The translations under genes and the position numbers were made by a program. Source: a virus. From it: a DNA stretch of 51,090 nt. The stretch lies in IMG/VR virus record IMGVR_UViG_3300021079_000012, positions 1-51,090 of that record, one strand, 5' to 3'. Positions within the stretch are counted from its first letter, which is position 1; each line of letters opens with the position of its first letter. Below the pieces are notes generated by a model. That model did not search any database, was not told the origin of the DNA, and worked only from the letters and a program-made list of their open reading frames with translations. Shown here piece after piece: positions 1 through 51,090 of the stretch.

Positions 1-2
1 GT

Positions 3-167
3 TTTGAGGCGTCTCTATATAAACATTGGACAGAAGAATTTAACTCAAGACGAGTGTTTTTAAGTTTTGGTTTTATAGTTCCATATAGTGTGGTTGGAAG
101 AACGGAAAACGACCCAAGAGTTAGATTAAGTCAACGGATATCAAAATATTTTCAAAAACTTAGTTGA
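3..167 (+). CDS. C-terminal end of an unidentified protein (partial)
   Basis: An open frame runs from the left edge to a TGA at 165-167, giving 54 residues of a C-terminus. It is basic and aromatic (it includes SFGFIVPYSVVGR and ends ISKYFQKLS). The residue composition and the gap that follows look like a genuine gene end rather than a random frame. I do not recognise the family, and the start lies outside the window. The next gene, DNA polymerase, follows on the same strand after 87 nt. Confidence 0.55.
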   Translation, partial: FEASLYKHWTEEFNSRRVFLSFGFIVPYSVVGRTENDPRVRLSQRISKYFQKLS

Positions 168-187
168 TATAAAACAAAACAAAAACT

Positions 188-195
188 ATATTTAT
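188..195 (+). promoter_or_regulatory. Late-type motif ATATTTAT upstream of DNA polymerase
   Basis: ATATTTAT lies 59 nt before the GTG start of the polymerase gene, farther than at most virion genes. It could be a weak promoter with a long leader, or chance in AT-rich DNA. Confidence 0.25.
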
Positions 196-254
196 TTACA
201 AAGGTAAATGCCGACCTAATTCGGTAGCTAATAAACCAACTAAAATAATTTATA

Positions 255-3047
255 GTGATTAGTCAAGAAGAAATTAAATCGTTCCTAGAAGGGAACGACC
301 CTGAAGAGCACATCGTTGCCATTGAGTTTGATTACCTAACGGACTCAATTTATAAAATCAAAGAAATTCCTGGGAAAGGAAAAGAAATACGTAAAGATAC
401 TTTTACCCCATTTGCGTGGGTTGGTGATTTACGTGGTTTAAATTTTTATCAATCATCAAAAGGTCTTCAGAAAGAGGCCATGTCCAAACATGGAATTATG
501 ATTGAGAAATTAGAGACCAAAGGTAATGACAGATTAGAACAAGGATTAAAATATATTGTCAAATGTTTAAAAGGTTATCGACAATTAATCCAATTTTTTA
601 GAGAGGGTGGGGTAGACCCATGGGGAGAAAACACCAAAGACAAGATTATGATTCTACCTCCTGTAGAACAATATCTAATTTCAAGAGAGAAACGTTTATT
701 TAAAGGATATGAAGAATACAATGACATCACTCGATTTGTATTCGACTTAGAGACGACCGCGTTAGAACCAAAAGACGGTCGTATATTCATGATAGGAATT
801 AAAACTAATAAAGGTTATCAGAAAGTTATTGAGTGTTCGGATGAGGATGAGGAACGCAGAGGTTTGGTTGAATTCTTTAGAATTATTGATGAATTAAAAC
901 CAAGTATTATTGGTGGGTACAATTCGGCAAACTTCGATTGGTTTTGGATATTGGAGAGGTGTAAGGCACTTCATTTAGACATTAAAAAAATCTGTCATAC
1001 CTTAAATCCAAAACAAAATTTAAGACAGAGCGAAAATATGTTAAAACTTGCCAATGAGGTTGAGAGATACAATCAAGTTGGTATTTGGGGTTATAATGTA
1101 ATTGATATTATTCACTCTGTAAGACGAGCTCAAGCAATTAATTCGGGTATTAAGTCTGCGGGTTTGAAGTACATTACTCAGTACATTAAAGCCGAGGCCC
1201 CTGACCGTGTATATATATCCCATGAAGAGATTGGGTCAATGTATAAGGATAAAAATGAATATTGGTTAAATGTTAAAAACGGTAAATACAAAAGAGCGGA
1301 TAAACCCGAATTCAATGATTTAGATACTCGATTTCCTGGAACTTATATTAAAGTTACGGGAGATAATATTGTAGAGAGATATCTTGACGATGACTTAGAG
1401 GAAACATTATTGGTCGATGACGAGTTTAATCAAGGAACTTTTCTATTGGCTTCATTAGTACCAACAACTTACGAAAGAGTTTCAACAATGGGAACTGCGA
1501 CATTATGGCGGATGATTATGTTAGCATGGTCATATAAACATAAATTGGCAATTCCAAAAAAAGAACAAAAAACCGATTTTGTAGGAGGATTATCAAGACT
1601 ACTTAAAGTTGGATATTCAAGAAACGTATTAAAACTCGATTACTCATCACTATATCCAGCAATTCAATTAACCCACGATGTGTTCCCTAAGTGTGATGTA
1701 ATGGGGGCGATGAAAGGATTATTGGCGTACTTCCGTAATTCTCGTATTACGTATAAAAATTTAGCGTCGGAATACAAAGACATCGATTCTAAAAAATCAT
1801 TAACATACGACCGTAAACAACTCCCAATTAAGATTTTCATCAACTCATTATTTGGTGGTTTAAGTGCTCCTCACGTTTATGCTTGGGGAGAAATGAACAT
1901 TGGAGAACAGATTACCTGCACTGGTAGACAATATCTTCGACAAATGGTTAAATTTTTTATGAAAAGAGGTTACACCCCTTTAGTTCTTGATACAGATGGT
2001 GTCAATTTTAGTTTACCCGAAGGAGGTGTTGACGACAGAGTTTATATCGGTAAAGGGATAAATTGGTTGGTTAAAGAGGGTAAGGAATACAGAGGTTACT
2101 ATGCCGACACCGCAGAATATAATGATTTATTTATGAAAAATAGTATGGGGTTAGATTGCGATGGAGTTTGGGAATCTTGTATTAATTTAAGTAGAAAGAA
2201 TTACGCAACAATGGAATCCAATGGTAAAATTAAATTAACAGGAAATTCCATTAAATCTAAAAAACTTCCATTATATATTGAGGTGTTTTTAGATAAAGGA
2301 ATTAAGTTATTATTAGAGGGTAAGGGCCAAGAATTTATTGAATGGTATTATGAATACGTACAAAAAATTTATGAAAAAGATATTCCGTTAAAACAGATTG
2401 CTCAAAGAGCTAAAGTTAAACTATCCTTAGATGATTATAAAAAAAGATGTACTCAAACAACTAAAGCAGGGTCATTAATGTCACGTATGTGTCATTTAGA
2501 ATTGGCGATAATTCATAAATTAAATGTTAAGTTAGGGGACGTTATTATGTATGTTAATAATGGAACTAAAGCATCGCAAGGAGATGTTCAAAAGGTAAAT
2601 AAACTTAAAAAGGGATGGAGTACTGAACAACTTCAATATCACTTTGATATGTATGGGGGTTACCCTAAGGAATCCGATACCTCAATGATTCAAATTAATA
2701 GTTATATGTTAAACACAAATGATATTGAAAATAATCCTGATATGAGAGGAGAATATAATGTACCAAGAGCGATTGTGACATTTAATAAACGAATTGAGCC
2801 TCTTTTAATTGTATTTAAAGAAGAGATTAGAAACAATCTAATTGTTAATAATCCTGAAGACAGGTCTTTTTTTACTAAAGAACAATGTGAAATGATTAAT
2901 GGAATACCGTTTAAAGAAAGTGACCAAGACACTGTCAAAGATTTATTAACTATCACTGATTTAGAGTTAAAGTTTTGGGATAGGGTTGGTATTAGTCCAA
3001 ACTATATTTATGAATTGGCGGAAACTGGGTGGGAAGAGTTTGTTTAA
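255..3047 (+). CDS. 43: Family B replicative DNA polymerase (T4 gp43-like)
   Basis: This is the replicative polymerase with 3'-5' proofreading, 930 residues (T4 gp43 is about 900). The exonuclease domain shows Exo I FDLETT (D164, E166) and Exo II YNSANFD near residue 225. The polymerase domain shows motif A LDYSSLYP near 460, motif B with NSLFGG near 530, and motif C DTDG near 580, so both active sites look intact. The start is GTG at 255: an in-frame TAA lies at 246-248, only two codons separate it from the GTG, and no ATG is near. Its stop overlaps the stop of a convergent gene by a few bases (TTAA). It lies beside neck genes instead of within the replication block at 32-39 kb. Confidence 0.97.
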   Translation: MISQEEIKSFLEGNDPEEHIVAIEFDYLTDSIYKIKEIPGKGKEIRKDTFTPFAWVGDLRGLNFYQSSKGLQKEAMSKHGIMIEKLETKGNDRLEQGLKYIVKCLKGYRQLIQFFREGGVDPWGENTKDKIMILPPVEQYLISREKRLFKGYEEYNDITRFVFDLETTALEPKDGRIFMIGIKTNKGYQKVIECSDEDEERRGLVEFFRIIDELKPSIIGGYNSANFDWFWILERCKALHLDIKKICHTLNPKQNLRQSENMLKLANEVERYNQVGIWGYNVIDIIHSVRRAQAINSGIKSAGLKYITQYIKAEAPDRVYISHEEIGSMYKDKNEYWLNVKNGKYKRADKPEFNDLDTRFPGTYIKVTGDNIVERYLDDDLEETLLVDDEFNQGTFLLASLVPTTYERVSTMGTATLWRMIMLAWSYKHKLAIPKKEQKTDFVGGLSRLLKVGYSRNVLKLDYSSLYPAIQLTHDVFPKCDVMGAMKGLLAYFRNSRITYKNLASEYKDIDSKKSLTYDRKQLPIKIFINSLFGGLSAPHVYAWGEMNIGEQITCTGRQYLRQMVKFFMKRGYTPLVLDTDGVNFSLPEGGVDDRVYIGKGINWLVKEGKEYRGYYADTAEYNDLFMKNSMGLDCDGVWESCINLSRKNYATMESNGKIKLTGNSIKSKKLPLYIEVFLDKGIKLLLEGKGQEFIEWYYEYVQKIYEKDIPLKQIAQRAKVKLSLDDYKKRCTQTTKAGSLMSRMCHLELAIIHKLNVKLGDVIMYVNNGTKASQGDVQKVNKLKKGWSTEQLQYHFDMYGGYPKESDTSMIQINSYMLNTNDIENNPDMRGEYNVPRAIVTFNKRIEPLLIVFKEEIRNNLIVNNPEDRSFFTKEQCEMINGIPFKESDQDTVKDLLTITDLELKFWDRVGISPNYIYELAETGWEEFV

Positions 3048-3397
3048 TCAATCTTTATCCCATCTGAGGATAATATTAACCATACGTCTTCTACAAATTG
3101 GAATTGTACACAGGAACCTTTTTCTAATAGGAGTTCTTCCCACTCCTCATCAATTAAACCAACATCAGGCTTAATTATTGTTTTAATTAAAGACTTAACG
3201 GTGGTGTAGGTATATTCTTTTGAGTTTAAAATGATTTCAGAATTTTCAGAATCTCTTACAACAATTAATAACTCTTTATTTAACTTGTGAGTTTTTTCGT
3301 GGAGTATTTCCGTACCATCTACAATAATTGTTGACGGTGACATTCTTGTCTGATATCTGACAACATTTTTTCTTGGGGTAAAATTAATAGTTCTCAT
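3044..3397 (-). CDS. Unidentified 117-aa protein translationally coupled to gp13-like gene
   Basis: A 117-residue protein of mixed beta-type composition, with no cysteine pattern, signal peptide or membrane segment. Its ATG overlaps the stop of the upstream gp13-like gene by one base (TAATG on the minus strand), so the two are probably translationally coupled. Position suggests a connector or neck accessory protein, as T4 gp13 and gp14 act together, but I see no clear gp14 resemblance. It is the last gene of the minus-strand island and converges on DNA polymerase, with no visible terminator between them. The function is unknown. Confidence 0.75.
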   Translation of the reverse strand: MRTINFTPRKNVVRYQTRMSPSTIIVDGTEILHEKTHKLNKELLIVVRDSENSEIILNSKEYTYTTVKSLIKTIIKPDVGLIDEEWEELLLEKGSCVQFQFVEDVWLILSSDGIKID

Positions 3398-4524
3398 TAG
3401 ATTACATATATTTGTCTTGGCATTGCCGTAAATTTTTTCTGTTTGTTTAGGTTTTCCGCAAGTAACGCCTCTCGTTCCATAACTTTTTCTGGTTTCAATC
3501 TTGTTAACCTACCTTCGGCACCAATAAGTTCCTCGATTAATTTTGATTTTTCGTCTTTGGCCTCAGTCGCCAATGACGCATAATCCATAGTTAATTCACT
3601 ATCAGGTGTTTTAATGTTTCCACTGAATTTACCTCTAACTCTTGATAACGTCTCTTTAGCGTATGCAAAGAACCATCTACGAATCCATATTTGTGACGGG
3701 TTATTTAAATCAACCCAATCAATTTTATCGAAAGGAACGTCTGATGGTAATTTAATGATATCAGGATTATCTTTTAGACATTTATCTCTATCGGAACCCT
3801 CAACATCATAATAGTGATACCAAACCCTACCTTTTGTCATAGTACCGTTACCAAAATCAAATTTACCACCAGGTGTATTCATTAAATGAATTGCTTTTTT
3901 ACCATCAGGTAACGCGGTAATTTTATATGTTAAATCTCCTGCAATAATTCTTCTTTGTATGTTAATTTCTTGCATTCTAAGTAACATGTCAAACGCGGGC
4001 ATCATAAAGTATCCTCCAGCCATACCACCTCCTTGGGCAAGACCACCTCCACCACCTAATCCGCCGCCAGCACCTAATGCTCCGAAAGACCATGGGTCAA
4101 ACATCATATTGTTTAATTCTGCCGGAGAAAACCATAAAAGTTCGTTGATTTCTCTTCCTGCAGGAATTTCATACATTTGTTGGTTTCTAACTAACTGTAT
4201 ATAATCTTTCTTTAAAACAGAATCACCGCCAGCCTGTAAACCAACAATTTTAGAATACGCGTAAGTATACCTTTCTTCGTAAGTTAAACTTTTTGTGATA
4301 AACGCTTTTGATAATGATTGAGTATCTAAATTAAGATTGTATAATGAGGTCCATTGTGATTCGATTAACCAATCTTGGACATACTGAGAATAATCCTCAA
4401 TTGACAATTCAAGTAAAGAATCTAACATCTCATCCTCGAGCTCAACACTTCTAAGTGGTGCTCCTAACAAGTGCTTTAGTCTTTTATATAATTGACTTCT
4501 TTCTGGTTCTGCGATAACTGCCAT
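3397..4524 (-). CDS. 13: Neck / head-completion protein (T4 gp13-like)
   Basis: A 375-residue protein whose N-terminus (KRLKHLLGAPLRSVELEDE followed by a helix ending YSQYVQDW) matches the opening of T4 gp13, where a short basic helix leads into LGAP, VEL and an LxLYxxY helix. In T4, gp13 forms the neck with gp14 and lets the filled head join the tail. Residues about 148-172 are an unusual glycine-rich run (GLGGGGGLAQGGG) absent from T4 gp13, probably a flexible loop. It lies on the minus strand, although its functional partners gp15, gp18 and gp19 are on plus. A late-type ATATTTAT motif lies 15 nt before its ATG and overlaps the end of the SOD-fusion gene. Confidence 0.75.
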   Translation of the reverse strand: MAVIAEPERSQLYKRLKHLLGAPLRSVELEDEMLDSLLELSIEDYSQYVQDWLIESQWTSLYNLNLDTQSLSKAFITKSLTYEERYTYAYSKIVGLQAGGDSVLKKDYIQLVRNQQMYEIPAGREINELLWFSPAELNNMMFDPWSFGALGAGGGLGGGGGLAQGGGMAGGYFMMPAFDMLLRMQEINIQRRIIAGDLTYKITALPDGKKAIHLMNTPGGKFDFGNGTMTKGRVWYHYYDVEGSDRDKCLKDNPDIIKLPSDVPFDKIDWVDLNNPSQIWIRRWFFAYAKETLSRVRGKFSGNIKTPDSELTMDYASLATEAKDEKSKLIEELIGAEGRLTRLKPEKVMEREALLAENLNKQKKFTAMPRQIYVI

Positions 4525-4539
4525 GATTTGTGTTTATAT

Positions 4540-4547
4540 ATAAATAT
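4540..4547 (-). promoter_or_regulatory. Late-type promoter motif for gp13-like gene
   Basis: Read on the minus strand the sequence is GATATTTATATATAAACAC, placing ATATTTAT 15 nt before the ATG. Spacing and orientation match the motif before plus-strand virion genes, although the gene is on the opposite strand. Confidence 0.5.
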
Positions 4548-6085
4548 CAATTTAATGTATAAATTAACGACTCTTCAGGGAAAACATAAACTCCACGAGT
4601 TATCTTCACTTTTTTATTATTGAAAATTAAAACTTCTTTATTTTTTTTGGTGAAAGCCATCCAATCGGTAGAGTATTTTTTAACTTGTCCAGAGTCTAAA
4701 ACAATAATTTTACCGTCTTCTTGTTTGATTCTACTGAACGGTTTTATTTGAACTGTATTTGTTTTACCGTCAACAGTTACTTTACAATCGATTCCTCCAA
4801 TCATGTCCTCTTTGTTCCCTAACTCTCCAATTTGTTCTACATTGTCGTCTCCAAATTGTTTCTTTAACAAAACAACCGAATAATCTTCGGTTTTACTTCC
4901 TATGTCGTGAGTAATTCCTAACGTCGCCATTAAATTTTGAAATGTCCCTGAGTGAGGAGTAAAAATTCTTGACTTATATTCGTCCAACATTTTAACAAAT
5001 TTTTTGGTTTCACTAATTTGTTCAAAAGGTTTTAACCCAATAATTTTAATTTCGGGATTACCTTCATGAACCATAACTTTGTTAATATCCGTTAACAAAA
5101 TACAAAAACAAGTATAGTTGGTATTGAGTTTATTAATCACCGACCTGCCCTCTGTTTCTAAATCATAGATGCCCGACATTTGGTCGTCACCATATTCGTT
5201 TTGACCATAATAGTTATCAGGATAAATTTCTTGTAGTATCTTTTCAATACCGTGTCTAAAAGTATTTTTAACTTTCGGATTAATGTTAAAAACAAATCTT
5301 ATCGCCTCATTCATATCTCTACCACATTTTTCTGATTTACCCTCAGATAAAACTTCTCGTAATAAAACGGTTTCATCCATTTTTTTCTTTAATCTCATCC
5401 CCAATAATTGATTCACAAACTTCCAATTAACACACTTCCAAAAATTCTGAATATATTCATCTTTCTTATTTCTGTATTTTAAATAATAGGCGTGTTCCCA
5501 TAAGTCTAATCCTAAAACAGGGTAACCCCCATTCTCAACAACATTCATTAATGGGTTATCCTGATTTGGTGTTGAGACAATCTTTAGGGTATTACGATTA
5601 GTTAAAACTAACCAAACCCATCCTGAACCAAATCGGTCTTTACAAACCTCCTCAAATTTAATTTTAAATTTTTGAAATGTTCCGAAGTCTTTCTTTATCT
5701 TATCTAAGATATCACCATTTGGTGTTTGTGTCTTTGGGGACAACATTTTCCAAAATAATGCGTGGTTAAACGCCCCACCTGCATTATTTCTAATTGTTTT
5801 ATCGTACTTACCAATTGATTTGATAATGTCTTCTAACTCTAAATCACCATAGTCTTTTTTTGATAATGCGGAATTTAATTTGTCAACGTAACCTTTATAA
5901 TGTTTGTTATAATGGTACTCCATTGTTTCCGCGTCAATAAACTGTTTAAGGGATGAATAGGCGTAAGGTAATTTTTCAATTCCTATTTTTTTCATTTCAG
6001 TCAAAAAAAGTTTTTGGTTGTCTTTTTTTTCCTCTACGATTAACTGTTCTGTAATTATGTTAATCTTTTCTTGTATTTTTTTCAT
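4547..6085 (-). CDS. Fe/Mn superoxide dismutase fused to a C-terminal PD-(D/E)XK-like domain
   Basis: A 512-residue fusion. Residues about 39-228 are a complete iron/manganese superoxide dismutase: metal ligands H58 (EYHYNKHYKGYV), H108 (FNHALFW), D194 and H198 (DLWEHAYY) are all present, with active-site Tyr66. GG before NH and Gln175 in NQDNP point to the Mn or cambialistic type. Predicted reaction: dismutation of superoxide to peroxide and oxygen. Residues 1-38 are extra, with ITE and LTE sites like those cut by T4 prohead protease. The remaining ~280 residues are not SOD; near 440-470 GGIDCKV followed by NTVQIKP resembles the D...(E/Q)xK core of PD-(D/E)XK nucleases, with a possible helix glutamate upstream. 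The gene sits between an SNF2 helicase and the gp13-like neck gene. The SOD assignment is firm; the nuclease reading is inference. Confidence 0.92.
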   Translation of the reverse strand: MKKIQEKINIITEQLIVEEKKDNQKLFLTEMKKIGIEKLPYAYSSLKQFIDAETMEYHYNKHYKGYVDKLNSALSKKDYGDLELEDIIKSIGKYDKTIRNNAGGAFNHALFWKMLSPKTQTPNGDILDKIKKDFGTFQKFKIKFEEVCKDRFGSGWVWLVLTNRNTLKIVSTPNQDNPLMNVVENGGYPVLGLDLWEHAYYLKYRNKKDEYIQNFWKCVNWKFVNQLLGMRLKKKMDETVLLREVLSEGKSEKCGRDMNEAIRFVFNINPKVKNTFRHGIEKILQEIYPDNYYGQNEYGDDQMSGIYDLETEGRSVINKLNTNYTCFCILLTDINKVMVHEGNPEIKIIGLKPFEQISETKKFVKMLDEYKSRIFTPHSGTFQNLMATLGITHDIGSKTEDYSVVLLKKQFGDDNVEQIGELGNKEDMIGGIDCKVTVDGKTNTVQIKPFSRIKQEDGKIIVLDSGQVKKYSTDWMAFTKKNKEVLIFNNKKVKITRGVYVFPEESLIYTLN

Positions 6086-6102
6086 ATTATATAAATATGA
6101 AA
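6080..6102 (-). promoter_or_regulatory. Hairpin enclosing the SOD-fusion start codon
   Basis: A perfect 8-bp stem (TTTCATAT / ATATGAAA) with a 7-nt loop lies right after the SNF2 stop. The SOD ATG is in the 3' arm. Transcripts entering from SNF2 would fold over the start; transcripts starting near it would not. No U-run follows on the minus strand, so it is probably not a terminator. Confidence 0.5.
6091..6098 (-). promoter_or_regulatory. Late-type promoter motif for SOD-fusion gene
   Basis: On the minus strand ATATTTAT ends only 5 nt before the ATG and overlaps the hairpin loop. If it is a -10 element, the transcript would begin at or very near the start codon (leaderless or nearly so). Confidence 0.45.
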
Positions 6103-7878
6103 CTAACTCACATTATTAATCTTGTTCATTAACAACTCAACAAAATCACCCTTGTCTTCGATGTTATCACCCATTACGGTATCGATAATATTTTTCTTTT
6201 TAGATAACATATCGTAGATAACACCTTCAATTGTATTCTCAAAAATTGGGTAATAAACTGAGACACTATTTTTTTGTCCGTAACGATATGCCCTATCTTG
6301 AGCTTGGTCGTGGTCCGATGGAACAAACGACAAATCGTTCATAATAACCGCTTCACCTGCAGTTAATGTAATACCAACACCTGCGGCTTTTAAGTTCCCG
6401 ACAAAGACTTTTATTTTGTCGTTCTCTTGAAATTGGTCAACGGCATATTGTCTTTGTGGTTTAGTACAAGACCCGTCTAAATAAACGGATTGTTTCCCAA
6501 AGTGACTATGTATTTTTTGTAATGTATCTGTAAAATTTGTGAAAATTATGACTTTCTTATCTTGGTCAATAATGTTTTGAGCTAGCTCAATTGTATCATT
6601 TATTTTTTCTTCGGCAATAACTTGTCTAACTTTCATTAGTTTAGAAAATTGCACGGTTAATGATGAGGACTCTTCTTTTTTATTTTTATACCAATCATAA
6701 TACTCCCCCATCAGGCCTTCATATAATTTTGATTTTAATCTCAAGTAAATTGGTGAAATGATTTTATCAGGTAAATCTAACACCTCTGTTTTTAATCTTC
6801 GTAAAACTTGTCTGGAAGTCCTATCTCTCAACTCTTCCAAATTAGATGCCCCACTAACATTCCAAATCTTACGGTTACCCGCCTTGAATTGATATCCTTG
6901 ACAATAACGGATTGCGTATGCCATCCAATTCTGAGCAACGGGACTTTCTATTAGGTACAATAAATTATAGTAATTCATTGGTCGTGAAGTCATTGGTGTC
7001 CCTGTTAGTAACCAAAGTTTATCCACACTTTTTACAAAACTATTAACTAATTTAGTTCTTTGAGCTTGACCGTTCTGAATATAGTGTGCCTCATCAATTA
7101 CAATTAATTCAAAGTTACTTTTGGTAATTAGAGAATTTTCTTTATCCTTTAAATCGTAAAAATTCTTTAAGATGTCGTAATTAACGATTACAAAATCGTG
7201 TTCTGTTGAGAAGTGTTTCCCTTCCGCAATATAAACACTTCTATCCGTATAATTCTCAATTTCTCGTTGCCAATTAATCTTTAATGATGCCGGGCAAATA
7301 ATTAATATTTTCTTAGCCTTTGTTTCTAACGCGGCAATAATTGTTGAGGTGGTCTTACCCAACCCCATATCATCTGCCAAAATAAAACGTTTTGACCCCG
7401 CTAATTTTTCTATCGCATCTTTCTGATGATTAAGTGGTGGTCGGTGATTATACTTTGAGTAATCGATTTCTACCTTTTCTGTTTTATGAGTTTTAAGTAA
7501 CGCTCCTTTAGGTAACCAAAAGTCATGAATAGTTTCCCCTGAAAGAACTTTTCCCCAAACATGATAAGACTTTTCTTTTTCCGCTAAAAGTTTTTCTACC
7601 CAAACTTCTTTAGGGATTTCGGTGTATAATTTTTCATCGGCGATTTTTTTTGCAAAATAGGGGTCCAAGTCAACCCATTTTTTTGCTACCTTAGGTGAGG
7701 TTTCATGAAAATTTATAATGTATTCAGATTGTGCTCTTGTGGGGTAAAACTTTTTGTTAGTTTCCTTTTGAAATTTTAATTTCAGAATATAATTATTGGC
7801 ACCAGAATACGTGTCAAGTATTGACAACGCCTTTTGTTCAATCAAGTTGATTGTACTCCCTGTGTTTATATTATCCAA
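6103..7878 (-). CDS. SNF2-family DNA helicase/translocase (SMARCAL1-like)
   Basis: A 591-residue SNF2 superfamily-2 ATPase. Motif I LADDMGLGKTTS lies near 167, motif II DEAH near 260, the GTPM segment (motif III) near 290, and the C-terminal lobe has motifs V and VI near 500-535 (AGVGITLTAG; QAQDRAYRYGQ). The compact two-lobe form with a short N-terminal domain resembles phage and SMARCAL1/HARP-type fork-remodelling proteins. A role in fork repair or recombination, analogous to T4 UvsW, is inferred. The start is TTG at 7878: an in-frame stop lies two codons upstream and no early ATG exists. No late-type motif precedes it in gene orientation. It heads the minus-strand island and is divergent from the gp14-like gene. 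Confidence 0.93.
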   Translation of the reverse strand: MDNINTGSTINLIEQKALSILDTYSGANNYILKLKFQKETNKKFYPTRAQSEYIINFHETSPKVAKKWVDLDPYFAKKIADEKLYTEIPKEVWVEKLLAEKEKSYHVWGKVLSGETIHDFWLPKGALLKTHKTEKVEIDYSKYNHRPPLNHQKDAIEKLAGSKRFILADDMGLGKTTSTIIAALETKAKKILIICPASLKINWQREIENYTDRSVYIAEGKHFSTEHDFVIVNYDILKNFYDLKDKENSLITKSNFELIVIDEAHYIQNGQAQRTKLVNSFVKSVDKLWLLTGTPMTSRPMNYYNLLYLIESPVAQNWMAYAIRYCQGYQFKAGNRKIWNVSGASNLEELRDRTSRQVLRRLKTEVLDLPDKIISPIYLRLKSKLYEGLMGEYYDWYKNKKEESSSLTVQFSKLMKVRQVIAEEKINDTIELAQNIIDQDKKVIIFTNFTDTLQKIHSHFGKQSVYLDGSCTKPQRQYAVDQFQENDKIKVFVGNLKAAGVGITLTAGEAVIMNDLSFVPSDHDQAQDRAYRYGQKNSVSVYYPIFENTIEGVIYDMLSKKKNIIDTVMGDNIEDKGDFVELLMNKINNVS

Positions 7879-7914
7879 AGATTAATGTTTTACCTAACAA
7901 TAATGAATCTTTTA

Positions 7915-7922
7915 ATATTTAT
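7915..7922 (+). promoter_or_regulatory. Late-type promoter motif for the gp14-like gene
   Basis: ATATTTAT lies 18 nt before the ATG at 7941, within the 62-nt divergent region shared with the SNF2 gene. Confidence 0.5.
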
Positions 7923-7940
7923 CAATAAAAGAAAATTTAT

Positions 7941-8456
7941 ATGAGTGATTTAAGAGTACCCATAACAAGAATTGGGAAATTTTTTGGGTCCGAAGATTAT
8001 GATTTGGAAATCCGATTTGGAGAAGAATGGTTGTATGGAGATATGAACTTCACCTTAGTATTATATAGAATTGATAGACAAAAAACAAAGACGGACAACG
8101 TTTACGGAGAGACTGTAAGTGATGGTATTAAATTTTTACCACCAATTGAATTTAAAGGTCATGTTCAGATTATGGCTCCTGAGAATAAAAACTTAGGTAA
8201 TTCTAAAATTGAACAGTTTGAACCAGGTAATTTAAAAGTTTCTGTTTATCAAAAACAATTAGATGAGTTAGGTGTTGATATTAGTTTCGGCGATTATATC
8301 GGATACTATGAGACTGAGGATAGAGTTAGATATTATACCGTTAATAATGATGGAAGGGTAATATCCGATAATAAACATACGTATGCGGGATACAAACCGT
8401 TCTATAGAACAATTATGGCATCTGCAGTTGTGAATAATGAATTTAGAGGTTTATGA
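7941..8456 (+). CDS. Probable neck protein (T4 gp14-like candidate)
   Basis: A 171-residue beta-rich protein. Its C-terminal half has a GDYIGYYETEDRVRYYTVNN stretch followed by YKPFYRTIMAS, which recalls the T4 gp14 segment where a GDLIYFP strand and an EINWVEPYDPFYQLG strand form a barrel. It is shorter than T4 gp14 (256 residues). It is the first plus-strand gene after the minus-strand gp13 gene and heads an operon ending in the gp15-like protein, which fits a head-tail joining role. Its stop overlaps the next start (ATGA). The identification rests on a short remembered similarity and position, so it is tentative. Confidence 0.5.
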   Translation: MSDLRVPITRIGKFFGSEDYDLEIRFGEEWLYGDMNFTLVLYRIDRQKTKTDNVYGETVSDGIKFLPPIEFKGHVQIMAPENKNLGNSKIEQFEPGNLKVSVYQKQLDELGVDISFGDYIGYYETEDRVRYYTVNNDGRVISDNKHTYAGYKPFYRTIMASAVVNNEFRGL

Positions 8457-8764
8457 TAAAAATACTAATAACAGAAACTCAATTAGAAGTATTAAGAAGA
8501 GTATACGAAATAGACGACCTTGTTGATTACGTTATTCATCATCTTAATAAAAACATTAAAAATAGTGGGCCAGGTAACAAACCCGATAATTTTGGGATAT
8601 ACGAAAATTGGGTGACACTAAGACTTAGTGAAAGATTTAGAAGTAGATATCCTGATATTAATTTTACAAGACTTGATTTTTTAAAAATAATATCGGCGGT
8701 TTATAATGATAAAATAAAAAAAGGATTTAAACAATCTAAAAAGAATGAAAATTATTATAACTGA
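8453..8764 (+). CDS. Small protein with ITE-type N-terminal peptide
   Basis: A 103-residue protein beginning MIKILITETQLEVLRR, basic at the C-terminus (FKQSKKNENYYN). I do not recognise the family. The opening is close to that of the next gene (MKIIITERQKKMILE), though the remainders differ, which suggests a shared N-terminal tag. ITE and QLE fit the (I/L)xE specificity of T4 prohead protease, so it may be a capsid-targeting peptide. It overlaps the previous gene by 4 nt and the next by 20 nt, so the three are probably translationally coupled. Confidence 0.75.
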   Translation: MIKILITETQLEVLRRVYEIDDLVDYVIHHLNKNIKNSGPGNKPDNFGIYENWVTLRLSERFRSRYPDINFTRLDFLKIISAVYNDKIKKGFKQSKKNENYYN

Positions 8765-9293
8765 AAGACAAAAGAAAATGATTCTTGAAACTGTCACAAA
8801 TAAAGAAGTAATTTGTGACAAATGTGGATGGTCTTGGGATTTATCAGATGGTGGTGAAGACCCTTATATTTGTCATAAATGTGGTCATAATAACTCTGAA
8901 GAAGATTATCGAGGAAAACGTGTTATGGTTTATTATAATTTACATAAACACACTTTTTCTGTAACATATAAATCAATAGTAATATTACATGCCGATTATG
9001 TTAAACTATCGGACGTTGAATTCCGTGTTAGACAAGGAGGTAAAGATAGAGTTAGAGGTGAAAAAAGAAAAAATGTTCACGCATTTGTTATTGGTAATTT
9101 AGTAGATTATTGTGAATACCCTTGTGAAAACATACCACAGGAACCAACAGATAAAATTGTTACATATGACCCATACAAATACAATAGTTTTGTTTATAAA
9201 GGAACAGAAGAACCCGTATACAAAGCCAAAGAGGTTGACATGATTAACCAAAAAAATAAATTATTCGTAATTAACGAAGTAAGAAAGTTTTAA
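8745..9293 (+). CDS. Zinc-ribbon protein with ITE-type N-terminal peptide
   Basis: A 182-residue protein. Residues 1-16 (MKIIITERQKKMILET) resemble the start of the preceding gene. Residues 21-50 form a four-cysteine zinc ribbon: C24 and C27 in CDKCGW, then C43 and C46 in CHKCGH, separated by an acidic loop (LSDGGEDP). The rest is beta-rich and ends KLFVINEVRKF. A nucleic-acid or protein binding role is inferred. It lies between the gp14-like and gp15-like genes, so it could be a virion-associated or internal protein. It starts inside the end of the previous gene and ends one base before the gp15-like ATG. Confidence 0.8.
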   Translation: MKIIITERQKKMILETVTNKEVICDKCGWSWDLSDGGEDPYICHKCGHNNSEEDYRGKRVMVYYNLHKHTFSVTYKSIVILHADYVKLSDVEFRVRQGGKDRVRGEKRKNVHAFVIGNLVDYCEYPCENIPQEPTDKIVTYDPYKYNSFVYKGTEEPVYKAKEVDMINQKNKLFVINEVRKF

Positions 9294-9294
9294 G

Positions 9295-10332
9295 ATGCCG
9301 TTACCTAAAAAAATAAAGAAAGATATTCCTTTAACCGAATCTAAAACTCTTCTACCAAGAAGACGGGAGTTGGTTGATAAAATTAATAAGGACGGAACAT
9401 TTCTTCCAAAATCATTATTACATGCCGATTTAGATGGTGGGTTTTTAGAATTTGTTAAGAATGAATTAAAGACGGTTATAGATGGTAAAATAATACCAAC
9501 AATTGATATTTTAGTAACAACTCAGAATTGGAGTCAATTTACTGAGACGTGGAATTTACAGAATCTTGATAAGAATGTTGAGCCCCCATTTATTACAACG
9601 GTAAGAGTTCCTGAAGTAAAATTTGGTTCAAATCCCGCAGTACTTTATAATATTCCAAATAGACGACAATATTTTTATGCTCAAGTACCAACATGGGACG
9701 GACAAAGAAATGGTATGGATATATACAAAATACCTCAACCCGTTCCTGTAGATATTTCATATACTGTTAAAATAGTTTGTAACAGAATGAGAGAAATCAA
9801 TGAATTTAATAAAAACGTCATAGAGAAGTTTGCCTCAAAACAAGCCTACCAAGTTATTAAAGGTCATTATATCCCTATTGTTATGGGCAATATTTCTGAC
9901 GAATCTGTTATGGACTTGGAAAAAAGAAAATTTTATATCCAAAGTTACGAGTTCACCTTATTAGGGTTTTTAATTGATGAAAACGAATTTGAGGTTTCTC
10001 CAGCGGTTTCAAGAGTTTTACAAGTTGTTGAGTTCGATACTAGTACTACAAAAAGACGAGTTAAGAAAGATATTAATATAGGAGGTAATGAAATTGATGT
10101 ATTGTTTGTCGTTGGTAATAATGTTAACTCACAAATATTTGATTACACCACAAATATAATAATTGCTACTCCAATTAATGTTGAGAGTTTTGACGTTTAT
10201 ATTAACAATGATTATTATGGTTCTGATTTAACAGAAATCCAAATAAACACCAATGATAAGTTAAAATTTGTGATTGTTAAAACAGACGATACCATAGAAT
10301 CAATAATTAGGTTATTTGGTGACCCAATTTAA
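9295..10332 (+). CDS. 15: Tail terminator / sheath completion protein (T4 gp15-like)
   Basis: A 345-residue protein. The central part (residues about 150-240, from PVDISYTVKIVCNRM to YEFTLLGFLIDENEFEV) follows the T4 gp15 plan: a strand with Y-x-L/V-x-I, an amphipathic helix ending in a long strand on the target polypeptide, a spaced I-P-I/V-x-M strand, and a final RRK...W/YEFTLxG(F/W)L strand. In T4, gp15 caps the finished tail tube and sheath and joins it to the neck. The C-terminal ~100 residues have no counterpart that I recognise. The next plus-strand virion genes are sheath and tube, as expected. Its stop overlaps the stop of a small antisense gene (TTAA). Confidence 0.7.
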   Translation: MPLPKKIKKDIPLTESKTLLPRRRELVDKINKDGTFLPKSLLHADLDGGFLEFVKNELKTVIDGKIIPTIDILVTTQNWSQFTETWNLQNLDKNVEPPFITTVRVPEVKFGSNPAVLYNIPNRRQYFYAQVPTWDGQRNGMDIYKIPQPVPVDISYTVKIVCNRMREINEFNKNVIEKFASKQAYQVIKGHYIPIVMGNISDESVMDLEKRKFYIQSYEFTLLGFLIDENEFEVSPAVSRVLQVVEFDTSTTKRRVKKDINIGGNEIDVLFVVGNNVNSQIFDYTTNIIIATPINVESFDVYINNDYYGSDLTEIQINTNDKLKFVIVKTDDTIESIIRLFGDPI

Positions 10333-10493
10333 TTCTCACCGTATACATCAGGTTTCTCCTTACACTTCTCAACTATCATTCTTTCTAAGAATCGATACAT
10401 TTTAATTCCCTTCTTTTCACAATAGGTCTTTAGGATATCATGAACCTCAATTGATATCTTTAGATTCTTTATTTTTTTTACTTTATTGTCCAT
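10329..10493 (-). CDS. Small ribbon-helix-helix-like protein (54 aa)
   Basis: A 54-residue minus-strand gene between gp15-like and sheath genes. After a lysine-rich start it has a strand (NLKISIEV), a helix (HDILKTYCEKKG) and a second helix (MYRFLERMIVEKC): the ribbon-helix-helix layout of Arc/MetJ/CopG-type DNA-binding proteins. A role as a small transcriptional regulator is inferred. It starts at ATG 10493 and ends convergently against the gp15-like gene with a 4-nt overlap. It accounts for most of the 284-bp space between gp15-like and sheath genes. Confidence 0.65.
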   Translation of the reverse strand: MDNKVKKIKNLKISIEVHDILKTYCEKKGIKMYRFLERMIVEKCKEKPDVYGEN

Positions 10494-10528
10494 GGTAGAA
10501 AAAAGGCAGAATTTATTCTACCCAATTT

Positions 10529-10536
10529 ATAAATAC
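10529..10536 (-). promoter_or_regulatory. Late-type motif upstream of the RHH gene
   Basis: GTATTTATAAA on the minus strand, 35 nt before the ATG of the small RHH gene. The same spacing class (34-37 nt) precedes tube and sheath. It lies back to back with the sheath promoter motif on plus. Confidence 0.35.
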
Positions 10537-10571
10537 TTACTACAAAGTAAAGTATTTTGGTTTTTTTTCTA

Positions 10572-10579
10572 ATATTTAT
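10572..10579 (+). promoter_or_regulatory. Late-type promoter motif for tail sheath
   Basis: ATATTTATC lies 37 nt before the ATG, followed by a long A-rich leader with no Shine-Dalgarno sequence. A longer A-rich leader is shared only with tail tube; both are expected to be highly expressed. Confidence 0.55.
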
Positions 10580-10616
10580 CTATAAAATAAATTAACAAGT
10601 TAAAAGAAAAAAAATA

Positions 10617-13600
10617 ATGGCAACAAACAACAAAGTATTCGTGTCTCCTGGAGTGTATACCTCTGAAGTTGATTTGAGTTTTGTGGCACAAAGTGTAGGT
10701 GTTACAACTTTAGGTATTGTCGGTGAGACTCAAAAAGGTCCCGCTTTCGAACCTATCTTTATCAGAAACTTCGATGAGTTTTCGGCATATTTCGGAGGAA
10801 CATCTCCTGAAAAATTCATAAACACACAAATTCCTAAATATGAGGCGGCGTATATCGCAAAAGCTTACTTACAACAGTCTAACCAATTGTTTGTAACAAG
10901 AGTATTAGGTTTATCAGGTTATGATGCGGGTCCGTCTTGGTCAATCACTACAAAGGCTAACGTTAATCCGACAACGGTTGAGTTCGATTGTATTTCAGGT
11001 CAAACTGTTAATTGTGAGTTTGATTGTACTTTATTTAACATTATTAGTTACTCAATTCCATTTACGGGATGTAGTAATAGTGTTAATAGTATTTCATTTA
11101 CAGGACCGATTCCATCAGAAATTGACGCTAAATTAAATTTACCATATGAAAATTTTAATGGTAGTACTGGTACATTATATCAAGATATGACAAATCAAAT
11201 TTTTGATATCATGAACGCAACTAATCCATATATTGCGGAAACAACTAACATTAATTATTACGGACCTATTTCAGGTGATGTATATAATTCACTATCACCG
11301 ATTTTTACGGCAGAAACAAACGTATTTAACGTTGAGAATGTTGATGAGAGCATGATTAATTACGCGGCACCACAAAACGACCCTTGGTATTACGCATTAT
11401 TTGACAATGTTGGAAGTGCGGTTTATAGTGGTTACTCTTTTTGGTCTATTGTGACAAATTTAACGGAAGTTATTAGTACTACAACAACAACAAGTACTTT
11501 ACCGACACCGACACCAACCCCCGACCCTTGTAACCCAACACCTACAGGAACAACAACAACAACAACATTACCTAAACCAACAAAATGTTATACTGGTATT
11601 TTAACAGGACAAATCTACATATATAAAGGAACCGCTTTCACAGATTTTGATGATTTAGTGGTGGCAACTTTACGTTCAAGAGGATTGGCGACTTACGGTA
11701 GTGATAACGGTGCAGTATATGAAGTTCCAGGTGGTGTTAACGCATACAATGACTTTGACGGACATAACGTACAAATGGATTGTTCAGGAACTTATTCAGG
11801 CGTAACTAAAAACCCGTTCTCAACATTTGGTATTAATGTGACAGATAAAGACGGTAATCCGTTCTTCTTCGAAACATCATTATCAAATTCAGATAGTAAG
11901 TACATTTCTAAAGTGTTCGGACAATCTAATTTTGCAAAACCAAGAACTGTAGTTCCGTTGTTTGTTGAAGAGAGATTCCAAGCATTATTAACTTATGGGT
12001 GGAGAAAAGGATTTATTAGAGGATTAAATTGTGAGTTAACGGCATTACCTGACGCAAGACAAGGTGTTGACCCAACTTCAATTGCTTGGTATCTTGAAAA
12101 ATATCAATCACCTGTGTCACCATGGGTTGTATCCGAATTAAGAGGTACAAAAGTATACAACTTATTTAAATTTACAACAATTGCTGACGGAGACGATGCG
12201 AATATTGAGGTTAAAATCTCGATTGCTAACATCTCATTTAACAATGGTACTTTTGACGTAATAATTAGAGATTTCTTTGACTCGGATAACAGTCCTGTAG
12301 TTCTTGAAAAATTCACTAACTGTTCTATGGACCTTAACGATAATAGTTTTATCGCTAAAAAAATTGGTACATTAGACGGAGAATACGCATTGAATTCTAA
12401 ATATGTCATGATTGAACTTAACGAGGATGCTCCAATAGACGCATTACCTTGTGGTTTTGAAGGTTATAATTTTAGAGAATATGCTGGTGTTCGTCCTCCA
12501 TTCCCTATTTACAAAACAAAATATGATTTTCCAGGTGAAGTGGTTTATAATCCACCATTTGGTTTATCATCAGGAGCTGACGATATTATAAGAAGTAATG
12601 GTGATAATGTTCGTAGAACTTATCTTGGTATTTCTGACACTGTTGGTTTCGATGTTGATTTCTACACATATAAAGGTAAACAATTACCATTAGATGTTTG
12701 TACAGACGTTTCAGGTGATGAATGGGCGTACCGAACAAGAGGATTCCATATGGACATCAACGCACATGTAATCAAGATACCAAGTTATTTTTCAACAAGT
12801 GGTACACCAGCGTTTTACGTAGGTTCCGCACCATTTACTTCAGACCCTGATAACGAAGCGAATCCGTATTATAGATTATACGCTCGTAAGTTCTCGTTAT
12901 TATGTCGTGGAGGATTTGATGGTTGGGACATCTATACTGAACACAGAACAAATGCTGATAGATTCGTATTAGGTAGAATTGGTTATAGAAATGGGGCATG
13001 TCCTTCATTCAAATATCCAACGGCTACAGGATGGGGAGCGTTTAAACAAATTACTGTTGGTAACAACGGGCAAGATTGGGCAAACACCGACTATTACGCT
13101 TACTTATTAGGACAACAAACATTCTCTAACCCTGAGGCGGTTAATATTAACGTATTCGTTACTCCAGGTATTGATTATGTAAACCACTCTGACTTAGTAG
13201 GTGATGCAATTGAAATGATTGAGTATAATAGAGCAGATTCAGTTTATATCTGTACAACACCTGACTACAACATGTTTGTACCGTCAACAGGTGACCAATT
13301 AGATATGATTTATCCACAAGAAGCGGTAGACAATTTGGAAACTGCGGGTATTGACTCAAACTACACGGCAACTTATTACCCATGGGTTTTAACAAGAGAT
13401 ACTGTAAACAACACTCAAATCTATATCCCATCTACGGCTGAGGTAACAAGAAACTTGGCGTTAACAGATAATATCGCTTTCCCTTGGTTCGCTGCGGCGG
13501 GTTACACTCGTGGTATCGTAAGTGCTATCAAAGCGAGAAAGAAACTTACTCAAGAAGACAGAGACGTTCTTTATAAAGGTAGAATTAACCCAATCGCAAC

Positions 13601-13976
13601 CTTCTCTGATGTTGGAACTGTAATTTGGGGTAACAAGACTATGCAAATTAGAGAATCTGCTCTTGACAGAATCAACGTAAGAAGATTATTGTTACAAGCT
13701 CGTAAGTTAATTTCAGCGGTTTCAGTAAGATTATTGTTTGAACAAAACGATGAGAAAGTAAGACAAGATTTCTTGGATGCGGTTAACCCTATCTTAGATG
13801 CAATCAGAAGAGACAGAGGATTATACGATTTCCGTGTAACAGTTTCCTCAGACGTTGCGGATTTAGATAGAAACCAATTAACAGGTAAGATTTATATCAA
13901 ACCGACTAAATCTCTTGAGTTCATAGACATCACGTTCTATATTACTCCTACAGGTGCATCGTTTGATAATATCTAA
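10617..13976 (+). CDS. 18: Tail sheath protein (T4 gp18-like), enlarged
   Basis: The contractile sheath subunit, 1119 residues against about 660 in T4. The N-terminus (VSPGVYTSEVD, then TTLGIVGETQKGPAFEP) is the classic sheath opening. The C-terminus carries the sheath core: NPIATFSDVGTVIWGNKTM, INVRRLLLQARKLI and the closing strands RNQLTGKIYIKPTKSLEFID. The extra length lies in the middle, probably surface domains. It includes a Thr/Pro-rich linker at about 284-324 (TTTTTSTLPTPTPTPDPC and a TTTTTTLPKPTKC end) bracketed by cysteines. An intrinsic terminator follows directly, so sheath is probably one transcript on its own, as fits a high-copy protein. Confidence 0.97.
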   Translation: MATNNKVFVSPGVYTSEVDLSFVAQSVGVTTLGIVGETQKGPAFEPIFIRNFDEFSAYFGGTSPEKFINTQIPKYEAAYIAKAYLQQSNQLFVTRVLGLSGYDAGPSWSITTKANVNPTTVEFDCISGQTVNCEFDCTLFNIISYSIPFTGCSNSVNSISFTGPIPSEIDAKLNLPYENFNGSTGTLYQDMTNQIFDIMNATNPYIAETTNINYYGPISGDVYNSLSPIFTAETNVFNVENVDESMINYAAPQNDPWYYALFDNVGSAVYSGYSFWSIVTNLTEVISTTTTTSTLPTPTPTPDPCNPTPTGTTTTTTLPKPTKCYTGILTGQIYIYKGTAFTDFDDLVVATLRSRGLATYGSDNGAVYEVPGGVNAYNDFDGHNVQMDCSGTYSGVTKNPFSTFGINVTDKDGNPFFFETSLSNSDSKYISKVFGQSNFAKPRTVVPLFVEERFQALLTYGWRKGFIRGLNCELTALPDARQGVDPTSIAWYLEKYQSPVSPWVVSELRGTKVYNLFKFTTIADGDDANIEVKISIANISFNNGTFDVIIRDFFDSDNSPVVLEKFTNCSMDLNDNSFIAKKIGTLDGEYALNSKYVMIELNEDAPIDALPCGFEGYNFREYAGVRPPFPIYKTKYDFPGEVVYNPPFGLSSGADDIIRSNGDNVRRTYLGISDTVGFDVDFYTYKGKQLPLDVCTDVSGDEWAYRTRGFHMDINAHVIKIPSYFSTSGTPAFYVGSAPFTSDPDNEANPYYRLYARKFSLLCRGGFDGWDIYTEHRTNADRFVLGRIGYRNGACPSFKYPTATGWGAFKQITVGNNGQDWANTDYYAYLLGQQTFSNPEAVNINVFVTPGIDYVNHSDLVGDAIEMIEYNRADSVYICTTPDYNMFVPSTGDQLDMIYPQEAVDNLETAGIDSNYTATYYPWVLTRDTVNNTQIYIPSTAEVTRNLALTDNIAFPWFAAAGYTRGIVSAIKARKKLTQEDRDVLYKGRINPIATFSDVGTVIWGNKTMQIRESALDRINVRRLLLQARKLISAVSVRLLFEQNDEKVRQDFLDAVNPILDAIRRDRGLYDFRVTVSSDVADLDRNQLTGKIYIKPTKSLEFIDITFYITPTGASFDNI
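11470..11590 (+). repeat. Low-complexity ACA/ACC tract coding a Thr/Pro linker in sheath
   Basis: Runs of ACA and ACC triplets encode two poly-Thr runs and a TPTPTP run within the sheath gene. The tract probably forms an extended linker between inserted surface domains and could vary in length between relatives by slippage. Confidence 0.75.
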
Positions 13977-13986
13977 AAATAATATT

Positions 13987-14022
13987 AAGACAAGTCGACA
14001 TAAAACTCGACTTGTCTTTATT
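13987..14022 (+). terminator. Intrinsic terminator after tail sheath
   Basis: A perfect 12-bp stem (AAGACAAGTCGA / TCGACTTGTCTT) with an 8-nt loop lies 10 nt after the sheath stop, followed by TATTTATT. The U-rich tail doubles as the late-type motif for the next gene. Confidence 0.85.
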
Positions 14023-14025
14023 TAT
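14018..14025 (+). promoter_or_regulatory. Late-type motif for HAD-like gene
   Basis: TTATTTAT lies 12 nt before the ATG at 14038 and overlaps the tail of the sheath terminator. Confidence 0.4.
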
Positions 14026-14037
14026 TAAATAACCAAC

Positions 14038-14862
14038 ATGTTAAAACATAAAAAAAGAATTATAGAAGGTATTGATGAAGAGGGTAGTCCCGACATGAAA
14101 TACTACGCCTTTGATTGGGATGACAATATTATGACCATGCCAACTAAAATACTTTTAAAAGATGAAGACGGTGATGAAGTAGGAATGTCTACTGAAGATT
14201 TTGCCGAATATAGAATTGATATCGGTAAAAACCCTTTTGAATATGAAGGTCACACTATTGTAGGTTTTGGAAAAGACCCTTTTAAATACTTTAGTGTAAA
14301 AGGTGATAGACAATTTATTGTCGATTCTTTATTAGGTAAACCAGGACCTGCTTGGAGAGACTTTGTTGAAGCAATTAACAACGGGTCAATTTTTTCTATA
14401 GTAACGGCAAGGGGACATACCCCAAGTGTTATTAAAGAGGCATGTTACAATCTTATCGTATCTAACCATATGGGAATTAGTTCAAGTGAATTAGTTAAGA
14501 ATTTGGAAAAATATAGAGATTTAGCCGATGAAGGAGAAATGTCTAAAAAAGACATGATTAGAGAATATCTCGATATGTGTAAGTTTTATCCTGTATCTTA
14601 TGGTGAAAGTTCTGCGACCACCCCTGAAGAAGGTAAAATTAAAGCTTTAAAAGAGTTTGTTCAATTTGTTAGGGAGATGTCTTCAAAGATTCACAAAAAA
14701 GCGTTTCTTAAAAATAAAGTAACTAATAATTTTGTACCTACAATAGGATTTTCAGATGATGATATAAGAAATGTGGAAAAAGTTAAATCTGCATTTGAAA
14801 AAGAACCAGATAATATAATTAAAACTTATTCAACTGCAGGAGGAATTAAAAAAGCATATTAA
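14038..14862 (+). CDS. HAD-superfamily hydrolase-like protein
   Basis: A 274-residue protein with haloacid-dehalogenase signatures: motif I FDWDDN (D26 nucleophile, D28 general acid), motif II SIVTARGHT with its threonine near 122, and motif III GFSDDD near 237-246. A magnesium-dependent phosphatase activity is inferred; the substrate is unknown. The residues before the HAD core (MLKHKKRIIEGIDEEG) contain IIE and IDE sites of the (I/L)xE type, as in other small proteins here, so it may be packaged or processed. It lies between sheath and tube with its own late-type motif, so it is probably made late. A structural or maturation role cannot be excluded. Confidence 0.8.
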   Translation: MLKHKKRIIEGIDEEGSPDMKYYAFDWDDNIMTMPTKILLKDEDGDEVGMSTEDFAEYRIDIGKNPFEYEGHTIVGFGKDPFKYFSVKGDRQFIVDSLLGKPGPAWRDFVEAINNGSIFSIVTARGHTPSVIKEACYNLIVSNHMGISSSELVKNLEKYRDLADEGEMSKKDMIREYLDMCKFYPVSYGESSATTPEEGKIKALKEFVQFVREMSSKIHKKAFLKNKVTNNFVPTIGFSDDDIRNVEKVKSAFEKEPDNIIKTYSTAGGIKKAY

Positions 14863-14931
14863 CTAGAAAACTTATACTAGAAAGATTAAAATAAAAAAAA
14901 ACAAAGTAAAGAGAAAATTTTTTATCTCGAT

Positions 14932-14939
14932 ATATTTAT
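14932..14939 (+). promoter_or_regulatory. Late-type promoter motif for tail tube
   Basis: TATATTTATAATAAAATAAA precedes the tube ATG by 34 nt, with a long A-rich leader (repeated ACAAA). This is the fullest copy of the motif. Confidence 0.6.
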
Positions 14940-14973
14940 AATAAAATAAACAAACAAACAAAAAAATATTACA

Positions 14974-15462
14974 ATGGCTGATTTACTAATGAAAATGCCG
15001 ATTCCTTACGAACCGAAAAGACAAAACAGGTTCATTCTTCGTTTCCCTTCTACTTTGGGAATTAACGAATGGTTCGTAGAATCAACATCAAGACCACATA
15101 TAACAATTACTCCAGTTGAAATCCCGTTCCTAAATACATCAACGTATGTAGCAGGTCGTTTCACTTGGGGAACAATAAACGCTAAATTCCGTGACCCAAT
15201 CGGACCTTCAGCGTCACAAGCTCTTATGGAGTGGGTACGTTTATGTGCCGAGTCTGTAACAGGTCGTATGGGATATGCCGCGGGTTATAAGAAAAATATT
15301 GACCTTGAGATGTTAGACCCTACAGGAGTTGTTGTGGAAAAATGGATTATGGAGGGAAGTTGGTTATCTGACGTTAACTTTGATTCATTAGCATATAATA
15401 CTGACGCAATTGCGAGTATTACTGCCACGATTCGTATGGACCGTTGTATATTAGTTTATTGA
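14974..15462 (+). CDS. 19: Tail tube protein (T4 gp19-like)
   Basis: The tail tube subunit, 162 residues, nearly the same as T4 gp19 (163). The fold order is visible: N-terminal strand (RQNRFILRFP), a P-V-E-I-P-F-x-N segment, a GRFTWGTINAKFRD strand, the helix SQALMEWVRLCAE, GYKKNIDLEMLDP, and the final EGSWLSDVNFDSLAY followed by ITATIRMD. These match the gp19/Hcp-type tube layout. It is expected to stack hexameric rings on the baseplate up to the length set by the tape measure. It has its own late-type promoter and is followed by a strong terminator that overlaps the start of a homing endonuclease. Confidence 0.95.
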   Translation: MADLLMKMPIPYEPKRQNRFILRFPSTLGINEWFVESTSRPHITITPVEIPFLNTSTYVAGRFTWGTINAKFRDPIGPSASQALMEWVRLCAESVTGRMGYAAGYKKNIDLEMLDPTGVVVEKWIMEGSWLSDVNFDSLAYNTDAIASITATIRMDRCILVY

Positions 15463-15504
15463 TTTTTAACTATTAAAATACATCGATTCATTGACAATAT
15501 TGTG

Positions 15505-15542
15505 AAATTCCTATATATTTATTTATATGGGAATTTTTTTTT
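15505..15542 (+). terminator. Terminator hairpin after tail tube that hides the endonuclease start
   Basis: A 13-bp stem (15505-15517 with 15524-15536, one G-U pair) with a 6-nt loop TTTATT, followed by at least six T: a strong intrinsic terminator for the tube transcript. The ATG of the next gene (15527) is in the 3' arm, and the late-type motif crosses the loop. Read-through mRNA would have the start codon sequestered. Confidence 0.8.
15515..15522 (+). promoter_or_regulatory. Late-type motif for the homing endonuclease gene
   Basis: ATATTTAT ends 4 nt before the ATG and lies across the loop of the tube terminator. A transcript starting here would lack the 5' arm of the hairpin and leave the start codon open. 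Confidence 0.45.
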
Positions 15543-16417
15543 GTAAAATATGTCAAAAAGAATGTGAGGGTTTAAACTCTTTAAGGTCACATTCTATTCA
15601 GAAACATAATATTTCTTCAGAACAAATTTATATTGATTATGTTTTAAATGGTGTTAAACCTACTTGTGAATGTGGGTGTGGAAAAACGACAAAATTTTTG
15701 TCGGTAGGAAGAGGATATTCTAAATTTATACAATCTCACCACAATAGAGTTCCTGGTAAAAATAATTTTCATAAAAATCCTAACACACATCAAAAGGCAA
15801 TTGAAACTCAAAAGAAAAATTGGAAAGAAGGTAAGTATGTTGGTTGGTGGGAAAATAAAACACCTGAAACATTAGAAAAAATTGAGGGAATTAAAGAAAA
15901 ATTACGTAATGATAAAGAAAGGGGTAAAAAAATTTCTAAAAAATTAAAAGGAGTTCCTAAAACTGAGATATCCAAAATAAAAAATTCAAAATCTCAAAAA
16001 ATAAGATATAAGAATAACCCTAAATTAAAAGAAGATGCGTCCATTAGAAGAATAAAATGGTTAAAATCTAACTTATCTAATAAAAAGAGTAAATTAGAAT
16101 CCAAATTTGAGACCATTTTAAACCTACTTAATATTAACTACGAATTTCAACACGAGTTTCAAAAAAGGTTATTCGACTTTAAAATTAAAGATAAAAATAT
16201 ACTAATAGAAGTTGACGGAGATTTTTATCACTGTAACCCTAATACAAAACATTCGGAAGTTTTGTACGAAACACAATCACTTACAAAAAAAAATGATAAC
16301 TATAAAAATACCTTATGTCAAAACCACGGAATGATATTACTTCGTTATTGGGAAAAAGATATTAATGAAAGACCTGAGTGGATAATATCTGAACTAAAAA
16401 AAGAATTATCTTTATAA
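15527..16417 (+). CDS. Free-standing homing endonuclease (Vsr/EDxHD-like)
   Basis: A 296-residue protein. An N-terminal C2H2-type finger (C6, C9, H22, H27) is followed by a second Cys cluster (CECGCGKTTKF). Then come a lysine-rich DNA-binding linker with NUMOD-like repeats (residues about 85-190) and a C-terminal nuclease domain (about 195-296). The nuclease shows SKLESKFE, FDFKIKDKNILIEVDGDFYH and a final ILLRYWEKDI, as in Vsr-like PD-(D/E)XK homing enzymes. It probably cuts unmarked relatives at this site and spreads by recombination. It sits between tube and gp26-like genes, a typical intergenic position. The start is fixed by the zinc finger beginning six residues in. Confidence 0.88.
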   Translation: MGIFFCKICQKECEGLNSLRSHSIQKHNISSEQIYIDYVLNGVKPTCECGCGKTTKFLSVGRGYSKFIQSHHNRVPGKNNFHKNPNTHQKAIETQKKNWKEGKYVGWWENKTPETLEKIEGIKEKLRNDKERGKKISKKLKGVPKTEISKIKNSKSQKIRYKNNPKLKEDASIRRIKWLKSNLSNKKSKLESKFETILNLLNINYEFQHEFQKRLFDFKIKDKNILIEVDGDFYHCNPNTKHSEVLYETQSLTKKNDNYKNTLCQNHGMILLRYWEKDINERPEWIISELKKELSL

Positions 16418-16434
16418 AAAACTAACTTGTCCTA

Positions 16435-16442
16435 TTATTTAT
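16435..16442 (+). promoter_or_regulatory. Late-type promoter motif for gp26-like gene
   Basis: TTATTTATAATAAAA lies 17 nt before the ATG at 16460. The next late operon starts here, independent of the endonuclease. Confidence 0.5.
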
Positions 16443-16459
16443 AATAAAAACAATTCAAT

Positions 16460-17218
16460 ATGGAACAAGACTTAATTAAAGCGGGAACCGAAGGGTTTAA
16501 CTTACCTCATGATGTTGTAACCCTACCTTCAGGTGGGATATACTACAAATCTAAAAAGAAATCAATTAAAGTGGGTTATTTAACCGCAAATGACGAAAAC
16601 ATCTTAATTGGTGCCGCTCAAAACGCAAATACCAACATTATTTTAACATTACTTAGAAGTAAAATTTACGAAAGTGAATTAAGACCTGAGGAGCTTTTAA
16701 ATGGTGATGTTGAGGCGATTATGATTTATTTAAGAAATACTTCTTTTGGTCCTGAATATGTTGTTAATTTGATTGACCCCAAAACAAGTAAATCGTTTAA
16801 CTCAACAATTATTTTAGACGAATTAAATATTAAACAAACTCAATCTAAACCTGATGAAAATGGGTTATTCTTAACGACACTACCTAAATCAGGTTCAACG
16901 GTTAAATTAAAACCGTTAACTTACTCTGAAATTTTGGAATTAGGTAAATTAGGTGACCAATACCCTGCAGGTCGAGTTGCTCCAACAGTTACATGGAGAT
17001 TAAATAAACAAATTCAGGAGGTTGACGGAATTACAGATAAAGGACAAATTGCGGTGTTTATTGAGTCTTTACCAATTATGGATTCTAAATTCATTCGTAA
17101 CTTCATGAGAGATAACGAACCGTCATTAGACCTAAGAAGAACAACAAACGCCCCATCAGGAGAACTGGTATCTTTCGAGATAACCTTTGGGGTGGAGTTC
17201 TTTCGGCCTTTCTTCTAA
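16460..17218 (+). CDS. 26: Baseplate hub assembly protein (T4 gp26-like); tail chaperone candidate
   Basis: A 252-residue protein of the T4 gp26 type (208 residues in T4). The opening (LPHDVVTLPSGGIYYKSKK, then a strand and TANDENIL) and the helical middle (LLRSKIYESELRPEELLNGD, then MIYLRNTSFGPEY) are the pattern I associate with phage baseplate gp26 and with tail chaperones. The end (ITFGVEFFRPFF) runs into an overlapping frame that continues to 17360, just before the tape measure. In other tailed phages this position is held by a frameshifted chaperone pair. Both roles are plausible: gp26/gp51-type hub assembly, or a chaperone holding the tape measure. Confidence 0.75.
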   Translation: MEQDLIKAGTEGFNLPHDVVTLPSGGIYYKSKKKSIKVGYLTANDENILIGAAQNANTNIILTLLRSKIYESELRPEELLNGDVEAIMIYLRNTSFGPEYVVNLIDPKTSKSFNSTIILDELNIKQTQSKPDENGLFLTTLPKSGSTVKLKPLTYSEILELGKLGDQYPAGRVAPTVTWRLNKQIQEVDGITDKGQIAVFIESLPIMDSKFIRNFMRDNEPSLDLRRTTNAPSGELVSFEITFGVEFFRPFF

Positions 17219-17360
17219 CTACCGACAATACCTCATCGAGGAATATTATCTAATGGCGAAATTTCTTAGAACATCATATTCCGATTTTTATCGTATGCCA
17301 ACATACGAAAGAAAATTCCTTATCGAAAAAATCATTGAACATAACACACCCAAAAATTAG
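17184..17360 (+). CDS. +1-frame extension of gp26-like protein (gp51/chaperone-like)
   Basis: A frame offset by +1 from the gp26-like gene is open from 17184 (after an in-frame TAA at 17181) to a TAG at 17358-17360. It overlaps the end of that gene by 35 nt. It has no ATG until 17253, yet the coding-looking sequence begins earlier (NYRQYLIEEYYLMAKF, then SYSDFYRMPTYERKFLIEKI). This suggests it is read as a fusion by frameshifting. TTT followed by the probably rare CGG at 17201-17206 is a plausible +1 site, because the Phe tRNA can re-pair on TTC. The fusion would add about 51 residues. Independent initiation at 17253 (35 residues) is the alternative. Confidence 0.6.
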   Translation, partial: PLGWSSFGLSSNYRQYLIEEYYLMAKFLRTSYSDFYRMPTYERKFLIEKIIEHNTPKN

Positions 17361-17380
17361 TATAAAAAATGGGTGTGTTA
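17342..17380 (+). terminator. Hairpin after the gp26 extension (weak terminator or processing site)
   Basis: A perfect 10-bp stem TAACACACCC / GGGTGTGTTA with a 19-nt loop brackets the end of the +1 frame. No U-run follows; the tape-measure late-type motif comes next. It may be a 3'-end stabiliser or a weak terminator. Confidence 0.5.
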
Positions 17381-17381
17381 T

Positions 17382-17389
17382 GTATTTAT
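17382..17389 (+). promoter_or_regulatory. Late-type promoter motif for tape measure
   Basis: GTATTTATAATAAAAC lies 15 nt before the ATG at 17405. Confidence 0.5.
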
Positions 17390-17404
17390 AATAAAACAAA
17401 TTAA

Positions 17405-19315
17405 ATGGGAGATAAGGATAATCTAAAAGAGGATATTAAAGGGTATACCCAAAGTTTAATGGACGAACTTAAAAAGGCGTTCCTAACTAATTTTGACGTT
17501 GACGAAATAAAAAAGAAACTTGTTGAGGTTGAGGGAGGAGCAACCGAAGTTGCAAAAGTTTTTGGCCAAGGTAGAGAACAGATAACCGCGATTAAGGCGG
17601 CTATGGCCGAAGCCGTTACAAGTGTTACTCTTTTAGGTGGAGGGTTTAGTGATATTGTTAAGATTCAGTCGGAGATTAGTAAAACATTAGGAACCAATTT
17701 AATTTTAAATTCACAATCTTATGAAAAACTTTACGCAACCACTAAAGTAACTGGCCAAGGAGCCGATTCATTAACCAAAAGTTTTAAAGACGCAGGATAC
17801 TCTGTATACGCAATTGGCGACCAAATGCAAAAAGTTATGGATGTCTCAAGGTCAATTGGGGTTAACGGTGTCCAAGTGTCAAAACAAGTTGTTGAAAACA
17901 TGGCGTCAATGAATCAATACAACTTTCAAGGAGGTGTTGAGGGAATGGCGAAAATGGCTGCGCAAGCGGTTAATTTAAGGGTTGACATGAAATCAACTCT
18001 TGATATTGCAAATAGATTATTTGACCCTGAACAAGCGATTGATATGGCGGCGGCAATGCAAAGATTAGGTGTTGCTCAAGGAGATTTATTGGACCCATTA
18101 AAGTTAATGGATTTGTCACGAAATGACCCTGCCGAACTTCAAAACCAAATCGCGGAAATGTCAAAATCATTTACAAGATTGAAAGCTGACGGAACAGGGT
18201 TTGAAATCTTACCAGGAGAAAAGGGAAGGATGATGGAACTTGAAAAGGCGATGCAATTACCTGCAGGTCAATTGGGTAAAATGGCTTTGGCCGCGGGAGA
18301 TTTAGATTTGAAAATGAGTAAAATCAAATTTTCGGACGATATAACTGATGAAAGTACTCAAAAGTTAATCGCCAATATGGCCGAAATGGGTAAGGGGGGT
18401 GAGTATAAAGTAACGTACACCGATGAAAAAGGAGATGTTCAAACTAAAAACGTCACTGAACTTAATGAAAATGATGTTAAAGCGATTACTGAGGCGTCCC
18501 AAAAAGCCCCAAAAACAATGGAGGAATTGGCAAAAGACCAATTAACCACACAACAAAAAATACAGGCCGACATATACTCAATCGCCCATAGAACAGGACT
18601 TGGTTTGGCGGGAACCAAATCAGTAACAATGGCGGAAAACGCTGCAAGGGAAGTCTCAGGGGTACTACCAAAAATGGCCTCAGGTAAAAACCTATCTATT
18701 AAAGGAGTTAGGGAAAATCTTGGTGGTGGTTTAGATAATTTTATTAAAGCCGTTGGTGATGGAAAGGGGATGGAAGGTTTAATGAGTGCGGCATCAGGAA
18801 CCGCAACATACTTAGAAACCACTCTTCATGAGTCATGGGTGAATACAAAAACCGCTATAGACGATTTATCAAAGTCAACTAATCCACTCATCCAGATAAT
18901 GGGGGATGTTGTGAAAAAAGCGGGAGGTGCGGTTGCGGAACATGAAAAAATAACTCCTCCTAAAGATTTTATCAAAACTCCTCAGGGGGGATTTGAACCA
19001 TATCCTGCGGATACTATTTTTGGTCTGACCAAAGGGAAAGAGGCGATTGAAAATTTAAACTCAACTAATAGTGGAGGGTCTTCAATGGGGACTTCAAACA
19101 TTAAAATGGAAGACGTTAATATTAATTTAAATATTAAGATTGATGCCCCATCGAATGTTGATACTGCACAACTAATGTTAGCGTTTAATAACCAATCTGT
19201 TCAGGGAGCGTTAATAGGAGCCGTTCAAAGTGCGTTAAGTAAAGCTAACGGGTCAAACGGGTCAAACCCAATTGAGGCGAGAAAACAAATGACTAAAATG
19301 GCAAATCTCGCATAA
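17405..19315 (+). CDS. Tail tape measure protein (T4 gp29 position)
   Basis: A 636-residue, mostly helical protein rich in Ala, Met, Lys and Gln. A GGGFSDI segment lies near 80 and long helices fill residues 90-330 and 340-520. The C-terminal ~120 residues are a flexible Gly/Ser part followed by a beta strand (VNINLNIKIDAP). Composition, position after the gp26-like gene and before hub genes, and size close to T4 gp29 (590) support a tape measure role. At about 0.15 nm per residue it would set a tail of roughly 95 nm, similar to T4. I see no transmembrane segment, unlike many siphophage tape measures. Confidence 0.8.
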   Translation: MGDKDNLKEDIKGYTQSLMDELKKAFLTNFDVDEIKKKLVEVEGGATEVAKVFGQGREQITAIKAAMAEAVTSVTLLGGGFSDIVKIQSEISKTLGTNLILNSQSYEKLYATTKVTGQGADSLTKSFKDAGYSVYAIGDQMQKVMDVSRSIGVNGVQVSKQVVENMASMNQYNFQGGVEGMAKMAAQAVNLRVDMKSTLDIANRLFDPEQAIDMAAAMQRLGVAQGDLLDPLKLMDLSRNDPAELQNQIAEMSKSFTRLKADGTGFEILPGEKGRMMELEKAMQLPAGQLGKMALAAGDLDLKMSKIKFSDDITDESTQKLIANMAEMGKGGEYKVTYTDEKGDVQTKNVTELNENDVKAITEASQKAPKTMEELAKDQLTTQQKIQADIYSIAHRTGLGLAGTKSVTMAENAAREVSGVLPKMASGKNLSIKGVRENLGGGLDNFIKAVGDGKGMEGLMSAASGTATYLETTLHESWVNTKTAIDDLSKSTNPLIQIMGDVVKKAGGAVAEHEKITPPKDFIKTPQGGFEPYPADTIFGLTKGKEAIENLNSTNSGGSSMGTSNIKMEDVNINLNIKIDAPSNVDTAQLMLAFNNQSVQGALIGAVQSALSKANGSNGSNPIEARKQMTKMANLA

Positions 19316-19330
19316 AAATAGATATAAACT

Positions 19331-19338
19331 CTATTTAT
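19331..19338 (+). promoter_or_regulatory. Late-type promoter motif for the 1671-aa tail protein
   Basis: CTATTTATAAAAAAAC lies 15 nt before the ATG at 19354. The three-gene hub operon (to 31416) probably starts here. Confidence 0.5.
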
Positions 19339-19353
19339 AAAAAAACATAATAC

Positions 19354-22300
19354 ATGACAGGGAGTACTTTATCTTTTGTATCGACATCGAGTTTTAGAAA
19401 CAGTTTGATGGCCAAAAATTTGGCAAAATATACTGTGCCAGGAGTTTACAGTCCACCATCAGGTTCATTGAATTATGAAATATCCCAAACTGTTTCAAAC
19501 GTTATTGACTCTCCCGACACTTTAATTAGTCAAGACCCTTATGCTCAACAACTATATCCATTAAATGAATATGGACCAAATGGAGGTTATAATTTAAATA
19601 TTACATATAATAATCCACCACTACCTGTTAATTCAAATCAAGGGGAATATAGTCCAACAGATACTGTTTTAGATTTAGTTAATGAGTTTTTTATTGATGC
19701 CGCATTTATTGAAAACATTTATGGACCTGAAGGGGGATTTAAAGACATGGTTGTTATTGACAGTATTCAAAATAACAACAAACTTTATTTACCTTATGAC
19801 CAATTTACCGCGTCATTTTATTCGCCATTTGAAATATTAACATCGACAAATCCTGTTGGTAGTAATGGTCCTTTATCACAAGATTCATATTTGGCTAAAA
19901 TAGGTGCTCAAAGTTTAAAATACGCTTTTGAAGAAAGGGTTGCACTTGAAATTTATCAACACACAGTTGGTGCGGTTAATTTACAAGCCTTACAAGACCC
20001 TTTTGAAATTAGTTTATTACTTTCAGGTCAACAACCTTTAATTTATAAAAATTGGAGAATTACCGTACCTGAAAACCCAATATTAGCAGCGGTTGATTTG
20101 GCAACAAGATTGGCGGGAGCATATTGGCCCGTATCACCAATTCCTGGCGATTACTTTAATGAGAACGAACTTAATGGTGGTCAATCAATGCAAACATCGA
20201 CCGCATTAAATGTGGTTAATCAATTAACGGGTGGTTTTTTAGGCCCAATATTAAATAAGACAAGAAACCCTTCACAAATATTTTTAGCCAATACAGGTAA
20301 TGGACAAAGGTCGGCATTATTTGCAAACATTAATTACAATAGATACCAACCGGGATATGATAAGAGTTATGGTGGTTTATTGGGTGTTGGACAAGCGATT
20401 GTTAATTTAGTTGTTAATTTAATTAACCCTAATAATGGTACTCTTATTGGGGGTTATTATGTTGGTAGTAAAAATGCCGAACCATCAACAATTACTTCAC
20501 CTCCTAATCAAGTACCTGTTGACCCATTTGGTAAACAAGTACAAACACCCGTTTATGGTCCATCTGAATTAGGTATTCTTTATGAAGGTAATGAAACTAA
20601 ATTAAATTTTGGTTTAGGTGGTAAATCGTCAAGTGATGGAGGGGGTATTGATGGACAATTTGTTTGGGTGTCACCTAAATATAAGAGTAATGCAGGATTT
20701 CATGCGACGCCAGGAGGAGGGTCAGGAAGTTTAGACCAAGAGTTTAATCAAATTAGTTCAAGTTATCAAAAAGGAGAGTCTACAAACATTACCTTTAAAG
20801 AATCGTCAATACTTGACCAAACACAAAGAATAATTGATTCTGCGGATAACGTAACAGGTATTAGCCGTTTAAAACATGTTGGTAACGCCATGAACCAAGT
20901 TAGTAAAGTATTCCATGACGGATATAAAGAAATAACTAAAGGTTCCCAAGTAGTTTCATATACTGATAACACAACAGGGGGTGAGGTTGGTATTGAGTAT
21001 TGTAGAGTATTTACCAAAGATACACCATATTATACCTATAATGATTTACAAAAAACTGATGGTATCACTACGTCAGGAAGAAGGTTTACGAACTCCGTTT
21101 TTGATAATACATTCAACCTAAACATTGCCCCGTTAAAAAATCCTGGGTCGACAAACATTATGCCTGACGATAAAAACGGAAGAGGTGGATATGCCAAAAA
21201 ATACATGTTTTCAATTGAGAACTTGGCTTGGAGAACATCAAGTAGACCAGGGTTTACTTATGATGAATTACCTGTTTGTGAAAAAGGTCCAAATGGGGGT
21301 AGAGTTATGTGGTTTCCACCATATGACATTAAATTTAATGAATCGAGTACGCCTTCTTTCCAAGGAACCGACTTCTTAGGAAGACCTGAACCAATTTATA
21401 CTTATAAAAGTACTTCAAGAACGGGAACGTTATCTTGGAAGATGATTGTTGACCACCCATCGGTAATGAACATTGTTGCTGAAAAACAATTAAAAGGTCA
21501 AAACAAAGAAAAACTTAATTCAATCATGGATTCGTTTTTTGCGGGATGTGTTAAATTCGATATCTATGAATTGGCGAAAAAATATAATACAATTCCTGCT
21601 GCGGATTTATTTACATATCAACAAGTTTTAAATAACCCAAGATTGACCGATGAAGAGTTGGCTGGAATTAACAAATCAATCCCAAAAGAAAATACAGATA
21701 CAACAGGTAATAATCCGAATACGAATACCACAACCGCAGTAACTGACGATACTTCAGGTGCGGAGTTTGAAAATAAGTATTTAGACTTTGCATTCTATTT
21801 TGAAAATGATATTCCTGGTAAAAGTCCTAGTACAACAACTTCGGTCGATTATCAATCTATATATGGGACTTATACCGCAAAAACTAATATTGACAAATAT
21901 GTTAGCATCTCAGCGGGAATATTTAACACAGGTGATAAAGAGGCTAATGTTGAAGGGTTTTTTAATAATGTGGTAATAAGTAATTTTAATACATTTAGTA
22001 AAGGATTTGTGAAAGACGCCATTAAACTATTGACGGATAACCCTAAAGGAACAATTACTGTTACAATGGAAGGGTCGGCCTCCGCGGCGGCGTCTGTTGA
22101 TTATAACAAAGCATTATCGGATAGAAGAATTGACTCAATTAAAAACTTTTTTAGAACTTATAGTGATGGAGGGGTATCGTTAGGGACATTTATGAAGGAT
22201 GGTGAGGTTAGATTTGTTATTAAATCTGCGGGAGGTACGGGTGAAGAAACGGTAATCCCTAGAGCGGAAACAACCACAGGATTTGATGTTGACTGTAAAG

Positions 22301-24369
22301 TTAATCAAAAAGATAAAGATGGTAACGTAACCTCAAATTCACAAATATATTCGGTAAGTGCAATGGCGTGTAGACGAGTTAGAGTTAAAACAATTGATGT
22401 TGTTATTCCACCTAAACCTGTGGTACCACCTGAACCAATTAAAGAAGTTAAAACTGTGAATGTTGATGTACCAAAACCCGCACCAACAGTTGACACAATT
22501 AAAAAAATTAAGGAAGGTATTACTAAAAAAATATTGAGAGGACTTTTATCTGAGTGTGATTACTTTGAGGTTATTAAACAAGAGGCGCCAATGGTCTACG
22601 ACTCATTTAAAGAGAAGATTAAGTACTTTAACCCTGCGTTTCACTCGACTTCACCTGAAGGATTAAATGCTCGTCTAACGTTCTTAAATCAATGTGTTAG
22701 ACCTGGTGAGACAATACCAACAATTGGTACTGATGGTAAGCCAAAATATAATGATGCGGTTAACACATCATTCGGGGCACCACCCGTATTAATTTTAAGA
22801 TTAGGAGATTTTGTTAATAGTAAAATCATCCCAACAGCACTATCGTTTACCTATGACCCTCTATTATTTGATATGAATCCTGAAGGTATTGGTATACAAC
22901 CAATGATTGCCAGTGTTTCTTTAAACTTCAATATCATTGGAGGTATGGGATTAAAAGAACCCGTGGAAAGACTACAAAACGCACTATCCTTTAATTATTA
23001 CGCAAATACTGAAATATATGATGAAAGGTCGGTTTGGACTGAAGATACTTCAGCATTAGATAAAAGTGTTGTTGATTCTATTTTAGCGTCTCAGACTCCC
23101 GCAACTGTTGCCAATGTTGATAACCCTGCAACAAATAATGGTGGAACAACTATTGGAGAAATTATAACTAATATTCCTGTTCCAAGTGGACAAACAGGTG
23201 AAATTGGATATCAAAAAATTATGGATAGTTTATTAACCGAGACTAAAAATTATTTTGAATTACTTACCAATAAATTAGAAAGTGTTAACTCAAGTTATAA
23301 CTATGGTGTTGTACAAATGTTAAATACTAAACGCGAATATGATAGTGGAAATGCGAGTGGAGGGACTGTTAGTACTCCTAGACAAGTTTATATTTATGGA
23401 AAACCAAATTATACTGAAAAAAATGTTGACCAAATCAAAAAACAATTTACTGATGCAATTGCTGCAATAAACAGTACTAATAACCCAATCATTAAAGGTT
23501 TATTAAAAAACTTTGACCCAAACTCAAAAGCTATCAGAGACGTTAGAACTAATATGGTTGATTATGTTAATAGTTTGGAAACAACATTTTCAAATGGAAT
23601 TACTACAACTATGCAAGAGGTCGTGGTTTTTGAACAAAACTATGTTCAGATAATTAGAAAAATTAATTTGGTTACGAATTTGACTGACGGTAAACTTTTA
23701 GATACTAATACACCCAGAATTTATAATTTGTCGGCAACAACCCAAGTTAGCGAATCAAGTAAAACGGGAACTAATATACCTGACACAACCTACAGAGAAT
23801 TAGTATATGATTTCCAATCACTAAATGCTGCGACCACTAAATTTAACGATTTATTAGGTAGTGATGACTATCAAATAGCATTTAAAGGTGACCCATATCG
23901 TGGGGGTGACTTTAAGGTATTGAATCAGGATAAGTTCCCATCAGTTCCTGGGAATTACGATAAAACTTTTTTCTTTCTTATGGCAAGAATCCTTTCCGAT
24001 AAAAATAAAAAAGATGAATTTATTAACTATGTGATTAAAGGTGATTTAACAACATTAAAAGACCCTGTAAACTTAAAAAATAAATTTGAAAAAATTGTTA
24101 ATGATTTATCTGACGATTATAAATCAGAATTAAAAGATGAAGAAAAAATGTTCACAAAATTAAAAAAATCTTCAGATTATAAAAAATTAACTGACGGTAT
24201 TGAGGAAACCATGTATCCTAAAGGCAAGACAAGGAAGTTTGCGTACACTACTGTTGTTGACCCAACAAAAGTTAAGGCCCAAACATCTGACATTCAAAAT
24301 CTTTATAGGACAGTTAATTCACCACCTCTGGATAAAACAACTTATATTGGAAAAATTAAATTTGATTAA
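19354..24369 (+). CDS. Large baseplate/tube-initiator protein with an OmpA-like insert
   Basis: A 1671-residue structural protein after the tape measure, the position of gp48/gp54 (tube cap and initiator) in T4. Two segments look like tail-tube or baseplate core: residues about 600-720 (SFSIENLAWRTSS-type, then RTGTLSWKMIVDHPS) and 1150-1230 (PVLILRLGDFVNSKIIPTAL, then SVSLNFNIIGGMGL and LQNALSFNYYANT). Between them, at about 860-1015, is an OmpA/MotB-like domain (ITVTMEGSAS, then NKALSDRRIDSIKNFF, and a CRRVRVKTI end), a fold that binds peptidoglycan. A proline-rich linker (PPKPVVPPEP) follows. The next gene starts two bases after its stop. The exact T4 counterpart is uncertain. Confidence 0.75.
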   Translation: MTGSTLSFVSTSSFRNSLMAKNLAKYTVPGVYSPPSGSLNYEISQTVSNVIDSPDTLISQDPYAQQLYPLNEYGPNGGYNLNITYNNPPLPVNSNQGEYSPTDTVLDLVNEFFIDAAFIENIYGPEGGFKDMVVIDSIQNNNKLYLPYDQFTASFYSPFEILTSTNPVGSNGPLSQDSYLAKIGAQSLKYAFEERVALEIYQHTVGAVNLQALQDPFEISLLLSGQQPLIYKNWRITVPENPILAAVDLATRLAGAYWPVSPIPGDYFNENELNGGQSMQTSTALNVVNQLTGGFLGPILNKTRNPSQIFLANTGNGQRSALFANINYNRYQPGYDKSYGGLLGVGQAIVNLVVNLINPNNGTLIGGYYVGSKNAEPSTITSPPNQVPVDPFGKQVQTPVYGPSELGILYEGNETKLNFGLGGKSSSDGGGIDGQFVWVSPKYKSNAGFHATPGGGSGSLDQEFNQISSSYQKGESTNITFKESSILDQTQRIIDSADNVTGISRLKHVGNAMNQVSKVFHDGYKEITKGSQVVSYTDNTTGGEVGIEYCRVFTKDTPYYTYNDLQKTDGITTSGRRFTNSVFDNTFNLNIAPLKNPGSTNIMPDDKNGRGGYAKKYMFSIENLAWRTSSRPGFTYDELPVCEKGPNGGRVMWFPPYDIKFNESSTPSFQGTDFLGRPEPIYTYKSTSRTGTLSWKMIVDHPSVMNIVAEKQLKGQNKEKLNSIMDSFFAGCVKFDIYELAKKYNTIPAADLFTYQQVLNNPRLTDEELAGINKSIPKENTDTTGNNPNTNTTTAVTDDTSGAEFENKYLDFAFYFENDIPGKSPSTTTSVDYQSIYGTYTAKTNIDKYVSISAGIFNTGDKEANVEGFFNNVVISNFNTFSKGFVKDAIKLLTDNPKGTITVTMEGSASAAASVDYNKALSDRRIDSIKNFFRTYSDGGVSLGTFMKDGEVRFVIKSAGGTGEETVIPRAETTTGFDVDCKVNQKDKDGNVTSNSQIYSVSAMACRRVRVKTIDVVIPPKPVVPPEPIKEVKTVNVDVPKPAPTVDTIKKIKEGITKKILRGLLSECDYFEVIKQEAPMVYDSFKEKIKYFNPAFHSTSPEGLNARLTFLNQCVRPGETIPTIGTDGKPKYNDAVNTSFGAPPVLILRLGDFVNSKIIPTALSFTYDPLLFDMNPEGIGIQPMIASVSLNFNIIGGMGLKEPVERLQNALSFNYYANTEIYDERSVWTEDTSALDKSVVDSILASQTPATVANVDNPATNNGGTTIGEIITNIPVPSGQTGEIGYQKIMDSLLTETKNYFELLTNKLESVNSSYNYGVVQMLNTKREYDSGNASGGTVSTPRQVYIYGKPNYTEKNVDQIKKQFTDAIAAINSTNNPIIKGLLKNFDPNSKAIRDVRTNMVDYVNSLETTFSNGITTTMQEVVVFEQNYVQIIRKINLVTNLTDGKLLDTNTPRIYNLSATTQVSESSKTGTNIPDTTYRELVYDFQSLNAATTKFNDLLGSDDYQIAFKGDPYRGGDFKVLNQDKFPSVPGNYDKTFFFLMARILSDKNKKDEFINYVIKGDLTTLKDPVNLKNKFEKIVNDLSDDYKSELKDEEKMFTKLKKSSDYKKLTDGIEETMYPKGKTRKFAYTTVVDPTKVKAQTSDIQNLYRTVNSPPLDKTTYIGKIKFD

Positions 24370-24371
24370 TC

Positions 24372-24695
24372 ATGGCAAAACAAAATTATAACAGATATAG
24401 CAATTTTATTCTTGATGGTCAACAAACTGTTGTTCCCTATATCACATTACCCACTAAATCTACTGATAAGAGGTACATATACAAGGTCGGGCAATCAAGA
24501 ATGGATAAAGTCTCCCAACAATACTATGGTTCGGCAACTTTTGGGTGGTTAATTATGCAAGGCAATCCGACATATGGAGGACAAGAATGGAATATTCCTG
24601 ACGGTGCTATCTTGACAATTCCATTTCCTTTAGTAGCTTCTTTACAGGACTATAAAAATCAATTAGACAATCATTTCTTCTATTATGGTAGATAA
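24372..24695 (+). CDS. 53: Baseplate wedge protein with LysM-like fold (T4 gp53-like)
   Basis: A 107-residue protein. The central part (YIYKVGQSRMDKVSQQYYGS, then FGWLIMQGNPTYGG and a final IPDGAILTIPFP) is the LysM-like arrangement seen in T4 gp53, where a D-x-L-A helix is followed by YGN and an LYWVLLMCN helix. It is shorter than gp53 (196 residues). In T4, gp53 locks neighbouring wedges around the hub. It starts two bases after the previous stop and overlaps the next gene by 11 nt, so all three hub genes are probably translated together. Confidence 0.75.
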   Translation: MAKQNYNRYSNFILDGQQTVVPYITLPTKSTDKRYIYKVGQSRMDKVSQQYYGSATFGWLIMQGNPTYGGQEWNIPDGAILTIPFPLVASLQDYKNQLDNHFFYYGR

Positions 24696-27600
24696 ACCAG
24701 AAAATATATTGGTCGAACTTGACTATAACAACATTATAATAGTTGACCCAAACAAACTTGTTGATGAGAACGGTGTTGCATCAGAGAGACATGTTAGACA
24801 GGAAGATTTGGTAATGTACGCTAACTTGGAGTGTAAGGTAATACCAAGAACTAAATTATCTTTGGGTACGGCAAGTAATGACGCAATACAAACAATTTCA
24901 GTTGCGTCAATGAATTTTTTAAAGCCAGGGGGAAAAACTTTTTTAGATAACGATTATACCGATGAGTTTACGGGAAAGGACGCCATACAAGGAAAAGGGG
25001 TTAACCAACCAAAACAGACCTCAGTAACCAACCCTAAAAACGATGACGATTACTACATCAGACAAACAATTAACTCGGGAGGAAAGCCAGGAGCAACAGA
25101 TAATGGATTGTTAGGTATTACTAACATTACTATTAAACAAAATACTTCATTTATGTCAACCGTTAATATACAAATGGAAGATGTGAAAGGTAGGGCGTTA
25201 TTTGAAGGTGGGGATAACTCTCCTTACGCGGCATTTTTTAATTTACCTTATCCATTATTTTATTTAACGATAAAAGGATATTATGGTAAGGCGGTTAGAT
25301 TACCGATAATGTTAAAAGATTTTACTTCAAGATATAACACTAATTCGGGGAACTTCCACATCGACTTAACATTTTTAACCTATAAGTACACGATTTTAAG
25401 CGAAATCTCAATGGGATACTTAATTGCCGCTCCGCACATGTATAAATCAAGAGTTAAGATACAAACAACAAGTGGTAATGCTAGCCAATTCTCAAACGTT
25501 GATGACACCATTTATGAAAGAGGTTATCAGAAAGTTAAAGAAATGTATAGTGAATACAAAACAAAAGGGTTAATCCCTGACGATTTTCCTGAACTTACTC
25601 TTGTCCAAATGCAAAATAGAATTGAAAACTTTGTTAAAAATATTTTAGACACATTTAGTAAACAAAATTTGGACCCAATAAGTAATATTGATGATTATCA
25701 AAAACAAATAATTGCCTATGGGAAAGAGGTTTATTATGCGGCTGGAGCATCTTGGTTTGATAAGTATATGGACAAAAAAAGTTACTTTGTTTTAAAGAAA
25801 GACACGGTACTATCTAGCGGAATTAGTTTGACTAATAGTGAGACTAAAATTTATAGTTTTAGACCTGAATTTGACACACCTACAAAACAAAGTGTTGCTA
25901 TTTCGGAGTTAAAAGGAATTATTGAGAAAAAAAATACATTATTAAATAATAATGAATCTGTTGGAGCCGATGGTTCTTATACAATTGATAAAACCTCAAA
26001 ACCATGTAAAATAGTTTGTAATATTGATTACAGTGATTTTCCAATAGAGATTACATCAGAAGATGTTGATTTAATAACAACTTTTAAAGAAAAAAATAAA
26101 GATAAAGAACCTACAACGCCTGAATTAACTGATTTACGAGCGGAGTTAGAAAAGAATAAAATATTTAATTCGGGTAAAGTGATTGAACGTGATGGTAAAC
26201 AACAACCAATCTACGTGTATCACGTTTTTGAAGGAAATAAACGATTTGTTGACAAACTTGATAAATTATCTAAAGAGTTAAAGGAAAAACGACAACAAAT
26301 TGAGACTGAGTTAACCGATGCGTTATCCAAACGATTACAAAGTAAAGCTAATGGTATTGGATTTATACCAAACATTAGAAACGTGTTGGCGGTAATTTTT
26401 GCTAATGGAGAGGCATTTTTAAGAATGATGGATGATGTTCATACTAATGCTTGGGACCAAAGGGATAACAAATATCGAAAAGAAATTATCTTTGATAAAC
26501 AAGTTGCGGGAGCGTCTGCCGATAATCTTTCCTCGGGAGACAATTCTAAACAACCTGTATATCCATGGCCACAATTAATTGTTGAAACTTCGGGAGAAGA
26601 TGGACAAGAAAAATATGAAATAACATACCCTGGTGACCCAAAAATTATTAATAGAAGTAAGGGATATCTATTTAATGTTTGGCCCGAAATTGAATTTGTT
26701 GAAGAATTTATTAAAGGTTTTACTGAAAGAACGTTACCACCTGCCGACCCAACGGCCAATACCAACGAATTAACTCAAACCCAAAGAGTATCATTAGACG
26801 CAATTGAATTTCCGATTGGAAATTGGGTTTACGGTAATAAAGAAGAGGTTAAATTCTTTTTTGAAATTTACGAAAGGATTATATTAACCTCGTACTATTC
26901 TAGACTTTCGAGAAGTAATAATTTTGTGTCGGACGCAGATAAACTTACTAATCTAATTGCGGAATCGGAAAACAACAACATTGTTAAAAGTTTATCGAAC
27001 GACAACCCATTCATTATTCAAAAACTAAGAGAGTATGGGTTTAATGCAACTAATTTTACAACAATCCTAAGACAATTTTCAAATAGTGGGTTAGGAGAAA
27101 GTTGGCAAAATTATATTAGAGGAATTTATAATACTCCATACATTAAAAATTATGTTACTAATGGAGGTTTTGAGTTTATTAACGCCAATATTTTAAATAG
27201 TTCTGAATCACAACCATCGGTTTCATTACCTAATGAGGTCGCTATGTCAGAATATATTACAGGTTCGACAACGTCAAATAAATTTGATTTAGGGGATACT
27301 TTTCCATTTACTAATAAGAATTGGGATAAAAAATATTTGGCGAATGGCACAACAATTTTAGACGCCAACGGAACACTTAATACTACAAAAGTTTTAAAAT
27401 ATAATCCAAATATTAAGTTAATTACTAGTTTTATTACGATAAACACACCTAATAGTATTCGACCAATAACTAACTTTGTTTATTTATCAGGACAAACACC
27501 AAATGTTATTAATAGTACAGATTTAAAGACATGGTATCAAAGTAGAACTTTTGAAACTCAATTGATTACTGAAGGAAATGTTAGGTATTTTAATTATAGT

Positions 27601-30600
27601 GGTGAAGTAACCAACAACCAAACAACTTCGATGTTAAATACACCATACTTTATCAATTCAATTCAACAAGGGGTTAAAAATTTTAGAAATAATGATGAAT
27701 ATCCATTCATCGCTTCGGCATATCTTTTTATTAATAGTTTACCATTGGCGACAATGAGGGAAAAGTTTAAAACTTACGATAACAATACTGCGACTGATTT
27801 AGATTATATTTTTGCGGCTCTTAAGAAATTTGGTGCGGTTCATAAACTACCTTACGCATGGGTATTAAAGTTTGGTTCAATTTGGTATAGATATAAAACA
27901 TATATTGAAAAAAATATTGATATATTAGACACCTCTTGGTCAGGGTTTAGTTATACAACCAATTTTGACCCTGTAACAAGTGCGAATACTCGAAATTATG
28001 GATTAATTATTAATGGTTCACCAATTGATATTGTATTACAAAAAGACACCATTATTGGCTCTGAAATTTCTACTTTAATAAATACAGGATTTTATCCCAA
28101 GTTGATAAACGACTTCAATGTGTTTTGTCAAGGGTATGAAGTTTTTTCGGGATATACTGATAGTGCAATACAATCAGGGATAACCTCAGGAGTTTCAATT
28201 AATTACGTTGATGATGCGATTATTAATCTTGCTGAAGGATTTGACCCAGCAATACCGTTAAGAGATTTAAGAATAATTCCTTGGTCGGTTAGTGTTGACA
28301 CCCCTGACACAAAGTTTACCTATTTAATGCCATCTCAAGGGTCCCTTTTAAATCAAACAAAAAATGAATGTTTTAAACCAAGTGGGTCGTCATACGAAAT
28401 GAAATTTGAGGTAAACTCAAATCAAGCAATGTATGATGGGTCTGTTAGATTATTTTGGGGAGCACCAAATTATGGGTATTTCGATAATTCAAAACTTAAA
28501 AAACCTTCACCGTTTGATTACATGAAACACATTTTTTCAGGACAAAGTCAACAAGAAAATTTTTCAATAAACGGGGTGACAAATGATTACTCACAAATGA
28601 GTGAAATGTTATCTGTGTTTGAAAAAGACGTGTTAGACGGATTTGAAACAGAGTTTTTGAATTTTTCGAAGTCGGTATATGACTATACCCCTGGCGAGTC
28701 AGGTAGTCCAGGGACTGAAACAGAAAAAACATTTAAAAATTTCCAAATGATGTTTAGGAGTTTATTAAAAGTTCCAAAAGTAACGGGGGATACAGGTTCT
28801 AACATTGTTACAAAAATACAAGATTCACAAGTAGGTAATGTAACTAATATTTTAAGACAATTTTTAAATTACGATGTGGTGTTTAAGTATGGTAATCCGT
28901 CTTTATATGATAAAAAATTATTTTATACGTTCTCAACATTACCGTTAACCGACCCTTATGAGTGGGAATATTATACTGTTATGACACCTAATGCCGTACC
29001 GACTAATGGTGGGGGAGTGTCACTAATAACGTCTAAAACAAACTACCCTAACGAATGGTCAACGTTATACACTTATGTAGGATTTTCAGAAATACCTGAG
29101 TTAGTTTATGGTAACAATGGTTCTTATATTACAGATTTCTTTGTTGATTTGAATGTGGCGTTTACCGTTGATAATATTAAATTATTTGCCACAGTAATAA
29201 AAATATATGCAACTCAGAAGTTAAACCAATTCCAAAGTAATCCGATTGCCCCACCTGAGCCCCCCATATCATCACCAAGTAAAAAAGTTTCATTTACCGC
29301 TCTTTTAAGTGGAGATACAATTACGGTTAGACAAGTTGGGCCACAAAAAATTTCATATTTATCAAACAAGGAGGGGGTTATATTGTATGAAAGTTTGCCA
29401 AGCTTTTTACCAACAACCACAGGTAATACTCAAACATTAATAAATGAAACCATCATTGCGTTCTTTGGTTCTTTATCTACAGTAGCCACTGATAAACAAT
29501 TCATTGTTGAAACGGTGTTTGCCCAACAAGATGAGTATCCACAAGTACCAAGTCCTACTAATAATGCGGGACAAGGGGCGTTTTATAACGCGATGACAAA
29601 TTATCTGTTAGACATTAATAATTTTCAAGCAAAAATTATTGATAATTTGATGCCTAAGTTACATGGGTCCTTACCAGCAACAACAATTGGTGTGGAAGGA
29701 CAAGTTGAATCGGATTTAGATGGAAACCAAACTAAAGTTGAATTATGGGAAACATTTAAAGCATTAAACGATAAATGGATTTCAGGTAATGATTTTAAAA
29801 CTAAGACATTATTTGAGGACGTGTTATTATTAGATAGGGCAAGTAGAAATATTGGAGAAAAAATTTTGGTGGATGTTTACAAGTTAAAAGACTCATTGAA
29901 AAATATTAATACTACGAACACCATGTTAGGGTATGTCCAAACTATTCTACAAGAAAATCATTTTGTAGTTATGAATATACCATCTTACGTTAATTTTTAT
30001 AATGTACAAGATGCGGTTAAAAATCCCGTACCAAGAATAGAGGGTACCACGGAATTCGCAAATACATTATTTGGAACGTTTTTAAATGTTGATTATAGAG
30101 ATTCATCGTCAAAAATGGTTTGTTTTTATGCGGGTAAACCAAGTGAACAGTTGGACTTAAAAAATAATGTTGATTTCCGTTATAGAAATGATGCGTTTGA
30201 TTTACGTAGGGCTAGTGATAACCCATTAGTTGAAAACCAAGTTGGTAAAAAAGATTGGGATAAATCTAACAAAGTTGTTGGATTTAATGTTGACATTGGA
30301 ACACAAAATCAACAAATATTTAAAAGTTTCCAAGTTGACCAAAGTGCGGGAAAGGCGACTGCCGAAGGTATGGAGGTTTTAAATCAGTTTGCTAATCAAG
30401 GAGGTGGTAGAAAAGGAGGGACTCAAAATACTTCTTTATATAATTTGTATAAAAATAGAAGTTATGGTTGTCAGATTACTATGATGGGAAATGCCATGAT
30501 ACAACCAACTATGTATTTTAATTTAAGACATGTACCAATGTTCAGTGGTCCATATATGATATTAAGTGTTGACCATATGATTACCCCAGGAAATTTTGAA

Positions 30601-31416
30601 ACATATATTACAGGTGTTAGACAACCTATCGCATCGTTACCTAAAGTCGACGCTTATTTACAATCACTTAAAACTAACTTATTACAAACAATAATTGAAA
30701 AAAATAAAGAGGAGAAGAAACAAGTTACCAAAGATTCCAAAGGGAATGTTATTTCCCAACAGAATAAAGTTGTGTCTAACGCTAATGGGGGTAAAGAAGT
30801 GACACAAACTCAGGCTTGTACTCCTGCATCGAAATATGATAGATATATACCAATAACCCCCCAAAGTTATAAAGTAACCTTTAAGGAGGTTATGACAACA
30901 ATTAAAATGAAGATGAGTTCAGGAAATATTCCTGATGACGGTAAATTAAAGTATGCGGTGTTTGCGGCATTGTATTTAGAGTCATCAACATCAACAGGGC
31001 TAGAAGCCTATGAAAATAATTTTGCCGGTATTGATTTGTCAAGTAGTTGGGGACCGTCTAAAAAGTATTTTGAAGGAAATCCGAATTATTTTTGTTTAAA
31101 ATCTGACACAACAACTTTACCTTACGCAGTGTTTGACGATTTAAATAATAATGTTACACTTCTATTGGAAAAATGGAAAAATAGTATGATAATTCTACCT
31201 AACGTGTCCGCAAAAGAAATTACTAAATTTTGGATATTATATTTTGGAGCTAACCAAAACAACCCAAACGTATATTCTCAGATGGACCCAACACAATTAT
31301 CTAATATTGAGTCTAAAGTACAAAAGTCTTTGGATATTTGGAATGCAATCCCATCACCAAGCTCAACTCCTACACCAACACCTACACCAACTCCTACACC
31401 AACACCAACACCATAA
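24685..31416 (+). CDS. Giant baseplate hub protein with C-terminal peptidoglycan-hydrolase-like domain
   Basis: A 2243-residue protein. The N-terminal ~250 residues (NITIKQNTSFMSTVNIQMED, then PYPLFYLTIKGYYGKAVRLP and FLTYKYTILSEI) and residues about 1860-2000 (VVGFNVDIGTQNQQIFKSF, then YGCQITMMGNAMIQPTMYF and MFSGPYMILSVDHMITPG) look like the two halves of a gp27-type hub. Residues about 2060-2200 resemble a glucosaminidase/lysozyme-like domain: FAALYLESST with a candidate catalytic Glu, NNFAGID, then AVFDDLNNNVTLL. This would open the cell wall, the job of the T4 gp5 lysozyme, so gp27 and gp5 functions may be joined here. The protein ends in a (TP)n tail. The central ~1500 residues are unassigned. 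Confidence 0.75.
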   Translation: MVDKPENILVELDYNNIIIVDPNKLVDENGVASERHVRQEDLVMYANLECKVIPRTKLSLGTASNDAIQTISVASMNFLKPGGKTFLDNDYTDEFTGKDAIQGKGVNQPKQTSVTNPKNDDDYYIRQTINSGGKPGATDNGLLGITNITIKQNTSFMSTVNIQMEDVKGRALFEGGDNSPYAAFFNLPYPLFYLTIKGYYGKAVRLPIMLKDFTSRYNTNSGNFHIDLTFLTYKYTILSEISMGYLIAAPHMYKSRVKIQTTSGNASQFSNVDDTIYERGYQKVKEMYSEYKTKGLIPDDFPELTLVQMQNRIENFVKNILDTFSKQNLDPISNIDDYQKQIIAYGKEVYYAAGASWFDKYMDKKSYFVLKKDTVLSSGISLTNSETKIYSFRPEFDTPTKQSVAISELKGIIEKKNTLLNNNESVGADGSYTIDKTSKPCKIVCNIDYSDFPIEITSEDVDLITTFKEKNKDKEPTTPELTDLRAELEKNKIFNSGKVIERDGKQQPIYVYHVFEGNKRFVDKLDKLSKELKEKRQQIETELTDALSKRLQSKANGIGFIPNIRNVLAVIFANGEAFLRMMDDVHTNAWDQRDNKYRKEIIFDKQVAGASADNLSSGDNSKQPVYPWPQLIVETSGEDGQEKYEITYPGDPKIINRSKGYLFNVWPEIEFVEEFIKGFTERTLPPADPTANTNELTQTQRVSLDAIEFPIGNWVYGNKEEVKFFFEIYERIILTSYYSRLSRSNNFVSDADKLTNLIAESENNNIVKSLSNDNPFIIQKLREYGFNATNFTTILRQFSNSGLGESWQNYIRGIYNTPYIKNYVTNGGFEFINANILNSSESQPSVSLPNEVAMSEYITGSTTSNKFDLGDTFPFTNKNWDKKYLANGTTILDANGTLNTTKVLKYNPNIKLITSFITINTPNSIRPITNFVYLSGQTPNVINSTDLKTWYQSRTFETQLITEGNVRYFNYSGEVTNNQTTSMLNTPYFINSIQQGVKNFRNNDEYPFIASAYLFINSLPLATMREKFKTYDNNTATDLDYIFAALKKFGAVHKLPYAWVLKFGSIWYRYKTYIEKNIDILDTSWSGFSYTTNFDPVTSANTRNYGLIINGSPIDIVLQKDTIIGSEISTLINTGFYPKLINDFNVFCQGYEVFSGYTDSAIQSGITSGVSINYVDDAIINLAEGFDPAIPLRDLRIIPWSVSVDTPDTKFTYLMPSQGSLLNQTKNECFKPSGSSYEMKFEVNSNQAMYDGSVRLFWGAPNYGYFDNSKLKKPSPFDYMKHIFSGQSQQENFSINGVTNDYSQMSEMLSVFEKDVLDGFETEFLNFSKSVYDYTPGESGSPGTETEKTFKNFQMMFRSLLKVPKVTGDTGSNIVTKIQDSQVGNVTNILRQFLNYDVVFKYGNPSLYDKKLFYTFSTLPLTDPYEWEYYTVMTPNAVPTNGGGVSLITSKTNYPNEWSTLYTYVGFSEIPELVYGNNGSYITDFFVDLNVAFTVDNIKLFATVIKIYATQKLNQFQSNPIAPPEPPISSPSKKVSFTALLSGDTITVRQVGPQKISYLSNKEGVILYESLPSFLPTTTGNTQTLINETIIAFFGSLSTVATDKQFIVETVFAQQDEYPQVPSPTNNAGQGAFYNAMTNYLLDINNFQAKIIDNLMPKLHGSLPATTIGVEGQVESDLDGNQTKVELWETFKALNDKWISGNDFKTKTLFEDVLLLDRASRNIGEKILVDVYKLKDSLKNINTTNTMLGYVQTILQENHFVVMNIPSYVNFYNVQDAVKNPVPRIEGTTEFANTLFGTFLNVDYRDSSSKMVCFYAGKPSEQLDLKNNVDFRYRNDAFDLRRASDNPLVENQVGKKDWDKSNKVVGFNVDIGTQNQQIFKSFQVDQSAGKATAEGMEVLNQFANQGGGRKGGTQNTSLYNLYKNRSYGCQITMMGNAMIQPTMYFNLRHVPMFSGPYMILSVDHMITPGNFETYITGVRQPIASLPKVDAYLQSLKTNLLQTIIEKNKEEKKQVTKDSKGNVISQQNKVVSNANGGKEVTQTQACTPASKYDRYIPITPQSYKVTFKEVMTTIKMKMSSGNIPDDGKLKYAVFAALYLESSTSTGLEAYENNFAGIDLSSSWGPSKKYFEGNPNYFCLKSDTTTLPYAVFDDLNNNVTLLLEKWKNSMIILPNVSAKEITKFWILYFGANQNNPNVYSQMDPTQLSNIESKVQKSLDIWNAIPSPSSTPTPTPTPTPTPTPTP
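31366..31413 (+). repeat. Hexamer repeat (A/T)ACACC coding a (Thr-Pro)n tail
   Basis: About eight near-identical hexamers of the AACACC/TACACC/AACTCC type run to the stop of the hub gene and encode a TPTPTP tail. Such short tandem repeats can expand or contract by slippage. Confidence 0.85.
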
Positions 31417-31450
31417 AACTAAGATAGAACTAACATTTTATCTTTTTGAT

Positions 31451-31458
31451 ATATTTAT
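31451..31458 (+). promoter_or_regulatory. Late-type promoter motif for the 74-aa gene
   Basis: ATATTTATATAAAAAAG lies 14 nt before the ATG at 31473. This spacing also supports that ATG over an upstream in-frame TTG at 31446. Confidence 0.55.
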
Positions 31459-31472
31459 ATAAAAAAGAAATT

Positions 31473-31697
31473 ATGAATACAAAATTAATTTTAGATAACT
31501 ACTTAGGTAAAAATACTCGACACACCGAAAAAGATTTGGGTGACGGTAATAAGCAAGTTTGTGACTTAGATACAGGAGATTGTTATACAATCAGAATGAA
31601 AGACGGTCTAATCGAAAGAGTGGACAATACTATGTCTAAAAATAAAAAAATCCAAGTTGAAACAATTACTGGAGTAAAACAATTATTAAATGGATAA
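31473..31697 (+). CDS. Small unidentified late-type protein (74 aa)
   Basis: A 74-residue protein from ATG 31473. An in-frame TTG at 31446 is rejected because it lies upstream of and within the promoter motif. The sequence has a charged middle (CDLDTGDCYTIRMKDG) with two cysteines and ends VKQLLNG. No family is recognised. It has a clear late-type motif and overlaps the next start by 8 nt, so both are probably made late together. Confidence 0.75.
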   Translation: MNTKLILDNYLGKNTRHTEKDLGDGNKQVCDLDTGDCYTIRMKDGLIERVDNTMSKNKKIQVETITGVKQLLNG

Positions 31698-32373
31698 GAA
31701 AATGAAAATAGACGTAAAAATCTTAAATGAGGTAATGAGATATAAGAGTATTAACAATTATATCTCTGAGCAAGATGCGACATTACCACCACCACCTGAT
31801 GCAGGAGCAGTTCCTCCACCACCTGATGCAGGAGCAGTTCCTCCACCACCTGATGCAGGAGCAGTTCCGCCACCACCGCCTGTTGGAGGGGATGTTCCAC
31901 CTGAGACTGTAGATATTTCATCTGACCCCGATGTTGAAAAAATTGGAGGGGAATCAAAAAAATCAAAAGAACTTGACATTACTGATTTAGTTAAATCACA
32001 ACAAAGTGTTGAAAAGAAACAAGAAGAATATTTTGATAATTTATTTAAACACCTTGAAGGATTAGAGAGTAAACTTTCTGATATGGATTCAATCATGAAT
32101 AAATTAAATGACCTTGAAGCTAAAGTTGAAAAATATAGAGTAAAAACTCCTGAAGAAAAATTAGAATTAAGAAGTTTGGATTCAGGACCATTTAATCAAA
32201 AACTAACCGATTTTTTTGAAGATAAACAAGAAGATATGGAAAAGTCAGGAAAAAATGAGTATGTTTTAACCAAAGACGATGTTGAAGCCTATTCTCCTGG
32301 TGATATTAAAAAAAGTTTTAGAAACTTTGAAAACACCGACACCGATATTGATACTTTTTCGAGACTAAAGTAA
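31690..32373 (+). CDS. Proline-rich, coiled-coil protein with putative capsid-targeting N-terminus
   Basis: A 227-residue protein. Residues 1-29 (MDKKMKIDVKILNEVMRYKS up to ISEQD) carry LNE and ISE sites. Residues about 33-65 are three copies of PPPPDAGAV plus a PPPPPVGG end. Residues 95-155 are an acidic heptad-rich coiled coil (EYFDNLFKHLEGLESKLSDM and following), and the C-terminus is acidic and basic in turn. I do not recognise the family; an internal head or scaffold-like role is an inference from the protease-like sites and coiled coil. It overlaps the previous gene and ends in a terminator, so it closes the late tail block before the replication genes. Confidence 0.8.
   Translation: MDKKMKIDVKILNEVMRYKSINNYISEQDATLPPPPDAGAVPPPPDAGAVPPPPDAGAVPPPPPVGGDVPPETVDISSDPDVEKIGGESKKSKELDITDLVKSQQSVEKKQEEYFDNLFKHLEGLESKLSDMDSIMNKLNDLEAKVEKYRVKTPEEKLELRSLDSGPFNQKLTDFFEDKQEDMEKSGKNEYVLTKDDVEAYSPGDIKKSFRNFENTDTDIDTFSRLK
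31789..31869 (+). repeat. Three tandem 27-bp repeats coding PPPPDAGAV
   Basis: Copies at 31789-31815, 31816-31842 and 31843-31869 are identical except for the last base of copy three. Near-identity at DNA level suggests recent duplication or homogenisation. Confidence 0.95.
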
Positions 32374-32376
32374 ATT

Positions 32377-32403
32377 AACGGTCTTAATTGACCGTTTTTT
32401 TTT
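32377..32403 (+). terminator. Intrinsic terminator between late tail genes and gp32
   Basis: Stem AACGGTC / GACCGTT (7 bp), loop TTAATT, then at least seven T, four nt after the stop of the proline-rich gene. It insulates gp32 from upstream late transcription. Confidence 0.9.
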
Positions 32404-32411
32404 AAAATTAT

Positions 32412-32440
32412 TTGACAAAACAAAGGCTGACACTTATACT
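32412..32440 (+). promoter_or_regulatory. Consensus-like promoter TTGACA-N17-TATACT for gp32
   Basis: TTGACA at 32412-32417 and TATACT at 32435-32440 are separated by exactly 17 nt. The ATG of gp32 is 26 nt downstream and there is no late-type motif. The TTTG at 32411-32414 with TATACTTA can also be read as a degenerate Bacteroidota promoter (TTTG, about 20 nt, TAnnTTTG). It is probably used early or middle by host RNA polymerase. Confidence 0.6.
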
Positions 32441-32466
32441 TATTAAACAATTAAAACTTAAATTAT

Positions 32467-33327
32467 ATGGCGACAAACAATTCCCTAGATTCAGTACTGG
32501 CACAGTACGAAAAATCAAAACAAGGTGGTTATACTTCCACTTCAAAAATATCTCAAGAAGATAGATTGAAAAAGTATTTCGCGGCAATCCTTAAGGATAA
32601 CGAGAAACAAGGTCAAAAAAGATTAAGAATCTTACCAACACCTGATGGTTCTTCACCTTTTAAAGAAGTATGGTTCCACGAGATTCAAGTGGACGGAAAA
32701 TGGGTAAAGTTATTCGACCCAGGCAAGAATGATAATGAACGTTCACCTTTGAGTGAAGTTAACGAAGAATTAATGTCTACGGGCAGAGATTCTGACAAAG
32801 AACTTGCTAAACAATACAAACCTCGTAAATTTTACATCGTAAAAGTAATTGACCGTGATAATGAGGCGGACGGAGTTAAATTCTGGCGTTTCAAACACAA
32901 TTACAAGAATGAAGGAATCCTTGACAAAATTATTCCTATTTGGAGAGCTAAAGGTGATATTACTGACACAACAACAGGTCGTGACATTATCCTTGAATTA
33001 ACCAAAGCAAAAACCCCTAAAGGTGCCGTTTATACGGTTATCCAAACTGTTATGTATGAAGACGCAGGACCTGTTCACACAGACACCGAGACCGCAAAAT
33101 CTTGGATTACTGACGAACTTACTTGGTCTGACGTTTATTCTAAAAAACCTGTAGAATATCTTGAAGCAATCGCACGAGGAGAAACTCCACGTTGGGATAG
33201 CGACAAAGGTGGATACGCATATGGAAACTCTGACTCATCAGAAATTTCTATGGGGGGTAAATCTGAAAAACAACCAACTATTGACCCACAAGCGGGTGAC
33301 CAACCTGACGAAGAATTACCGTTCTAA
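32467..33327 (+). CDS. 32: Single-stranded DNA-binding protein (T4 gp32-like)
   Basis: A 286-residue protein. The N-terminal region (LDSVLAQYEKSKQG, then RLKKYFAAILKD) and the OB-fold core (KRLRILPTPDGSSPFKEVWF; KPRKFYIVKVIDRDNEADGV, then VKFWRFKHNYK) match gp32. It coats ssDNA and organises polymerase, helicase and UvsX at the fork. There is no cysteine, so the zinc site of T4 gp32 is absent. The C-terminus is acidic and ends DEELPF, like the DDDIPF tip of bacterial SSB that recruits partners. It is separated on both sides by terminators and has its own promoter, as expected for an abundant protein. Confidence 0.92.
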   Translation: MATNNSLDSVLAQYEKSKQGGYTSTSKISQEDRLKKYFAAILKDNEKQGQKRLRILPTPDGSSPFKEVWFHEIQVDGKWVKLFDPGKNDNERSPLSEVNEELMSTGRDSDKELAKQYKPRKFYIVKVIDRDNEADGVKFWRFKHNYKNEGILDKIIPIWRAKGDITDTTTGRDIILELTKAKTPKGAVYTVIQTVMYEDAGPVHTDTETAKSWITDELTWSDVYSKKPVEYLEAIARGETPRWDSDKGGYAYGNSDSSEISMGGKSEKQPTIDPQAGDQPDEELPF

Positions 33328-33333
33328 GTTATT

Positions 33334-33390
33334 GAACTTGGACACTTACTAAGACATCGCGTCCAAGTATGAGTCCAAGTTCTTATTTTT
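33334..33390 (+). terminator. Terminator with alternative stems after gp32
   Basis: GAACTTGGAC at 33334-33343 pairs perfectly with GTCCAAGTTC at 33373-33382, followed by TTATTTTTT. A second copy GTCCAAGT at 33361-33368 can pair with the same arm instead, so two exclusive folds are possible. Confidence 0.75.
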
Positions 33391-33420
33391 TAACAAAACA
33401 TTTAATAACACATAGACAAT

Positions 33421-34425
33421 ATGGCAATTAAGAAAAACGACTTTAAGTCAATTAAAGATAAATTCTCAACGTCCGCGAAATACAAACCCCAAAGGTTTTT
33501 TGATTTGGGTAATGATTTCTTAGATGCGGTTGGTTTACCAGGACCCGCAATAGGACATTTGAATATGTTTTTAGGTCACTCAGATACAGGAAAGACAACG
33601 GCATTGGTAAAGACTGCGGTTGATGCTCAAAAGAAAGGTATACTTCCTGTGTTTATTATTACAGAACAAAAATGGTCATTCGAGCACGCAAAACTAATGG
33701 GTTTTGACTGTGAGCAAGTGGTTGACCAAGAAACAGGAGAATTAGATTGGGACGGATTTTACATATTCAATAATAACTTTAGTTATATAGAACAAATTAC
33801 CGATTACATTAACTCTCTATTAGATGCTCAAGAAAAAGGTGAATTAGATTATAGTTTATGCTTTATGTGGGATTCAGTTGGTTCTGTTCCTTGTAAAATG
33901 ACTTTTGAAGGAAAGGGAGGCAAACAACATAACGCGTCAACATTGGCGGATAAAATTGGGATGGGGATTAACCAACGTATTTCAGGAAGTCGTAAGGCTG
34001 ACTCAAAATTTGAAAATACGTTAATCATTGTTAACCAACCATGGGTTGAGTTACCTGATAATCCATTCGGACAACCAAAAATTAAAGCAAAAGGTGGTGA
34101 GGCTATTTGGTTAAACTCTTCTTTAGTATTCTTATTTGGTAATCAAAAAGGTGCGGGTACAACTAAAATTACCGCAACTAAAGATAAAAGAACAATTAAG
34201 TTCGCATCAAGAACTAAAGTATCTGTAATGAAAAACCATATTAATGGTTTAGGTTATGAAGATGGAAAAATCATCGTAACACCTCATGGATTTATTGCGG
34301 GAAAAGAGGCGACAGAAGAAAAGGCGTCTATTGAAAAATATAAGAAAGAATACGCCGACTATTGGAAAGAAATCATCGGAACAGATGGTGATTTTGATTT
34401 AAAAGAAGAAAGAGAACAGTCATAA
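33421..34425 (+). CDS. uvsX: RecA-like recombinase (T4 UvsX-like)
   Basis: A 334-residue strand-exchange protein. Walker A is GHSDTGKTT at about 51-59 and the Walker B strand is SLCFMWDSVGSV near 148. Between them are the RecA-type VFIITEQKWSFE strand and the helix with FDCEQV; later IIVNQPW (the L2/motif region) and the KAKGGEAIWLNSS segment occur. It forms filaments on ssDNA displacing gp32, driving recombination-dependent replication. Size is close to T4 UvsX (391, somewhat shorter here). No late-type motif precedes it; it lies downstream of the gp32 terminator in the replication block. Confidence 0.95.
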   Translation: MAIKKNDFKSIKDKFSTSAKYKPQRFFDLGNDFLDAVGLPGPAIGHLNMFLGHSDTGKTTALVKTAVDAQKKGILPVFIITEQKWSFEHAKLMGFDCEQVVDQETGELDWDGFYIFNNNFSYIEQITDYINSLLDAQEKGELDYSLCFMWDSVGSVPCKMTFEGKGGKQHNASTLADKIGMGINQRISGSRKADSKFENTLIIVNQPWVELPDNPFGQPKIKAKGGEAIWLNSSLVFLFGNQKGAGTTKITATKDKRTIKFASRTKVSVMKNHINGLGYEDGKIIVTPHGFIAGKEATEEKASIEKYKKEYADYWKEIIGTDGDFDLKEEREQS

Positions 34426-34441
34426 TTATACACCAATACAA

Positions 34442-35446
34442 GTGATAAAAACATTATTAGTCGATGGGAATAACCTCCTTAAGATTGGATTTCATGGGGT
34501 AAAAGATTTTTATCATGACGGTAAACATATTGGTGGTATATGGCATTTCCTAAATACTATTAGAAGATTTATTGAAGAACAAAATTTTGATAAAGTAGTT
34601 GTATTTTGGGATGGAGAAGAAAATTCTTTAAGTAGAAAACTTCTCTATCCGAGATACAAAGAAAATCGCACAAAGGAAATTAATGAGTACAAAGAGAGTT
34701 CCTTCCAATCCCAAAAAGAACGAGTAAAACAATATTTAGAGGAGATGTTTATTAGACAAATAAATGTCACCAATAATGAGGCGGATGATTTAATTGCTTA
34801 CTATTGTCAGATTTCTCACAACGAATTTAAAACCATTTTTTCGTCAGATAAAGACCTTACACAACTTATTTCCGATAAGGTGAGTGTCTATTCCCCATCA
34901 GCAAAACAAACGTATAAGAACGGGGATAAAATCAAAATCTACGACTATTCCATCCCACATGAGAACGTAAAAACCTATAAAATATTGGCAGGAGATAAAT
35001 CCGATAATATTGATGGGATTTATTACTTAGGGGAAAAAACTTTAATCAAATTATTTCCTGAGATACTTGACGAAAAGGTTAATATAACCGATATTTTAAC
35101 AAAGGCGGAAAGATTGTTATCTGAGGATAAAGATAATACAGTATTGAAAAATCTTCTGTCAGGAAAAACAAAAACAGGAATTTACGGAAATGAATTTTTT
35201 GAGATTAATGAAAAAATTGTAGACTTATCAAACCCACTAATTACCGATGAAGGTAAAACACTTGTAGAACTATATTACACAGAATCTTTAGACCCAGATG
35301 GGAGAGGACATAGGAATATCATTAAAATGATGATGGAGGATGGATTCTTTAAATTTTTACCTAAAGGAGATAATAATTGGGTAAACTTCTTAACCCCATT
35401 TCTAAAATTAACAAGAAAAGAGAAGAAAAAATATAAAAAAAAATAA
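34442..35446 (+). CDS. rnh: 5'-3' exonuclease / RNase H (FEN-type, T4 Rnh-like)
   Basis: A 334-residue flap-endonuclease-type enzyme that removes RNA primers. It shows the metal-binding acids in order: LLVDGNNLL (D8), VVFWDGEENSLSRK, the RYKENR helix, NNEADDLIAYY near 115-125, FSSDKDLTQLI near 140, and a helix-hairpin-helix GDKSDNIDGI near 185. T4 Rnh is 305 residues. The start is GTG at 34442, 16 nt after uvsX; no ATG fits because the catalytic strand begins at residue 3. The C-terminus is very basic (KEKKKYKKK), a probable DNA contact. Confidence 0.93.
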   Translation: MIKTLLVDGNNLLKIGFHGVKDFYHDGKHIGGIWHFLNTIRRFIEEQNFDKVVVFWDGEENSLSRKLLYPRYKENRTKEINEYKESSFQSQKERVKQYLEEMFIRQINVTNNEADDLIAYYCQISHNEFKTIFSSDKDLTQLISDKVSVYSPSAKQTYKNGDKIKIYDYSIPHENVKTYKILAGDKSDNIDGIYYLGEKTLIKLFPEILDEKVNITDILTKAERLLSEDKDNTVLKNLLSGKTKTGIYGNEFFEINEKIVDLSNPLITDEGKTLVELYYTESLDPDGRGHRNIIKMMMEDGFFKFLPKGDNNWVNFLTPFLKLTRKEKKKYKKK

Positions 35447-35448
35447 TA

Positions 35449-35907
35449 ATGATTATGAAAGACCAAGAAACAACAAAGTTAGAATTTTTAATGATGGTTA
35501 ACGATAACATCATCGTCCAAAGATTTTTTAATGTTAGAAATTATAACCCTGAAGCAAAAAACTCACTCGAGTTTTATGAGTATCTTTATGAGTTAAAAAA
35601 TACTTTAGAGTATGAGTTAAAAATGAAGGCGACAACTTATTTGTTGGACAATTCTTACGAGATTAAACAGAACCCTATGATGCTTGAAACATCATATACT
35701 AATGGTCCTGAAAATTTTAACATTTTTATTAAGGACGGAGATATGACAATTTGTCATAGAAGGATGGACGCAAAAATCTTCCCACCAAAGATAAGATACA
35801 CCGTAGACATACGCCCGCACATAAAAAGTATACTTTCGGATTTGACTGACATTTTTTCGGCAGAAAATTTAACATACGAGTACATTGGAATTCCGACTAA
35901 GGCTTAA
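35449..35907 (+). CDS. Unidentified 152-aa protein in replication block
   Basis: A 152-residue protein with no recognised family. It has an N-terminal helix (KLEFLMMVNDNIIVQRFFNV), a charged helical middle (LEFYEYLYELKNTLEYELKM) and a C-terminal part with DIRPHIKSILSDL. ATG codons occur at 35449 and 35455; the first is taken because it lies two bases after the exonuclease stop. Position between exonuclease and helicase, and the lack of a late-type motif, suggest a middle-period DNA-metabolism protein. Confidence 0.75.
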   Translation: MIMKDQETTKLEFLMMVNDNIIVQRFFNVRNYNPEAKNSLEFYEYLYELKNTLEYELKMKATTYLLDNSYEIKQNPMMLETSYTNGPENFNIFIKDGDMTICHRRMDAKIFPPKIRYTVDIRPHIKSILSDLTDIFSAENLTYEYIGIPTKA

Positions 35908-35914
35908 TATTTAT
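35907..35914 (+). promoter_or_regulatory. Late-type motif before gp41-like helicase
   Basis: ATATTTATCTTAAAC lies 21 nt before the ATG at 35936 and overlaps the previous stop. It is the only replication-block gene with the motif close by; it may be fortuitous or allow late expression. Confidence 0.35.
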
Positions 35915-35935
35915 CTTAAACAATACTAAAATTAT

Positions 35936-37312
35936 ATGGCGTCAAATAAAAATTTCGATTATCTAGGGAGTACTTTTCAGATACAATTATTAAATCAAAT
36001 CATCGTTGATAAAGACTTTTCAAGGTCAATTATTGACGTAATTGAGAACAATTATTTTGAAAACAAATACTTTAAGATAATCATTCAAATGGTGAAGGAA
36101 TACTACACCAAATACGAACACACTCCAACGTTTGACACTTTAGAACAAATTACAAAATCAGAACTACAACAAGAGTTGGCGTCTAAAATTGTGTTAGATA
36201 CGTTAACAAAAATTAAAGACGCGCCAACTGAGGGACAAGAATTTGTTCAAGAGAAAGCGTTGAAATTCTGTAAACAACAAGAGTTACAAAAAGCAATTAC
36301 TAAGGCTCAAAAAGTAATTGACGGTGGTGAATTTGAGAATTACGATACTTTGGAGGCACTCGTTAGAGAGGCGTTACAAGTGGGAGAAAGAGAAGATGGT
36401 ACGGAAGACGTTTTTAATAATTTAGATGAGGTTTTAAACGAAGATTATAGGCACCCAATACCAATGGGTATCCCAGGTATTGATAGACTCTTAAAAGGTG
36501 GTTTGGCGAGAGGGGAAATCGGTGTGGTATTAGCCCCAACAGGTGTTGGTAAGTCAACATTGTTAACTAAAATCTCAAACCACGCATTTAATTTAGGGTA
36601 TAATGTTCTACAAATATTTTTTGAAGATAATCCTAAAATTATTCAAAGAAAACACATCACACTATGGACGAAAGTACATCCTGATGAGTTAACTGTGAAG
36701 AAAGAAGAAGTAATGGCTAAAGTCAAAGAGATTAAAGACTCAATGGAGAATAAGTTAATACTTAAAAAATTACCATCTGATACAGTAACTATGTTACAAA
36801 TCAAAGGACAAATCAGAAAAATGATTGCTGACGGTGTTAAGATTGACATGGTATTACTTGATTATATTGATTGTGTGGTACCTAATAAAAACCTTGGTGA
36901 CGAATGGAAATCTGAAGGGTCTGTGATGAGAGCATTTGAATCGATGTGTCACGAACTTGACTTAGTTGGTTGGACCGCAACCCAAGGTAACAGAAGCTCT
37001 ATTTCTTCTGAAGTTGTTACAACAGACCAAATGGGTGGGTCAATTAAAAAGGCACAAGTTGGTCACGTTATTATTACGGTGGCAAAAACACTACAACAAA
37101 AAGAAATGAAATTAGCAACTATCGCAATTACAAAATCAAGAATTGGTGATGATGGTGTTGTATTTGAAAACTGTAAATTTGATAACGGTATGTTAGATAT
37201 TGATACAGAATCATCAGTAACATTCTTAGGTCTTGAAGAACAGACAGAAGAAAGAAATAGACAACGAATCAAGGATTTGATTGATAAAAGAAAAGAAAGA
37301 GAAAAACAATAA
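35936..37312 (+). CDS. 41: Replicative DNA helicase (DnaB family, T4 gp41-like)
   Basis: A 458-residue hexameric helicase, close to T4 gp41 (475). The N-terminal helical domain spans residues 1-150. The RecA-like domain carries Walker A APTGVGKST at about 200-208, a catalytic Glu in IFFEDNPK near 225, Walker B VLLDYIDCV near 305, and a Q/R finger region with ATQGNRSSIS near 345. It unwinds DNA 5'-3' ahead of polymerase. The C-terminus is basic. No primase or loader gene is visible in the window. Confidence 0.95.
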   Translation: MASNKNFDYLGSTFQIQLLNQIIVDKDFSRSIIDVIENNYFENKYFKIIIQMVKEYYTKYEHTPTFDTLEQITKSELQQELASKIVLDTLTKIKDAPTEGQEFVQEKALKFCKQQELQKAITKAQKVIDGGEFENYDTLEALVREALQVGEREDGTEDVFNNLDEVLNEDYRHPIPMGIPGIDRLLKGGLARGEIGVVLAPTGVGKSTLLTKISNHAFNLGYNVLQIFFEDNPKIIQRKHITLWTKVHPDELTVKKEEVMAKVKEIKDSMENKLILKKLPSDTVTMLQIKGQIRKMIADGVKIDMVLLDYIDCVVPNKNLGDEWKSEGSVMRAFESMCHELDLVGWTATQGNRSSISSEVVTTDQMGGSIKKAQVGHVIITVAKTLQQKEMKLATIAITKSRIGDDGVVFENCKFDNGMLDIDTESSVTFLGLEEQTEERNRQRIKDLIDKRKEREKQ

Positions 37313-37345
37313 CCAAAAAAATAAAAAAAAAGAATTAGTAGAACT

Positions 37346-39205
37346 ATGGACGCATCACAAAAGATTTTATCGGACTTAACGGTCTATATGAAGTACGCAA
37401 AATTTGTACCTGAATTAAACAGACGTGAAACTTGGGAAGAATTAGTAACCCGAAACATAAACATGCACATTAAAAAATACCCATCTCTTGAAAATGAGAT
37501 TAGAGAGGTATATAAATTCGTGTATGATAAGAAAGTATTACCATCAATGAGGTCAATGCAATTTGGTGGAAAACCAATTGAAATATCACCAAACAGAATT
37601 TATAACTGTGCTTATTTACCAATTGACCACTTGGACGCATTTTCTGAATCAATGTTTTTATTGTTAGGTGGAACAGGTGTTGGTTACTCAGTACAAAAAC
37701 ATCACGTAGAAAAATTACCTGAAATAAGAAAACCAAGTGAGAATAGAAAAAGACGATACTTAATCGGAGACTCAATCGAAGGATGGGCGGACGCAATTAA
37801 AGTATTGTTCAAATCCTATTTTGGGGAACAAGTATCAACACCTGATTTTGATTTTTCCGATATTAGACAGAAAGGGGCTCAACTTGTAACATCAGGAGGA
37901 AAGGCGCCAGGACCTCAACCACTTAAAGATTGTTTACATAAATTAAGAGGTATTTTAGAATCAAAACAAGACGGAGACAAATTAACACCTATTGAAGTTC
38001 ATGACATGGTTTGTCATATTGCAGACGCGGTTCTTGCGGGAGGTATTAGACGAGCAGCATTAATTTCTTTGTTTAGTGCTGATGACCAAGAAATGATTTC
38101 TTGTAAGTCAGGTAATTGGTGGGAAACAAACCCACAAAGAGGTAGAGCGAATAACTCAGCGGCGTTATTAAGACATAAAATTACTCAAGAATTTTTTATG
38201 GATTTATGGAAACGTATTGAGGCTTCAGGAGCAGGTGAACCAGGAATTTATTTTACAAATGATAAAGATTGGGGAACAAATCCTTGTTGTGAAATCGCAT
38301 TAAGACCTAATCAGTTCTGTAATTTATGTGAAGTAAATGTTTCTGACATTGAATCACAAGAAGATTTAAATAACCGTGTTAGAGCGGCGGCGTTTATTGG
38401 AACACTACAAGCGGGTTATACTAACTTCCACTATTTAAGAGATATTTGGAAAAGAACAACTGAGAAAGACGCGTTAATCGGTGTTTCTATGACGGGAATC
38501 GGTTCGGGTGTTGTTTTAGGTTATAACATGAAAGAGTCGGCAAAAATTGTTAAAGAAGAAAACGAAAGAGTTGCAAAATTAATCGGTGTTAATAAATCGG
38601 CAAGAACTACAACAGTAAAACCTGCGGGAACAACATCATTAACTTTAGGAACATCTTCAGGGATTCACGCTTGGCATAATGATTATTATATCAGAAGAAT
38701 TCGTGTTGGAAAAAATGAATCTATTTATCAATATTTAAGCGAACATCACCCTGAATTAGTTGAAGATGAATTCTTTAGACCTCATGATACCGCAGTTATT
38801 TCGGTACCACAAAAGGCCCCTGAAGGTGCGATATTAAGAACAGAAAGTCCATTTCAATTATTGGAAAGAGTTAAAAAAGTAACTCAAGAGTGGGTTAGAC
38901 CAGGACATAGAGGGGGTTCAAATATGCACAACGTATCTGCAACAATTAGTTTAAAACCTGAAGATTGGGATTTGGCGGGAGATTGGATGTGGAATAATAG
39001 AGATTTCTATAATGGTTTATCTGTATTACCTCATGATGGTGGAAGTTATATTCAAGCACCATTCACTGACTGTACTAAAGAAGAATTTGAATCAATGGTA
39101 ATTAAATTACAATCAATTGACTTAACTAAAGTCGTAGAACATTCTGATGAAACAAACCTAAGTGGAGAAATCGCTTGTGGTGCAGGTGGATGTGAAATAA
39201 AATAA
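37346..39205 (+). CDS. nrdJ: Adenosylcobalamin-dependent (class II) ribonucleotide reductase
   Basis: A 619-residue monomeric class II reductase that makes deoxynucleotides by a B12-derived radical. Visible signatures: RIYNCAYLPIDH near 88, GGTGVGYSVQ near 108, PCCEIAL near 311-318, FCNLCEVNV near 322-330 with the thiyl Cys and adjacent Glu, TVKPAGTTSLTLGTSSGIHA near 427, and the redox C-terminus CGAGGCEI. It is shorter than the Lactobacillus-type enzyme (about 740), probably missing an inserted regulatory domain. It needs cobalamin from the host but works with or without oxygen. No B12 riboswitch is seen upstream. Confidence 0.95.
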   Translation: MDASQKILSDLTVYMKYAKFVPELNRRETWEELVTRNINMHIKKYPSLENEIREVYKFVYDKKVLPSMRSMQFGGKPIEISPNRIYNCAYLPIDHLDAFSESMFLLLGGTGVGYSVQKHHVEKLPEIRKPSENRKRRYLIGDSIEGWADAIKVLFKSYFGEQVSTPDFDFSDIRQKGAQLVTSGGKAPGPQPLKDCLHKLRGILESKQDGDKLTPIEVHDMVCHIADAVLAGGIRRAALISLFSADDQEMISCKSGNWWETNPQRGRANNSAALLRHKITQEFFMDLWKRIEASGAGEPGIYFTNDKDWGTNPCCEIALRPNQFCNLCEVNVSDIESQEDLNNRVRAAAFIGTLQAGYTNFHYLRDIWKRTTEKDALIGVSMTGIGSGVVLGYNMKESAKIVKEENERVAKLIGVNKSARTTTVKPAGTTSLTLGTSSGIHAWHNDYYIRRIRVGKNESIYQYLSEHHPELVEDEFFRPHDTAVISVPQKAPEGAILRTESPFQLLERVKKVTQEWVRPGHRGGSNMHNVSATISLKPEDWDLAGDWMWNNRDFYNGLSVLPHDGGSYIQAPFTDCTKEEFESMVIKLQSIDLTKVVEHSDETNLSGEIACGAGGCEIK

Positions 39206-39213
39206 TCTTTAAA

Positions 39214-39303
39214 ATGGAAAAGGTAAAAATATCGTGGGGAAATAATGTAACGTTAACATATCAAGTGTTGTTAGCGTTTTATAATCAGAGAAAAAAGAAT
39301 TAA
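39214..39303 (+). CDS. Putative 29-aa peptide between reductase and CCGNGC gene
   Basis: An ATG at 39214 opens a 29-residue frame (MEKVKISWGNNVTLTYQVLL and on) ending at a TAA at 39301-39303, directly abutting the ATG of the next gene. The stop/start arrangement and A-rich leader argue for translation, but the size is too small to be sure. Confidence 0.45.
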   Translation: MEKVKISWGNNVTLTYQVLLAFYNQRKKN

Positions 39304-39519
39304 ATGACTGTAAACGTATCTAACGATTGGATTGTCCAATTACATATTAAAGAAATTACCCCCAAAAACAAACATTTGCCTACCGATTTTTATTGGGAAC
39401 AAGGTAAAATGGTGATGACGGAAAGTTATCATAAACGAAGGGGTAGTTGTTGTGGGAATGGATGTTTAAATTGCCCATATGAGCCGAAAAATAAAAAAGG
39501 AAATGTGGTTATTAAATAA
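39304..39519 (+). CDS. Small cysteine-rich CCGNGC protein (DUF5522-like)
   Basis: A 71-residue protein with KRRGSCCGNGCLNCPYEP at about 45-61 (C49, C50, C54, C57). This matches my memory of the DUF5522 family of short cysteine-rich proteins, common in Bacteroidota, where a Y-H-x-x-R-G-x-CCGNGC-x-x-CPY motif is conserved. It may bind a metal; the function is unknown. A host-derived gene is likely. It closes the replication block and is followed at once by a terminator. Confidence 0.75.
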   Translation: MTVNVSNDWIVQLHIKEITPKNKHLPTDFYWEQGKMVMTESYHKRRGSCCGNGCLNCPYEPKNKKGNVVIK

Positions 39520-39529
39520 TCACGACAGA

Positions 39530-39556
39530 AATCACGACACAGTGTCGTGATTTTTT
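39530..39556 (+). terminator. Intrinsic terminator after the CCGNGC gene
   Basis: Stem AATCACGACA / TGTCGTGATT (10 bp, tight CAG loop) followed by at least four further T. A second ATCACGACA at 39519-39527 and TTACGACAC near 39581-39590 repeat the arm sequence. Confidence 0.85.
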
Positions 39557-39565
39557 ATTTTACAT

Positions 39566-39573
39566 CTATTTAT
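39566..39573 (+). promoter_or_regulatory. Late-type motif (distal) before gp25
   Basis: CTATTTATTGAAAA lies 31 nt before the gp25 ATG, in the spacing class of tube and sheath. Confidence 0.4.
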
Positions 39574-39591
39574 TGAAAATATTACGACACT

Positions 39592-39599
39592 ATATTTAT
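39592..39599 (+). promoter_or_regulatory. Late-type motif (proximal) before gp25
   Basis: ATATTTATA ends 5 nt before the ATG at 39605. Two copies in 35 nt may act in tandem; from the proximal copy the mRNA would have almost no leader. Confidence 0.4.
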
Positions 39600-39604
39600 A
39601 GTAT

Positions 39605-40060
39605 ATGGCAGAAGGAAAAACATATGGAGTTAACTTCCCTTTTAGAGATTCTTTAAAAGGTAATTATCTTTCTTTATCACAAGATGGTGATGAAGAGGTT
39701 AGGGCAAACTTAATTCATTTATTATTAACTAGAAAAGGTACAAGATATTATTTACCTGATTTTGGAACAAGACTTTATGAATATATTTTTGAACCTATGG
39801 ATGGTCCAACATTTTCAGATATTGAGGCGGAAATAAGAGACTCGGTTTCTGAATATATCCCAGGAATCACTATAACAAAACTAAGTGTAACTGCCGCGTC
39901 TGATGGAGAGGAAGATAAAGGAACTTATGTTCAAGGAGACGTAAGAGTTTATCGAGTTCCTGGTATAAGTGAGAAAGAACATACCGCTAAAATTAAAATT
40001 GATTATATAATTACAGATTCGGCATTTAATCAGAGTGATTTCGTAATCATTAATATTTAA
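39605..40060 (+). CDS. 25: Baseplate wedge protein (T4 gp25-like)
   Basis: A 151-residue protein of the gp25/GpW family (T4 gp25 is 132). Signatures: the N-terminal strand VNFPFRDS, helix VRANLIHLLLTRKGTRYYLP, DFGTRLYEYIFEP, the helix IEAEIRDSVSEYIPGI and closing strands. In T4 it begins sheath assembly on the baseplate wedge. It precedes gp6 as in many contractile systems. After the replication-block terminator it opens the second tail operon, with two late-type motifs close upstream. Confidence 0.93.
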   Translation: MAEGKTYGVNFPFRDSLKGNYLSLSQDGDEEVRANLIHLLLTRKGTRYYLPDFGTRLYEYIFEPMDGPTFSDIEAEIRDSVSEYIPGITITKLSVTAASDGEEDKGTYVQGDVRVYRVPGISEKEHTAKIKIDYIITDSAFNQSDFVIINI

Positions 40061-40066
40061 TAATAT

Positions 40067-41905
40067 ATGGGCAATAAAAAAATATCGTATACGACAAGGG
40101 ATTTTCAGTCAATAAGAACTGAATTAATTAATTTTACCCGAACATACTATCCCGAGTTAATTGACAATTTTAATGATGCGTCAGTGTTCTCAGCGTTATT
40201 GGACTTAAACGCCGCAGTTAGTGATAACTTACAATTCAACATTGACCGAAGTATTCAGGAAACTGTTTTACAATATGCCCAACAAAGGTCATCAATCTTT
40301 AACATTGCAAGAACATACGGATTAAAGGTGCCAGGTCAAAGACCTTCAGTTGCTTTAGTCGACTTTTCAATTACCGTACCCGCTTTTGGTGATAAAGAAG
40401 ATTTAAGATATTGTGGTATATTGAGAAGAGGGTCACAAGTTAGTGGAGCAGGTCAAGTGTTTGAAACGGTTTACGATATTGATTTTGCATCAGCGATTAA
40501 TGCTGATGGGTATCCTAATAGATTAAAAATACCTAATTTCGATTCAAATAACAAATTACTTAATTATACCATTGTAAAACGAGAGACCATTGTTAATGGT
40601 ATTACTAAAGTTTATAAAAGAGTAATGACACCTAATGATGTTAAACCGTTCTTTGAACTGTTTCTACCTGAAAAAAATGTTTTAGGGGTGACAAGTGTTT
40701 TATTAAAAGATGGTACCCAATATGCAAATATGCCTTCGTCACAAGAGTTTTTAGGTTTGGACAATAGATGGTATGAGGTTAAGGCGTTAATTGAGGATAG
40801 AGTATTCATCGAAGACCCTACTAAAGTTTCTGACCAACCTGGAATTAAAGTTGGAAGATATGTTACAACAAGTACCAAGTTTATAACCGAGTTTACTCCT
40901 GAAGGATTCTTAAAAATGACTTTTGGTGGTGGCACACAATCTGCTGACGAACAATTACGAGAATTCGCAAGAAATGGGTATAATTTAAATCTATACAAAT
41001 ATTCTAATAATTTAGCTTTAGGTAGTACGGTTAAGGCCAACACAACCATGTTTATACAATATAGAATTGGTGGTGGTACGGGAAGTAATTTAGGTGTTAA
41101 TGTTATTACACAAATTGGTACCGTTTCTTTCTTTGTTAATGGACCATCGGACTCAATAAATACAAGTGTTGTTAACTCATTAAGTTGTATTAATGTTACT
41201 GCGGCAATTGGTGGGTCGGCATCTCCGACAACAGAAGAAGTTAGAAATTTAGTTAGTTTTAATTTTTCGGCACAAAATAGAGCGGTTACTGTAAACGATT
41301 ACGATTCTTTAATTCGAACAATGCCATCACAATTCGGGGCACCTGCTAAAGCGGCAATTACTGAGGAGAACAATAAGATTAAAATTAAAATGTTATCTTA
41401 TGATGATTCAGGTAAATTAACCGAAATAGTTTCAAATACATTAAAAAATAATGTGGCAAATTACCTATCTAACTATAGAATGATTAATGACTACATTTCA
41501 ATTGAGACCGCAAGTGTTATTGATTTAGCGATGAACCTTGATGTTGTTTTGGATAATAGTCAAAATCAAGGGGCGGTAATTTCACAAATTGTTAATATAG
41601 TGTCAACGTATTTTGACCCTTCACATAGACAGATGGGACAAAATGTATATATCTCTGAAATTAGAAGACAAATACAAAGTGAGAACGGAGTAATCTCTGT
41701 TTCAAGTATACAAGTTTTCAATAAAGTTGGAGGACAGTACTCCTCATCACAAACTTCCCAAAAATATCTAAACTCAGAAACTCGAGAAATTGATTTGGTC
41801 GATGAGACAATTTTTGCCGAACCAAGTCAGACATATCAAGTTAGATTTCCTGGTAAAGATATCAATGTTAGGGTTAAGAATTTAAAAACAGTTAATTTCT
41901 CTTGA
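40067..41905 (+). CDS. 6: Baseplate wedge protein (T4 gp6-like, Baseplate J family)
   Basis: A 612-residue protein close to T4 gp6 (660). The opening (YTTRDFQSIRTELINFTRTY, then FNDASVFSALLDLNAAVSDN and FNIDRSIQETVL) is the gp6/J signature. The middle has the GGGTQSAD and YRIGGGTGSNLG turns, and the C-terminal part (NRAVTVNDYDSLIRTMPSQFG, then VFNKVGGQYSS) matches the conserved ring-forming domain. gp6 dimers form the inner baseplate ring. It starts 6 nt after gp25 in the same operon. Confidence 0.92.
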   Translation: MGNKKISYTTRDFQSIRTELINFTRTYYPELIDNFNDASVFSALLDLNAAVSDNLQFNIDRSIQETVLQYAQQRSSIFNIARTYGLKVPGQRPSVALVDFSITVPAFGDKEDLRYCGILRRGSQVSGAGQVFETVYDIDFASAINADGYPNRLKIPNFDSNNKLLNYTIVKRETIVNGITKVYKRVMTPNDVKPFFELFLPEKNVLGVTSVLLKDGTQYANMPSSQEFLGLDNRWYEVKALIEDRVFIEDPTKVSDQPGIKVGRYVTTSTKFITEFTPEGFLKMTFGGGTQSADEQLREFARNGYNLNLYKYSNNLALGSTVKANTTMFIQYRIGGGTGSNLGVNVITQIGTVSFFVNGPSDSINTSVVNSLSCINVTAAIGGSASPTTEEVRNLVSFNFSAQNRAVTVNDYDSLIRTMPSQFGAPAKAAITEENNKIKIKMLSYDDSGKLTEIVSNTLKNNVANYLSNYRMINDYISIETASVIDLAMNLDVVLDNSQNQGAVISQIVNIVSTYFDPSHRQMGQNVYISEIRRQIQSENGVISVSSIQVFNKVGGQYSSSQTSQKYLNSETREIDLVDETIFAEPSQTYQVRFPGKDINVRVKNLKTVNFS

Positions 41906-41955
41906 TAATTTATTTTATTAAATAATGATTTATCTTTTTGAAAGTAGCATATAAA

Positions 41956-41963
41956 CTATTTAT
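41956..41963 (+). promoter_or_regulatory. Late-type promoter motif for the 1692-aa wedge gene
   Basis: CTATTTATCAAAAAAG lies 15 nt before the ATG at 41979. An imperfect stem (ATCTTTTTGA with TCAAAAAAGAT) spans it. Confidence 0.5.
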
Positions 41964-41978
41964 CAAAAAAGATTAATA

Positions 41979-44900
41979 ATGTCGAATTCATATAGAATAA
42001 GAACTCAAGTAGGTGTAGATAAGTCAATAAAGATTTTAATAGACCAAGATTTTGAATATCTTGAAATTCTATCTCTTAAAGTATTACAGAGTCAAATATA
42101 CACAAGACAATGTTCTGATTACGGAGTTATCATTGGTAGAGTTACCGCAAATGATGGTTTTGGAATACCTAACGCCAAAATATCGGTATTCATTCCTTTG
42201 ACTAATGAAGACACAACAAACCCAATAATTTCTGATTTATACCCTTATAAAACTTTATCCGAATTAAACGAAGATGGATATAGATATAATTTATTACCAT
42301 ATCTACCATCATATAGTAATCACTCCCCTACAGGAACTTTTTTCGATAAACATGATGTATTAGTTGACCCAACGTTAATTGAGGTTTACGACAAGTATTT
42401 TAAGTATACCGCAAAGACTAACGATAGTGGTGATTATATGATATTTGGTGTTCCCACAGGGTCACAAACAATTCATGTTGATGTTGACTTATCTGACATT
42501 GGAGAATTTTCATTATCGCCTCAGGATTTAATTCGTATGGGTGTTGCCACTCCCGCTCAAGTTGCGGGAACAAAGTTTAAAAGTTCGACAAATTTAAATG
42601 AGTTACCTCAGATTATTAGTATTAATCGTGTTATAGAAGTTGAACCATTATGGGGACAACCCGAGGTTTGTAATTTAGGTGTTACAAGAACCGACTTTGA
42701 CTTAACCGATGAAGCCAATATTACTATAACCCCAACATCAATTTTTATGGGGTCAATTATATCAAACACTGAGAACCAATTCCAAAAAAGAAATTGTAAG
42801 CCAAAACTAAAACAAGGTAACTTATGCGGATTAGTTGCGGGACCTGGAGAAATTTTGGCGATAAGACAAACCATTGCTCAAGACATTAATGGTCAACCTG
42901 TTTTAGAAACTGTTTCATTAGAAGGTGGTGGACAAGTTATTGATGAAAACGGTGCTTGGTTAGTAGATGTCCCAATGAATTTAGACTATGTCATAACAAA
43001 TGAATTTGGAGAAAGAGTATTATCAAATGACCCTAAACAAGGTATACCAACAAAAGGAAAGTATCGATTTAAGGTTAAGTGGAATCAATCACCTTCATTA
43101 AGTGAGGCGATTAAACGAGGATATTTTTTAGTTCCTAATGTTAGAGAATATGGATGGACAACTTCTGGTACTGACCCATTAACAACAGGTGTGGGGTATT
43201 CTACCGCGATTAAGTCATATGCCTTTAGTTTAGATTGGAATGATTATGCTGACGTACAATCGGCAATTAATTGTGAAGACACATTTTATGAGATGTTGTA
43301 TAACAAAGTGTATACCGTGTCACAGATGATAGACCAATATAGAAAAGGGTTTCTCCCAAATAGAATGATTACTATAAAACACATTTTAGATGATAGTTGT
43401 GAAAGCGAAAATGTTAAATTTCCAACAAACGATTCGTTTTTAAGATTTGATATTATATATCTTTTATTTGTTATTGCGATGTTCGTCTTTAAACCGATTA
43501 TCATCTTATTATTAATTGTCTCTCATATATTAGCCTTCTTATTAAAATACATTTTAGGTCCAATCTTAGCCGTTGTTGTTGCAATTGTTTTTACCCTAAT
43601 AATCATAGTATGTAATATTATTAACTTTATTATTAATGCAATAAATGCGCTACCAGGAATTAATATTACTGGACCTAATTGTCCTACGTTTGATGACATG
43701 CAGCAATTAATTGATGATATGTTAAATTTATGGAAATTATTTACTCATTTACGTTTACCTAACTTATCATACCCTGATTGTGAATTATGTTCCTGTAAAG
43801 AAGGAGACACTGTCGAGGGAGATGCGGCAGGAACTTCTCCAGTGCCAGTTGATACCGAATCAATAATTGCTAATTCAGGGATAAATGGGGTTTTATCTCA
43901 GTATTCACTTTCAACAAAGTATAATGTAGGTTATTTCCTACCATCTTTAACTTATCCTGACGCATTCGCATCAATGATGTCGGGTAAAGCAATTGATAAC
44001 GTTAACCCTACTTCACAATCATTAGTGCCGTCTTTACAAACTTATGGACAAGACTCGAACGGTGATGACAGACACATGTTTACGTCAAGTTTAACTTTGG
44101 CGGAAAGAATAAATTTATTTAACAATAAATCAAAATATTTTGAACCTTTAAGCGGACAAAATCCTGGCAGCGTACTTGGAGGTGTTAATAGAATTAAGGT
44201 GACATTTAATACCCCATCAAATAACCCTACAACTAATTATCATTATGATAATGTTGTGGTTATCTCATGTCAACCAAGTCAATTGGCGACTTTTCCCGCG
44301 GGACAACTCATTTCTTTCCAAGACCCCTCATTGTCTCAGGACGTAAATTTAACAGGGGTTACTTCATACAACCAATACGGTACCAAAAGTATTACGGGAA
44401 CTTCAATTAATGACGCTACAGGTAGTACTATAACTATACAGTATTCAAATTTTAATGCTGCAAATGGATTACCGGCTCAGACTATGGTATATCAAATAAC
44501 CGGAAATACTAATGATGCGACTTACGCTAAGTTCCCCATGGACGTAGAATATTTTCAAGTTATAACTGCGATGACTTATAACACTTTTTCGGGGTCTTGT
44601 AATCCCGCCGCGAGTGATTTAAGTCTAAATAAAAGGTTTTTATCTAATACGATGTTTTTTACGTATTTAAGTGCCGATAATTGTGTGATGTCATACCCAC
44701 CTCCTGTTTTAAATTACAATCCTTTATCACTATTTGTTGATGGTAGTTCACAGGTTTTGGTGTTTTTAGTTAGAGGTGTTGACCCATATTCGTCAAGATG
44801 TACCAACACATATGACCTAAGTGTGTTACTTGGTTGGCCAATGGGGACTGCGGGAAAAACGGTTACAGGTTCGTATAAATTAAACCAACCAATTAAAGGA

Positions 44901-47057
44901 GGGTTGTCTTCGGTTAGACATACAATGATTGGAAACGTATTGAATACCGACTCATTTGGTAATAATTTATATTATGATTCATTTCACTTTGTCCCATCTT
45001 CGGTTGGATTTGCATCATATAGTGCGTTCACATCAAACTTACCAAGCTATTACTCGTCATTGGATTCATTGGTTTTAACTACTTTCCAACCAACGGGAGC
45101 GCCATTTTTATCTTCGGTATGTCACTCTATTGGTGGACCTACTCTTGCCGCAGCGGTTAATTCATTCCCATCAAACGGATTTAATGTCGAATGGACGGTA
45201 ATTAATCCTATATCCATTCCATTTTGTAATAGTATATCATTATATTTAACACCTATTTCAAATACATCGACTTCAAATACTCGAGGGTATTTTGATAACG
45301 AAATTGTTGATGGTGGTTCTGTTATGTTACAACAAATTCCAGCATTCTTACCGACTACATCACCTTCATCACCACCAATTAATGGTTATTATTACGCGCC
45401 AAGATACTCAAATATATACACATACCCACTTGTATTAGGACCAAATGGTAATCAAATCATTATGAGGTCAGATAGACTTCCGACATCAACACTAACCCTT
45501 GATAGTGCGGGTAATAGTTACGCGTTACAACAAAACCAAAATTTTTCCGCATATCAAATTGGTGATGACGGTACCGTAACTAATACTCAAGGAATTAATA
45601 GTAATTCACCATCGGTTGCTGAGGCGGGACCTGACCCAATAGATTCATCGACAATGACGGGGTCTGTTTTAGATACGTTTAATTGTAACACAATGATACC
45701 GTTAGGTTGTTATAATGACGTTGTACCTAATGAATTTAATTATTATCCGTCACCACACCCTTGTTATGAAAACGGAACATCAAACAATGAATTAATTATG
45801 GAAAATGGTTGTTATATTACCATAACAAAAATTTTCTCATCGTTAGTTAAAGATATTAAAATAGTTGCCGAGTGGTCATCAAGAATACAAATTACCTTTG
45901 GTGCTTGTAGAGATGTTTGGTCTCATATTTTTACAAACAATTGGATTAACGGCACCTTATACGCATTCAATATTAAAAACGATAGATTTTTTACAAGTCC
46001 TACCTCAATCCCACCAAACGCACCATACAGTAAATATTGTAGGGATACTGTGATTTTACACCCAACAAATAATTTTTACTACAGAAGTAGTCCTTGGGAT
46101 GGTACCAAATTTATTGGTGCCGACTCTCCAAATTATTCGGCATATAAAGGGAATGTCAAGAATTTAAAATTCCCAACAACTATCATGGACTTAGGACCTA
46201 GAAGTCAATTTCTTCAAGAGATTGTTATGTCAGATGATTATGATGGGTACGTTGTTAAGAAAATGGGGTCAACAACTTTTACCGATGTTTCGGAAATATT
46301 AAATCTACTTATTATTAGTCGATTAGCGAGTACAAGTTTTTTAGCTCAGTTATTAGGTGCTGGCGGAGGAAACATTCTTTCGTATTTTAATCAAAGAACT
46401 AAACTGTTTGTTGATGCGGATTACGCTCAAATGATATCAATAAGTTCAGAGTTAGGTGTTGCCGACTTTGAATCATCTAATTACCCGTCAATTCCTTTAG
46501 TTCAAGACCCAATTTTCTTTAATGGTGGAGGTGTTGCAGATGGTATTATTGGGATTTTCTTTTCTTCTGACACACAGGTTAGAGATTTTATTAGTCCTAA
46601 AAGAACCATTATTAATGACCTAGCGATGGTAACAGATACATGTGCATTCAATTACTTTAACGTATTTACCCAATCCGTACCTTTTTATCAGTGGGAGATA
46701 AAAGTGGGGGATACAGATAGTATTTTTGGTTCACAAAGTAATGATTGGTACACCAATACTCTAAATGCAGAATTTTTTACTCACAAATATCAGACCTTAG
46801 ATAGAATAGAACAAAACTCAAGATACTTTAGAACAAACGTTAGTACTTTAATCAAAGACTATAAAGGATACATTTATTCTGTTGATAGTTTAGGTGATTA
46901 TAATCCTAATTTTGCATCACAAGACCCTAACACTATATTCCCGAGAACAATAACCGTAGGAGCTCCATACCACTTTTATTTTGGGCTTAAAAAAGGTAAA
47001 ACGTCATTTGATAGGTTTGCAACTAAATGGATTGGATTTGAAATAATAACTGATTAA
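41979..47057 (+). CDS. Giant baseplate wedge protein (T4 gp7 position) with a membrane-like block
   Basis: A 1692-residue protein directly after gp6, the place of gp7 in T4 (1032). Residues about 48-165 look like a carboxypeptidase-regulatory/transthyretin-like domain (IGRVTANDGFGIPNAKISVF; TNDSGDYMIFGVPTGSQTIH). Residues about 487-560 are almost uninterrupted hydrophobics (IIYLLFVIAMFVF; IIILLLIVSHILAFLL; ILAVVVAIVFTLIIIVCNII), three or four membrane-helix lengths, with a Cys-rich segment (CELCSCKEG) soon after. The rest is Ser/Thr/Asn-rich and beta-like, typical of tail spikes. A membrane block is unexpected in a wedge protein and may insert in the host membrane on infection. Its T4 counterpart is inferred from position only. 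Confidence 0.75.
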   Translation: MSNSYRIRTQVGVDKSIKILIDQDFEYLEILSLKVLQSQIYTRQCSDYGVIIGRVTANDGFGIPNAKISVFIPLTNEDTTNPIISDLYPYKTLSELNEDGYRYNLLPYLPSYSNHSPTGTFFDKHDVLVDPTLIEVYDKYFKYTAKTNDSGDYMIFGVPTGSQTIHVDVDLSDIGEFSLSPQDLIRMGVATPAQVAGTKFKSSTNLNELPQIISINRVIEVEPLWGQPEVCNLGVTRTDFDLTDEANITITPTSIFMGSIISNTENQFQKRNCKPKLKQGNLCGLVAGPGEILAIRQTIAQDINGQPVLETVSLEGGGQVIDENGAWLVDVPMNLDYVITNEFGERVLSNDPKQGIPTKGKYRFKVKWNQSPSLSEAIKRGYFLVPNVREYGWTTSGTDPLTTGVGYSTAIKSYAFSLDWNDYADVQSAINCEDTFYEMLYNKVYTVSQMIDQYRKGFLPNRMITIKHILDDSCESENVKFPTNDSFLRFDIIYLLFVIAMFVFKPIIILLLIVSHILAFLLKYILGPILAVVVAIVFTLIIIVCNIINFIINAINALPGINITGPNCPTFDDMQQLIDDMLNLWKLFTHLRLPNLSYPDCELCSCKEGDTVEGDAAGTSPVPVDTESIIANSGINGVLSQYSLSTKYNVGYFLPSLTYPDAFASMMSGKAIDNVNPTSQSLVPSLQTYGQDSNGDDRHMFTSSLTLAERINLFNNKSKYFEPLSGQNPGSVLGGVNRIKVTFNTPSNNPTTNYHYDNVVVISCQPSQLATFPAGQLISFQDPSLSQDVNLTGVTSYNQYGTKSITGTSINDATGSTITIQYSNFNAANGLPAQTMVYQITGNTNDATYAKFPMDVEYFQVITAMTYNTFSGSCNPAASDLSLNKRFLSNTMFFTYLSADNCVMSYPPPVLNYNPLSLFVDGSSQVLVFLVRGVDPYSSRCTNTYDLSVLLGWPMGTAGKTVTGSYKLNQPIKGGLSSVRHTMIGNVLNTDSFGNNLYYDSFHFVPSSVGFASYSAFTSNLPSYYSSLDSLVLTTFQPTGAPFLSSVCHSIGGPTLAAAVNSFPSNGFNVEWTVINPISIPFCNSISLYLTPISNTSTSNTRGYFDNEIVDGGSVMLQQIPAFLPTTSPSSPPINGYYYAPRYSNIYTYPLVLGPNGNQIIMRSDRLPTSTLTLDSAGNSYALQQNQNFSAYQIGDDGTVTNTQGINSNSPSVAEAGPDPIDSSTMTGSVLDTFNCNTMIPLGCYNDVVPNEFNYYPSPHPCYENGTSNNELIMENGCYITITKIFSSLVKDIKIVAEWSSRIQITFGACRDVWSHIFTNNWINGTLYAFNIKNDRFFTSPTSIPPNAPYSKYCRDTVILHPTNNFYYRSSPWDGTKFIGADSPNYSAYKGNVKNLKFPTTIMDLGPRSQFLQEIVMSDDYDGYVVKKMGSTTFTDVSEILNLLIISRLASTSFLAQLLGAGGGNILSYFNQRTKLFVDADYAQMISISSELGVADFESSNYPSIPLVQDPIFFNGGGVADGIIGIFFSSDTQVRDFISPKRTIINDLAMVTDTCAFNYFNVFTQSVPFYQWEIKVGDTDSIFGSQSNDWYTNTLNAEFFTHKYQTLDRIEQNSRYFRTNVSTLIKDYKGYIYSVDSLGDYNPNFASQDPNTIFPRTITVGAPYHFYFGLKKGKTSFDRFATKWIGFEIITD

Positions 47058-47058
47058 C

Positions 47059-48846
47059 ATGGGAAATAGACAAGATATACGAGTAATTTTAGGTTCATTA
47101 CGTTATAAATCCGCACCTGACACAACACTATTGTTCAATGTACCATTAATTCAGACGGCAAAAGAAAATGTTGAATTTGATAGAAGTCTTGACGTTAATT
47201 TAGAACAGGTGTTTGATAATGAACGACAAAACTCAGATATTATTAGACCAACATGTAAGTTTTCGCTTTTATTTCAAAACGCATACTCAGGATTTACCAA
47301 TTATCCTCCATTTGAAAATAATTTATATTATTTGAATGCCGATTCGGCCGCAGCCCTTCAATGTCTTAGTGGTGCGACAACGATTTCGTGGACAGGAGTT
47401 CCCCAATATAATGAATTTGATTTTATTAGAACTGATTATAATGTTAGTGGATATACACAACCACCGAACGAACATCTAACATTCATACCAAAAAGTGCGT
47501 CAAGTTACAATTGGAATTTCTTTGTTAGTTATGGTTATGAAAATGATTATACAAAACCAATGAGGGCGACCGATAAAAAAACTAATATTATTTTAAATTG
47601 GATTGTTGGTGATGGTATACCGTTCATTATTGAGAATACGGTGTATAATGGTAGAAACACCGTTTCATTTAGATGTCCTGTTAAACATGGTATGATGGTT
47701 GGAGAATTTGTTAAGTTAAGTTTTTCATACAATGGAACTGACCTATTTCAAATAGATTCTTTAGGGTCTAACACTTTTGGTAGTGAAGAATATGTTTTTA
47801 ATATAATTGATGTAGGATATTTAGGGGGAACGTTTAGTGACGGGGTTACGGGAACTGCCAAAAGAGTAATATTGAATGAACACGAAGACGACACAATTTC
47901 AACGTATTACGTTAGAAGAAATAAGATATTGACGGATTCGGAAAACGCGGTTTTAGTTAAGGCGGGGTTTGAACAAAATATTTTCGGAGAAAAAAAGAAA
48001 TATGAAAGTAGTGGATTTACCCCAAATCAAGTTGCTCGAGTGTCAGTTAAAGAAGGGTCACAATCTTATACATTATCGTTTAATAAAGATGTTAGAGTTA
48101 ACCCGATTAGAGATAACCAAAAAAGACCAATTACTGAATTATTCTTCACTGTAGTGTATAAAGGATTTTTTGGGTGGATGTTTGGATTACCTGACGGTTC
48201 AGGTGGTTATCATGGATTAAAACAAGGATGGGAATTTAATTTACCTCTTAATTCTGTTGGGGCACCTGATTATTGGTGGAGTAATTTTAACTCAAATTCA
48301 GACACAAATATACCTGTTGGAACCTACACCACCGCTCAGAGTATACCGCCTTACGTTTCATCGTCATTTAATGGGTTCACGTATATTGAATCCTTGAAGG
48401 AGGGGGATATTATTGATGGTGATTATTGTGAATGGAGTGATTACGACCAAAAAGAACGAACAATATCAAACATATTTCATAAGTTAAGATTTAACCCTTT
48501 TGTTTTTAAAATTGGGGGAACCGTTGCCAATCAATTTGGGTATTACTACCAACCACATCATGTGTTAACCACAAGAGTTTTTTCGGATTATATTGAAGAT
48601 GGAGATATTAGAAACGTTGTAGGAATTCCTGACTACTCACACTTTTCAACAACTAAAAATTTATTTATTTGGAGGGATTTATATCCTTATGGTTTTGTTG
48701 ACAGTGGAGGTATTGGTGTTAGTTATCCTTTTTTGAACGGTGTTCATTATCCTTTTAAAAACATTATTTTTAGAATAATACCTGAAGGAACTAATTATAA
48801 TGAACAGACCATAATCGCAGACCCAACAATAGACCCTTGTGAGTAA
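47059..48846 (+). CDS. Putative baseplate wedge protein (gp8 position)
   Basis: A 595-residue beta-rich protein starting one base after the previous stop. The N-terminus (RQDIRVILGSLRYKSAPDTT) leads into aromatic-rich strands. Repeated FGYYYQPHHVL- and GWMFGLPDGSGGYHG-type turns suggest a folded surface or wedge domain. It occupies the T4 gp8 position but is much longer than gp8 (334) and I cannot show homology. The next gene begins inside its last codons, so the two are translationally coupled. Confidence 0.65.
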   Translation: MGNRQDIRVILGSLRYKSAPDTTLLFNVPLIQTAKENVEFDRSLDVNLEQVFDNERQNSDIIRPTCKFSLLFQNAYSGFTNYPPFENNLYYLNADSAAALQCLSGATTISWTGVPQYNEFDFIRTDYNVSGYTQPPNEHLTFIPKSASSYNWNFFVSYGYENDYTKPMRATDKKTNIILNWIVGDGIPFIIENTVYNGRNTVSFRCPVKHGMMVGEFVKLSFSYNGTDLFQIDSLGSNTFGSEEYVFNIIDVGYLGGTFSDGVTGTAKRVILNEHEDDTISTYYVRRNKILTDSENAVLVKAGFEQNIFGEKKKYESSGFTPNQVARVSVKEGSQSYTLSFNKDVRVNPIRDNQKRPITELFFTVVYKGFFGWMFGLPDGSGGYHGLKQGWEFNLPLNSVGAPDYWWSNFNSNSDTNIPVGTYTTAQSIPPYVSSSFNGFTYIESLKEGDIIDGDYCEWSDYDQKERTISNIFHKLRFNPFVFKIGGTVANQFGYYYQPHHVLTTRVFSDYIEDGDIRNVVGIPDYSHFSTTKNLFIWRDLYPYGFVDSGGIGVSYPFLNGVHYPFKNIIFRIIPEGTNYNEQTIIADPTIDPCE

Positions 48847-49651
48847 CAAATTTTTATTTACCATTCCAAAAGGAAATAAGTCAATTGATTTACCTATTGA
48901 AATCAAGTGGGATTTCTATGGTAGAGATGACAGTATTGAACTTTATGAAGAAGAAGTTTTAGTTGACATTATTGGGGTTGCAAAAGACTTCGAAATATTA
49001 AGATTTAGTCATTCACCGTACATCCCAAATCAAAAGACAGAAATTAAGTATGATTTTTATTTTTACGATTCTAGTGTACCTGTAAGCGCGTCAACGGTGT
49101 CAACGGATTGGGTTAATAGTTATCAATTCCCAAACGCAAACCCTTCAGGATTTTCAAGTACACAAATTTATTATTACGAGAAACCGTTTACAAAATCATT
49201 TTTTAAACTTGATTTTTATGATACAAAGGACACTCAAAGCCAAACAAATTATTTTACAATAATAATTCCTGTACAACAGGGAGCAACAGAAAGTGCGAGT
49301 ATATCACCGTTAACCCCAAATGTTAATATTAGAAAACCATCATATACGTTAGATTTTGTTGGGGATAAAGAAGGGTTTTTTATTTATTGGTTAAAGAATG
49401 AGGCGTTTTTAAATATTGACACTTTTTATATGTCCGCTAAATTTTTTGATGGTAGACTTGGTATTTTTGTTAAGATGATGAATGAACCACAATCATCCTT
49501 GTCGGACAAATTCATATTTGATAATGGTCAATATTTCTTTAATAAAGTGGTAATAGATTATACAACAAAAACTTACGAGGTTTTTGATTATCTAAATAAC
49601 CGTATAGGTGCGGGCTCACCAATAAAATGGTATGAATATATTAACCCATAA
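48839..49651 (+). CDS. Putative tail/baseplate protein (270 aa)
   Basis: A 270-residue beta-rich protein starting at GTG 48839, overlapping the previous gene by 8 nt; the frame and coupling support this start. It has an opening strand (KFLFTIPKGNKSIDLPIEIK) and many aromatic strands, with no recognised family. Its stop overlaps the next ATG by one base. It is probably a structural component of the same wedge or fibre assembly. Confidence 0.65.
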   Translation: MSNKFLFTIPKGNKSIDLPIEIKWDFYGRDDSIELYEEEVLVDIIGVAKDFEILRFSHSPYIPNQKTEIKYDFYFYDSSVPVSASTVSTDWVNSYQFPNANPSGFSSTQIYYYEKPFTKSFFKLDFYDTKDTQSQTNYFTIIIPVQQGATESASISPLTPNVNIRKPSYTLDFVGDKEGFFIYWLKNEAFLNIDTFYMSAKFFDGRLGIFVKMMNEPQSSLSDKFIFDNGQYFFNKVVIDYTTKTYEVFDYLNNRIGAGSPIKWYEYINP

Positions 49652-50838
49652 TGGACGATAGATATTATAGTATACGGATTTCTCCTGAAGTTATTAATGG
49701 AGATTTATTTCTTGTTCCTTATGATGCAGGTAATTCACAATTTAATTTAAGTGGTGACCCTTGTTGTGATATTACAACTACAACCACTACTAGTCAATAC
49801 ACAGGTTATACTCGGGTTTATTCCGCAATGACACAAATAGTCACAGGTGGTACAGATGGAACGTCTCTATTAACAGGATTGACCATCCCAATTTTTCTTA
49901 GTGAAACAACAATTGATATCGGGTATTATTCGGTATTTGATGGAATGGTGTTACAAAAAGATACGATGACTAATTTCTTATTTTCCGCCTCAACCTACGC
50001 CCCGAACACATATTATTTTTACAATACTTCAGACACCGAGTTTAAAAAGTATTTGGCCTTTGCAACTTATCAGATTGATTGGGGAGATGGTTCCCCACCA
50101 CAATTGGTTCCTATTACGGCTCCCAACTATTATACCCATACTTACGCATCAAATGGTGAATATACAATTACAATGTCGGGAATGAGTCCATGGGGGTATA
50201 ACGTCATTAAAAAAGATGTTACGGTACCGTTTACGAATGTTATTGCAACTAACCCTAATGGGACGGCTTATTTTACTCCTGCGGGAGGTAGTTGGTCGGG
50301 GACTTCATTGATGTATGATTATTTATTTACAGGAGACTCTAATTGTGATGTGTACGACCAATCAAGTTACAATTATACAACAGTTCCATTCCTAATTACA
50401 GGATACACAAACTCAACTATGAGTGACCTTGAACAATACGGTAGTAAATATGACCCAACAAGGTTTGCTGGAAAATATAAGATAGGTGTTCAGGTAACAG
50501 GAACATCAGGAAATGTTGGGACATTTTTTGGACCATCAATAGATAACCTATACACCGCCTATACAATTAATGATATTAACTACTATGATTATAATGATGG
50601 AACCACTGTGTTTACAGTTTATTCTTCAGGAATGACTCCCGACATGATGGTTTGTTCTGCAATAACAAAAAATGAAGTATTATTAAACGTAATTGATGAA
50701 GCGGAAGTACAATCCAACGTTTTCATCGAAAGAGGTAAAAACTCCGTGTTAGAACGACTTGAAAGATTAGGGGAAGTTGATAATGTTGGGGACCTTGAAA
50801 AATATGGGTATCGTTATTTTAATATAATAAAAATATAA
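49651..50838 (+). CDS. Putative tail fibre/spike protein with PKD-like domain
   Basis: A 395-residue protein. Residues about 135-190 carry the PKD (Ig-like) pattern: an IDWGDGSPP turn followed by YTHTYASNGEYTITMSG. An N-terminal low-complexity DITTTTTTSQYTG stretch follows a Cys pair (PCCD), resembling the Thr-rich linker of the sheath. The C-terminus is a charged helix (VLERLERLGEVDNVGDLEKY). PKD domains are common on surface proteins and could bind carbohydrate; receptor binding is inferred. It overlaps the preceding gene by one base and ends the tail operon here. Confidence 0.7.
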   Translation: MDDRYYSIRISPEVINGDLFLVPYDAGNSQFNLSGDPCCDITTTTTTSQYTGYTRVYSAMTQIVTGGTDGTSLLTGLTIPIFLSETTIDIGYYSVFDGMVLQKDTMTNFLFSASTYAPNTYYFYNTSDTEFKKYLAFATYQIDWGDGSPPQLVPITAPNYYTHTYASNGEYTITMSGMSPWGYNVIKKDVTVPFTNVIATNPNGTAYFTPAGGSWSGTSLMYDYLFTGDSNCDVYDQSSYNYTTVPFLITGYTNSTMSDLEQYGSKYDPTRFAGKYKIGVQVTGTSGNVGTFFGPSIDNLYTAYTINDINYYDYNDGTTVFTVYSSGMTPDMMVCSAITKNEVLLNVIDEAEVQSNVFIERGKNSVLERLERLGEVDNVGDLEKYGYRYFNIIKI

Positions 50839-50843
50839 AATGG

Positions 50844-50851
50844 ATATTTAT
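50844..50851 (+). promoter_or_regulatory. Late-type motif for the right-end gene
   Basis: ATATTTAT ends 4 nt before the ATG at 50856, the same very short spacing as at the other homing endonuclease gene (15527). A weak stem (ATAATAAA with TTTATTGT) overlaps it. Confidence 0.35.
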
Positions 50852-50855
50852 TGTT

Positions 50856-51090
50856 ATGAAAGTTTGTACGAAATGTAAGATAGAAAAAGAGTTAACCGAA
50901 TTTATTCTTCGTAAGGACACTCAAAAATATGAAGGTAGATGTAAATTATGTATTAAAGAACACCAAGTAGAGTATTATAATAAAAATAAAAAAAAAATAT
51001 TAGAACGAAGTGATTTATATTATAAAAAAAATACTGAAGCAAAATTGATGTACTCTAAAAAATATCGAGAAATTAATGTTGATAAAGTTA
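50856..51090 (+). CDS. N-terminal part of a probable HNH-type homing endonuclease (partial)
   Basis: At least 78 residues, cut by the window end. The start is a four-cysteine zinc-binding module, VCTKCKIEKELTEFILRKDT followed by CKLC, then a lysine- and tyrosine-rich helix (YYNKNKKKILERSDLYYKKN). This is the usual N-terminus of phage HNH/endonuclease VII-like homing enzymes; the catalytic part is outside the window. It lies after the last tail gene, a common insertion place. Confidence 0.65.
   Translation, partial: MKVCTKCKIEKELTEFILRKDTQKYEGRCKLCIKEHQVEYYNKNKKKILERSDLYYKKNTEAKLMYSKKYREINVDKV

Follow-up and report, generated by a model that had tools for sequence, protein, structure and literature searches.

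A modular slot beside a phage neck gene encodes a superoxide dismutase and a nuclease-like domain as candidate cleavable head cargo

The window analysed here is the whole stretch of viral DNA, 51,090 nucleotides long. On its minus strand, an open reading frame running from 6085 down to 4547 encodes a 512-residue protein; the plus strand over the same interval is dense in stop codons. A head-tail adaptor (neck) gene is the immediate neighbour and a SNF2-family helicase gene lies upstream (Table 1). An earlier sequence-only reading had taken a superoxide dismutase (SOD) to be only the first part of this protein and the adjoining gene to encode a neck protein, and both points are borne out by the reading frame and by the match to phrog_211. 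Elsewhere in the window, a 296-aa reading frame with the look of a homing endonuclease (15527-16417) is flanked by the tail tube gene and the structural gene that follows it.

Table 1. Features at the locus (window positions) and architectures of the slot gene
Feature	Position	Strand	Residues or size	Basis or context
Protein conserved beside the slot, function not assigned, after the neck gene	3044..3397	(-)	117 aa	Similarly placed reading frames in L105, L122, L131, L277
Head-tail adaptor / neck protein, immediate neighbour	3397..4524	(-)		phrog_211 (Ad2), E=9.5e-9; same neighbour across the slot survey
Gene for leader-SOD-nuclease-like protein (candidate precursor)	4547..6085	(-)	512 aa	ATG start; reading frame and translation, full-length IMG/VR homologues
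Nuclease-like domain (NucA)	4550..5326	(-)	254-512	AF2 model, Foldseek
PD-(D/E)XK-like core	4736..4948	(-)	380-450	Invariant E400, D427, D433, Q446, K448; helix 380-411, strands 434-438 and 441-449
Variable linker, candidate sites KMDE↓T (238) and VLSE↓G (248)	5327..5401	(-)	229-253	Representatives, module tracking
Fe/Mn superoxide dismutase domain	5408..5980	(-)	36-226	Pfam, PDB, Foldseek; ligands invariant in 152/152
Candidate prohead-protease site LTE↓M	5993..6004	(-)	28-31	[L/I]xE in 26/26 representatives, 39/39 variants
Variable N-terminal leader, candidate capsid-targeting propeptide	5996..6085	(-)	1-30	Poorly conserved except E30; dN/dS about 0.33
ATATTTATA motif just before the start codon	6090..6098	(-)		Found too in front of the window's neck, tube and gp25-like genes
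SNF2-family helicase, upstream neighbour of the slot	6103..7878	(-)		Pfam SNF2-rel_dom, E=2.4e-31; phrog_62
Slot variant: leader-SOD alone			233-259 aa	
Slot variant: leader-SOD-NucA			512 aa	In the window
Slot variant: leader-SOD and two NucB-type domains			873-897 aa	
Slot variant: leader-SOD-NucB and other modules			878-916 aa	
Slot variant: leader-SOD and a different large module			623-630 aa	
Slot variant: HEXXH module before leader-SOD			364 aa	
Slot variant: HEXXH module, leader-SOD, NucB			708-710 aa	
Slot variant: leader-SOD and truncated NucA			373 aa	
Slot variant: leader-NucA without SOD			278-309 aa	

Relatives of the gene are encoded in at least 597 IMG/VR stretches, far beyond chance. 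The search for homologues with the same domain order was successful, since all 80 loci that were kept match over 508-512 residues of the query, that is, over the full SOD-nuclease architecture. No SOD-nuclease fusion, and no isolate with the gene, was found in the annotated phage collection. A0A6J5L953, a 501-aa entry named 'superoxide dismutase [uncultured Caudovirales phage]', resembles the second half in structure (TMq 0.93) and is apparently the same SOD-nuclease fusion, already deposited and annotated as SOD only. Related large records carry a ribosomal protein S21 gene on the strand opposite to the head genes. It is reported that bS21 phages, with freshwater Bacteroidetes as predicted hosts, occur in freshwater lakes (PMC9723584; superoxide goes unmentioned in its main text), and judged by their genes the phages of this group match them. 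The bacterial SODs nearest to that of the window are mostly from Bacteroidota. In a quick tree, the 28 phage SODs group as a single clade apart from 45 bacterial SODs, the latter chosen by similarity to the window.

The first half was read from the start as a complete Fe/Mn SOD with H58, H108, D194, H198, Tyr66 and Gln175 in place, and this is confirmed. Pfam Sod_Fe_C (residues 122-226, E=7e-39) and Sod_Fe_N (residues 36-116, E=6e-23) score 132 and 82 bits, passing cut-offs of 20.9 and 27, respectively. The best PDB sequence match is the MnSOD 1gv3 (E=1.8e-58), and SODs make up all of the best 50 matches listed when the full model is compared by Foldseek. H58, Y66, H108, Q175, D194 and H198 are fixed in 78/78 homologues. 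With slot variants added, these six residues together with H62, W112, W196, E197 and Y201 are fixed in 152/152 SODs, so that the four metal ligands (three His, one Asp) and the second-shell Tyr and Gln are all present; L025 and L072 have the SOD with a WEHS spelling. Median dN/dS is lowest in the SOD, at about 0.08, and reaches 0.20-0.26 in the second half, 0.33 in the leader and 0.40 in the linker; these values are rough because synonymous changes are near saturation. Fixed catalytic residues and the low SOD value support a genuine enzyme sequence under selection, and the leader value implies that the leader, too, is selected as protein.

The second half, residues 230-512, had been read as nuclease-like and close to a PD-(D/E)XK core. 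It matched no family in the Pfam, PHROG, NCBIfam and PADLOC profiles and nothing useful among PDB sequences, and scans of the genome collection with it, or with its homologue from a 735-kb phage, returned zero relatives. Since SODs had taken every place in the full-model list, the second half was folded alone. Its AlphaFold2 model, built with 38 related sequences, is confident (mean pLDDT 91.5, pTM 0.83), and its leading PDB matches in Foldseek are I-Ssp6803I, archaeal Hjc resolvases, MGME1 and, lower, RecU, all of them PD-(D/E)XK enzymes. The scores are weak (best E 0.013, TM about 0.4-0.5 on target). The string GGID...VQIK is present, and E400, D427, D433, Q446, K448 and P449 are fixed even in comparison with a paralogue of 26% identity; the E, D and Q-x-K recur in the stand-alone protein of the 735-kb phage. 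An E ... D ... (D/E/Q)-x-K signature is thereby formed by E400, D433, Q446 and K448, the Q being a variant form. Compared with I-Ssp6803I and the Hjc resolvases, which it resembles in this signature and in a weak fold match, the domain has Q for D/E in the third motif, lacks a sequence-profile match and carries, ahead of the core, an additional helical stretch of about 125 residues. The nuclease-like reading is supported by the invariant residues and by fold matches that are consistent but weak, no profile family names the domain, and the second half is likely, on the predicted structure, to be a PD-(D/E)XK-type nuclease.

In front of the SOD lies a leader of which little is conserved. Among 26 representatives E30 is fixed, always within [L/I]-x-E, while the rest of the first 30 residues varies, and [L/I]-x-E directly precedes the SOD in all 39 distinct variants (in L056 as LLTEMKN). 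L/I-X-E is the cleavage consensus of the T4 prohead protease gp21, and the internal head proteins of T4, which are basic, carry N-terminal capsid-targeting propeptides (PMC9026906). The linker, too, contains [L/I]xE: 96% of representatives have it at positions 238 and 248, and at 238 the window reads M-x-E. The linker motif follows the SOD in 31/31 variants with a downstream module versus 1/8 without (Fisher p=5e-7, which overstates independence because the variant sequences are related), and 48% of shuffled linkers hold the motif by chance. Plain [L/I]xE shows no clear enrichment at protein starts genome-wide (39% versus 30-37% in other stretches); the stricter [LI][TSN]E, picked post hoc, is the only form that stands out there. 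A cut after E30 would make M31 the first residue of the SOD; the predicted products are a 24.5 kDa SOD (pI 9.3) and a 30.2 kDa nuclease-like protein.

Leader-like N-termini occur in other genes as well. In the window they are seen in the reading frames at 8453-8764, 8745-9293 and 31690-32373 (MIKILITETQ, MKIIITERQ, ...ISEQ), the second of which also matches Pfam Phage_L5_gp82. In G002, a related record of 322 kb (L246-L262), dozens of small reading frames start with leaders like MKKVIRLTESDLVRLVK or MKYLITESK, for example those at 32037-32372, 37247-37621 and 39107-39478; by their sequence, these may be further head-targeted proteins.

The gene occupies a slot that adjoins the neck gene on its upstream side and is in most cases bounded by the SNF2 helicase gene at the other end. 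At least nine architectures of variable multidomain make-up are found there (Table 1), and the leader is kept while the modules behind it are swapped. HEWVH motifs are present in some relatives, where Pfam matches are sub-threshold; the window protein is without HEWVH. On the tree, the SOD is missing only in L105, in the L122/L150/L321/L346 group and in L127. A short remnant of the SOD start, 'INEMKKIEIEKL', survives in L127, suggesting a deletion. In records of 308 and 318 kb whose slot genes lack the SOD, none is encoded elsewhere either. The junction motifs, together with SOD-alone and nuclease-alone genes in one and the same slot, suggest that a precursor is made and then split, and the 'fusion' of SOD and nuclease in the sequence-only reading is probably the wrong picture.

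In L105 (15-2843) the SNF2 helicase is split by a long insert with intein-like sequence (DDMGLGKC...VTHNTTST). HNH-like reading frames beginning METKIC... adjoin the slot at L105:5287-6003 and L122:5309-5956; called by eye, they are possibly mobile genes.

A TATTTAT-type motif occurs in the window at 4539-4547 as well as before the genes named in Table 1. In some places only about 5 bases separate it from the start codon, an odd spacing for a promoter -10 element. In G002, 48 of the 98 TATTTATA sites are just upstream of reading frames, compared with 2.4 expected by area. TATTTAT precedes 67% of genes with a short [LI][TSN]E leader versus 26% of others, an association that is exploratory because nine pattern pairs were tried, six giving p<0.001 and three (those with TATTTATA) not significant.

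A candidate protease and a putative capsid substrate for it are seen in records of relatives; no reading frame of the 51-kb window was recognised as such a protease. Peptidase_S77, the gp21 family, is found in 3/12 related records, both of the 322-kb ones included; most of the other records are fragments. In G002 the protease gene is followed by a paralogue of the nuclease-like domain (318 aa; hhalign E=6e-8), then by an acidic protein of 506 aa that by gene position is a putative scaffold, and then by the major capsid protein. Searching the annotated phage collection with the paralogue gave no match. The G002 capsid protein has an I-N-E↓A that aligns on E65↓A66 of T4 gp23, which is annotated as a gp21 substrate with a 65-residue propeptide, and the two other protease-bearing records have this capsid motif as well. 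This alignment indirectly indicates that protease specificity is conserved. Just after the capsid gene of L358, a reading frame at 6596-7273 carries a leader and, by eye, peptidoglycan-binding-like sequence.

What is new in the protein is its build, with cut-site-like motifs at the module junctions. We consider it fairly probable that the gene encodes a capsid-targeted cargo polyprotein, cut at head maturation into SOD and nuclease-like proteins. The leader of about 30 residues would carry the precursor into the prohead core, where a gp21/S77-type protease would cut after [L/I]-x-E at LTE↓M during head maturation, and the linker would be cut too, at KMDE↓T and/or VLSE↓G. The SOD released in this way would begin close to its natural start, and the second product would be a PD-(D/E)XK-type nuclease-like protein of about 30 kDa. 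Because the sites resemble those of head-maturation proteases, the pieces are probably packed in the head and delivered into the bacterium: both would remain beside the DNA in the head and be carried into the host together with it, and there the SOD would remove superoxide and the nuclease-like part would act on DNA. The setting would be a T4-like lineage of phages of freshwater Bacteroidota. Also counted for capsid cargo are the paralogue in the head gene cluster, the upstream motif of structural genes and the basic SOD. The median pI is 9.4 for the phage SODs versus 8.0 for bacterial relatives and 5.4 for the phage proteome, a difference that counts as one evolutionary observation because the phage SODs form one clade. 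The chances seem about even for the wider proposal of a modular cargo slot, in which leader and [L/I]-x-E sites stay constant, the SOD, nuclease-like families and HEXXH module are shuffled, the protease frees the enzymes in the head, and the SOD is packaged and injected.

That the protein protects packaged DNA or the infected cell, an idea already raised from the sequence, is possible and would fit capsid packaging. Somewhat unlikely, though the best of the alternatives, is a packaged SOD that mainly shields virion DNA from light-driven oxidation in lake water and does not act in the host. A basic protein is likely to sit with DNA, and the lineage that these phages match has been reported from freshwater lakes (PMC9723584); however, sequence gives no separation of this from action after injection, and the SOD-less relatives of 308-318 kb indicate that SOD protection is not essential.

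An unpackaged bifunctional enzyme inside the cell is a less probable alternative. Its SOD would guard the cell, its nuclease-like part would serve phage DNA metabolism (e.g., as a resolvase-like enzyme), and the motifs would be incidental. [L/I]xE is indeed short and common, a SNF2 helicase is among the neighbours, and other jumbo phages have SODs that stand alone and are listed as ordinary enzymes. Incidental motifs, however, agree poorly with an E30 that is invariant inside a variable leader, with a linker motif that follows the presence of a downstream module, and with a leader that is constant while modules swap; an intracellular role agrees poorly with an upstream motif common to structural genes and a nuclease-like paralogue in the head gene cluster.

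Regarding the second half alone, a DNA-binding or capsid-core domain that merely resembles the PD-(D/E)XK fold would explain the weak Foldseek E-values and the zero profile matches. We regard this as doubtful, and slightly more so than the intracellular enzyme, given leading matches that are consistently PD-(D/E)XK enzymes and an E/D/QxK set fixed across very divergent copies. The scaffold role that the sequence-only reading had offered for the SOD fold, as an inactive structural or core-assembly element, would suit a gene beside head genes with a head-type leader always in front, but it is very improbable and was dropped because the active site is invariant, the four metal ligands and nearly all second-shell positions being fixed in 152 sequences under strong purifying selection.

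By analogy, the candidate precursor would work like the T4 internal proteins and would resemble polyvalent proteins. With T4 IPI-III and Alt it shares a short N-terminal propeptide ending in L/I-X-E and basic cargo, and a T4-type protease and capsid protein exist within the phage group. The leader is likened to theirs by its L/I-X-E end, not by sequence alignment, and we infer packaging here from the genes. The difference is that this cargo is a redox enzyme and a nuclease-like domain with internal sites. Polyvalent proteins (Iyer et al. 2017, PMC5512222), P1 DarB among those compared, are also multidomain and shuffled among relatives and are proposed to travel with phage DNA (PMC5512222, whose main text leaves superoxide unmentioned). 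Some have zincin-like modules, of which the HEXXH module in some relatives here is a candidate counterpart. The present protein differs by prohead-protease-type motifs at its junctions. The ejection proteins of phiKZ and SPN3US are likewise cut by a prohead protease behind a short motif whose last residue is E (PMC10052503), although in SPN3US the consensus is A-X-E and the cargo is unrelated. Cellular Mn/Fe SODs (SodA/SodB) and the SODs of Pseudomonas phage PA5oct and Vibrio phage 2.275.O share family and fold and are stand-alone, whereas the SODs of this lineage form one clade against the sampled bacterial SODs and have a leader and swapped partners. Among the papers searched, none linked phage SOD to prohead processing or to packaging in virions.

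If the cargo interpretation is true, this would be a new kind of phage-head cargo, and a lake phage lineage that is abundant (one collection has at least 597 contig stretches) would deliver a ready-made antioxidant enzyme and a nuclease together with its genome. It would permit a direct test of whether superoxide counts in the first minutes of infection or in the survival of free virions. Leader and junction motifs would together give a sequence rule for predicting, in uncultured jumbo phages, the otherwise hidden set of packaged proteins. The slot itself would be a natural case of head loading by module swaps between protease sites.

Follow-up and report, generated by a model that had tools for sequence, protein, structure and literature searches.

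The window (the whole 51,090-nt stretch of DNA that was analysed) derives from an uncultured T4-like phage, as a fragment of 51 kb, and carries genes for sheath, tail tube, baseplate, a gp25-like protein, DNA polymerase, SSB, recombinase, helicase and ribonucleotide reductase. No DNA match to it was found among 50,697 phage records and no Rfam family was found in it; comparison by tail tube puts a Microcystis phage, Rhodothermus RM378 and Flavobacterium phages among the closest cultured phages (33–42% identity). The host is likely one of the Bacteroidetes, because TAnnTTTG, the Bacteroidetes promoter consensus (PMC6847099), stands at early-type genes of a related 162-kb record (L237). Leaders in the window phage are A-rich and without Shine-Dalgarno (SD) sites. 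Elsewhere in the window, a 512-aa ORF on the minus strand (4547–6085) contains complete N- and C-terminal domains of Fe/Mn superoxide dismutase.

At the locus studied here, with all features on the plus strand, the gp19-like tail tube gene (14974–15462; PHROG 4542, E 7e-25; Pfam Phage_T4_gp19 match below cut-off) is preceded by a late-type (structural) promoter, TATATTTAT at 14931–14939, which has no -35 element and a replication-minus-late score of -27.5. A putative free-standing homing-type endonuclease gene (15527–16417, 296 aa) follows, and then a T4-type baseplate gene (16460–17218; Pfam T4_baseplate, 9.5e-9) whose late-type promoter, TATTTAT at 16436–16442, is intact despite the insertion.

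Two endonuclease families behind the tail tube

The window endonuclease (family 1) has an N-terminal CxxC zinc finger and a C-terminal DUF559/Vsr-like region; it matches PHROGs 559 and 9084, and its DUF559 match is weak (E 9e-4, below Pfam's cut-off). We found 70 relatives in viral contigs. The tail tube gene precedes every family-1 copy tested, and relatives down to 51% identity keep the arrangement. Among the 50,697 cultured-phage records family 1 has no close relative, the two matches covering 30% of the length at 34% identity. Other alleles carry behind the tail tube a 526-aa Hef-like endonuclease (family 2; PHROG 3339 homing endonuclease, 3e-115) with the N-terminus MDFSFF..., and distant family-2 relatives also have the TAnnTTTG box. 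Family 2 is of the same gene type as the Hef-like free-standing phage homing endonucleases; family 1 resembles, more weakly, the DUF559/Vsr-like ones, and differs from the known Hef/DUF559-type genes in its zinc finger and in having no close cultured-phage relative.

A given site may be occupied by a free-standing phage homing endonuclease in one phage and empty in a related one; at this site, too, both occupied and empty alleles were found among the 260 alleles compared. An allele with 98% tail-tube identity (L002) has the hairpin described below and both neighbours but lacks the ORF. L006 was considered as a further remnant, for which we found no proof. In five alleles (L008, L031, L042, L066 and L077) a short zinc-finger-like ORF (GYTCNRCGKVF...) starts directly after the tail-tube hairpin, at the same site.

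A hairpin that contains the endonuclease start codon

Behind the tail tube gene lies a hairpin with a 13-bp stem (5' arm 15505–15517, 3' arm 15524–15536), one additional G-U pair (15504/15537) and the loop TTTATT (15518–15523). Folding of 15490–15560 gives an MFE of -19.7 (z = -4.7; 0/200 shuffles as good), and the hairpin folded alone has -14.1 kcal/mol. The endonuclease ATG (15527–15529) lies inside the 3' arm, and codons 2–5 make up the rest of the arm and a U-run (15534–15542) that encodes I3-F4-F5. A stem-loop directly followed by a U-run has the form of an intrinsic terminator; because the window stem has just two G-C pairs, a simple terminator scan misses it.

The layout is kept in all family-1 relatives found (31 unique, 22 of them in the counted alignment). 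These relatives come from metagenomes and share descent, so that the counts are not independent events; with this proviso, 97.6% of stem cells are paired across the 22 distinct aligned sequences, and three stem pairs have changed on both sides (0/500 shuffles match; slid controls 22–65%). Stem variants in family 1 include GGGAATT/AATTCCC, GGGAAATT/AATTTCCC and GGAATT/AATTCC. Family 2 has a different stem sequence in the same layout (AATCCATATATTTAT...ATGGATT), with the variants GGATT/AATCC, GGAATT/AATTCC and GGACT/AGTCC; GGAAC is also compensated. When 3' arms were shuffled among sequences, the observed pairing was reached in 0/2000 trials in either family. The fold and the covariation thus bear out the original prediction of a hairpin behind the tail tube with the endonuclease ATG in its 3' arm.

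The compensatory changes reach coding bases in codons 2–3, and these codons are constrained at the level of the base. Where codon 2 specifies glycine it is GGA in 34 of 34 cases, compared with 32% of the Gly codons elsewhere in the gene, and isoleucine at codon 3 is ATT in 35/35 genes as against 54% elsewhere.

A strong hairpin with a T-run lies just 3' of the tail tube in 241 of the 260 unique alleles, whether or not an endonuclease is present, and the U-run is found in every endonuclease allele listed. In L173–L175, what precedes family 2 is a family-1 gene or its remnant, and family 2 retains its own hairpin and promoter; on this arrangement, we assign the hairpin element to the endonuclease unit and do not regard it as merely the terminator of the tail tube.

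Promoter classes and the proposed promoter in the loop

Structural genes of the window's phage group have TATTTAT at 12–23 or 31–44 nt upstream of the ATG, and TAAAA frequently comes after it. TATTTATA was counted 107 times near starts against 7 times far from them. TATTTAT is clearly the structural-gene promoter core of the group, and only 10% of structural promoters read TATATTTAT. We found no literature on late promoters of Bacteroidetes or far-T4 phages. At the gp25-like gene and another gene (39592–39607; 6085–6098, minus strand), TATTTAT lies just 5 nt before the ATG, which suggests that leaderless late mRNAs exist in the window phage.

Three copies of a bipartite motif, TTGAYW-N17-TATAYTTA, are present in the window, where 0.02 would be expected: one precedes the DNA polymerase gene (TTGATA-N17-TATATTTAT, 164–195, plus strand), one the SSB gene (TTGACA-N17-TATACTTAT, 32412–32443, plus strand) and one the endonuclease. 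By comparison, DNA polymerase genes of relatives have TTGACT/A-N17-TATA(T/C)TTAT (23/36 strict) and their SSB genes TTTGACA-N17-TATACTT. In 29 large related records TTGACW-N17-TATAYTTA has 21 matches, against one for the reversed control; most of these stand before DNA polymerase, SSB, NUDIX, DnaK-like and methyltransferase-like genes, and some before small lipoproteins (the NUDIX, DnaK-like, methyltransferase and lipoprotein labels were judged from the sequences). With TAnnTTTG included, there seem to be three promoter classes in the group. At an HNH endonuclease gene elsewhere in a related phage (L240), this bipartite promoter stands 5 nt upstream of the ATG, together with a weaker hairpin. 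Besides its promoter, the DNA polymerase gene (255–3047, GTG start) has upstream (187–240) a small hairpin, AAGGTAAATGCCGA..TCGGTAGC, that is conserved in 53 unique relatives and resembles a gp43-type translational operator.

At the endonuclease, the -10 element TATATTTAT (15514–15522; hexamer TATATT, 15514–15519) begins in the 5' arm and reaches into the loop, exactly 17 nt downstream of the -35-like element TTGACA (15491–15496). The shorter motif to which the original prediction had drawn attention, ATATTTAT (15515–15522), crosses into the loop as part of this -10; it was rejected as evidence when taken alone, with 14 copies in the window against 11 expected by chance. The predicted sharing of one hairpin by terminator, -10 and endonuclease start agrees with the fold, the U-run and the conserved -10. 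The extent first given, 15505–15542, covers stem, loop and U-run correctly and leaves out the -35, which belongs to the feature. Two other leads were rejected: the host-type box TAnnTTTG does not fit the loop, which has A and not G at the last position, and a collection-wide scan for TTTACA-N17-TATATTTAT gave mostly chance matches outside the window's phage group.

TATATTTAT is exact in 28/31 family-1 and 40/43 family-2 sequences, those with long loops included, and the spacing of 16–17 to the -35 is common to the two families, which have different sequence blocks. A strict -35 is missing in about half of family 1. Of the 83 alleles counted as ORF-intact, 65 contain TATATTTAT within the hairpin, compared with 2/169 without the ORF, and ATATTTAT in the loop accompanies the presence of the endonuclease. 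The -10 differs in some intact alleles, for example TATATATAT or TATATTTAC, and is TATATTTG in distant family-2 relatives. ORF-less alleles often retain the stem with an altered motif (TATATTAAT in L002 and L173/L174/L383; TATATTATC in L011). A strict rule that the motif is lost with the ORF, as L002, L173/L174 and L011 had suggested, is contradicted by L382 and L460, in which the ORF is absent and the motif retained; what holds is a tendency only.

TTKAC 16–18 nt upstream separates the classes: it is found at 0/120 structural promoters, 23/36 DNA polymerase, 15/28 family-1 and 29/37 family-2 promoters. On a two-class score the window promoter reaches 8.7, above all 129 late promoters, and the endonuclease promoters as a group (median +2.1) are intermediate, since their -10 suits either class; the sites for DNA polymerase and SSB were selected by best match, which inflates their score. 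TATATTTAT also satisfies the late -10, TATTTAT, while the -35 fits the replication class only. The loop promoter probably belongs to the DNA polymerase/SSB (replication) class. Its earlier label as late-type is doubtful, since it has a -35 at 17 nt and structural promoters are -35-less. None of the endonucleases was seen with the TATACTTAT form that is frequent at DNA polymerase and SSB.

Proposed control of endonuclease expression

From the -10 geometry, transcription is predicted to start at 15525–15527, with a leader of 0–2 nt in family 1 and of about 14–21 nt in most family-2 copies; the prediction draws on the spacing in F. johnsoniae, where transcription starts 4–5 nt after the -7 box (PMC6847099), and on sigma-70 and T4 late promoter geometry. 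In F. johnsoniae, however, 87% of leaders are longer than 10 nt and leaderless mRNA is uncommon (PMC6847099). The predicted probability that the window AUG is unpaired is 0.00 in read-through RNA and 0.91 in RNA started in the loop. Among relatives, read-through RNA has an AUG with predicted unpaired probability <0.2 in 23/23 family-1 and 37/38 family-2 sequences, and the medians for loop-start RNA are 0.54 (family 1) and 0.65 (family 2). That upstream mRNA would hide the ATG and loop-start RNA expose it, as had been proposed, is in line with this predicted pairing (about 100% versus low).

From the hairpin and its covariation, the conserved motifs, the similarity to a promoter class and the recurrence in two endonuclease families, we infer how termination, start site, timing and a block to translation may be combined. 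RNA from the late-type tail tube promoter would fold at the element into an intrinsic terminator, and in any RNA that reads through, the endonuclease AUG would be locked in the stem and untranslatable. As DNA, the -35 upstream of the stem and the -10 reaching into the loop would form a promoter, and RNA started in the loop would lack the 5' arm, so that the hairpin could not refold and the AUG would be exposed for translation. Because the promoter class is that of DNA polymerase and SSB, the endonuclease would most likely be made alongside the replication proteins and be excluded from the abundant late tail-tube transcript. A compact control element behind the tail tube, with terminator, AUG lock and replication-class promoter, is the best explanation overall, and we hold it with somewhat better than even confidence.

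In T4, transcripts from upstream of I-TevI (td intron), I-TevII, I-TevIII and segB form a hairpin that hides the start, and a promoter inside or beside the hairpin yields RNA without the 5' arm (PMC2988022; PMC3014915). The same logic applied here, with a late promoter in the loop and the hairpin silencing the endonuclease until late, could appeal to this precedent (PMC2988022), to the structural core TATTTAT in the loop and to the absence of the TATACTTAT form, which fits a need for TATTTAT. We nevertheless consider it distinctly unlikely, as the -35 seen at both endonuclease families occurs at none of the 120 late promoters, the downstream TAAAA of late promoters is missing in family 1, and the upstream gene is already late-type, so a late switch would add no timing. 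A T4-like block on early transcripts meets the same difficulty: behind a late-type tube gene, the hairpin would block late ones. A dual promoter, read by a replication-period polymerase through the -35 and TATATTTAT and by a late polymerase through TATTTAT, would give expression in both periods; TATATTTAT is indeed the overlap of TATAYTTAT and TATTTAT, and across the two endonuclease families it hardly varies (68/74), being kept more strictly there than at DNA polymerase or SSB. Needs of the loop or stem may instead keep T at the variable position, however, and we regard this reading as unlikely.

It is also conceivable, though to us quite improbable, that the hairpin is nothing but the tail tube's own terminator, with a fortuitous ORF start and promoter-like bases that are an AT-rich coincidence or an operator for I-TevI-like autorepression. 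The presence of the hairpin in alleles without an endonuclease would agree with this, as would the blocks CCATTTACAATATTG and CCTTTACAACCAAAAT, whose conservation extends beyond a -35 and which might serve as binding sites. Yet TATATTTAT is retained in long-loop variants in which pairing does not require it, the spacing of 16–17 is alike in families with different blocks, and the hairpin accompanies family 2 behind other genes.

The combined element that we favour shares with the T4 I-TevI group, as the original prediction had recognized, a genuine resemblance: the start is predicted to be sequestered in upstream RNA, and the promoter is placed so that its RNA would lack the 5' arm (PMC2988022). 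In the T4 group the SD is hidden, the upstream RNA is early or middle and the promoter late; in the window the AUG itself is hidden with no SD before it, the upstream RNA is that of the tail tube with its structural-type promoter, the loop promoter resembles the replication class, and the hairpin runs out into a terminator U-run. Since the upstream unit is itself late, protecting the endonuclease from late transcription, with the tail tube keeping its terminator, is a likelier role for the hairpin than a T4-like delay; the anatomy is like that of I-TevI, with the timing logic probably reversed. Start-site hairpins and 5'-ORF terminators were already known: mobE of Aeromonas phage Aeh1 has a start-site hairpin, and T4 mobE and segF have intrinsic terminators in the 5' end of the endonuclease ORF that limit expression (PMC2988022). 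The T4 terminators lie inside the ORF without a promoter of their own, whereas in the window terminator, -10 and start codon share one stem-loop.

Recurrence in two endonuclease families supports the earlier suggestion of convergent or conserved control. We put at about even the chance that the two families converged on a coding terminator hairpin overlapping start codon and replication-class promoter, with expression from leaderless or short-leader mRNA during the replication period, late shut-off and thus the timing of I-TevI reversed. Selfish nuclease genes need enough expression to spread without harm to the phage, for which T4 combines hairpins at the start site with late promoters. That uncultured T4-like phages only distantly related to it show this anatomy in two nuclease families, with a promoter of replication type and lacking a ribosome-binding site, suggests that the fusion of terminator, promoter and start codon has been a solution more than once and that its timing can be reversed. 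The comparison also allows two promoter classes of an abundant uncultured phage group to be defined by sequence.

In another clade, which lacks the endonuclease (L039–L063), the 0–95 nt behind the tail tube hold a terminator immediately followed by the baseplate ATG, and TATATTTA extends over the beginning of the terminator's 5' arm (TTATATTTAACCGTAAAG...CTTTACGGTTAATTTTTTATATGG). By its motifs, this element is a terminator-promoter fusion for a structural gene, that of the baseplate.
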